From a virus: 30,632 nucleotides of DNA. Under the pieces are notes generated by a model, which was given only the letters and a program-made list of their open reading frames with translations, was not told the origin of the DNA and made no database searches. Both the position numbers and the translations under genes were made by a program. This document shows positions 1 through 30,632 of this stretch, piece by piece. Position 1 is the first letter of the stretch. Each line of letters starts with the position of its first letter. The DNA lies in IMG/VR virus record IMGVR_UViG_3300034198_005786, positions 1 through 30,632 of that record, one strand, 5' to 3'.

Positions 1-87
1 CAACTGGGACATCATCGACAAAAGCCAACAAAATAGAATTCAACGGCACCTACTTTGTTGCGGTTGGAACAAGTTTCAGTTCATCGG
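1..87. repeat. Terminal direct repeat, left copy
   Basis: These 87 bases are identical to the last 87 bases of the window. Joining the two copies closes a circle of 30,545 bp and keeps the adhesion gene that spans the junction in frame. The simplest reading is the overlap left when a circular or circularly permuted genome is assembled into one contig. A true short terminal repeat is possible but less likely, because the repeat lies inside a coding sequence. Confidence 0.95.
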
Positions 88-968
88 ATTCTACGAAGTG
101 TATTGCTTATTCTATAGACGGAAAGAATTGGACTGCTGCTAACATAACAGGAACTTCAACTACAGAAATGTATGATGTGAAATGGAATGGGTCATCTTGG
201 CTTGCAGTTGGACTTAATGGAAAATATGCAACATCTACAGATTCGATAAACTGGACTATCGGATCTCCTCTTTCTGCAACCAACACAACACAGCCTATTT
301 ATTGTGTGTGTTGGCATCTGACAAAATGGATTGTTGGAACAAAAAAGAACACTGGGCCAACACAACCTGAAATTTGGACTTCCACAGATGCTGTTACTTG
401 GACAAGAACATATTTATTTGGAGGAGGACTTCCCGCAGCAGGTGGAGGAGTTTTTGCTTTGGCCACCAATGGCACAACTATTGTTGCTCTTTTAGGAACA
501 GGAAATTCAGCACCAATTTACATTTATTCTTCCGACAATGGAGTTAACTGGATTCAACCCGGAGGAGCTTCTGCAATTCAGCCAAGCAACTGGGGGACCG
601 ACGAAAGAGTTACTCTTGTTTGGGCTGGTTCTCCTATAAGCAGATTTGTTTATTCTGGGGTAAATTCTACTTCCCAACCCTCATATAAACTTTGGAAATC
701 TTGGGCTAATTTTCCTTCCGGTCCATCTACTTCTTGGGAACCTGTTAATACGTCTTCTATTTATGGATTTTCTTCAAATAATGATCTTGTAACTCTTGAC
801 TTGAAATGGGACGGGTCTAAACTTTGGTTTACAAATAAATCAATTTCAACAGTTTCAGGAGTTGCTTTTTCAACAACTAACCTAACCTCTTTTACAACAG
901 TTTTTACAAAAGACAGGGTTGGATTTTCAAACAGCGGGGTAACAACAATAGCAATAAATAATTCCTAA
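1..968 (+). CDS. Asp-box repeat (BNR-like) virion adhesion protein, 3' part
   Basis: This is the 3' portion of a protein whose start lies at about 30392 across the closed junction; codons begin at position 3. The full product would be about 373 aa. It shows at least four Asp-box-like motifs of the form S-x-D-x-x-x-W: YSIDGKNWT, TSTDSINWT, TSTDAVTWT and YSSDNGVNW. They alternate with W-x-G-x-x-W-L-A-V-G type strands, which is the pattern of sialidase-like beta-propeller blades. It lies directly downstream of the fibre and leucine-rich-repeat genes and upstream of the portal, so I infer a virion surface or receptor-binding protein. No catalytic sialidase residues can be assigned, and Asp boxes are structural, so enzyme activity should not be assumed. 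There is no signal peptide. Base composition is T/A-rich like the neighbouring adhesin genes. Confidence 0.7.
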   Translation, partial: TGTSSTKANKIEFNGTYFVAVGTSFSSSDSTKCIAYSIDGKNWTAANITGTSTTEMYDVKWNGSSWLAVGLNGKYATSTDSINWTIGSPLSATNTTQPIYCVCWHLTKWIVGTKKNTGPTQPEIWTSTDAVTWTRTYLFGGGLPAAGGGVFALATNGTTIVALLGTGNSAPIYIYSSDNGVNWIQPGGASAIQPSNWGTDERVTLVWAGSPISRFVYSGVNSTSQPSYKLWKSWANFPSGPSTSWEPVNTSSIYGFSSNNDLVTLDLKWDGSKLWFTNKSISTVSGVAFSTTNLTSFTTVFTKDRVGFSNSGVTTIAINNS

Positions 969-996
969 TTGTCAGTTTCTCATAAAATTATACTTA
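969..996 (+). promoter_or_regulatory. Candidate late promoter (TTG-N17-TATACTT)
   Basis: TATACTT lies at 989-995, with a TTG at 969-971, 17 bases upstream. This resembles the Bacteroidota -33/-7 arrangement (TTG ... TAnnTTTG). The portal ATG at 1000 begins only 4 bases after the element, so a transcript would start at or very near the start codon. The same element recurs upstream of five other late genes. Confidence 0.5.
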
Positions 997-999
997 TAA

Positions 1000-2181
1000 A
1001 TGATGGTAAACAAAGAATTTAATCCGAAATCGAAAGTCCATTCTTTTTCTCAGGCAGTTCCTGACCCAACTCTTCCAAGAGTTCTAGAGGTTAGAGGGCA
1101 AAGTTGGGTTTCCTATGGAGCCGATAACTTATATCCGAATGCACTAATTACACCCCTATACAATGCTTCAGCCATGAATAGGTCTTGCATTCTTTCTAAA
1201 CAAGTTGCACTTGTGGGTGAAGGCTTAAGAACCCTTAACCCCGACTTGGACTATATTCTTGCAAGGGCAAATTCTGACGACGAAGGTTGGAACGATATCT
1301 TTGCTAAGGTTTCTTTGGACTACCTAATTTATGGGGGAGCATGTTTGAATATTATTTGGAACCAAACCGGGGACAAGATCATAGACATCTTCCACATGGA
1401 CTTTAACGATATCCGTTCAGGTCACATTAACCCTGATTCCAACAAAGTTGAGTGGTACTACTACTCAGCAGATTGGACTAAGAGACATAAAGACGTCTAC
1501 AAGCCAAGAGCATTTAAGTCTTTCGATCCGGCGCACGCAAATCTTTACCCTAACCAAATCCTGTACTTCTTCTTGCACACACCAGGACAGAAGTATTATC
1601 CAGTTCCCCAGTATTCTGGGTCTTTGACTGACATACAGGTAGACGTTTCTATTTCTAGTTTTCACTATTATAACCTCCAAAATGGATTATCTCCAAGTTT
1701 GTTTATCCAATTTATGGACGGCATGCCTTCCCCAGAAGAGCGTCAAGACATCTACCAGGAAATTGCAAGTTCATGGGCCGGGGTTTCTAATGTGGGTAAA
1801 TTTTTCTTATCGTTCGCAACTGATCAAGATCACAAAGCGGAAATCACCCCGATTGATTCTGCGAACGACGAATACTATATCACACTTGAACAGAGAATTA
1901 CTTCAAGAATCCTAACCGGGCACAGAATTACTTCTCCTCTTCTGTTGGGTATTAAAGACTTAGGAAACAGCGGATTCACCAACAACGCTGACGAAATTAT
2001 CACAGCTTACCAACACTTTACTTCTACAGTTATCCAACCCGACCAGCAAGTTCTGCTGAAGTTGTTCGATAAATTGGTTAAGTACTACGGATACGACACA
2101 AACTTCTACATTGAACCAAAGCGTCTATTCAACGAAGAAGGTAAAAAGATTGGTGAACAAACAGTAACAGCAACAGAATAA
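1000..2181 (+). CDS. Phage portal protein
   Basis: A 393-aa protein that I recognise as a portal: the dodecameric ring at one capsid vertex through which DNA is packaged and to which the neck attaches. Supporting features are its length, the N-terminal segment ending SYGADNLYPNAL, the central YGGACLNIIWN strand typical of portal clip/wing regions, and the later ITSPLLLGI segment followed by a helical C-terminus. The downstream gene is a probable head connector, separated by 2 bases. Two ATGs are adjacent (1000 and 1003); either may be used. Unusually, the gene is about 20 kb from the large terminase in circular order, whereas portal genes normally follow terL directly. The call rests on overall pattern rather than a single diagnostic motif. 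Confidence 0.8.
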   Translation: MMVNKEFNPKSKVHSFSQAVPDPTLPRVLEVRGQSWVSYGADNLYPNALITPLYNASAMNRSCILSKQVALVGEGLRTLNPDLDYILARANSDDEGWNDIFAKVSLDYLIYGGACLNIIWNQTGDKIIDIFHMDFNDIRSGHINPDSNKVEWYYYSADWTKRHKDVYKPRAFKSFDPAHANLYPNQILYFFLHTPGQKYYPVPQYSGSLTDIQVDVSISSFHYYNLQNGLSPSLFIQFMDGMPSPEERQDIYQEIASSWAGVSNVGKFFLSFATDQDHKAEITPIDSANDEYYITLEQRITSRILTGHRITSPLLLGIKDLGNSGFTNNADEIITAYQHFTSTVIQPDQQVLLKLFDKLVKYYGYDTNFYIEPKRLFNEEGKKIGEQTVTATE

Positions 2182-2183
2182 TC

Positions 2184-2834
2184 ATGGCACTACAAGAAGT
2201 ACTTTTCGTATCAGAGGAGAAGCTAAAGTCTTTTACCTCTATCAACAACAACGTTTCCCCGTTAGATCTTACGCCATACGTCTTAGACGCACAAAATATT
2301 TATTTGCAAAATTATCTGGGTACGACGATGTATTGGCAGTTGAGGGATCAAATCCTAACCAATACTTTGACCAACGATAACAAGTACATTCTAGATTCTT
2401 ATATTGGGAATGCACTTTGCAACTGGGCCCTCTATATGGCTCTACCGTTCTTAAAGTATAAAATCTTTAACAAGTCGGTTTTGTCTCCAACTTCGGAGAA
2501 TGCAGAATCTATCACCCTGGAAGAGTTAAAGTTCTTGCAGGACCAACTAAGAGGAACTGCTGAGACCTACACCAAGAGAATGATCGAATGGATGGTCCTA
2601 CACCCCGGGGCTTACCCCGCTTATATTACCCCCAACGTGCTGGATGGCCAACTTCCGGAAAGAGGAAATCCCTACTATTTTGGCTTGGTTACGCCCAAAC
2701 GTCCATATGCATGGAAACAGAGGCTTGCTTATAGCAACAGAGATCTTGCAAACGTTGGCTGGTATAGCAACGACGGTCTTGCAGGATGTGCAGAATGTGG
2801 TCCTAATAGCTACACCAATTCAACAATTTATTAA
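2184..2834 (+). CDS. Head-tail connector candidate (DUF6712-like)
   Basis: A 216-aa protein starting 2 bases after the portal stop. It is mostly helical in appearance, with the aromatic-rich segments YLQNYLGTTMYWQLRD and a tail containing several Tyr, Asn and Cys residues. Its position after the portal and its general pattern match a Bacteroidota-phage family (DUF6712-like) that I take to be a head-completion or connector protein. The reading is context-led; no catalytic motif is visible. The stop overlaps the ATG of the next small gene in a TAATG arrangement, which suggests translational coupling. Confidence 0.55.
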   Translation: MALQEVLFVSEEKLKSFTSINNNVSPLDLTPYVLDAQNIYLQNYLGTTMYWQLRDQILTNTLTNDNKYILDSYIGNALCNWALYMALPFLKYKIFNKSVLSPTSENAESITLEELKFLQDQLRGTAETYTKRMIEWMVLHPGAYPAYITPNVLDGQLPERGNPYYFGLVTPKRPYAWKQRLAYSNRDLANVGWYSNDGLAGCAECGPNSYTNSTIY

Positions 2835-2956
2835 TGGAAAAGAAGAAAGTTGTTGTTAGACTGTCTAAAGTTTACAAGTCTACCGAGGCTAACGAGGCTA
2901 AGCTTAAGCAATATTTGAATGAAAGACACACTACAAATCCTAAAAAGCCTAGCTAA
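2834..2956 (+). CDS. Small basic protein, 40 aa
   Basis: A short open frame that begins on the last base of the upstream stop codon (TAATG) and ends at a TAA at 2954-2956. The product begins MEKKKVVVRLSKVY and is rich in Lys, Glu and Asn, with no hydrophobic segment. It overlaps the following membrane-protein gene by 38 bases. Coupling to the upstream gene and coding-like composition support it. I do not recognise the function; its position at the end of the structural operon beside a holin candidate would fit a head-completion or lysis accessory. Confidence 0.5.
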   Translation: MEKKKVVVRLSKVYKSTEANEAKLKQYLNERHTTNPKKPS

Positions 2957-3128
2957 CGACCCTCTTCCGTATGTAAATACAACGGTTTTGTTTGGACTAA
3001 CTGCAATGCAGTGGGATTTATTCATTAAAATCCTGGTTGCAATTCCTTCTGTCATCTGGACTTGGTTTAAAGTTGCCAACGAAATTAAAAAATTTAGACA
3101 GAAAAGTGAAACACCAGATTCTGAATAA
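2919..3128 (+). CDS. Small membrane protein, holin candidate
   Basis: A 69-aa protein with a moderately hydrophobic N-terminal half (TTVLFGLTAMQ), one clear membrane segment (IKILVAIPSVIWTWFKVA) and a highly charged tail ending KKFRQKSETPDSE. Size, topology and location as the last gene before a strong terminator suit a phage holin. No endolysin is recognisable next to it or elsewhere, so the lysis assignment is by inference. It could equally be another small inner-membrane protein. Confidence 0.45.
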   Translation: MKDTLQILKSLANDPLPYVNTTVLFGLTAMQWDLFIKILVAIPSVIWTWFKVANEIKKFRQKSETPDSE

Positions 3129-3138
3129 GATATAATAT

Positions 3139-3202
3139 TAAGAGGAATCAATAACTTTTTTGGTATTCTGCAAATTTTATTTATTTAGATTGGTTCCTCT
3201 TA
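3139..3202 (+). terminator. Long-loop hairpin after the late operon
   Basis: The arm TAAGAGGAATCAA (3139-3151) pairs over 13 positions, with one G-U wobble, with TTGGTTCCTCTTA (3190-3202). The loop is AT-rich, and a short T run follows within ten bases. It could act as a weak terminator or as a 3'-end stabiliser ahead of the stronger terminator at 3221. Confidence 0.45.
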
Positions 3203-3220
3203 TTGATATTTTTTACTTTT

Positions 3221-3256
3221 AACCCGGGGTTTTGTCATAACTTCCCCGGGTTTTTT
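3221..3256 (+). terminator. Strong intrinsic terminator of the late operon
   Basis: The perfect 9-bp stem AACCCGGGG / CCCCGGGTT (3221-3229 and 3244-3252) has a 14-base loop and continues into six Ts (3251-3256). This separates the portal/connector/holin-candidate operon from the early genes that start at 3293. The stretch 3129-3292 holds only the two hairpins and the start region of the next gene. Confidence 0.85.
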
Positions 3257-3292
3257 ATGGAACATATGTTTCTTCAGAAACTAGAATAGCAT

Positions 3293-3478
3293 ATGAAAAA
3301 GATAAACTGCGACTTTAAAGGGGAAAAAAATGGAAATGCCAAGCTGACCTTTATGGATGTCCAACAGATCATCCATCTTTATGAAGGAGGGGGCTACACT
3401 TATCAATCGTTAGCCTTGTTGGCAGGGGTTAGTAAGGCCCATGTATACCGTATCATTAAAGGCAAGTCCTGGAAATGA
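3293..3478 (+). CDS. Stand-alone helix-turn-helix protein
   Basis: A 61-aa protein, almost entirely one DNA-binding unit. It starts GEKNGNAKLTF and continues through a helix-turn-helix, LALLAGVSKAHVYRIIKG, ending KSWK. The GEKNGxAKLT...GVS...IxxGKxW pattern is the one usually found as the C-terminal DNA-recognition module of HNH homing endonucleases; here it stands without a nuclease domain. I infer a small regulator or a leftover of a homing endonuclease. It is the first gene after the late terminator and shares an ATGA stop/start overlap with the next gene, so it probably leads an early operon. It belongs with the HTH-tailed proteins at 3695 and 6074. Confidence 0.65.
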   Translation: MKKINCDFKGEKNGNAKLTFMDVQQIIHLYEGGGYTYQSLALLAGVSKAHVYRIIKGKSWK

Positions 3479-3714
3479 GTTTGACCTTCCGGAAAAAAAT
3501 GTATAAGAGGACTGGGGTCTATGGACTTTGGCTTCTCTACGATGCAGTTAGAACAGAAACCGGAAAGTTGTATGTGTTTTTATACCACCCAGAATTAGAA
3601 TTGACCAACATAGAAGATCTTGGGGGAATTCGCCCCAACGAAGGCAATATCGACTATGTTATTACAACCAGATTAAAGAAGAAGGAATTTTATTTTGATA
3701 GTCTACCCAGCTAA
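3475..3714 (+). CDS. Hypothetical protein, 79 aa
   Basis: Begins inside the stop of the HTH gene (ATGA overlap) and overlaps the next gene by 20 bases, which supports it as a real coupled gene. The product is a small mixed alpha/beta-looking protein with a basic N-terminus (MSLTFRKKMYKR) and a basic C-terminal stretch (TTRLKKKEFYFDS). There is no membrane segment and no motif I recognise. Confidence 0.6.
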   Translation: MSLTFRKKMYKRTGVYGLWLLYDAVRTETGKLYVFLYHPELELTNIEDLGGIRPNEGNIDYVITTRLKKKEFYFDSLPS

Positions 3715-4390
3715 ACATTTATTTCAGGCAAAGTTTCCGTCGTTGGAACCGCACGAAGAAGAGATTTTTTATCAGCATCCCGTGTACGACATCAAGTGCA
3801 ACCAGCTTGGGACCATCTACTGCGACGAAAGCGACTATGCAATCTACCATAAGGGAGACACCTCCATCGTCAGAGAACAAAGCACCAGAAAAAATTGTGG
3901 TTCTAAACTTAGAGTTATCTGGGAATGCTACACAGGAAAAATTACCCAATCTCCCCACTTTCTTTTTGCTAATGCAAATCCTTTAGACACAAGGCAGGAA
4001 AACATGATACTGTCTAAACCTCTAACCATCAAACAAAGAGAACCCTACCTGCAAAGAAGGAGAAAATTCGTTGAAGCTTCGGTTGACCATCTTGTTAAAA
4101 TAGAACAGAGAATGGAGAAGATGGGCCTAGACAAAGAGACATTATATCAAATGCTTATTCTACCATATTGGTTGAAGACTGCACGTATAAAATACAAGGC
4201 CCCTACACCCAAAAAACCAAGAGTTGTTAGCTGGGGTGGATCTAAATACCGCACAACAGAAGTAGAAGCCGATGAAGTAGAAAAACTTTTCTTCCAAGGG
4301 TTAACCCACTATGCAATCATCCATCGGATGGGTTGGACATCTACTTCCAGAATAAAAAAAATTATCAAAGATCGGGGATTGGTTCGTTAA
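3695..4390 (+). CDS. HNH-like fold protein lacking catalytic residues, with C-terminal HTH
   Basis: A 231-aa protein. Residues around 60-110 follow the HNH_3 homing-endonuclease layout: a WECYTGKI strand/helix, then HFLFANANPLDTRQENM, which aligns with the usual HVDHINGNPLDNRxENL. The Asp-His pair that normally provides the general base is replaced by Leu-Phe, so I predict loss of nuclease activity while the fold is kept. The last 45 residues (starting about EADEVEKLFFQG) form an HTH. This combination suggests a former homing endonuclease turned DNA-binding protein, perhaps an early regulator. The start is a TTG at 3695, the only reasonable one after the in-frame stop at 3674; it overlaps the upstream gene. 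The HNH alignment is by eye. Confidence 0.55.
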   Translation: MIVYPAKHLFQAKFPSLEPHEEEIFYQHPVYDIKCNQLGTIYCDESDYAIYHKGDTSIVREQSTRKNCGSKLRVIWECYTGKITQSPHFLFANANPLDTRQENMILSKPLTIKQREPYLQRRRKFVEASVDHLVKIEQRMEKMGLDKETLYQMLILPYWLKTARIKYKAPTPKKPRVVSWGGSKYRTTEVEADEVEKLFFQGLTHYAIIHRMGWTSTSRIKKIIKDRGLVR

Positions 4391-4403
4391 CGACCGTATA
4401 TTC

Positions 4404-4430
4404 TTGTACAACAAATAAAAAATATAAATA
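4404..4430 (+). promoter_or_regulatory. Candidate promoter TTG-N16-TATAAATA
   Basis: TTG at 4404-4406 and TATAAATA at 4423-4430 directly abut the ATG at 4431. The spacing resembles a Bacteroidota -33/-7 promoter, but the element touches the start codon. It may therefore drive an almost leaderless transcript or simply be an A/T-rich translation initiation region. This is a variant of the TATACTT element seen in the late block. Confidence 0.35.
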
Positions 4431-4646
4431 ATGGAAAATAACGAACTATTAGAATTCCTAGAAGACATGTTCTGCTGGATGGACGAAAATGAAATGGAAG
4501 TAGTTAACCAAGAAGACATCATATTCTTCATGAAGGTTTACCAAAAAAGGTTGCAAGCAGAAGCAGAAGGGATGAAACAAATGTATCATTCTGCTATAAT
4601 AAATAAGATGCTTGGAGAATCTGGTATTGATCTACCAGAAAAATAA
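4431..4646 (+). CDS. Hypothetical acidic protein, 71 aa
   Basis: A small acidic, helical protein, starting MENNELLEFLEDMFCWMDEN and ending ESGIDLPEK, with a likely amphipathic helix in the middle (FFMKVYQKRLQAEAEGM). No domain is recognised. It is a single-gene unit: a promoter-like element touches its start and an intrinsic terminator follows 24 bases after its stop. Small acidic early phage proteins often bind host proteins, but nothing here shows this directly. Confidence 0.6.
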   Translation: MENNELLEFLEDMFCWMDENEMEVVNQEDIIFFMKVYQKRLQAEAEGMKQMYHSAIINKMLGESGIDLPEK

Positions 4647-4670
4647 GCTCATTATCTATATTTTTACACT

Positions 4671-4698
4671 AAAGTTTCCTTCCTGAGGAAACTTTTTT
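4671..4698 (+). terminator. Intrinsic terminator
   Basis: A perfect 10-bp stem, AAAGTTTCCT / AGGAAACTTT, with loop TCCTG, runs into six Ts at 4693-4698. It ends the transcription unit of the 71-aa acidic protein and isolates the downstream replication gene. Confidence 0.85.
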
Positions 4699-4710
4699 GT
4701 GATTGTGAAG

Positions 4711-4817
4711 TATATATAGTGTAAGTTATCATTCTTTGGGGGAATGTAAACTAAAAGAAACTTAAAGCCAACTTACCAGTGGAGCCCCAAAATCCCTGGT
4801 TTGTTTGGCTTTTTTTA
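4711..4817 (+). promoter_or_regulatory. Leader with promoter-like element and attenuator-like hairpin
   Basis: TATATATAGT (4711-4720) is promoter-like. About 45 bases later a hairpin forms: AAAGCCAA (4764-4771) with TTGGCTTT (4805-4812), inner pairs CCAG/CTGG, then a T run (4810-4816). The hairpin ends only 7 bases before the ATG of the replication gene at 4824. It therefore looks like a terminator inside the leader of that gene: either an attenuator controlling replication or the end of a short RNA of about 90-100 nt. The rest of the 4647-4823 gap holds the terminator at 4671-4698 and nothing else I can identify. Confidence 0.45.
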
Positions 4818-4823
4818 TGTAAT

Positions 4824-5306
4824 ATGAAAAAACAAAAAGACCCAGCCTTTCTTTTTTACAGTAAAGATTGGTTAACCGGAACAAGTTTCTTTACTTTTGA
4901 ACAAAAAGGAAAGTACATCGAATTGCTTTGCAATCAACACACTCATGGCCATTTATCAGAAAAAATGATTAAGATTATTTGCCAAGGTGAAATTGACGAT
5001 GAAGTAATGGCTAAGTTTGAATGTGACAAAGATGGCAATTGGTACAACGCAAAATTAGATTTGGAAATCCAAAGAAGAAAAGAATATTCTATTCTCCAGA
5101 AAGAAAGAGTAATGAAAAGATATACCAAAAAAGATACGACCGTAGGTACCGAATTAGATACCGACTTACCTACCTCGCGTACTGAAACTGAAACTGAAAC
5201 TGAAACTGAAGCTACTATTTCTAAGTTATCTAAGACGCACGTAAGAGAATCCCAAACCCAAACTTTAACAGATCCATTAGAAGATTTATATTCAGATTTA
5301 ATATGA
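4824..5306 (+). CDS. Replication-initiator-like protein (DUF1376 / replisome-organiser N-terminal type)
   Basis: A protein of about 160 aa from ATG 4824. The N-terminus KKQKDPAFLFYSKDWLTGT followed by FFTFEQKGKYIELLC matches the start of phage replication proteins of the DUF1376/YdaU type (aromatic-rich segment, 'YsxDWLtgT', then a winged-helix-like helix). The C-terminal third is low complexity, with Thr-Glu repeats, Ser and Gln, and carries an iteron-like DNA repeat (see 5143-5210). I infer a role in starting phage DNA replication, probably recruiting the host helicase; no ATPase or primase motif is present. A GTG start at 4779 is possible in frame but lies within the attenuator-like hairpin, so I prefer 4824. 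The stop overlaps the next gene (ATGA). Confidence 0.6.
   Translation: MKKQKDPAFLFYSKDWLTGTSFFTFEQKGKYIELLCNQHTHGHLSEKMIKIICQGEIDDEVMAKFECDKDGNWYNAKLDLEIQRRKEYSILQKERVMKRYTKKDTTVGTELDTDLPTSRTETETETETEATISKLSKTHVRESQTQTLTDPLEDLYSDLI
5143..5210. repeat. Iteron-like repeats inside the replication gene, candidate origin
   Basis: Five uninterrupted copies of ACTGAA occupy 5181-5210 and encode the Thr-Glu run. Just upstream is an inverted repeat, GTAGGTA (5143-5149) and TACCTAC (5167-5173). AT-rich sequence follows towards 5300. Tandem repeats next to AT-rich DNA within the initiator's own gene recall origins such as that of lambda inside gene O. The alternative is simple hexanucleotide slippage in a tolerant linker. 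Confidence 0.35.
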
Positions 5307-5539
5307 CAAGAGATAACCTAACCCAAACGTTAAGAAAGTTTGATAGAGGAGATAGACTCTCCCTTGGCCAACTTATGTACTTAAACAAACATCTGTGGAA
5401 AAAGTATTATGCCTCTAAGATGCCTATCGAAAAACAAAAGTGGAGGGACAAGTGCGAAGAAGTTCAGGTTGAGATAGAGTATTGGGTTGAAGTGGAGAAG
5501 ACCCATCCATTTGCTTCGCAAGAAAAATATGTCAAGTAG
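5303..5539 (+). CDS. Hypothetical protein, 78 aa
   Basis: Starts within the stop of the replication-initiator-like gene (ATGA), so it is probably co-translated with it. The product is helical and highly charged, beginning MTRDNLTQTLRKF and containing the aromatic/basic segment YLNKHLWKKYY and an acidic stretch around CEEVQVEIEYWVEVE. A coiled-coil or small helical partner of the replication protein is plausible from the coupling alone. No family is recognised. Confidence 0.6.
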   Translation: MTRDNLTQTLRKFDRGDRLSLGQLMYLNKHLWKKYYASKMPIEKQKWRDKCEEVQVEIEYWVEVEKTHPFASQEKYVK

Positions 5540-5550
5540 AACCTTAATAA

Positions 5551-5578
5551 TTTGTCAAATGCAAAAAAGATATATAGT
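5551..5578 (+). promoter_or_regulatory. Candidate promoter TTTG-N16-TATATAGT
   Basis: TTTG at 5551-5554 and TATATAGT at 5571-5578 lie immediately before the ATG at 5581. The spacing fits a Bacteroidota-type promoter with a near-leaderless transcript. The TATATAGT core is the same as in the leader at 4711-4720, suggesting an early-promoter variant. Confidence 0.4.
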
Positions 5579-5580
5579 CT

Positions 5581-5838
5581 ATGGAAAATAGAATTAAGTA
5601 TGAAATTGAAGGGCACCCTGGAGAATGGATTATAGAAAATTCATGGGTCTCCGATCTTGGGTGGATTATGATTAAGTTTTATCATTTAGAAGACAAGGTC
5701 TTTATGAACATCAACACCAAGACAACTTTAGAACAAGCCCTAAAAAGCACCAATGGGTGGAACCACCCGGACATTCTAAAGATAAAAGAGGTTCGACCTG
5801 AGGAAACAAACGGTCCGGACTTAAGTATAATATATTAA
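5581..5838 (+). CDS. Hypothetical protein, 85 aa
   Basis: A small protein with a beta-strand-rich look in its first half (IKYEIEGHPGEWIIENSW, then WIMIKFYHLED) and a short helical region near TTLEQALKSTNG. It is preceded by a promoter-like TATATAGT and followed within 4 bases by another small gene. Unknown function; its neighbours suggest a middle-early role. Confidence 0.6.
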   Translation: MENRIKYEIEGHPGEWIIENSWVSDLGWIMIKFYHLEDKVFMNINTKTTLEQALKSTNGWNHPDILKIKEVRPEETNGPDLSIIY

Positions 5839-5842
5839 AATT

Positions 5843-6070
5843 ATGTCATTTGTAGTAAGAACCCAAAAACAAAGAATGCAGAAGCCCGATGGACACTACA
5901 TTCTATTCCAGAACAGAGAATTCCTCATTCAGGAAGTAACTTTATCAGCCTCAGGGAGGGTATGTCTAAAATTGCTCGATACAGTGAGGATGGAGTATCA
6001 GTTGATCCAGGTGTGTTCGTTAGAAAATCTAATGTCCCTCCACCCTGATTTCCAACAAATAATCGACTAA
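5843..6070 (+). CDS. Hypothetical protein, 75 aa
   Basis: Begins 4 bases after the preceding stop and ends 3 bases before the GIY-YIG gene. The product starts MSFVVRTQKQRMQKPDGHY and has a strand-rich middle, with a final segment LENLMSLHPDFQQIID. No domain is recognised. Tight packing with neighbours on both sides and coding-like composition support it as a gene. The end of this protein (LMSLHPDFQ) and that of the preceding gene (the HPDILKI segment) both contain an HPD(F/I) motif, a weak hint of distant relatedness. Confidence 0.55.
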   Translation: MSFVVRTQKQRMQKPDGHYILFQNREFLIQEVTLSASGRVCLKLLDTVRMEYQLIQVCSLENLMSLHPDFQQIID

Positions 6071-6073
6071 GTT

Positions 6074-6535
6074 ATGACCGCAGTTAAAGGAAAATGGAAA
6101 AACAACACAACAGATAAAATCTTCGTCTACTTTTTAGTTAACGAAGTCAACACAATCGAATATGTGGGCATGACCAACAACGTCTTTAAAAGACTTAGAG
6201 GCCACTTCGAAATAAAGAGGAAGAAGAACACAGGCAACGGCAAGTTCTTCGGGAGAGAAGATTTAACCTGCAAAATACTTCCCTTCCCCTACGACAGAAA
6301 GACTGCCTACCAAGTGCAGGTCTACCTCCAAGAAATTTGCGGACTCAAAACAGATTCGCAGGCAATTTCAGAAGGAATGAAAGCTTCGAACAAAAAGGCT
6401 AAAGTGCTAACCCTAAGACAGAAGAAGAACATTCACAAGTTCTACGAACAGGGTCTATCTAAAGGAGAGATAGCAGAGAAGTATAGAGTTGCACCCAAAA
6501 GAATAACAAGAGTACTAAGAGAACATGTCCAATAA
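6074..6535 (+). CDS. GIY-YIG nuclease-like protein with C-terminal HTH
   Basis: A 153-aa protein. The N-terminal 90 residues follow the GIY-YIG plan: IFVYFLVN in place of the GIY strand, then IEYVGMTNNVFKRLRGHF with the YIG-like YVG and the following Arg, and a later Glu (YLQEICGL) where the metal-binding Glu is expected. The C-terminal 45 residues, LTLRQKKNIHKFYEQG...GEIAEKYRVAPKRITRV, form an HTH like those at 3293 and 3695. Small GIY-YIG/HTH proteins are usually free-standing homing endonucleases. Catalytic residues appear mostly kept, unlike in the HNH-like protein upstream. The gene overlaps the next by 11 bases. Confidence 0.6.
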   Translation: MTAVKGKWKNNTTDKIFVYFLVNEVNTIEYVGMTNNVFKRLRGHFEIKRKKNTGNGKFFGREDLTCKILPFPYDRKTAYQVQVYLQEICGLKTDSQAISEGMKASNKKAKVLTLRQKKNIHKFYEQGLSKGEIAEKYRVAPKRITRVLREHVQ

Positions 6536-6848
6536 CGGTTACATCCTACTAAGAGTCGATCCATTCATCTGGAACGACACTTCACTATCTATAGAGCAGA
6601 AGATTATCCTGAACTTAATCTTTTCTTTTACAATCCAAGGCAAGTGCTGCTTTCTATCCGACGCCTGGATCTCAACCAAGTTTGGCTTTCAAGAGACCCT
6701 GGTCAGAGACATCATCAAGACCCTAGAACGCAACGGCTGGATCAGAGTTAGATATGCACCGGGTGTTGCAAGAACCCTAGCAATCATTATTCCGGGAGAA
6801 CAAGACCCGTGCGACGACGCAGAGACTGTGGACGTCTTCGAAGTATAA
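6525..6848 (+). CDS. Winged-helix DNA-binding protein
   Basis: A 107-aa protein with the layout of phage winged-helix replication or regulatory proteins: LRVDPFIWNDTSLSIEQKI, a hydrophobic helix (LNLIFSF), then the recognition-helix region WISTKFGFQETLVRDIIKTLE and NGWIRVRYAP as the wing. The final 20 residues are acidic. The pattern (a domain that assesses cell type, then 'xxLExxGWI') is common in phage replication initiator N-termini and MarR-like regulators. It overlaps the upstream GIY-YIG gene by 11 bases and sits just before the sigma-like gene, so a role in the early-to-late switch is possible but inferred. Confidence 0.5.
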   Translation: MSNNGYILLRVDPFIWNDTSLSIEQKIILNLIFSFTIQGKCCFLSDAWISTKFGFQETLVRDIIKTLERNGWIRVRYAPGVARTLAIIIPGEQDPCDDAETVDVFEV

Positions 6849-6858
6849 CCCAATTTCC

Positions 6859-7344
6859 TTGACGCCCATCGACCAGTTCATGAAAGACAACTACTACCAG
6901 CTGAAGGAGGCTTCCGATAAAATAACCGGAAGACACAAGCTGTCCGATGAACTGCTGCACTATGCAATCGATGAGTTCCTGCACAAACCGAAGGTCGACG
7001 ACATAGTTGCTTCTGGAGGCGGCCGGTTCTACATAGTTCGAATTATGATGACCCAGTGGAGATCGACAACTGGTCCCTTCTTTCATACTTATATGAAAGG
7101 GTCAGATTCCATTACGGAAGAAGTGGAGGCAATCCCAGAAGAGCAAAGCACAGAAGACGAAGCAACTGCAGCCAAGATTAAAGCTGAACTTGCCAAGCTT
7201 CCCTGGTTCGACCGGAGACTGTTTGAAATCTACATACAGGAGAACCACACAGTGTCTTCTCTTGCAAGGGCGACAGAAATTCCCCGCACCACAATTTCGC
7301 TGGCGATCAACCGAATAAAAAAACACATCAGAAAAACAATATGA
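6859..7344 (+). CDS. Small sigma-70-like factor
   Basis: A 161-aa protein (or 154 aa from ATG 6880). The N-terminal half (NYYQLKEASDKITGRHKLSD then ELLHYAIDEFL) resembles sigma region 2 helices. After an acidic linker (EEVEAIPEEQSTEDEA) comes a region-4-like HTH: LPWFDRRLFEIYIQ, then TVSSLARATEIPRTTISLAI and a basic end, KKHIRKTI. This is the layout of small ECF-like sigma factors found in some Bacteroidota phages. It is the best candidate to read the TATACTT elements upstream of the late genes. The start is TTG at 6859 or ATG at 6880; neither has a clear Shine-Dalgarno, and the sigma-like homology begins near residue 5. The stop overlaps the next start (ATGA). Confidence 0.6.
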   Translation: MTPIDQFMKDNYYQLKEASDKITGRHKLSDELLHYAIDEFLHKPKVDDIVASGGGRFYIVRIMMTQWRSTTGPFFHTYMKGSDSITEEVEAIPEEQSTEDEATAAKIKAELAKLPWFDRRLFEIYIQENHTVSSLARATEIPRTTISLAINRIKKHIRKTI

Positions 7345-7718
7345 CAACAACATGGCAATTTGAGGGCACAGATATGTGGTTCACCTCACCAACAGAAACC
7401 CTAGATAAGTCTATCTTAACCTATAGAAAGAGACTAAACGACTACGAATCAAAAATCATCTACTTAAATGGAACAAGCACTAACTCTTCTACTGCAGATA
7501 CTGCTGGTAGCAATGGCGATACCCCCACTGAGGTCGTCCCAACCGTATCGTTGGACACTGGGGAAATTGAAGCTGACGAACAAGAAGCCCTTCGACTGCG
7601 GACAGTGTTTGGCTATGTGGACAGCACTTCTACTGCACCTGTGTTTGTGGAAGGCAACACTGCCAATAGCGATACTAAGCGCCTTAGCAACGGCATGGCT
7701 AGGAAACGAAACGGATAA
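7341..7718 (+). CDS. Hypothetical protein, 125 aa, overlapping a membrane-protein gene
   Basis: Starts inside the stop of the sigma-like gene (ATGA). The first 43 residues (TWQFEGTDMWFTSPTE then LTYRKRLNDYESKIIYLNG) look like a compact charged domain. From residue 44 on, the protein becomes Ser/Thr/Asp-rich and low in structure, exactly where a second gene begins in the +1 frame at 7468. The tail may be the tolerant half of a dual-coding region, or an accidental extension of a shorter real domain. No homologous family is recognised. Confidence 0.5.
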   Translation: MTTTWQFEGTDMWFTSPTETLDKSILTYRKRLNDYESKIIYLNGTSTNSSTADTAGSNGDTPTEVVPTVSLDTGEIEADEQEALRLRTVFGYVDSTSTAPVFVEGNTANSDTKRLSNGMARKRNG

Positions 7719-7737
7719 AATCTTCGACAGATACTAA
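7468..7737 (+). CDS. Small CxxC membrane protein nested in the overlapping gene
   Basis: An 89-aa open frame, +1 relative to the 125-aa gene, of which it overlaps 251 bases. It has two hydrophobic stretches (LTLLLQILLVAMAI near the start and LPIAILSALATAWLG near the end) and a central KPFDCGQCLAMWTALLL. The KPF-x-C-x-x-C-L-x-x-W pattern followed by a membrane helix recurs in small phage membrane proteins, so I regard this frame as real. It ends one base before the next ATG, which also argues for it. Function is unknown; membrane location and a metal or disulfide CxxC can be inferred. Confidence 0.6.
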   Translation: MEQALTLLLQILLVAMAIPPLRSSQPYRWTLGKLKLTNKKPFDCGQCLAMWTALLLHLCLWKATLPIAILSALATAWLGNETDKIFDRY

Positions 7738-7738
7738 G

Positions 7739-7960
7739 ATGACTTGGGAAGAAGAATTAGCAGCCAACGTCCATCTGTTTGATGGGACAAAGAGAGCTTG
7801 GTCACCCGATCAAGTAGCCCTGTGCTACAGGATCTACAACGGGTACCACAACGACAGCAAGAGAGACACAGGCTGTGGGTCGTGCAGAAAGAACGTCATA
7901 GCCAACTGCAGGAAGATAGCAGTGGAATTCGCCAAGAATAATCCGCCGGGCAATAATTAA
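7739..7960 (+). CDS. Small Cys-containing protein, 73 aa
   Basis: Begins one base after the membrane-protein stop. The C-terminal half has DTGCGSCRKNVIANCRKIA, with a CxxC and a third Cys seven residues on, in a basic helix; the N-terminal half has WEEELAANVHLF and a Tyr-rich helix. A CGSC-R pattern like this is familiar from small Bacteroidota-phage proteins of unknown role. It could bind a metal or a nucleic acid. The gap to the next gene (7961-7985) contains GA-rich sequence that could act as a ribosome binding site (AGGAAAATAGGA). Confidence 0.6.
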   Translation: MTWEEELAANVHLFDGTKRAWSPDQVALCYRIYNGYHNDSKRDTGCGSCRKNVIANCRKIAVEFAKNNPPGNN

Positions 7961-7985
7961 TAAACAGAAAGGAAAATAGGAAGCA

Positions 7986-9164
7986 ATGATACAAAAGATT
8001 AATATAGATCAGGTAAAAGAAAACCCATCCAATCCAAGAACAATTAGGGAAGGCAAGTTTAAGAAGCTCGTGAAGTCTATCCAGGACTTCCCACGCATGC
8101 TAGAAATTAGACCCATAGTTGTAGACGAGAACATGATAGTGCTAGGAGGCAACATGAGGCTAAAGGCCTGCAAGGCTGCCGGACTAAAGCAAGTGCACAT
8201 CATTAAAGTCGATGACCTAACCCCAGAGCAACAGAAGGAGTTTGTTATTAAGGACAACTCTGGGTTTGGTGAGTGGGACTGGAAGGAGTTAGAACTAAAC
8301 TGGGATCTAGGAAAATTAGACGACTGGGGAATGGAATTTCCTAGAGGAATGATTAAAGGACAGGCGAAGAACGACAACTTCGATGAACCCGTACCTGAAA
8401 CAACAACTATAGTGGAAGGAGATCTAATCGAGATAGGTCCTCACCGTCTGCTATGCGGTTCGTCGGTTATCTCCGACACGATGGAAAAACTGATGGCTGG
8501 AGAAAAGGCGAAGATGGCATTCACAGATCCCCCGTACAATATGTCTTTCGCCGGCACCATAGATAAGTTCGGCAATAAAGGAAAATGGGCGGGAGAGATT
8601 ATGAACGATAAGATGTCCGACGCAGACTTTAAGGTTTTCCTAAACGACTTCGTGGTTAACCTAGCAATGTATGTACAAGGTGCTTTCTATATTACCTTCT
8701 ATAGGTTAGGCATCGACCAAATCTACACAGCCCTAGCAGCCAATAACATTCCGGTAAAGTCCTTAATCATCTGGAAGAAGAACAACTTTAACCTTTCCAA
8801 CTCGGATTATAAGTCTCAGTACGAACCAATCTTCTACGGGTGGATTAAAGACCACGACTTCTACGGGGCTAAGGGAGAGTCGGACATCTGGGAGATAGAA
8901 AGAACCCAGGCTAATAAGTTGCACCCAACTATGAAGCCCGTCGAACTAGTCGCTAAGGCAATCTCCAACTCTTCCCAACGAAAAGATATTATCCTAGACA
9001 TGTTTTTAGGTTCTGGAACCACTATGGTCGCAGCCCACCAACTAGACCGTGTCTGCTACGGCACCGAACTAGATCCTAAATACTGTCAGGTGATAATAGA
9101 CCGAATGGTTAAACTCGATCCGAATTTAGAAGTTAAGATCAACGGGATAAAGCAGGTCCTCTAA
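7986..9164 (+). CDS. ParB-like domain fused to DNA methyltransferase
   Basis: A 392-aa protein in two parts. Residues 1 to about 110 are a ParB/Srx-like domain: VKENPSNPRTIREGKFKKL, RPIVVDENMIVLGGNMR, LKACKAAGLKQVHI. Residues from about 130 are an S-adenosylmethionine-dependent methyltransferase with TDPPYN (about 180-185) before FLGSGTTMVAA (about 340), preceded by HPTMKPVEL. That motif order is the beta class, and DPPY points to N6-adenine or N4-cytosine methylation. The likely role is self-modification of phage DNA against host restriction; no cognate restriction gene is nearby. ParB here usually helps DNA binding rather than partition. This fusion is well known in phages. Confidence 0.9.
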   Translation: MIQKINIDQVKENPSNPRTIREGKFKKLVKSIQDFPRMLEIRPIVVDENMIVLGGNMRLKACKAAGLKQVHIIKVDDLTPEQQKEFVIKDNSGFGEWDWKELELNWDLGKLDDWGMEFPRGMIKGQAKNDNFDEPVPETTTIVEGDLIEIGPHRLLCGSSVISDTMEKLMAGEKAKMAFTDPPYNMSFAGTIDKFGNKGKWAGEIMNDKMSDADFKVFLNDFVVNLAMYVQGAFYITFYRLGIDQIYTALAANNIPVKSLIIWKKNNFNLSNSDYKSQYEPIFYGWIKDHDFYGAKGESDIWEIERTQANKLHPTMKPVELVAKAISNSSQRKDIILDMFLGSGTTMVAAHQLDRVCYGTELDPKYCQVIIDRMVKLDPNLEVKINGIKQVL

Positions 9165-9217
9165 AGGGACCCCGCCGCCATCCCAGATAGTTTCCGTCCA
9201 TAATATAATAATAACCA

Positions 9218-9646
9218 ATGGCAAGAATAGAAAGAGATCCAACAAGACCAGCAAAGAATCCTGAGATAGAAGCTCTAAAGGAAGAATTCTTAGAAGCATT
9301 AGAAGGTGTACTTGGAATAGCATCAACAGCATGTCACCAAGTGAACGTGCCTTATAAGAGATACAAGAAGTGGCTACAGACAGATCCAGAGTTTAAACGT
9401 GCAGCAGAAGCAATCACAGATGTAACTATAGATTATGTGGAGACACAGCTTTTTAGACAGATACAAGATGGCAACACCCAAGCAACCATGTTCTATCTCC
9501 GCACCAAGGCTAAACACAGAGGCTATGCTGAAACACCTTTATTAAGCATAGATTCTATTAATCCAATCCAGATACTACTACCCAACGGAGTTAACCCGCC
9601 CGAATTACCAATTATAGATATTACACCGGATGAAGATGACAACTAA
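9218..9646 (+). CDS. terS: Terminase small subunit
   Basis: A 142-aa protein with the layout of phBC6A51-type small terminases: an HTH-like region (LGIASTACHQVNVPYKRYKKW) followed by LQTDPEFKRAAEAITDV and a helical segment ending FYLRTKAKHRGY, all typical of the family. It recognises phage DNA for packaging and hands it to the large subunit. The last 35 residues are Pro/Ile/Asp-rich. The large subunit begins 83 bases downstream. The gap 9165-9217 upstream holds a promoter-like CATAATATAATAATA, 4 bases before the ATG. Confidence 0.85.
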   Translation: MARIERDPTRPAKNPEIEALKEEFLEALEGVLGIASTACHQVNVPYKRYKKWLQTDPEFKRAAEAITDVTIDYVETQLFRQIQDGNTQATMFYLRTKAKHRGYAETPLLSIDSINPIQILLPNGVNPPELPIIDITPDEDDN

Positions 9647-9729
9647 GGTTAACCAACAGACTGAAGTGGAATCCCACCCGTAAAGAAAAAAGGGACGGGC
9701 TAATCGCACGAGCGGGCCGCGAAAAGCAT

Positions 9730-10977
9730 ATGACAGCAAAGAAACAATTCAAGTTCCTGGACTGGTTCGCCCCAGTCTTCACAGAAGATAAGACTTACTG
9801 GGTTATCTCAGGGGGAAGGGCTTCGGGTAAGTCAACCCAAGCTGCAGCGTATTTCCTTATGAAGCTAATGGGCAAAGAATATTTCCGGGGGGTAGTTTCC
9901 AGGTACACCCAGAAGTCTATATCCTCTTCGATCTACAGAGACATCTTAGATCTCATAGCCGATTGGGGTCTTACCCCCTACTTAACTATTAAGGGCGACG
10001 AAATAAAACTTACGGGTTCCCGCAATATGATTACCACCCATGCTATGAGACTCCAGGAAGGTACAGTTACCTCAAAGGGAAAAGGTTTATCTAAGGTTAC
10101 CCATCTCCTCATAGACGAGGCTACAGAATTACCTTCAGAGGAAGAGTACATTAAGCTAATAGATTCGTTTAGACAGAAGGGATCAGAAAGAAGAATCTTT
10201 CTTTTGTTTAACCCGACTACTAAGTCCCATTGGATCTATAGGAGATTCTTTTTGCCTGATGGGCAGCCCAACCCAAGATGGATTAGCAATCATGGCTTTA
10301 TCCATACAACATATAGGGACAACCAAAACAACCTTGATCCAACTAAGATAAAAGAATGGGAAGACTTAGCCCTCCAGGATACAGAATATTTCACCCACCA
10401 TATTCTCGGGGAATGGAAAGCAATCGGAGAAGGTCAAGTGTTCCGTAATTGGCACTTTGAATTTAGCCCCGATCCCGAGGCTGAAATAGTCTATGGGTTG
10501 GACTGGGGGTTTTCCTCAGATCCTACAGCATTGGTCAAGGTGCACAAGAGAGGCAAAAGAATCTGGGTGGAAGAGTTAATGTACGACCGGGGCTTAACCA
10601 ACGACGACATCTTTGCCCGCATGGAGAAGCTGGGAATCCCTAAGACTGCGTCGATCTTTGCTGACTCAGCAGAGCCCAAGTCGATTGAGACAATTAGACG
10701 GTTGGGCTTTAGAAACGTCCAGGCAGCTGCCAAAGGTCCAGATTCAATCAGGGCCGGTATCGATAGACTAAGGTCCTACGAAGTTTATGTTCACCCGTCT
10801 TCAGAAAACCTCATAGAGGAATACTATCAGTATGCCTACCGTGCGGGAACAGATAAACCCATCGACGACTATAACCACTGCATGGATGCTCTTCGCTATG
10901 CTGTTTCCGCCCTCAAAGAGGGAAACCGCTACGCAGTCATAGCAAGGTCGAAAAAATCTCCGGCAGAAGAATTCTAA
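9730..10977 (+). CDS. terL: Terminase large subunit (PBSX / Terminase_3 type)
   Basis: A 415-aa ATPase-nuclease that drives DNA into the prohead and cuts it. Visible motifs: Walker A GGRASGKS (28-35), Walker B LLIDEATEL (about 127-135), the coupling-type LLFNPT, and nuclease residues in YGLDWGFSSDPTAL (about 253), FADSAEPKS (about 308) and DALRYAV near the end. Length and motif order fit the PBSX-type family, whose members usually package by a headful mechanism; this agrees with a circularly permuted genome. The ATG at 9730 is the first in-frame ATG, but the frame is open upstream to a stop at 9637, and a longer basic N-terminus with a non-standard start cannot be excluded. Confidence 0.95.
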   Translation: MTAKKQFKFLDWFAPVFTEDKTYWVISGGRASGKSTQAAAYFLMKLMGKEYFRGVVSRYTQKSISSSIYRDILDLIADWGLTPYLTIKGDEIKLTGSRNMITTHAMRLQEGTVTSKGKGLSKVTHLLIDEATELPSEEEYIKLIDSFRQKGSERRIFLLFNPTTKSHWIYRRFFLPDGQPNPRWISNHGFIHTTYRDNQNNLDPTKIKEWEDLALQDTEYFTHHILGEWKAIGEGQVFRNWHFEFSPDPEAEIVYGLDWGFSSDPTALVKVHKRGKRIWVEELMYDRGLTNDDIFARMEKLGIPKTASIFADSAEPKSIETIRRLGFRNVQAAAKGPDSIRAGIDRLRSYEVYVHPSSENLIEEYYQYAYRAGTDKPIDDYNHCMDALRYAVSALKEGNRYAVIARSKKSPAEEF

Positions 10978-10979
10978 AA

Positions 10980-10987
10980 TATACTTA
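10980..10987 (+). promoter_or_regulatory. TATACTT element upstream of the tail operon
   Basis: TATACTT at 10980-10986, followed by A, begins 3 bases after the terL stop and 20 bases before the ATG at 11000. No TTG is seen at the -33 distance. It opens the tail-gene block and leaves a leader of about 8 bases if it is a -7 element. Confidence 0.45.
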
Positions 10988-10999
10988 TTAATAAAGACA

Positions 11000-11473
11000 A
11001 TGGCTAATACACCAACCAATACCTACAAAGAAGTTGTGGAACTGTTCCAGAGCATCTGTTTGTCCCACCTTGCTGTAAAGCAATTCCAACTGGGCGGAGA
11101 CATTTCGGACATGGACATCCAAAGCAACGTTAACCCCTTTGTGAGGTACCCATTAGTGTTTATGATTCCGGGCATCTCTACGATGGACAGGTACGGCAAG
11201 ATGGTTCTTGGGTTTTCTTTTGTTGTGGCCGATATCGCCCAGAACGACGAAGACTACCAAACAAACACCCACAACAACACCCTCATGATTATGCAGGACA
11301 TCTTCAGCAAGATCATCAACACAACCTGGGAGGAAGTCAATATCGAATTGGAGACCCCAATCAACTTTACGTTCTTTGTGGAGAAGTTCAACAACAACCT
11401 TGCGGGGGTTTCTGCAGAGATTAACGTCATAGTTAAGTCTCCGTTTAATCTTTGTGACGCTGCGTTTGCATAA
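11000..11473 (+). CDS. Tail-terminator / tail-completion candidate
   Basis: A 157-aa protein with a central RYPLVFMIPG strand, then VLGFSFVVADIAQNDEDYQT and a helix MIMQDIFSKII. This resembles small neck or tail-terminator proteins found in the structural block of Bacteroidota phages. It follows terL and precedes an HK97 gp10-like protein, where neck and tail-completion genes are expected. The stop shares a base with the next start (TAATG). The assignment is by family impression and context. Confidence 0.5.
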   Translation: MANTPTNTYKEVVELFQSICLSHLAVKQFQLGGDISDMDIQSNVNPFVRYPLVFMIPGISTMDRYGKMVLGFSFVVADIAQNDEDYQTNTHNNTLMIMQDIFSKIINTTWEEVNIELETPINFTFFVEKFNNNLAGVSAEINVIVKSPFNLCDAAFA

Positions 11474-11874
11474 TGGGAAAGGGAGATCTAAATTTGACCC
11501 GTGTAATCAAGCAGATGGAAAAGCTGATTGCAGATAGACTTAGGTCTCAAGCACCTGTGTCCGACAAGTCCAAAGGCGGTTCGAAGGGCAAACTTAAAAG
11601 GTCTATCAAGGTCAAGGGCTACTTAGCCCCGGACGGCCTACAGTTTAAGATTGGCTTTGAGACCTATGGCATATTCTTGGATGAAGGCACAGGGGTCTAC
11701 GATAAAGGTCGTTCCCCAGATAAACCCTGGAATCCAAACCCAGGTCCGGGCAAAGGCGGCATCAAGCCAAGATACTGGACCCACCTGCCAAAGCAGGACA
11801 GCATCAGATTTAAAATGCTGATTACAGAAGAAGTAAGACAACAAGCGAAAGCAATTATATTAGGAAAACAATAA
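11473..11874 (+). CDS. HK97 gp10-like tail completion protein
   Basis: A 133-aa protein with a basic helical N-terminus, then LKRSIKVKGYLAPDGLQFKI and YGIFLDEGTGVYDKG, and a basic C-terminal helix. The 'Y-x-I-F-L-D-E-G-T' stretch is typical of the HK97 gp10 family that joins neck and tail. The gene is coupled on both sides by TAATG overlaps. Confidence 0.6.
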   Translation: MGKGDLNLTRVIKQMEKLIADRLRSQAPVSDKSKGGSKGKLKRSIKVKGYLAPDGLQFKIGFETYGIFLDEGTGVYDKGRSPDKPWNPNPGPGKGGIKPRYWTHLPKQDSIRFKMLITEEVRQQAKAIILGKQ

Positions 11875-12668
11875 TGGAAGCGAAATTTAAAATTGGAACC
11901 GAAGAGTTTGGGTTCAAAGAGATAACCCTAAAACAGTACTACGAGCTGTTAGAAATCCTGGGCAAAGAGGGAAAGGCCGCAGAGTTTAAAGTTGTTCAGT
12001 GCATCACAGGCTGCCCAGTTCCCCTGCTGAAGAAGCTAAAGTTTAACGATTGGCTGATAGTGTGGGACGAAACCAGGATCCGCATAGACGAACTGATGGG
12101 CAAAGCAGATGTGATTAAGCCCGTCATAGAGTTTAACGGGGTTAAGTTTGCCCTTCCTGCTGTGGAAGATCTGAGCATCGGAGAGTTCGCAGATTTAGAG
12201 GTCATCTTTTCTTCCCCCAACTCTAAGGAAAGGCTGCACGAAGTTGCAGCAATCCTGTATCGCCCAATCAAAAAGCAGGTGGGCAAAGTTACAGTCTTAG
12301 AAGACTACACTGCAGAAGACGTTAAGGTTAGAGCAGAGGAATTCTTAGACCTCCCAGTGTCAGCAATCCGTTCTGCTAATGCTTTTTTTTTGCAGTCCGC
12401 AAACTCATTACTAAAGAATATCCAGGAATCTTTGCTGAAGAACCCCCAAATGAAGAAGATGTCCTCCGAAGACCAGGAGGTCTTCCGAAGCCTTCTACAG
12501 CTAGATCTTGGTGGCAGCTCATCAATTCACTTTGCGGAGAGGATCCTATCCGATTTCATGCAGCAGCGAAGATACGGATTAGAGAAGCCCTTAATTGGGT
12601 TGCCTGGAAAAAAGCAGAGAATCAAAAAGCTGTTCAAGACCTTCAAAGACAAATTAACCACAAAGTAA
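11874..12668 (+). CDS. Tail assembly chaperone, frame-0 product
   Basis: A 264-aa protein upstream of the large tail genes and tape measure, where the chaperones G/GT of lambda-like phages sit. Its N-terminus (MEAKFKIGTEEFGFKEITLK) and the segment LDLPVSAIRSANAFFLQSAN are typical of tail chaperones in Bacteroidota phages. At codons 170-173 the gene contains nine Ts (12383-12391), a perfect T-TTT-TTT slippery site in this frame. Downstream of it the -1 frame stays open for 94 codons, ending at a TGA that overlaps the next gene's ATG. Frame 0 also stays open, to 12668, ending GLPGKKQRIKKLFKTFKDK. Both tails look like real proteins, so this may encode two isoforms of equal length. Confidence 0.75.
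   Translation: MEAKFKIGTEEFGFKEITLKQYYELLEILGKEGKAAEFKVVQCITGCPVPLLKKLKFNDWLIVWDETRIRIDELMGKADVIKPVIEFNGVKFALPAVEDLSIGEFADLEVIFSSPNSKERLHEVAAILYRPIKKQVGKVTVLEDYTAEDVKVRAEEFLDLPVSAIRSANAFFLQSANSLLKNIQESLLKNPQMKKMSSEDQEVFRSLLQLDLGGSSSIHFAERILSDFMQQRRYGLEKPLIGLPGKKQRIKKLFKTFKDKLTTK
12383..12391 (+). other. T9 slippery site for a probable -1 ribosomal frameshift
   Basis: Nine consecutive Ts; frame 0 reads GCT TTT TTT TTG. P-site and A-site tRNAs can both re-pair after slipping back one base. An alternative explanation is an undercount of the homopolymer: ten Ts would make the -1 frame the only frame. No strong hairpin is seen at the usual 5-9 base spacing downstream. Confidence 0.6.
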
Positions 12669-12673
12669 AATGA
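12389..12673 (+). CDS. Tail assembly chaperone, -1 frame C-terminal extension
   Basis: This open frame is entered only by a -1 shift at the T9 run. The fusion product would be about 266 aa. After the shift it reads VRKLITKEYPGIFAEEP, then a Pro/Arg-rich linker and RSWWQLINSLCGEDPIRFHA, followed by ALNWVAWKKAENQ. A W..LI..L...D......ALN...K pattern is what I expect of the 'T' domain of GT-type chaperones. Its TGA at 12671-12673 overlaps the ATG of the next gene (12670), the same coupling used elsewhere in this operon. No in-frame start of its own is obvious. Confidence 0.55.
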   Translation, partial: FAVRKLITKEYPGIFAEEPPNEEDVLRRPGGLPKPSTARSWWQLINSLCGEDPIRFHAAAKIRIREALNWVAWKKAENQKAVQDLQRQINHKVK

Positions 12674-14628
12674 GCATAGTTTCCACAATACAATCTCCAC
12701 CGATTTGGTCGGCAGCATACAACCCCATTGTTTGGCAGTGTCAATCTGACCAAGTCAACCAGTTCCGATTTAAGTATGTCTTCGACGTCTACTTCGGGGG
12801 AGCAACCGGACCAGTTAGATTCAAAGTTCCAGCCAACCCTGCAGGGCTTGGCACCATCGACGTTTCGTCTTTGGTCCAGGTGGAACTAAGCATCAATGAA
12901 AATCTTCCGATGCTTAGCACAACCCCGTTCTACACTGGAGAAGCCTTAGCAACTGAGGTCTACGTTTTGGCTGGGGAGGAATACGCAACCACAGCAACAG
13001 GACCTTTGGTCATCTACGACGGTCTAGGATTTATTGGTGCCCCTGCGTACGGACTGTATGCAGATGGAAACTTTAGACCTGCACCGAACTACACAACCCC
13101 AGTGGTTGCCTGGGCGGCAGGACAAAACCCCCAAGACTATTACGACTGGTTGGCTCTTGGTGGAGAAGTTGCACTGGACTATGAGATGGCACTTGGACAA
13201 ACCCAAGACACCGGCGGAAAGTTCCTAACCCGTTGCCCTTATACGCCCCAGTCCATTAGATCGGACGAAGATTTTACGTTGACTTGGTTGAACTACAACT
13301 TCGAAGCTGCAACCGGACCGCAGAGAGTTCCGTATGCAATGAAGGCTTCCCTCTACAACAACGGAGTTTCTGTTGGGGAGAGCATCTTCTACAACACAAC
13401 CACAGAGGGCGGCGGACCTTGGCTGGACTGCGACGGACCTTACCCTGGAGGACCAACCGGAGCAGAGTGGTATCTGCAGTCGTTTAAGATTAACCCAGCC
13501 GAAATTACGACATACACCAGAACCAAATTTGAACTCTGGGCAAGCCAAGATCAACCACCATACTACGGATGGCAGTTCGGGGCTTTCTCTCCGACCGCAG
13601 ATGTGTTTCCTAACCAGATTTCATCTGGACTTACCCCACCAGTTTCAGGTGTAAGCATAGGTTCCGAAGACGACACTTGGCTAACCCTTAGTCCAACCAA
13701 TGCAACAGGTTCTACTGAGATTGTCTACAAAGCCATATCGGTACCCAACGGTTCAGTGTTAGAGTTAGAACTTGGTTCTTCCAACGCTTGGGGAACAGAT
13801 TTTCCTGAGTTCCAACTGTGGGGAAGTACGGGTGCTACCCTAACAACTGGTTCAAACTGGGAAAGGATAGGGGACTTTACGCCTTCGGAAAACCCAACTA
13901 ATTTTACTTACTATACATTTACTGGTACGGTAGCTAAAACTTACTATGCCCTAGGTCTTAGATTCAAAGTTTCTGGACCAACTCAGTACAACCAAACCTT
14001 GATTGGACCAACCGGTTACCCTTCAGCAACAAATCTAAACGTTATCAACAAGTGGGACATCACTTCTCCGTTGACCGCCCAGTTCGACCAGATTTGTCTA
14101 CAACTTTTCCCTAAAGCAACCCAGTTTTCCGACTGTGAACTTGGGGCTACGGGGCTAAGCGAAGAGATCTGTCTTACCATAGACGACACAAACTGCTGGG
14201 GATTCCAGCCAATCCGCTTCGCATGGCTAAATAACTTGGGCGGCAGAGATTGGTTTACCTTCATCAAGCGTAATACTTTCACTCAAGTGGCAGAAAGATC
14301 TACGTTCTACCAGCTTCCTGGGTACTGGTCGGGATCCTATTCAGTGCAGAACAACCAGCCGGCAAGGTTTGGTACCACAGTCTTTAACGTTGCCCTTGAG
14401 AACAGCTGGACAGCTTCGACAGATTGGCTAACCGAAGAACAATCGGCTTGGCTGAGAGGCATGTTTGCTTCCCCGCACGTTATAGTTTACCTGCCCGATA
14501 GAACAGAACCAGTTCAGGTTGTGATTACAGATGCATCTTATTCGGTGCAAACCATTCGCAGGGAAAACCTATTCCAATACTTTGTTTCATTTGTGGAATC
14601 TCAGCCGGACGTAGTACAAGGATATTAA
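12670..14628 (+). CDS. Large tail structural protein, 652 aa
   Basis: A Gly/Thr/Pro/aromatic-rich, beta-looking protein with no membrane segment. It lies between the tail chaperone and another large tail protein, so I infer a baseplate or distal-tail component. It carries many short Ala/Pro-Thr-Gly motifs (GGATGPV, TATGPLV, AATGPQ, GGPTGAE, NATGST, STGAT, IGPTGY, LGATGL). The C-terminal 80 residues (WLTEEQSAWLRGMFASP, then VIVYLPDRTEPVQVVITD, ending DVVQGY) look like a conserved folded domain. Several cysteines cluster around residues 490-510. I know no named family for it. Confidence 0.6.
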   Translation: MSIVSTIQSPPIWSAAYNPIVWQCQSDQVNQFRFKYVFDVYFGGATGPVRFKVPANPAGLGTIDVSSLVQVELSINENLPMLSTTPFYTGEALATEVYVLAGEEYATTATGPLVIYDGLGFIGAPAYGLYADGNFRPAPNYTTPVVAWAAGQNPQDYYDWLALGGEVALDYEMALGQTQDTGGKFLTRCPYTPQSIRSDEDFTLTWLNYNFEAATGPQRVPYAMKASLYNNGVSVGESIFYNTTTEGGGPWLDCDGPYPGGPTGAEWYLQSFKINPAEITTYTRTKFELWASQDQPPYYGWQFGAFSPTADVFPNQISSGLTPPVSGVSIGSEDDTWLTLSPTNATGSTEIVYKAISVPNGSVLELELGSSNAWGTDFPEFQLWGSTGATLTTGSNWERIGDFTPSENPTNFTYYTFTGTVAKTYYALGLRFKVSGPTQYNQTLIGPTGYPSATNLNVINKWDITSPLTAQFDQICLQLFPKATQFSDCELGATGLSEEICLTIDDTNCWGFQPIRFAWLNNLGGRDWFTFIKRNTFTQVAERSTFYQLPGYWSGSYSVQNNQPARFGTTVFNVALENSWTASTDWLTEEQSAWLRGMFASPHVIVYLPDRTEPVQVVITDASYSVQTIRRENLFQYFVSFVESQPDVVQGY

Positions 14629-14629
14629 T

Positions 14630-17464
14630 ATGAAAGCACAGTTATACGCCAAGAACACCCTTAACCAAACGGTACTTCTCCAACTAACAGAGGACTTTCC
14701 GATCAACATGAATCTGTCGGTGCAGGACCAAAATCCCTTCACCACAAATTCTTTCTATTCTGAAACGTTTAGGATTCCTGGACAGGGAGCGAACGGCAAG
14801 TTCTTCGAAGACGTCTACTCAGTCAACGGGGCGACCTTCAATGCTGGAAAAGCAGCAGAGGCCTGGATTTTAGCCGATGGTTTTATCTTCTCCATAGGAA
14901 ATCTTAGCTTGGTCAACGTTTACACAAACGACTACAGCGGGACCATCGAATACGAAGTGTTCTTTATGGGGGACACTTCCAACTTTGCAACGTCGGTTGG
15001 TGATGCTTTCATGAACACCATCGACACAACAGAGTTAAACCACAATCTAACCTACTCAGCCATTACGACTTCTTGGGGAGCCTCAGGGGGAACCACTGGT
15101 GGATTCAAAGATGGCAACGTGCTCTACCCGTTGTGTGAGTGGGGCTACGAATACGACAGCAACAACTACCCGACCCAAGCAACTCTTTCTGTAGGCTATC
15201 CCAAAGGTTCTTCTGGGCCCAAAGGTGGATCGTTCACAAACGGGGCTACTTCGGGGCTAACGCTAACCCAGTTTAAACCGGCAGTTAGAGTTAAGTGGCT
15301 GTGGGACAAGATCTTTTCGGACGCAGGGTTTACCTATAATTCGGACTTTATCAACTCAGAACTGTTCGATAATCTGTACATGATATCGGATTCGGTTTCC
15401 AGAACCAAACAGGATATCCAAGCAGGACTGTGCAAGATGACTGCAAACGACTTTACCCTCTTTACAGGGCAGCAAGAAATAGTTAGGTACACCAACACAA
15501 TTTCCAACGTAGACAGGGCTTTTGAACCTGTTACATCAACTTGGATTTCTCCGGCGGACGGAGACTTTACGTTCAACATCAGCGGCTACTGCTACTTCCC
15601 AATTGGCAACTTTGGATATCCACAGGGTGCTTTTAAAGTCTACGTCTACAAAAATGGTAGCACTTTAATAAACACCCCGGTAGTTAGGTTGACCCCAAAC
15701 CCCACTTTTTCCCTTGGTCCTTTTATAACCTATTGGCAGGAGAACCTAGTTGAAACTCTTTTACAGGGGGATAGAATTACTGTACAGATTCAACAGATGC
15801 CCTACGGAAACTCTTCTGCAGTATTCGGGGGAAACACCTTCCAGTGCGGAGACGCCCCGGATTTCGTTGTTGTTTCGTCTTTCTTCCCGGGCCAAGGAAC
15901 CCTAAAGAAAATAGAATTTATCAAAGCCATCACCACCATGTTTAATCTGGTGTGGGAGCCAAGCAGAGAAGAAGAAAAGAATTTCCAAATTCAGCCATGG
16001 GTTGACTGGGCAGAAAGCGGTTCTCAGAAAGACTGGACGAAACTCTTAGATGCTTCGACCGACATGCAGTTAACCCCTGCTTTTATCGGACAACCCCACA
16101 TTCTAAACTTTACTGGTCTTGACGATAGCGACCTACAGAACACAGAATACCAGGACGAATACAAGAGAAACTGGTTGTACAGAGAATTCAATTCTGGAAT
16201 TAAAGTTATTAGAGAGACTGGAGAAGTTTCTATTCCATTTGGGGGAACACCTTTGGAATCTATTCCTTCTAAACTTGTTACCCAATATCCAGATTGGGTT
16301 ATCCCAACGATGGGCAAACTGCTTCCCGGAGATCCTGCACAGAACCAATCTGGTAAAGTGCAGTCCATTCAGCCTAAACCCCGCATTCTGTTCTACAACG
16401 GGCTACAGAACAATCCTGTTCCCTGGTATTTAGACAACGATGCACTTGGCCCAACTGGAACAGCACAGAACCAATACCCACTTGTGTCGGAGTTTTCGTC
16501 TTTCCCGCCGGACAACTTTACAGAACTTGTTCTAAACTTCCAGTCTAAACCAGCCCTGTGGTCTAATGCTTCTACGTTTGTTCAGCAGTCTCAGAACGAC
16601 CTGTATGTGACCTATTGGCAGAAGTATATTGAGTGGATCTACAACGTCTACAACAGAAGAGTTACTGCAACCTTTAGACTTGACCCATACGACGTGCAAA
16701 ACCTTAAGTTCAACGATAAAGTTTGGGTTAAGGATTCTTGGTTCTTCGTAGAGAAGATCAACAACTACCCAGTAGGAGAAGTTGCACTGGTGGAAGTAGA
16801 CTTAATTAAGGTTCCAGATTCTATTACCCCTCCGGGCGTTGTTCCAGCAACAGGTCCAACAGGAGGAGTTTGCTTCTCAGTTGCAATCTGCAACAATGAA
16901 CCTGATCTAGAGATGGATCCCGTGTCCTGGACCTATGTGGATTGCAATTTAGAACTGCAGTCCATAACTCTCTATCCATCTACTTGTCAAACTTTGTGTG
17001 CGTTATACCCTAACCCTTATACACTGCCCAACAACTGGACTGAAATTCCCAACGGAAACTGCATAGATGGAATTTATGCAACCGCAGGTTCCTTTGTTGA
17101 AGTTGGTCTTACTGCAGGAGATTACATTGCAGAAGGAAAAATAACTACTGCACTTCTTTCTGGAGCAACCGCAGGACCAACGGGAACCTTTATTCCTATG
17201 CAGTACTTCACAGTCACAGGGGAAGACAGCATTTCAGTTCTGTACAACGTTCCATTTGGCTACGGGGCTAAGATGGATTTAATCTTTGCCAACGGGGCTT
17301 CCGGAGCAACGATATTCTCAGAAACTATCACCCTTAGAAAAGACGGAGTCATTGCTGCAACTGCTGCAAGAAATGCCCCACTATCTTATCAGCCAATTTC
17401 TGCCAAATGGCCTGCTGGAATTACCGGGGGAAGCTACTCAGCAGAATTGATACTAATCTACTAA
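14630..17464 (+). CDS. Large tail protein, 944 aa, possible tail hub or baseplate
   Basis: Begins 1 base after the preceding stop. The N-terminal 120 residues contain LYAKNTLNQTVLLQLTED and FYSETFRIPGQGANGKFFED, a pattern I associate with a tail-tip/baseplate family in Bacteroidota phages. The middle is beta-rich with aromatic residues. Residues about 765-830 are cysteine-rich (GGVCFSVAICNN, YVDCNLE, STCQTLCALYPN, then NGNCIDG). The C-terminus carries GATAGPTGT and NGASGATIF motifs and ends in a beta domain. The position before the tape measure gene suggests hub or tip. The Thr-Gly motifs concentrate in the C-terminal quarter. Confidence 0.6.
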   Translation: MKAQLYAKNTLNQTVLLQLTEDFPINMNLSVQDQNPFTTNSFYSETFRIPGQGANGKFFEDVYSVNGATFNAGKAAEAWILADGFIFSIGNLSLVNVYTNDYSGTIEYEVFFMGDTSNFATSVGDAFMNTIDTTELNHNLTYSAITTSWGASGGTTGGFKDGNVLYPLCEWGYEYDSNNYPTQATLSVGYPKGSSGPKGGSFTNGATSGLTLTQFKPAVRVKWLWDKIFSDAGFTYNSDFINSELFDNLYMISDSVSRTKQDIQAGLCKMTANDFTLFTGQQEIVRYTNTISNVDRAFEPVTSTWISPADGDFTFNISGYCYFPIGNFGYPQGAFKVYVYKNGSTLINTPVVRLTPNPTFSLGPFITYWQENLVETLLQGDRITVQIQQMPYGNSSAVFGGNTFQCGDAPDFVVVSSFFPGQGTLKKIEFIKAITTMFNLVWEPSREEEKNFQIQPWVDWAESGSQKDWTKLLDASTDMQLTPAFIGQPHILNFTGLDDSDLQNTEYQDEYKRNWLYREFNSGIKVIRETGEVSIPFGGTPLESIPSKLVTQYPDWVIPTMGKLLPGDPAQNQSGKVQSIQPKPRILFYNGLQNNPVPWYLDNDALGPTGTAQNQYPLVSEFSSFPPDNFTELVLNFQSKPALWSNASTFVQQSQNDLYVTYWQKYIEWIYNVYNRRVTATFRLDPYDVQNLKFNDKVWVKDSWFFVEKINNYPVGEVALVEVDLIKVPDSITPPGVVPATGPTGGVCFSVAICNNEPDLEMDPVSWTYVDCNLELQSITLYPSTCQTLCALYPNPYTLPNNWTEIPNGNCIDGIYATAGSFVEVGLTAGDYIAEGKITTALLSGATAGPTGTFIPMQYFTVTGEDSISVLYNVPFGYGAKMDLIFANGASGATIFSETITLRKDGVIAATAARNAPLSYQPISAKWPAGITGGSYSAELILIY

Positions 17465-17481
17465 ACAGAAACACACAAAAA

Positions 17482-17489
17482 TATACTTA
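17482..17489 (+). promoter_or_regulatory. TATACTT element upstream of the tape measure gene
   Basis: TATACTTA in a poly-A context, ending 6 bases before the ATG at 17496. If it is a -7 element, transcription would begin close to or at the ATG. No -33 TTG at the usual spacing. Confidence 0.45.
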
Positions 17490-17495
17490 TAGCAA

Positions 17496-19691
17496 ATGGC
17501 GGATATTAATTTTGAGGTAAGCGGCTTTAAGACCTTTAGACAGGAACTTAAAGACGCACAGATAGAGATGCAGAAGGTCATCGCCCAGTTTGGGGAGACC
17601 TCAGCACAAGCACAGAATGCAGCAAAGAACGTTGCAGAAATCAAAGACAAGATAGACGACGCCAACGATGCAGTTTCGTCTTTCACTGGTGCTGGACAGT
17701 TTCAAGCAGTAGGTAAAGCAGTACAAGCTACAGCTGGTGCATTTGCAGCTGCCCAAGGTGCAGCAGCACTCTTCGGTTCCGAATCAGAAGACCTGCAGAA
17801 GACGATGGCCAAACTGCAGGGTGCTTTGGCTTTGACCCAGGGTCTTGCTGCTCTTGAAGATGCAGGACGTGCATTCAAACAGTTGGGCACCGTAGCAGTT
17901 TCTGCTTTCAATGGAATCAAAGCAGCAATTGGTTCTTCTGGGATTGGTCTACTGGTCATTGCAATTTCTGCAGCAGTTGTAGGACTTACTAAAGCATTTG
18001 GGGATGCCGATGAACAAGAAAAGAAAAACCAGGAAACTGTCGACAGTCTTACCAAGTCTTATGAGAAATTAGGAGACGAAATTAATAGGGCTTCCGCCGA
18101 AAATAAAAGGTCTACAGATCTAAGAATAGCAGAGGCAGAGAGAGATAAAAAGTCCCTTGAAGAAATTGCTAAAATTAGAGAAGATGCTTCTTTAGAAGAA
18201 TCAAGACTTGTTATCGTCCAGATAGAAACCCTACAAGGTCAGTACGACAAGAGAAGAAAGCTTGCAATTGCTGCAGCAAAGAAAGAGGGCAAAGACGTTG
18301 AACTTGCAAAACAAGAATTTCAGGACGCCTACGAAAAACAACAAGCAGATCTAAACGAAAAGCTTTACAATCTTGACAATCAAAGAAAGATTGATGCGAT
18401 TAAACTTGAAGTAGACTTAGCTGCAGAGAGAAAAAAGAAAGACGAAGATGCTGCCAAGAAAAGAAAAGACAGGGCGAAGAATGAACTTGACGCCCTAAAT
18501 GCTCTTAACGAAGCAAGAAGAAAGAAGATAGAAGCTGGAACTCTTGACGAGCTTGACCTTGCTAAAGTTAAGTATGACAACGACTTAGCAAGACTAAAAG
18601 AGGCTAAGGATAAAGAACTTGCCCAGGAGGATTTAACTGAAAAGGCTAAAAAAGCCATCAGAGAAAAGTATGCACTTGAAGCAGATACTCTTCTGATCGA
18701 ATACAGTAAGACCCAGCAAGACATAATAGAAAAGAGAAACAAAGAACTTCTTGCTAAGGAAAAAGAGTATCAAGACCAGGTAAAACAAATTAGGGATACT
18801 GAACTTAAAACTCAGATTGAAAACACAGATGCCTATTTCACCCAGAGAGAAACTAAACTACTTGAATCGGGGCTAAGAGAAAGGGACTTGTTAAAAGCCC
18901 AAGACCAACTAGAATTAGAACGTCTTGAAGCACAACTTCAGAATGCAAAAGACTACGGGGAGAGCACAATAGAAATAGAAAAACAGATTGTAGAAAAGAA
19001 AAAGGGGATTAAAGACAAAGAAATTTCAGATACCCGTGCAAGAAACGAAGCACTGTTAGCTGCAGCTTCTGAACTTGTGGATGCTTTATCATCTCTTTCT
19101 AAGTCTCAGATGTCAAGAGAACTTGCAGCAGCAGAAGATAATGCAGCAAAGCAAGAGCAAATCAAAGAAGAATACTTCGAAAAAGACAAAAACTTCCAGT
19201 ATGCTAAGACTACTATAGCAGGTATCCAAGCCGGAATGCAAGCATTTGCCCAGGGTATGGAAATTGGAGGACCTGTTCTTGCAGGTGTTCTATTGGCTGC
19301 TTCAGCTGCAACCACACTGATCCAACTTGCAGCAATTGCTAACACCCAATACGTAGGATCTTCTTCTAGTTCTACTTCTAAAACTTCAGATTCCAAAGGA
19401 AAAGGTTCCCAGTATGCAGAAGGTGGACTTCTCTACGGACCTTCCCATAACATGGGCGGCATAAGAACTGCTCTTGGAGAGCTTGAAGGCGGTGAATTTG
19501 TGATTAACAAACAGTCTACTGCAGCTTTCCTACCACTTCTGCAGCAGATAAATGCAATGGGTAACCAAGGAAACCCACAGATGGCAGGGGTTGGTCAAGG
19601 TCCGTCTAACATAAGAGCCTACGTTTTGGCTGGAGATGTAACTTCCGCACAAGAAGCAAATGCAAGACTGAACAGTTTAGCCAAACTATAA
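17496..19691 (+). CDS. Tail tape measure protein
   Basis: A 731-aa protein with the classical make-up: an Ala/Gln-rich helical start, hydrophobic stretches near residues 60-95 (AVGKAVQATAGAFAAAQGAA), 145-170 (GIGLLVIAISAAVVGL) and 585-610 (LAGVLLAASAATTLIQLAAI), and a long highly charged Lys/Glu coiled coil between about 170 and 550. The C-terminus GELEGGEFVINKQSTAAF is typical of tape measures. It sets tail length; at roughly 0.15 nm per residue this predicts a tail of about 110 nm, in line with a siphovirus. A Ser-rich linker (GSSSSSTSKTSDSKG) precedes the C-terminal part. It is preceded by its own TATACTT element. Confidence 0.9.
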   Translation: MADINFEVSGFKTFRQELKDAQIEMQKVIAQFGETSAQAQNAAKNVAEIKDKIDDANDAVSSFTGAGQFQAVGKAVQATAGAFAAAQGAAALFGSESEDLQKTMAKLQGALALTQGLAALEDAGRAFKQLGTVAVSAFNGIKAAIGSSGIGLLVIAISAAVVGLTKAFGDADEQEKKNQETVDSLTKSYEKLGDEINRASAENKRSTDLRIAEAERDKKSLEEIAKIREDASLEESRLVIVQIETLQGQYDKRRKLAIAAAKKEGKDVELAKQEFQDAYEKQQADLNEKLYNLDNQRKIDAIKLEVDLAAERKKKDEDAAKKRKDRAKNELDALNALNEARRKKIEAGTLDELDLAKVKYDNDLARLKEAKDKELAQEDLTEKAKKAIREKYALEADTLLIEYSKTQQDIIEKRNKELLAKEKEYQDQVKQIRDTELKTQIENTDAYFTQRETKLLESGLRERDLLKAQDQLELERLEAQLQNAKDYGESTIEIEKQIVEKKKGIKDKEISDTRARNEALLAAASELVDALSSLSKSQMSRELAAAEDNAAKQEQIKEEYFEKDKNFQYAKTTIAGIQAGMQAFAQGMEIGGPVLAGVLLAASAATTLIQLAAIANTQYVGSSSSSTSKTSDSKGKGSQYAEGGLLYGPSHNMGGIRTALGELEGGEFVINKQSTAAFLPLLQQINAMGNQGNPQMAGVGQGPSNIRAYVLAGDVTSAQEANARLNSLAKL

Positions 19692-19697
19692 ACAAAA

Positions 19698-19705
19698 TAT
19701 ACTTA
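19698..19705 (+). promoter_or_regulatory. TATACTT element upstream of the prohead protease gene
   Basis: TATACTTA at 19698-19705, within AAAATATACTTAG, 7 bases before the ATG at 19713 and 6 bases after the tape measure stop. It follows the same layout as the elements at 17482 and 989. Confidence 0.45.
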
Positions 19706-19712
19706 GTAATAT

Positions 19713-21602
19713 ATGGAAAACAATAAAAAGGTAATCGAACTGGAAATCGTAGACGAACTGGAACAGTCCGGAGTTTCTGCTATTTCCCTTGTAGACGTTC
19801 CAGCCATAGAAAGAAATTGGCTAGCATTTAAAAGAGAAGAATTTGTAGAACCAGGAGCTGGTGAATCAGAAGACGAATTTGTTTCAAGATGCATTGGCGT
19901 TTTAGTTGGCGACGAAGGTTATGAAACTGACCAAGCAGCTGCGATTTGCTACAACACATACAGAGAAAAGCAGAGTGCTGAAGAGTTTGCAGCCACCTAC
20001 ACTGACTATCCAGAAGCAGCAGTAGAAAATGCCAAAAGAGCTTTGGCTTGGGCAGAAGAAAATGGCTGGGGAGACTGCGGTATGGGTCCAGGTAAAGCAC
20101 GTGCCAACCAACTTGCAAATAGAGAACCCATTTCGGAAGACACAATCGCAAGAATGTCCGCATTCCAAAGACACAAGCAGAACTCAGATACACCCTACGG
20201 CGAAGGTTGTGGCAAGTTGATGTGGGATGCATGGGGCGGAGATGCTGGAGTAGAATGGGCAGAAAGAAAGCTAAAGTCTATCAGGGAAGAAATGTCTATT
20301 GATACTGCAGGTTTGCCTACTTATGTAGACGAAGTGCCCAAGAAGAAAGCAAAAATGGAATCTGAAGAACTAGACATCTACGGCTACAGAACTTCTGACT
20401 TCCACATGTGTCCAGGTGCAATTGCAACTTTCACCCATCTGATGGAGATGAATCCTGACGAAGACACAATCGGAATGATCCGTGCAGCAGCAGTTATAGC
20501 GGACACAATCTTTGACCTGGAAGAAAGGGTAATCGAAGACGAATCTGCTTCTCTAAACGATGTGAAAGAAGCAGTAGTTCTAACCGATGACTTCTTCGAC
20601 GTCATGGGAGAAATAGACAAAGCTCTTGGAATGGAACATGATGTTGAGTATATGATTGGTCATGTCGAAAAGATTAAGTCCTACTACACAGAAGAATTTG
20701 CAGAACCAGCTTCTGGAAATAAAGGTGATAGACCACTTGCTAGAATTCCCGAAGAAGAAAGAGGTCGTACGGGTTCAGATAAAAACGAACCTGGAGACAC
20801 CAAGACTTCCAGAGGAGGAATAGAAGTTCCTGCAGATGTAGAGAAGACTTTGAAAGACAAGATAGCAAAGCACAACGAAGACAACCCACAAGATTCACAA
20901 AAAGCAGATCTTGGAATGCTAAAAGCAGTTTGGAGAAGAGGTTCTGGTGCCTATTCAGTAGGAACCCCCGGTAAAAGAGGAATGGCAAGACCACAGTGGG
21001 CCATGGCTCGGGTTAATTCTTTCCTAAACATTTTAGCTGGAAAGTCTTCTGGATACGACAAAGACTACACCCAAGACAACGACCTGCTACCTAAAGGTCA
21101 CCCAAAGCACTCAGAAGAAAAGATGTCTAAACTATTTTTTGCTTCTGAAGACCAACAGATTGTAGTTGGACCAGCTATGGTGCCGGACATGGAAATTCCC
21201 CGCAAGATAGAAGAAGGCCCCGAAAAAGGTAAACCCTACTGGGTTAAATTTTCTAAAGAAGTTATTTCTAAAATTGCAGAAAAGTTCATGAGAGAACTTC
21301 GCAATGCGAACACAAACATCCAGCACGACGAAGCAGCACCTGCTTCTTCCTATGTAATGGAAAGCTGGATAGTCGAAAACGAAGAAGACAAAGCCAACAC
21401 CCTTTATGGACTTGACCTTCCGGTTGGTTCATGGGTAGTTAAAATGAGAGTGCAGTCTCCAGAAATCTGGAAGCAGATAAAGGCTGGTAAGTTAAACGGA
21501 TTTTCTATCGAAGGAAACTTCATGGAAAGAGAAGACTACGAGCAATACCAAAAAGACAGGGAGCTTTATAACAGAGTTGTAAAAATCCTAAAAACTATCT
21601 AA
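19713..21602 (+). CDS. XkdF-like prohead protease with inserted domains
   Basis: A 629-aa protein. The N-terminal 45 residues (SGVSAISLVDVPAIERNWLA) and the C-terminal 165 (from KLFFASEDQQIVVGPAMVPD, through NIQHDEAAPASSYVMESWIV, to LNGFSIEGNFMER) form an XkdF/prohead-protease unit; the His and the downstream Ser are the expected active-site region. Between them lie about 420 extra residues in four blocks: a small Cys block (FVSRCIGVLVGDEGYETDQA), a block YPEAAVENAKRALAWAE...RMSAFQRHK...AWGG (about 92-193), a block YRTSDFHMCPGAIATF...AAAVIADTIFDLEERVIED (about 225-330), and a DUF5872-like block (ADLGMLKAVWRRGSGAY...WAMARVNSFLNILAGK, about 350-470). It likely cleaves scaffold and capsid during head maturation; the roles of the inserts are unknown. 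Confidence 0.8.
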   Translation: MENNKKVIELEIVDELEQSGVSAISLVDVPAIERNWLAFKREEFVEPGAGESEDEFVSRCIGVLVGDEGYETDQAAAICYNTYREKQSAEEFAATYTDYPEAAVENAKRALAWAEENGWGDCGMGPGKARANQLANREPISEDTIARMSAFQRHKQNSDTPYGEGCGKLMWDAWGGDAGVEWAERKLKSIREEMSIDTAGLPTYVDEVPKKKAKMESEELDIYGYRTSDFHMCPGAIATFTHLMEMNPDEDTIGMIRAAAVIADTIFDLEERVIEDESASLNDVKEAVVLTDDFFDVMGEIDKALGMEHDVEYMIGHVEKIKSYYTEEFAEPASGNKGDRPLARIPEEERGRTGSDKNEPGDTKTSRGGIEVPADVEKTLKDKIAKHNEDNPQDSQKADLGMLKAVWRRGSGAYSVGTPGKRGMARPQWAMARVNSFLNILAGKSSGYDKDYTQDNDLLPKGHPKHSEEKMSKLFFASEDQQIVVGPAMVPDMEIPRKIEEGPEKGKPYWVKFSKEVISKIAEKFMRELRNANTNIQHDEAAPASSYVMESWIVENEEDKANTLYGLDLPVGSWVVKMRVQSPEIWKQIKAGKLNGFSIEGNFMEREDYEQYQKDRELYNRVVKILKTI

Positions 21603-21628
21603 CAAGAAATGTCATGTTGTAAAACTGA

Positions 21629-21636
21629 TATACTTC
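21629..21636 (+). promoter_or_regulatory. TATACTT element upstream of the scaffold/capsid unit
   Basis: TATACTTC at 21629-21636, 33 bases before the ATG at 21670, leaving an A-rich leader of about 30 bases. This is the only late element with a sizeable leader, which may suit the very high expression needed for scaffold and capsid. The terminator at 23242 closes this unit. Confidence 0.45.
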
Positions 21637-21669
21637 TAAATATAAACCACTAAAAAATAAGTTTAACCT

Positions 21670-22242
21670 ATGAATTTCTATCAAGAAAAACTAAACCAAA
21701 TCAAGATTGCTCTAGGAATGGAAGTCAAGATGGCTGAAGCTATGTTGGAAGATGGTGTAACCAAAGTAGAAGCGGAAGCTTTTGAAGCAGGAAAAAAGAT
21801 ATTTGTTGTATCTGAATCCGGTGAAAAAGGTCCAGCTCCTGAAGGCACACACACTACCGAAGACGGAACTAAAGTTACTGTAGACGCCGAAGGAACAATC
21901 ACTGCAGTAGAGGAACCAAAACCAAAAGTTGAAGTTGAAATCGAAGCAGCAGCAGTAGTAGAAGATCCTGCTAAAGAAGAAGCTCCTGTTCCAACAGAAG
22001 GAGACATCATGAAAGAAGACATGAAAAAATTGGTTATGCAATGCATGGAAGCAATCGAAGAAGTTGCTAAAGAAGTTGCAGTAGTCAAAGAAGAAATGGC
22101 TTCCTACAAATCAAAGATGGAAAAAATGTCAGCTACACCAGCATCGACTAAGATTTCTACCTTTAACACTGAATCTCCAGAGCCATTAAACCCAATCGAA
22201 GCTAGACTTGAAAGCCTTAAAGCTATCAGATCTGGTAAATAA
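21670..22242 (+). CDS. Scaffold protein candidate
   Basis: A 190-aa protein, very rich in Glu, Lys, Ala and Val, between the prohead protease and the major capsid gene, where scaffolds normally lie. The middle is a low-complexity Glu/Pro/Val stretch (VEEPKPKVEVEIEAAAVVED). The segment MKKLVMQCMEAIEEVAKEVA continuing to MASYKSKMEKM is a good coiled coil. A short C-terminal domain (NPIEARLESLKAIRSGK) could bind capsid protein. Coiled-coil content and context support a scaffold; sequence similarity cannot be judged for such simple composition. Confidence 0.65.
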   Translation: MNFYQEKLNQIKIALGMEVKMAEAMLEDGVTKVEAEAFEAGKKIFVVSESGEKGPAPEGTHTTEDGTKVTVDAEGTITAVEEPKPKVEVEIEAAAVVEDPAKEEAPVPTEGDIMKEDMKKLVMQCMEAIEEVAKEVAVVKEEMASYKSKMEKMSATPASTKISTFNTESPEPLNPIEARLESLKAIRSGK

Positions 22243-22277
22243 TAACTAAACAAAACAAAAAATAATAAACTAAAACT

Positions 22278-23228
22278 ATGAGTTTCGATCTATCAGGTTT
22301 GTCGGTTTATACCGACCAACTTTCAACCGACCTGGTTTCTAAAGCCCTTTTGAAACCACACTCAGTTCAAATGATGACAGTTCTTCCAGGCAAGACAGCT
22401 GGTACTTCTGCAATCAACCTTTTGAACTCTAACCCCTACATTATAGATGCGACCTGTGGGTTCAATTCTACCACTACAGGTCCTGGTGGAGCAACGGGTA
22501 ACACCACATTGTTCGACCAACTTGATCTAGTTGTTGCTACAAAAATGCTGAAAGAGCAACTTTGTGCGGACGACTTGAGAGACTATTGGCTATCTTCACA
22601 GATGACCCCTTCTGCTTATGTTGAAAACAACCTTCCTTTCGAGGCTAAGATTGCTGAAAACAAAGTAAACAACGTTGCTGCATACGTAGAAACTACTGTA
22701 TGGAACGGAGACGGAGGTCAACTTGACGGTCTTTCTGCACAAATCACCGTTGCTAACGGAGCGATTGGTGGAACAGGTGCTGGTATTACAGTTCCTTTGA
22801 CTGTTGCAACTGCTTTCGACACAATCTGGGCTATTTTCAACAAATTGTCTAACCCACTTAAGCAGGAAAGAGATTTGATCATGTACATGTCAATGTCGAA
22901 CTATGCAATCGCAGTTCAGTCTCTTCTTAAGCAAGGTAATTCGCTTATCACACAGTATCCTACCATCTCTAATGCATCTGGAGACGTTCCAAATTCATTC
23001 CAGTGGCCTGGTACATCAATGCAAATTTTCGGGGCCCCCGGAATTTCTTCGAACAGTCAAATCTTCCTAGGACCTAAGAAATACATTTTCTTCGGAACAG
23101 GTTTGATCGACGATGCTGATCGCTTCAAGTTCTACTACGATCCGTCTCAGGATGTTCAGAATTTCTTATGCCGTTTCAAGCTTGGAACTTCTGTTTACGC
23201 ATCTCAGTTCGTTTCAACTGTAGCTTAA
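22278..23228 (+). CDS. Major capsid protein
   Basis: A 316-aa protein beginning MSFDLSGLSVYTDQLSTDLV, with segments typical of capsid proteins in Bacteroidota phages: AKIAENKVNNVAAYVETTVWNG, PLKQERDLIMYMSMSNYAIA and a final domain with GPKKYIFFGTGLIDDAD and FYYDPSQDVQNFLCRFKLG. It follows the protease and scaffold candidates, has an A-rich leader and is closed by a strong terminator 13 bases after its stop, as expected for the most abundant virion protein. A TTTGPGGATGNTT loop near residue 70 is one of the Thr-Gly motifs found across the virion proteins. The fold is probably HK97-like, but that is inferred. Confidence 0.85.
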   Translation: MSFDLSGLSVYTDQLSTDLVSKALLKPHSVQMMTVLPGKTAGTSAINLLNSNPYIIDATCGFNSTTTGPGGATGNTTLFDQLDLVVATKMLKEQLCADDLRDYWLSSQMTPSAYVENNLPFEAKIAENKVNNVAAYVETTVWNGDGGQLDGLSAQITVANGAIGGTGAGITVPLTVATAFDTIWAIFNKLSNPLKQERDLIMYMSMSNYAIAVQSLLKQGNSLITQYPTISNASGDVPNSFQWPGTSMQIFGAPGISSNSQIFLGPKKYIFFGTGLIDDADRFKFYYDPSQDVQNFLCRFKLGTSVYASQFVSTVA

Positions 23229-23241
23229 CCCAGTTAACCTC

Positions 23242-23272
23242 AAAATCCGGGGCTAATAAACCCCGGATTTTT
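23242..23272 (+). terminator. Strong terminator after the capsid gene
   Basis: The 11-bp stem AAAATCCGGGG / CCCCGGATTTT (23242-23252 and 23261-23271), with an 8-base loop, ends in five Ts. It is nearly symmetrical and could work in both directions. It separates the scaffold/capsid unit from the tail-tube candidate. Confidence 0.9.
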
Positions 23273-23303
23273 CTAAAAACTAAAAAAACAAGACCAAAAT
23301 CAT

Positions 23304-23837
23304 ATGTCAACTTCATGTAACCTCTCCGCAGCAATCGCTTTAGATTGTATGGATTTTATCTCAGGGATTAAAACCCTTTGGGTTTCTTCTGACGCTGATT
23401 TGGGAACTATAGTGTCAGGTGCAACTGCAGGGATTACCTCCCTTGTTGGAGCAACAGGAACATTCTACCAGGTAGCTGTAGCAAAGGATAGCGCAAGCTA
23501 TACCGAAACATTCAACGTATCAAACGTTAATGGCACGGCATTCTGGGAACAATCTACTGTTATTCCAGTTCAGCACATGACTTCAGCTAAAAGAGCACAA
23601 CTTCAACTTCTTGCTTACAACAGGGACTGCAAAGTTTTGTTCGAAGATAACAACGGTCTCTATTGGCTTTCAGGAGCTAGCAGAGGAGCGCTTATCAGTA
23701 CAGGTACTAACACTACCGGAACTGCAGTTGGAGATTACAACGGCTATAACGTTACCTTAACAGCACAAGAACCAGAAATGGCTTATCAAGTTCTAAACTT
23801 GGCAGCTCTAACTGGACTTTCTATTGTAGACGCTTAA
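23304..23837 (+). CDS. Major tail tube protein candidate
   Basis: A 177-aa protein beginning MSTSCNLSAAIALDCMDFIS. It has a strand-rich core (TLWVSSDADL, FYQVAVAKDSASYTETF) and VLFEDNNGLYWLSG...GDYNGYNVTLTAQEPEMAYQV, which fits the 'G-Y-x-x-T-L-x-x-x-E' ending of tail tube proteins. It lies alone between two terminators directly after the capsid gene, as an abundant protein might. Its distance from the chaperone and tape measure is unusual. It contains SGATAG, VGATGT and TNTTGT motifs. No TATACTT element precedes it; expression may come from read-through past the capsid terminator. Confidence 0.6.
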   Translation: MSTSCNLSAAIALDCMDFISGIKTLWVSSDADLGTIVSGATAGITSLVGATGTFYQVAVAKDSASYTETFNVSNVNGTAFWEQSTVIPVQHMTSAKRAQLQLLAYNRDCKVLFEDNNGLYWLSGASRGALISTGTNTTGTAVGDYNGYNVTLTAQEPEMAYQVLNLAALTGLSIVDA

Positions 23838-23879
23838 TAACGTCCAACACACAAAAGGACGCTTTCTATTTTCCCTACG

Positions 23880-23905
23880 AAGGCCGGTTTATCCGGCCTT
23901 TGTTG
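23880..23905 (+). terminator. Terminator after the tail-tube candidate
   Basis: The perfect 8-bp GC-rich stem AAGGCCGG / CCGGCCTT (23880-23887 and 23893-23900), with loop TTTAT, is followed by a T-rich tract. A smaller hairpin, CGTCC/GGACG (23841-23845 and 23857-23861), precedes it. Together they insulate the tail-tube gene from the adhesion operon. Confidence 0.8.
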
Positions 23906-23913
23906 TGGTGTCT

Positions 23914-23942
23914 TTTGTCATTTTTTTGGGTTTTTATACTTC
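23914..23942 (+). promoter_or_regulatory. Candidate promoter TTTG-N17-TATACTT for the adhesion operon
   Basis: TTTG at 23914-23917 and TATACTT at 23935-23941 are separated by 17 bases; this is the clearest Bacteroidota-type -33/-7 pair in the window. It lies directly downstream of a terminator and 4 bases before the double ATG at 23946/23949, so it very probably starts the adhesion operon. Confidence 0.6.
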
Positions 23943-23945
23943 TAT

Positions 23946-24257
23946 ATGATGTTAAACTTCATTCAAGGAACCACCGGAACTGCAATTATCTATGCAGATA
24001 CCATTTCGAACAATGAGATAACTTATGGAAACCACTTTTTATTTGGATTTCAAAGCACTTATTCGAAAAGATGGACCTATGTAATTCCAACGGTGAGCGA
24101 AAGGAATGATAGATTTATTCAATTCACAGTCGGGGCTACGGGGCTACAAGAGATGCAAAACTGGACTTATTCTGTTTGGAACTTTGCTTCTTTTGCAACT
24201 GGACCTTCTGGAGGATTATTGATTGATAAAGGACAAATGTTTTTAACCCCCGCATGA
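23946..24257 (+). CDS. Small virion protein, paralogue A (103 aa)
   Basis: First gene of the adhesion operon. It aligns along its length with the N-terminal half of the next gene: IIYADTIS, HFLFGFQSTYSKRWTY, RFIQF, NWTYSVWN and LLIDKGQM match VIIYADTIS, YFLFGLQDTYTKEWEY, RFINF, NWTYKIWN and DLIDQGQM. It is therefore one of a tandem duplicated pair. Compared with its partner it carries three Thr-Gly motifs (GTTGTA, VGATGL, FATGPSG) at positions where the partner has other residues. The beta-rich appearance and operon position suggest a tail-fibre base or attachment protein. The stop overlaps the next start (ATGA). Two ATGs are possible, 23946 and 23949. Confidence 0.6.
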   Translation: MMLNFIQGTTGTAIIYADTISNNEITYGNHFLFGFQSTYSKRWTYVIPTVSERNDRFIQFTVGATGLQEMQNWTYSVWNFASFATGPSGGLLIDKGQMFLTPA

Positions 24258-24886
24258 TAAATTTAACCGCAGGACAAGTAAATCAAGTTATTATCTACGC
24301 AGATACAATTTCTGACGAAGTGGTAACTTTTGGGGATTACTTTTTGTTTGGCTTACAAGACACATACACCAAAGAATGGGAATATGCTATAGTTCCTTAC
24401 ACCAAGAGAAACAATAGATTTATTAATTTCCAACTTTATGTTTCTGATGCTTGTATAGACAACCCATTCGACGGAGAACTTTTCCTAAGATATCCCGGAA
24501 ACTGGACCTATAAAATTTGGAATTTAGATTCTCCAATTTTAGATCCTTCTGCGGGAGATCTAATAGACCAGGGACAAATGTACTTAAATGAGTACAACCC
24601 CCCTGAAATTGTCTATACGGAATATGTTTCTGATAATAACAACTTAGAATCAGAAGTTTACATGTATGCAGAAGACATAGAATTTGTTTCTTATTCTTCA
24701 AGCAACAACAATTTAAGAGCCGTCATTTACTACTCAGGACAATTCTTCTGCTGTGTTATTGACGAATTCAACTCACCATATGTAGTTTCAGGATACGAAG
24801 TATCTACATGTGACCCACTTTACGTTACCGATCTAGGATTCTTAGAAATTCTTGATGACGGAGAACTTTACATAAATGCAGCATAA
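24254..24886 (+). CDS. Small virion protein, paralogue B with C-terminal extension (210 aa)
   Basis: The first 115 residues are homologous to the 103-aa protein just upstream, with about a 10-residue insertion (ACIDNPFDGELFLRYPG). The last 95 residues are an extension of its own, with two similar segments, YTEYVSDNNNLESEVYMY and EFVSYSSSNNNLRAVIYY, pointing to a short internal repeat, followed by a Cys-containing domain (FFCCVIDEFNSPYVVSG). I infer a fibre-attachment or decoration protein that duplicated and diverged. It overlaps the upstream gene by 4 bases and is followed closely by the long fibre gene. Confidence 0.6.
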   Translation: MINLTAGQVNQVIIYADTISDEVVTFGDYFLFGLQDTYTKEWEYAIVPYTKRNNRFINFQLYVSDACIDNPFDGELFLRYPGNWTYKIWNLDSPILDPSAGDLIDQGQMYLNEYNPPEIVYTEYVSDNNNLESEVYMYAEDIEFVSYSSSNNNLRAVIYYSGQFFCCVIDEFNSPYVVSGYEVSTCDPLYVTDLGFLEILDDGELYINAA

Positions 24887-24895
24887 AATATAACA

Positions 24896-27800
24896 ATGGC
24901 AGGAAGATTAAAATTAGGAGCAACCGGAGGAGGTCAAATAGAGATTGCAAAATCTCCAAGCACCCCTGCAGCTCCCACAGTAAACTATTTAAATGTATTC
25001 GTCAATGACGATGGACAATTAGCAAGTATCGGGGCTACCGGAAACGTTATCATCTACGGTGAACAATATAGCGGAACTTCCGGAACCAGCGGCACAAGTG
25101 GCTCTTCGGGCTCCTCAGGAACTAGTGGATCAAGCGGTTCGTCAGGTACAAGTGGAAGTAGTGGATCTTCAGGCACAAGTGGAAGTTCAGGTTCTTCTGG
25201 AACCAGCGGCACAAGTGGAATAGATGGCACAAGTGGTTCGTCCGGTTCTTCTGGAACCAGCGGCACAAGTGGTTCGTCAGGTACAAGTGGAAGTTCAGGA
25301 TCTTCAGGCACAAGTGGAAGTTCGGGTTCTTCTGGAACCAGCGGCACAAGTGGCACAAGTGGAAGTTCGGGTTCTTCCGGAACAAGTGGAAGCAGTGGTT
25401 CTTCGGGCACAAGTGGAAGCAGCGGAACAGATGGCACAAGTGGCTCGTCAGGCACAAGTGGTTCTTCGGGAACAAGCGGAAGCAGCGGTTCTTCTGGAAC
25501 AAGTGGAAGTTCGGGTTCTTCTGGAACCAGCGGCACAAGTGGTTCTTCGGGAACAAGCGGAAGCAGCGGAACAGATGGAACAAGCGGTTCGTCAGGAACC
25601 AGTGGAAGTTCAGGTTCTTCTGGAACAAGCGGAAGCAGTGGAACAGATGGAACAAGCGGTTCTTCGGGCACAAGTGGTTCGTCCGGTTCGTCAGGAACAA
25701 GTGGAAGCAGTGGAACAGATGGAACAAGTGGTTCGTCAGGCACAAGTGGAAGTTCAGGTTCTTCGGGAACAAGTGGAAGCAGCGGAACAGATGGAACAAG
25801 CGGTTCGTCAGGAACCAGTGGAAGTTCGGGTTCGTCAGGAACAAGCGGAAGCAGTGGAACAGATGGAACAAGCGGTTCGTCAGGAACCAGTGGGGGAACA
25901 GGATCTTCGGGTTCTTCCGGAACAAGCGGTTCGTCAGGAACCAGTGGGGGAACAGGATCTTCGGGTTCTTCCGGAACAAGCGGTTCGTCAGGAACCAGCG
26001 GAACCGGATTCAACACAGTTGCTAATTTTGGAGCGACAAGAGTTCTTATTTCAGATGGAACTTCTCAAGGAGCTACCGCAGCAAGCAATCTAACTTTTGA
26101 TGGTTCTGTTCTTGGAGTTACTGGTCAAGGAGTTTCCAGATTTTACGACAACGGGAATTTTACAGGAACAGGAACAGTAAACTGGAATAATTCTAACATT
26201 CAACAGTTTACTCTAACCGGAACAACAACCCTTACTTTTTCTAACGGTGTTGGAGGTGGAATTTATACCACTAAAATAGTTCAAGGAGGGTCAGGATCTT
26301 ACACAGTAACTTGGCCTGTATCAGTAACTTGGCTCAATGGAATTCCAACCCTGCAAACAGCAGTTGGAGAAGTTGATATATTTTCTTTCATGTTCGATGG
26401 AACAACCTACTACGGAACCAAAGTTCCTTCTAATGGAACTTCCGGAACAAGTGGATCTTCAGGTTCTTCTGGAACAAGTGGAGTAAATGGTTCAAGCGGT
26501 TCGTCAGGAACAAGTGGAAGTTCTGGTTCTTCGGGAACAAGTGGAACAGATGGATCTTCTGGTTCTTCGGGAACTTCGGGGATTTCTATAACAGGAGCAA
26601 CTGGAGCACAGGGTCCAACAGGAGAAGCAGGAGCAACTGGAGCACAGGGAATACAAGGCCCAACTGGAAATGCAGGCCCAACGGGAGCAACGGGAGCAAC
26701 GGGAGCAGCAGGCCTTGGACTGCTTGCTAAGAATCTCTACTACCCAGCAACAGGATTTGTGGAAAATGTGTCGAGCAGAACTTCTGTTCCGTCCCACATA
26801 AATTATGCTCCTGATATTGCTTCGTTTTTAGATTCAAATCCAGGCCCAACTGGACCTTATCCTTCAACCCTTTCTTTTTCGATTACGGATGCATCTTCCA
26901 CTACAATTACAATCAGTCCTGATTATGCAGATATTCTGATTGGGGGATATCCAGCAGTTTCTGGATCTGCACTGGTTGCTCTAATCAATGCAGCAGCAGG
27001 GGCTTCCGGGGCAAACATTAGTGCTACTTTTACCCCAGTTGGACTGAACAACTGGAATTCTGTTACTATAACAGAAACCACCGGAGGTGTTTTATCTTTT
27101 GCTAACATTTCTCAGGATTCTTTCGGAACGAATGCTTTTGGTTCTGCACCACCAAGTGTATTTGGAATTATCACTGCTGGTAATTACGAACTTGCAGTTT
27201 CTTTTGCACAGCCTTTTGCTTCTACCGATTATTCTATCGACGTTCAGTGGCAAGATGTTCCAACAGGTTCTTGGGCAGATCTTTCAAATCAAGAAGTTTC
27301 ATTTTCTGGAGATGCACAATTTCTAATTCAAAATAAAACTGCATCTGGATTCGACCTGGTTTTAGCGAACTTAAAAAATCCAGTAACAGAACAATGGGAC
27401 AACTTCTACGTGCAGGCAATCGCACTTGGGGAAACTGGAGTTCCAACACAAGGACCTGCAGGCCCAACTGGAGCAACGGGACCAGCTGGAGTAGCAGGAG
27501 CAACTGGACCGCAAGGAATTCCGGGACCAACTGGTTCAGGATCTACGCTAACAGTCTATGGACCAACTGGATTTATTTCTTCTGGAATAGATACTATTGG
27601 GCTAACTGGTTCGGGAATTTCTTCAACTTCTCTTTCAGGAAGCAGAGTTGACTTTACCTTCTCAGGCGGTGGAGGAGGAGGTTCTACCCCAATCAGATTG
27701 ACAAATCAAACATTTGCAACTGGGGGATGGTCTTTAGTTGGTTCTTACTACGAATATGTGTTTAGCAACGTAAATATCACAACTTCAACTGTGGTTGATT

Positions 27801-27949
27801 TCACCCCTTACAACGCAAGCGCTAACACAGTTACAACAGCACAAGTTTATCCTTATGTTTTTGCAACTGGAGGTTCAGGAACTTTCTACGCAGCTTATCC
27901 ACCTCTTGCTGATATCACAGGAGACATTTTAATAACAACAGTTTCATAA
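24896..27949 (+). CDS. Collagen-like / Gly-Thr-Ser repeat tail fibre
   Basis: A 1017-aa fibre. A short head domain (LKLGATGGGQIEIAK, residues 1-58) is followed by about 312 residues of Gly-Thr-Ser/Gly-Ser-Ser triplets (25070-26005). A globular beta domain (about 371-514) contains RVLISDGTSQGA, SNLTFDGSVL, VNWNNSNIQQFTL and SYTVTWPVSVTW, which I recognise from phage fibres. Then come a second short triplet block, a collagen-like block (GAT/GAQ/GPT/GIQ triplets, 26594-26710), a domain, a second collagen block (27452-27541), a Gly-rich hinge and a final beta domain that is probably the receptor-binding tip. Gly-X-Y repeats usually trimerise into a shaft. Synonymous codons vary within the repeats. 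Confidence 0.85.
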   Translation: MAGRLKLGATGGGQIEIAKSPSTPAAPTVNYLNVFVNDDGQLASIGATGNVIIYGEQYSGTSGTSGTSGSSGSSGTSGSSGSSGTSGSSGSSGTSGSSGSSGTSGTSGIDGTSGSSGSSGTSGTSGSSGTSGSSGSSGTSGSSGSSGTSGTSGTSGSSGSSGTSGSSGSSGTSGSSGTDGTSGSSGTSGSSGTSGSSGSSGTSGSSGSSGTSGTSGSSGTSGSSGTDGTSGSSGTSGSSGSSGTSGSSGTDGTSGSSGTSGSSGSSGTSGSSGTDGTSGSSGTSGSSGSSGTSGSSGTDGTSGSSGTSGSSGSSGTSGSSGTDGTSGSSGTSGGTGSSGSSGTSGSSGTSGGTGSSGSSGTSGSSGTSGTGFNTVANFGATRVLISDGTSQGATAASNLTFDGSVLGVTGQGVSRFYDNGNFTGTGTVNWNNSNIQQFTLTGTTTLTFSNGVGGGIYTTKIVQGGSGSYTVTWPVSVTWLNGIPTLQTAVGEVDIFSFMFDGTTYYGTKVPSNGTSGTSGSSGSSGTSGVNGSSGSSGTSGSSGSSGTSGTDGSSGSSGTSGISITGATGAQGPTGEAGATGAQGIQGPTGNAGPTGATGATGAAGLGLLAKNLYYPATGFVENVSSRTSVPSHINYAPDIASFLDSNPGPTGPYPSTLSFSITDASSTTITISPDYADILIGGYPAVSGSALVALINAAAGASGANISATFTPVGLNNWNSVTITETTGGVLSFANISQDSFGTNAFGSAPPSVFGIITAGNYELAVSFAQPFASTDYSIDVQWQDVPTGSWADLSNQEVSFSGDAQFLIQNKTASGFDLVLANLKNPVTEQWDNFYVQAIALGETGVPTQGPAGPTGATGPAGVAGATGPQGIPGPTGSGSTLTVYGPTGFISSGIDTIGLTGSGISSTSLSGSRVDFTFSGGGGGGSTPIRLTNQTFATGGWSLVGSYYEYVFSNVNITTSTVVDFTPYNASANTVTTAQVYPYVFATGGSGTFYAAYPPLADITGDILITTVS
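25070..26005 (+). repeat. Gly-Thr-Ser / Gly-Ser-Ser triplet array
   Basis: About 104 consecutive Gly-led triplets encoding GTS, GSS and rarer GTD, GID and GGT. From about 25560 to 25880 a 24-residue (72-bp) higher-order unit, GTDGTSGSSGTSGSSGSSGT plus GSS, repeats about four times, placing one Asp every 24 residues. A final 16-residue unit with GGT occurs twice. Ser, Thr and Gly codons change from copy to copy. Confidence 0.95.
26438..26581 (+). repeat. Second, short Gly-Thr-Ser triplet array
   Basis: About 48 residues of GTS/GSS triplets with one GVN and one GTD, just upstream of the collagen-like block of the same fibre. It repeats the grammar of the long array on the other side of a globular domain. 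Confidence 0.85.
26594..26710 (+). repeat. Collagen-like Gly-X-Y block 1
   Basis: Thirteen uninterrupted triplets: GAT, GAQ, GPT, GEA, GAT, GAQ, GIQ, GPT, GNA, GPT, GAT, GAT, GAA. These are the triplets favoured in bacterial and phage collagens, and GPT/GAT are the same motifs scattered singly in other virion proteins of this genome. The block likely forms a trimeric shaft segment. Confidence 0.9.
27452..27541 (+). repeat. Collagen-like Gly-X-Y block 2
   Basis: Ten triplets: GPA, GPT, GAT, GPA, GVA, GAT, GPQ, GIP, GPT, GSG. It lies about 250 residues after block 1, ahead of the tip domain, and probably forms the last part of the shaft. Confidence 0.9.
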
Positions 27950-27950
27950 T

Positions 27951-30206
27951 ATGGCATTTAACATACCTTCACAATGGGGATACGGTCAACAACCCCCGAC
28001 TTCTGCACCTTTGCCGCCTTGGACAAGACCTGTAGATTGGCCCGTAATAACTGACGCTGCAAACGAAGTTCAGTTTTTAGTTTCGGATGCAGGATTTTTA
28101 ACTTATGCCCTTAAAACAGCATTTACAAAACCTGCTTCACAAAATTTATACATCGATTGGGGCGACGGAACTACAGATACAGTTTCGACAAACACCAACA
28201 CTTGGACTACCCACACTTATATACAAGGAGCAGGAACCCCTTGCTCCAGAGGCTATACAACTTGGAAAGTTAGAGTTTATACAGATGCTGGAGCTACAAT
28301 TACAGATTGCAGAAATGATTCTAACAGTGGAGCTGTTTTACCTTATATTGCCAACACAATAGTTAATCTATGTGGGGTTCTGGAGGTTTATTTTGGGGAT
28401 GGAGTTGAAATAGTTAATTTTGGTTCCATGTTTTATGTTAATCCGGGCCTTTTATTTAACATCTTGGAATATGTTAAATTTCCTTCAGATTTTTCCTATA
28501 ATGTAGATGCTAATGCTTTTTCTTCTACTTTTCAAAATGCTTTTTCACTGGGAAAGGTTGTAATGCCAACTAATACGGGATCTACCCCGTTAGCTATGGC
28601 TAACACTTTTTTTTCTTGTTATTCTTTAACTGAATTTACTTGGCCTGCTTCGGGTTATTTTACAGCTGCTTCTTTTGTTTTTTCAACTTGTCAACAACTA
28701 CAATCTGTTACCTTTCCCCAAAATTCAGATGCATTTGTAAATTGCACTCAATTAAACAGTTTATTTTTAAACTGTAGATTGTTATCAAGGATTGTAAATT
28801 TTCCAACTTCTCTCCCTGCATGCACCAATATTAACGGCATGTTCAACGGATGTTCTTCTATTACCCATATAACAATCCCAAGGCTGCTAACATCTGCAGG
28901 GGGAACAGTCAATTTTTCAAGTTTTGCAAATGCATGTCCACAGCTAAGACAAATTTCATGGGCAGGATCTTATGCTGGAACCCCTGTAAAATTAGATTCA
29001 TGTCTAAACGCTTTCGTAGGTTGCACCAGTTTGTTGGCAGTTAGATTTCCGGAAGGAATAGATTTAGGGAGTGTGCAAACAATGTTTAACGGTTGTCGTA
29101 ACTTAAAATCTGTTATATTTTCTTCGACTTGCACAAGCATAACAACCATGCTAAGCACCTTTAATGACTGCTTTGCATTGACAGAAGTTATTCTCCCTCC
29201 TACCGTTACAACTTCTGTGACAATGCAAACTTGTTTTCAAACTTGCTCCTCTTTAGAATCAGTTACATTTTTTAATGGAGGAACGATAACAAGTTTGGCT
29301 CAAACCTTTAATCAATGCACGAATCTTAAAACAGTTGTCATGCCTACTTCTTTGGCAAATTGCACTACTATGACTAACACTTTTACGGGTTGCGCATCAC
29401 TACAAACTGTTTCTTTTCCTGCTAATGCTTCCCTTGTTACCACAATGGCTTCTTGTTTTCAAAACTGCATTTCTTTAGAATCAGTTACCTTACCAACTAA
29501 TCTTAGCTCTCTTTCGACTATGACTTCAGTGTTTGCTGGGTGCTTTGTTTTAAATTCGATGGTATTTCCTGCTCTACCAGCAGCGACAAACCTTGCAGCT
29601 ATATTTCAAACCTGTAGATCTTTACAAACAGTTACTTTTACAACAATAAATGCCCTTAATACCAGCTGGGCGAATGCATTTCAAGATTGTTCTTCTTTAA
29701 TTTCAGTTACTTTGCCCAGCACACAACAAACTGCAATTATTGCATCTGGAATAGGTTCCATGTTTCTTCGTTGCACAAACTTAAAAACAATTAACAATTT
29801 AGACAAATTAGGAAATCCATCCACTGCTGCAACACTGTATCTTGATGCAAGTGTATCTTTCCAAAATACATGGAACATTACTTCTTCTTTAACTTTCAAT
29901 GCTAAATTGTCTAAATTTAGTGCATGGGGGAATGCATCGGTCCCGGTGGGAGTTGGAATTAATAAAGTTTCTTCTGTTAGATTTCTAAATACAGGTTCAG
30001 GACAATGGGGGCTTTCTTCTTATCAAGTGGATATTTCAGTCACAAGTATGTCTACTGCAGCGATAGTTCAAATGTTTAACGATTTGGCTGCCCAACCAGC
30101 CGTTTCGGGTAAAATTATGAATATTACAAATGCAGTAGGAACTGCAGGATTAACCGCAGCAGATAGATTAATAGTTACATCAAAAGGTTGGACAATAGTC
30201 GGATAA
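27951..30206 (+). CDS. BspA-like leucine-rich-repeat adhesin with PKD-like N-domain
   Basis: A 751-aa protein starting 1 base after the fibre stop. Residues about 40-105 contain IDWGDGTTDTVSTNTNTW and HTYIQGAG, a PKD-like or Ig-like fold. From about residue 150 to 650 there are some 16-17 repeats of 23-26 residues with the BspA core F-x-x-C-x-x-L-x-x-V (FNGCRNLKSV, FQTCSSLESV, FNQCTNLKTV, FTGCASLQTV, FQNCISLESV, FQDCSSLISV). Each repeat has one Cys at the same place, building a Cys ladder. The end (GLTAADRLIVTSKGWTIVG) is typical of BspA proteins. I infer a virion-displayed adhesin binding the host or a particle surface. The gene is noticeably T-rich, unlike the tail genes. Confidence 0.85.
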   Translation: MAFNIPSQWGYGQQPPTSAPLPPWTRPVDWPVITDAANEVQFLVSDAGFLTYALKTAFTKPASQNLYIDWGDGTTDTVSTNTNTWTTHTYIQGAGTPCSRGYTTWKVRVYTDAGATITDCRNDSNSGAVLPYIANTIVNLCGVLEVYFGDGVEIVNFGSMFYVNPGLLFNILEYVKFPSDFSYNVDANAFSSTFQNAFSLGKVVMPTNTGSTPLAMANTFFSCYSLTEFTWPASGYFTAASFVFSTCQQLQSVTFPQNSDAFVNCTQLNSLFLNCRLLSRIVNFPTSLPACTNINGMFNGCSSITHITIPRLLTSAGGTVNFSSFANACPQLRQISWAGSYAGTPVKLDSCLNAFVGCTSLLAVRFPEGIDLGSVQTMFNGCRNLKSVIFSSTCTSITTMLSTFNDCFALTEVILPPTVTTSVTMQTCFQTCSSLESVTFFNGGTITSLAQTFNQCTNLKTVVMPTSLANCTTMTNTFTGCASLQTVSFPANASLVTTMASCFQNCISLESVTLPTNLSSLSTMTSVFAGCFVLNSMVFPALPAATNLAAIFQTCRSLQTVTFTTINALNTSWANAFQDCSSLISVTLPSTQQTAIIASGIGSMFLRCTNLKTINNLDKLGNPSTAATLYLDASVSFQNTWNITSSLTFNAKLSKFSAWGNASVPVGVGINKVSSVRFLNTGSGQWGLSSYQVDISVTSMSTAAIVQMFNDLAAQPAVSGKIMNITNAVGTAGLTAADRLIVTSKGWTIVG

Positions 30207-30210
30207 AATT

Positions 30211-30405
30211 ATGGTATACAAATTATTTATAGAAGAGGGTGAATACAGAGACAAAGTGTCTTTAGAACCCAGGTGCATGCTAAAAGGAAATATAGCTTGG
30301 ACCCCAGAAGGAGAAAATGTTGGATGGGACACATTCGACACCGACGAAGAAGCTATGGAATTTTACGGAATAGAAAGAATCCCAGAAGAAGATGTTCAGC
30401 AATAA
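30211..30405 (+). CDS. Hypothetical acidic protein, 64 aa
   Basis: Small acidic protein (MVYKLFIEEGEYRDKV..., ending FYGIERIPEEDVQQ) between the two adhesin genes. Composition is coding-like and it begins 4 bases after the upstream stop. The last 14 bases overlap the preferred start of the propeller protein. A chaperone for folding or attaching the adhesin is a guess from position; no domain is recognised. Confidence 0.55.
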   Translation: MVYKLFIEEGEYRDKVSLEPRCMLKGNIAWTPEGENVGWDTFDTDEEAMEFYGIERIPEEDVQQ

Positions 30406-30632
30406 TTTCTTATGGATGAATGGAGGATTGGCCAATGTGGATCGAGCTACATTGGTCTTGGGGCCGTTGGGAACATCTACCAACACAAATAAATTTTTCT
30501 TTTCGACTGATTTATCCGGAACGAATTTTTACGATGGAAGTATTTCAACTGGGACATCATCGACAAAAGCCAACAAAATAGAATTCAACGGCACCTACTT
30601 TGTTGCGGTTGGAACAAGTTTCAGTTCATCGG
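30392..30632 (+). CDS. Asp-box repeat (BNR-like) adhesion protein, 5' part
   Basis: 5' portion of the gene that continues at position 1 once the 87-base repeat is merged. The ATG at 30392 gives a start MFSNNFLWMNGGLANVDRA overlapping the upstream gene by 14 bases; a second in-frame ATG lies at 30416. The first Asp-box-like motif (FSTDLSGTNF) is here. From 30392 through the junction to 968 there are 374 codons including stop, without interruption. See the entry at 1-968 for function. Confidence 0.7.
   Translation, partial: MFSNNFLWMNGGLANVDRATLVLGPLGTSTNTNKFFFSTDLSGTNFYDGSISTGTSSTKANKIEFNGTYFVAVGTSFSSS
30546..30632. repeat. Terminal direct repeat, right copy
   Basis: Exact copy of positions 1-87. 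It marks closure of the genome at 30,545 bp. Confidence 0.95.

Follow-up and report, generated by a model that had tools for sequence, protein, structure and literature searches.

Two selected tails in overlapping frames after an invariant run of nine Ts in a phage gene resembling the G/GT tail assembly chaperones

We consider a stretch of viral DNA (IMG/VR virus record IMGVR_UViG_3300034198_005786, positions 1 to 30,632; the whole stretch of 30,632 bases is called the window below) in which a gene runs through nine consecutive Ts and stays open in two frames. The 276 nt between this slip site and the frame-0 stop are truly dual-coding, as shown by sequence statistics: both tails are under protein-level selection, which for the frame-0 tail is purifying. 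This follows from the avoidance of stop codons together with a suppression of -1-synonymous changes that is specific to frame 0. The account as a whole, a G/GT-like gene with a frame shift at T9 and two selected tails, is likely, with no expression data behind it. The features that the argument needs are the following:

11874-12668, + strand: frame-0 gene, 264 aa, with 92 codons after the slip; TAA at 12666-12668
11874..12389, + strand: common N-terminal part (N part), 172 aa up to ...NAFF, PHROG 32199-like
12377..12379, + strand: TAA stop of the -1 frame, just 5' of the T run (window sequence)
12383..12391, + strand: T9 slip site, read in frame 0 as GCT TTT TTT TTG
12390..12668, + strand: frame-0 tail, 92 aa, the end of the standard product
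12389..12673, + strand: -1 frame tail, 94 aa, T-domain-like, without a Met codon; TGA at 12671-12673
12670..14628, + strand: next gene, 652 aa, its ATG overlapping the -1 stop
17496..19691, + strand: probable tape measure protein, 731 aa, three genes downstream of the slip-site gene (phrog_9483, E 6.8e-5)

The T9 run is the sole homopolymer of nine or more bases in the window. Frame -1 is open from just past the TAA on its 5' side, across the T run and up to the TGA whose last base is 12673, and a stop is also found at the position of that TAA in many homologues; because the -1 frame is closed there, the frame shift must occur at or near the T run (in the run or later). The fused -1 product has 266 aa, made of the 172-aa N part and 94 codons after the slip. 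In the window, peptides found in one tail only come from NPQMKKMSSEDQEVFR for frame 0 and from RPGGLPKPSTAR for frame -1. The -1 TGA overlaps the ATG of the next gene (12670), and this ATG starts 2 nt beyond the last base of the frame-0 stop. The original prediction of a T9 run with two equally long open tails (products of 264 and about 266 aa) holds, with coordinates and lengths right, and so does its claim that the -1 TGA overlaps the next ATG.

Homologues are collected via the terminase gene, via a DNA pattern around the T run and via protein profiles; the pattern of one scan contained T9 itself, and the profile scans carry no T9 requirement. The N part of the window, used as the only query against viral contigs, gives no homologues, and a scan of genome contigs finds no relative. 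Exactly nine Ts are present in all 80 distinct homologues that reach beyond the slip (the window included), and a run of 7, 8 or 10 Ts at the slip site is found in none of them. These 80 form 43 clusters at 70% and 24 clusters at 50% identity of the N part, and they include the isolated Nonlabens phages P12024S and P12024L, both with exactly nine Ts. The only cultured relatives found infect a flavobacterium; the remaining homologues are from uncultured tailed phages. The run starts at codon position 3 in 46 homologues, at position 2 in 31 and at position 1 in 3, and the peptide encoded at the run differs between these phases. The spectrum of run lengths in 1.04 Mb of fetched DNA (partly redundant) has a spike at nine (31 runs of eight, 196 of nine and 3 of ten). 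The -1 frame is open after T9 in 80/80 homologues.

As a side observation, the +1 frame is shut within 14 codons just past the T run in every one of the 80. Such closure would be desirable if polymerase slippage also made eight-U messages; the frequency expected from dual coding has not been compared.

Is the count of nine itself an error? Homopolymer miscounts are a frequent sequencing fault and the raw reads have not been inspected, and the plain alternative offered by the original prediction was a run of really ten Ts, with only the -1 tail coding. This explanation is all but excluded and the alternative fails, as the nine Ts recur in 80/80 homologues from different assemblies and in the isolates P12024S and P12024L, and frame 0 is under selection.

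The homologues fall into two classes according to their frame-0 tail. In the long class (27/80, the window among them), frame 0 is open for 70-98 codons after the slip and stops close to where the -1 tail finishes; in 13 of the 27, its stop precedes the -1 stop by exactly 5 nt. In the short class (51/80), frame 0 ends after 16-55 codons, as in P12024S, where it stops 25 codons after the slip. The remaining 2/80 are truncated by contig ends and are outside both classes. The T frame is without any ATG in 18 of the 27 long-tail homologues, window included, and therefore a frame change is most likely needed there to make the T tail.

The dual openness after T9 is far beyond chance, as three measures demonstrate. 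When random synonymous codons are simulated for the window's own -1 protein, frame 0 is open this long with P about 0.0035. By a cruder yardstick, the +1 frame is open in 3.6% of the 92-codon stretches of other window genes. Finally, frame-0 codons 1-72 of the 27 long-tail homologues contain no stop where about 89 are expected. The original prediction would have been refuted by homologues in which one frame is conserved and the other is interrupted by stops, and this is not borne out in the long-tail homologues.

To measure selection we compare the overlap with two single-coding controls, the N part and the first 120 codons of the next gene. Four-fold sites of the -1 frame are counted between close pairs: 18/107 differ within the overlap, against 79/149 in the N part (P 2e-9) and 84/131 in the next gene (P 7e-14). 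Over five independent long-tail pairs, 60/355 overlap codons are changed synonymously in the -1 frame, compared with 165/407 codons of the single-coded N part (P 5e-13). This deficit concerns the changes that frame 0 would feel: -1-synonymous changes altering frame 0 occur at a rate of 0.0585, 2.7-fold rarer than the 0.159 of both controls, while those silent in frame 0, though few, are not reduced. Over all pairs, the frame-0 nonsynonymous/synonymous ratio is 0.53 (0.41-0.71), compared with 1.00 (0.86-1.21) and 1.30 (1.07-1.62) for the controls. In distant pairs, we permute the codons without altering the -1 protein or the codon usage of the region; the frame-0 similarity exceeds the permutations with z 15.4 (identity) and 17.1 (BLOSUM), the controls giving 5.2/0.8 and 3.5/2.0. 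An alignment of homologues in both frames and a synonymous-site test in each were the checks proposed with the original prediction; both have now been run, and they find both frames conserved and selection in each.

The frame-0 constraint is not uniform, being strongest over codons 1-36, moderate to codon 60 and weak over codons 61-84, so that the last third of the tail is its least constrained part. Double-nonsynonymous changes, which alter the protein of each frame, show no deficit relative to the control (0.0358 vs 0.0349), and the frame-0 constraint is therefore only moderate. Two further possible signs of selection add little or nothing. Among the short-tail lineages, constraint falls off past the frame-0 stop only marginally (P 0.049), and this weak contrast, with 16 independent pairs, does not support a sharp end of constraint at that stop. 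The "basic helix" that had been pointed out at the end of frame 0 is not evidence of selection, as a basic C-terminus is expected from the -1 protein alone (charge 5.5 observed, 5.1 simulated).

One alternative is that only the -1 tail is functional and that frame 0 is kept open for translational coupling to the start of the next gene, by avoiding a stop about 275 nt upstream of it. In its favor, the 13/27 long-tail homologues mentioned above have their frame-0 stop beside the next gene's start, 5 nt ahead of the -1 stop, and frame-0 codons 61-84 are open though little constrained. Stop avoidance alone, however, would not suppress amino-acid changes in frame 0, yet these are 2.7-fold rarer and the frame-0-silent changes are not; moreover, frame 0 of other lineages stops 77-215 nt before the T stop. 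We regard coupling alone as unlikely.

Alternatively, the synonymous sites might be constrained by an element in the RNA or DNA, such as a frameshift stimulator, and not by a frame-0 protein. A conserved RNA stimulator was sought by folding and by covariation and is unsupported: of nine 100-nt downstream stretches, only that of homologue L025 folds better than its shuffles (z -3.0, against roughly -0.4 to +1.4 for the other eight), and covariation for an RNA stem near the slip site is nil. In the long-tail clade, the last Ts of the run could also form part of a small hairpin, UUUGC-AGUCC-GCAAA (window 12389-12403; columns 30-44 of alignment A4), with too little covariation to judge it. The element explanation can point to this stem at the slip site and to a constraint that peaks right after the T run. 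It is nevertheless very unlikely, because the suppression is specific to frame-0 nonsynonymous changes, no fold is consistent apart from the L025 exception, and the avoidance of stops over 72 codons would be left unexplained. Selection on a frame-0 protein remains our reading of the overlap.

We turn to the identity of the gene. The N part matches PHROG 32199 (E 4.9e-7), a family of unknown function. AlphaFold modelling on 22 homologues predicts the N part with confidence, with two beta-hairpin/helix units, together with a helix (residues 162-188) that spans the slip site and runs on into the frame-0 tail. The confidence drops after about residue 210. The -1 tail is helical in the model. Its conserved core, WW..LN.L....P......LP.R.ALNWL.WK, corresponds to the T-domain pattern that the original prediction had pointed out, which holds. 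A search of PDB folds gives no significant match. Weak fold matches include the HK97 chaperone 2ob9 (Z 3.0, 81 aligned residues, rmsd 3.8, model residues 82-177) and YqbN 3klu (Z 3.8, 74 aligned residues, rmsd 3.6, model residues 1-74). In BFVD, the entry A0A8S5RU45, named "Tail assembly chaperone", is matched at E 0.044 with prob 1.00, and many uncharacterised proteins of 175-285 aa are matched in the viral structure library. The structure search with the T tail gives weak matches only, nearly all to unnamed or uncharacterised viral proteins. None of the Pfam/NCBIfam chaperone families is matched above cut-off, Phage_TAC_7 being matched by one family member only (E 0.052), and there is no detectable sequence match to HK97 gp13. 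From the gene anatomy and the weak fold matches we infer that the gene is tail-assembly-chaperone-like, of the G/GT kind, without being a proven member; the label "tail chaperone" of the original prediction is thus held in part, no family match being significant.

Flavobacterium phage 6H (L077; 9500-10927, minus strand) offers an observation of its own. Its gp10 is probably the protein that the viral structure library gives as a remote fold match to the N part, the length of 191 aa being the same. As a T9 homologue it is rejected, since it has no T9 run. Behind it, in another frame and without a T9 run, lies an unannotated T-like stretch (...GLGMKGVLLSMAESGVYGPEQ..LWEILIRMYDITKRSLDEEAAYKKLEKK), and it is possible that 6H uses a different slip site.

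The slip-site gene is located in a tail gene cluster, upstream of the probable tape measure gene, with two large genes between them (12670-17464; 652 and 944 aa) that are without a PHROG match at E 1 or a Pfam match above cut-off. Upstream of it is a gp10-like gene, whose Pfam match (E 0.091) falls short of the cut-off. A G/GT gene is expected between those of the major tail protein and the tape measure, and in the window a gene for the major tail protein is not identified. The G/T gene is found behind the gp10-like gene in the window clade (window 11000-12668) and in L049. It immediately follows the terminase gene in P12024S, L045 and L047, and comes one gene after it in L062. Comparison of the window with L002, L045, L047, L062 and L049 indicates that the G/T gene has moved within a conserved cluster.

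The mechanism that we propose is inferred. Most expression would stay in frame 0 and give a "long G" of 264 aa that has a C-terminal tail of its own, under selection, and a minority would shift to -1 at T9 and give a 266-aa "GT" with a helical T-like domain; both the expression and the ratio are putative. By inference also from the chaperone function, the common part would act on the tape measure protein and the T domain would recruit the tail tube; in the G/GT class, G is bound to the tape measure protein and T to the major tail protein, and the virion contains neither. The tail of long G, which in the model begins as a continuation of the helix crossing the slip site, may have a separate role.

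How might the frame be changed? We favor slippage of RNA polymerase that adds a tenth U, a proposal that may as easily prove wrong as right, over -1 slippage of the ribosome on U_UUU_UUU in the same dual-coding gene, as in lambda G/GT; the small remainder is left to both acting. The ribosomal explanation has points in its favor. The direction is -1 in 80/80 homologues, and a constant direction is treated as a sign of ribosomal shifting (PMC3711429); an in-frame U_UUU_UUU (an X_XXY_YYZ heptamer) is available within T9 in every codon phase; and the published chaperone cases that we found, those of the lambda type (PMC5009743) among them, are attributed to the ribosome (PMC5009743, PMC10885494). 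Against it, seven Ts would suffice for the heptamer, but every run has exactly nine, despite a peptide that depends on the phase; no conserved RNA stimulator is detected; and nine Ts is a length at which bacterial RNA polymerase slips efficiently (PMC5009743). We hold ribosomal slippage to be the weaker candidate, a shade more doubtful than credible.

For transcriptional slippage, the criterion of a homopolymer of about nine A or T bases is fulfilled by T9 in 80/80 homologues and in all codon phases. The inference rule that the direction of the change is not conserved among orthologues (PMC3711429), which is not a strict requirement, is not met. Because the run is exactly nine in all phases and no conserved RNA stem is detected, polymerase slippage is at least as likely as ribosomal slippage. 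The argument from nine Ts is suggestive and not a proof, since the dual-coding constraint alone could fix Ts 8 and 9 in the commonest phase. A bolder reading is that programmed polymerase slippage on the invariant T9 makes the chaperone pair, and that the product without the shift has, in one large group, acquired a functional second tail of full length over the sequence of the T domain itself, giving two alternative chaperones of equal length from a single dual-coded stretch; this we offer only tentatively, with the balance leaning slightly against it.

What is already known is the frameshifting of G/GT chaperones with an early frame-0 stop, and what is new is a long, selected second tail on the short form. 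In the SEA-PHAGES annotated training set (nearly all tail chaperones), the slip averages 26 nt before the frame-0 stop (PMC10885494). In the open literature that we searched (the original survey of chaperone frameshifts being outside its scope), there is no report of transcriptional slippage in tail assembly chaperones or of such a dual-coded pair, and a search for the two subjects jointly gave a review, a survey and a tool, with no such case. As the unshifted product carries a second selected tail, tail assembly may use two alternative chaperone tails, and not the presence or absence of T. With a T9 that is invariant in three codon phases, these genes are well suited to telling polymerase from ribosome slippage in phage assembly. 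There is also a warning for annotation: the T tail is missed because only a long frame-0 gene, or two "hypothetical" genes, are called, the latter being how genes 38 and 39 of P12024S are annotated.

Several known systems can be compared with the window gene. The dnaX gene of Thermus thermophilus likewise has nine identical A/T bases as its slip site (PMC5009743, PMC3711429); there, both other frames stop nearby, whereas the -1 frame of the window is a selected domain, and polymerase slippage has not been shown for the window. In genes of the Shigella spa13/mxiE type, polymerase slippage produces alternative C-termini in secretion-system genes, some with a part in length control (PMC5009743, PMC3711429), but these are host and not phage genes, and no long dual-coded alternative tail is described in the sections bearing on them. 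Genes 38 and 39 of Nonlabens (Persicivirga) phage P12024S have a homologous N part (gene 38, PHROG 32199-type), the exact T9 and a homologous -1 T domain, and differ in their early frame-0 end, 25 codons after the slip. With gpG/gpGT of phage lambda and gp13/14 of HK97, the window gene shares a common N part to which a T domain is added via a -1 change, the small helical T-like domain itself, and a place among the tail genes on the 5' side of the tape measure gene (a probable one in the window). It differs from them in not adjoining that gene, in having no detectable sequence homology to HK97 gp13 and in having T9 instead of another heptamer; frame 0 stops soon after the slip in lambda and HK97, while in the window it runs on for 276 nt and gives two products that are nearly equal in length.
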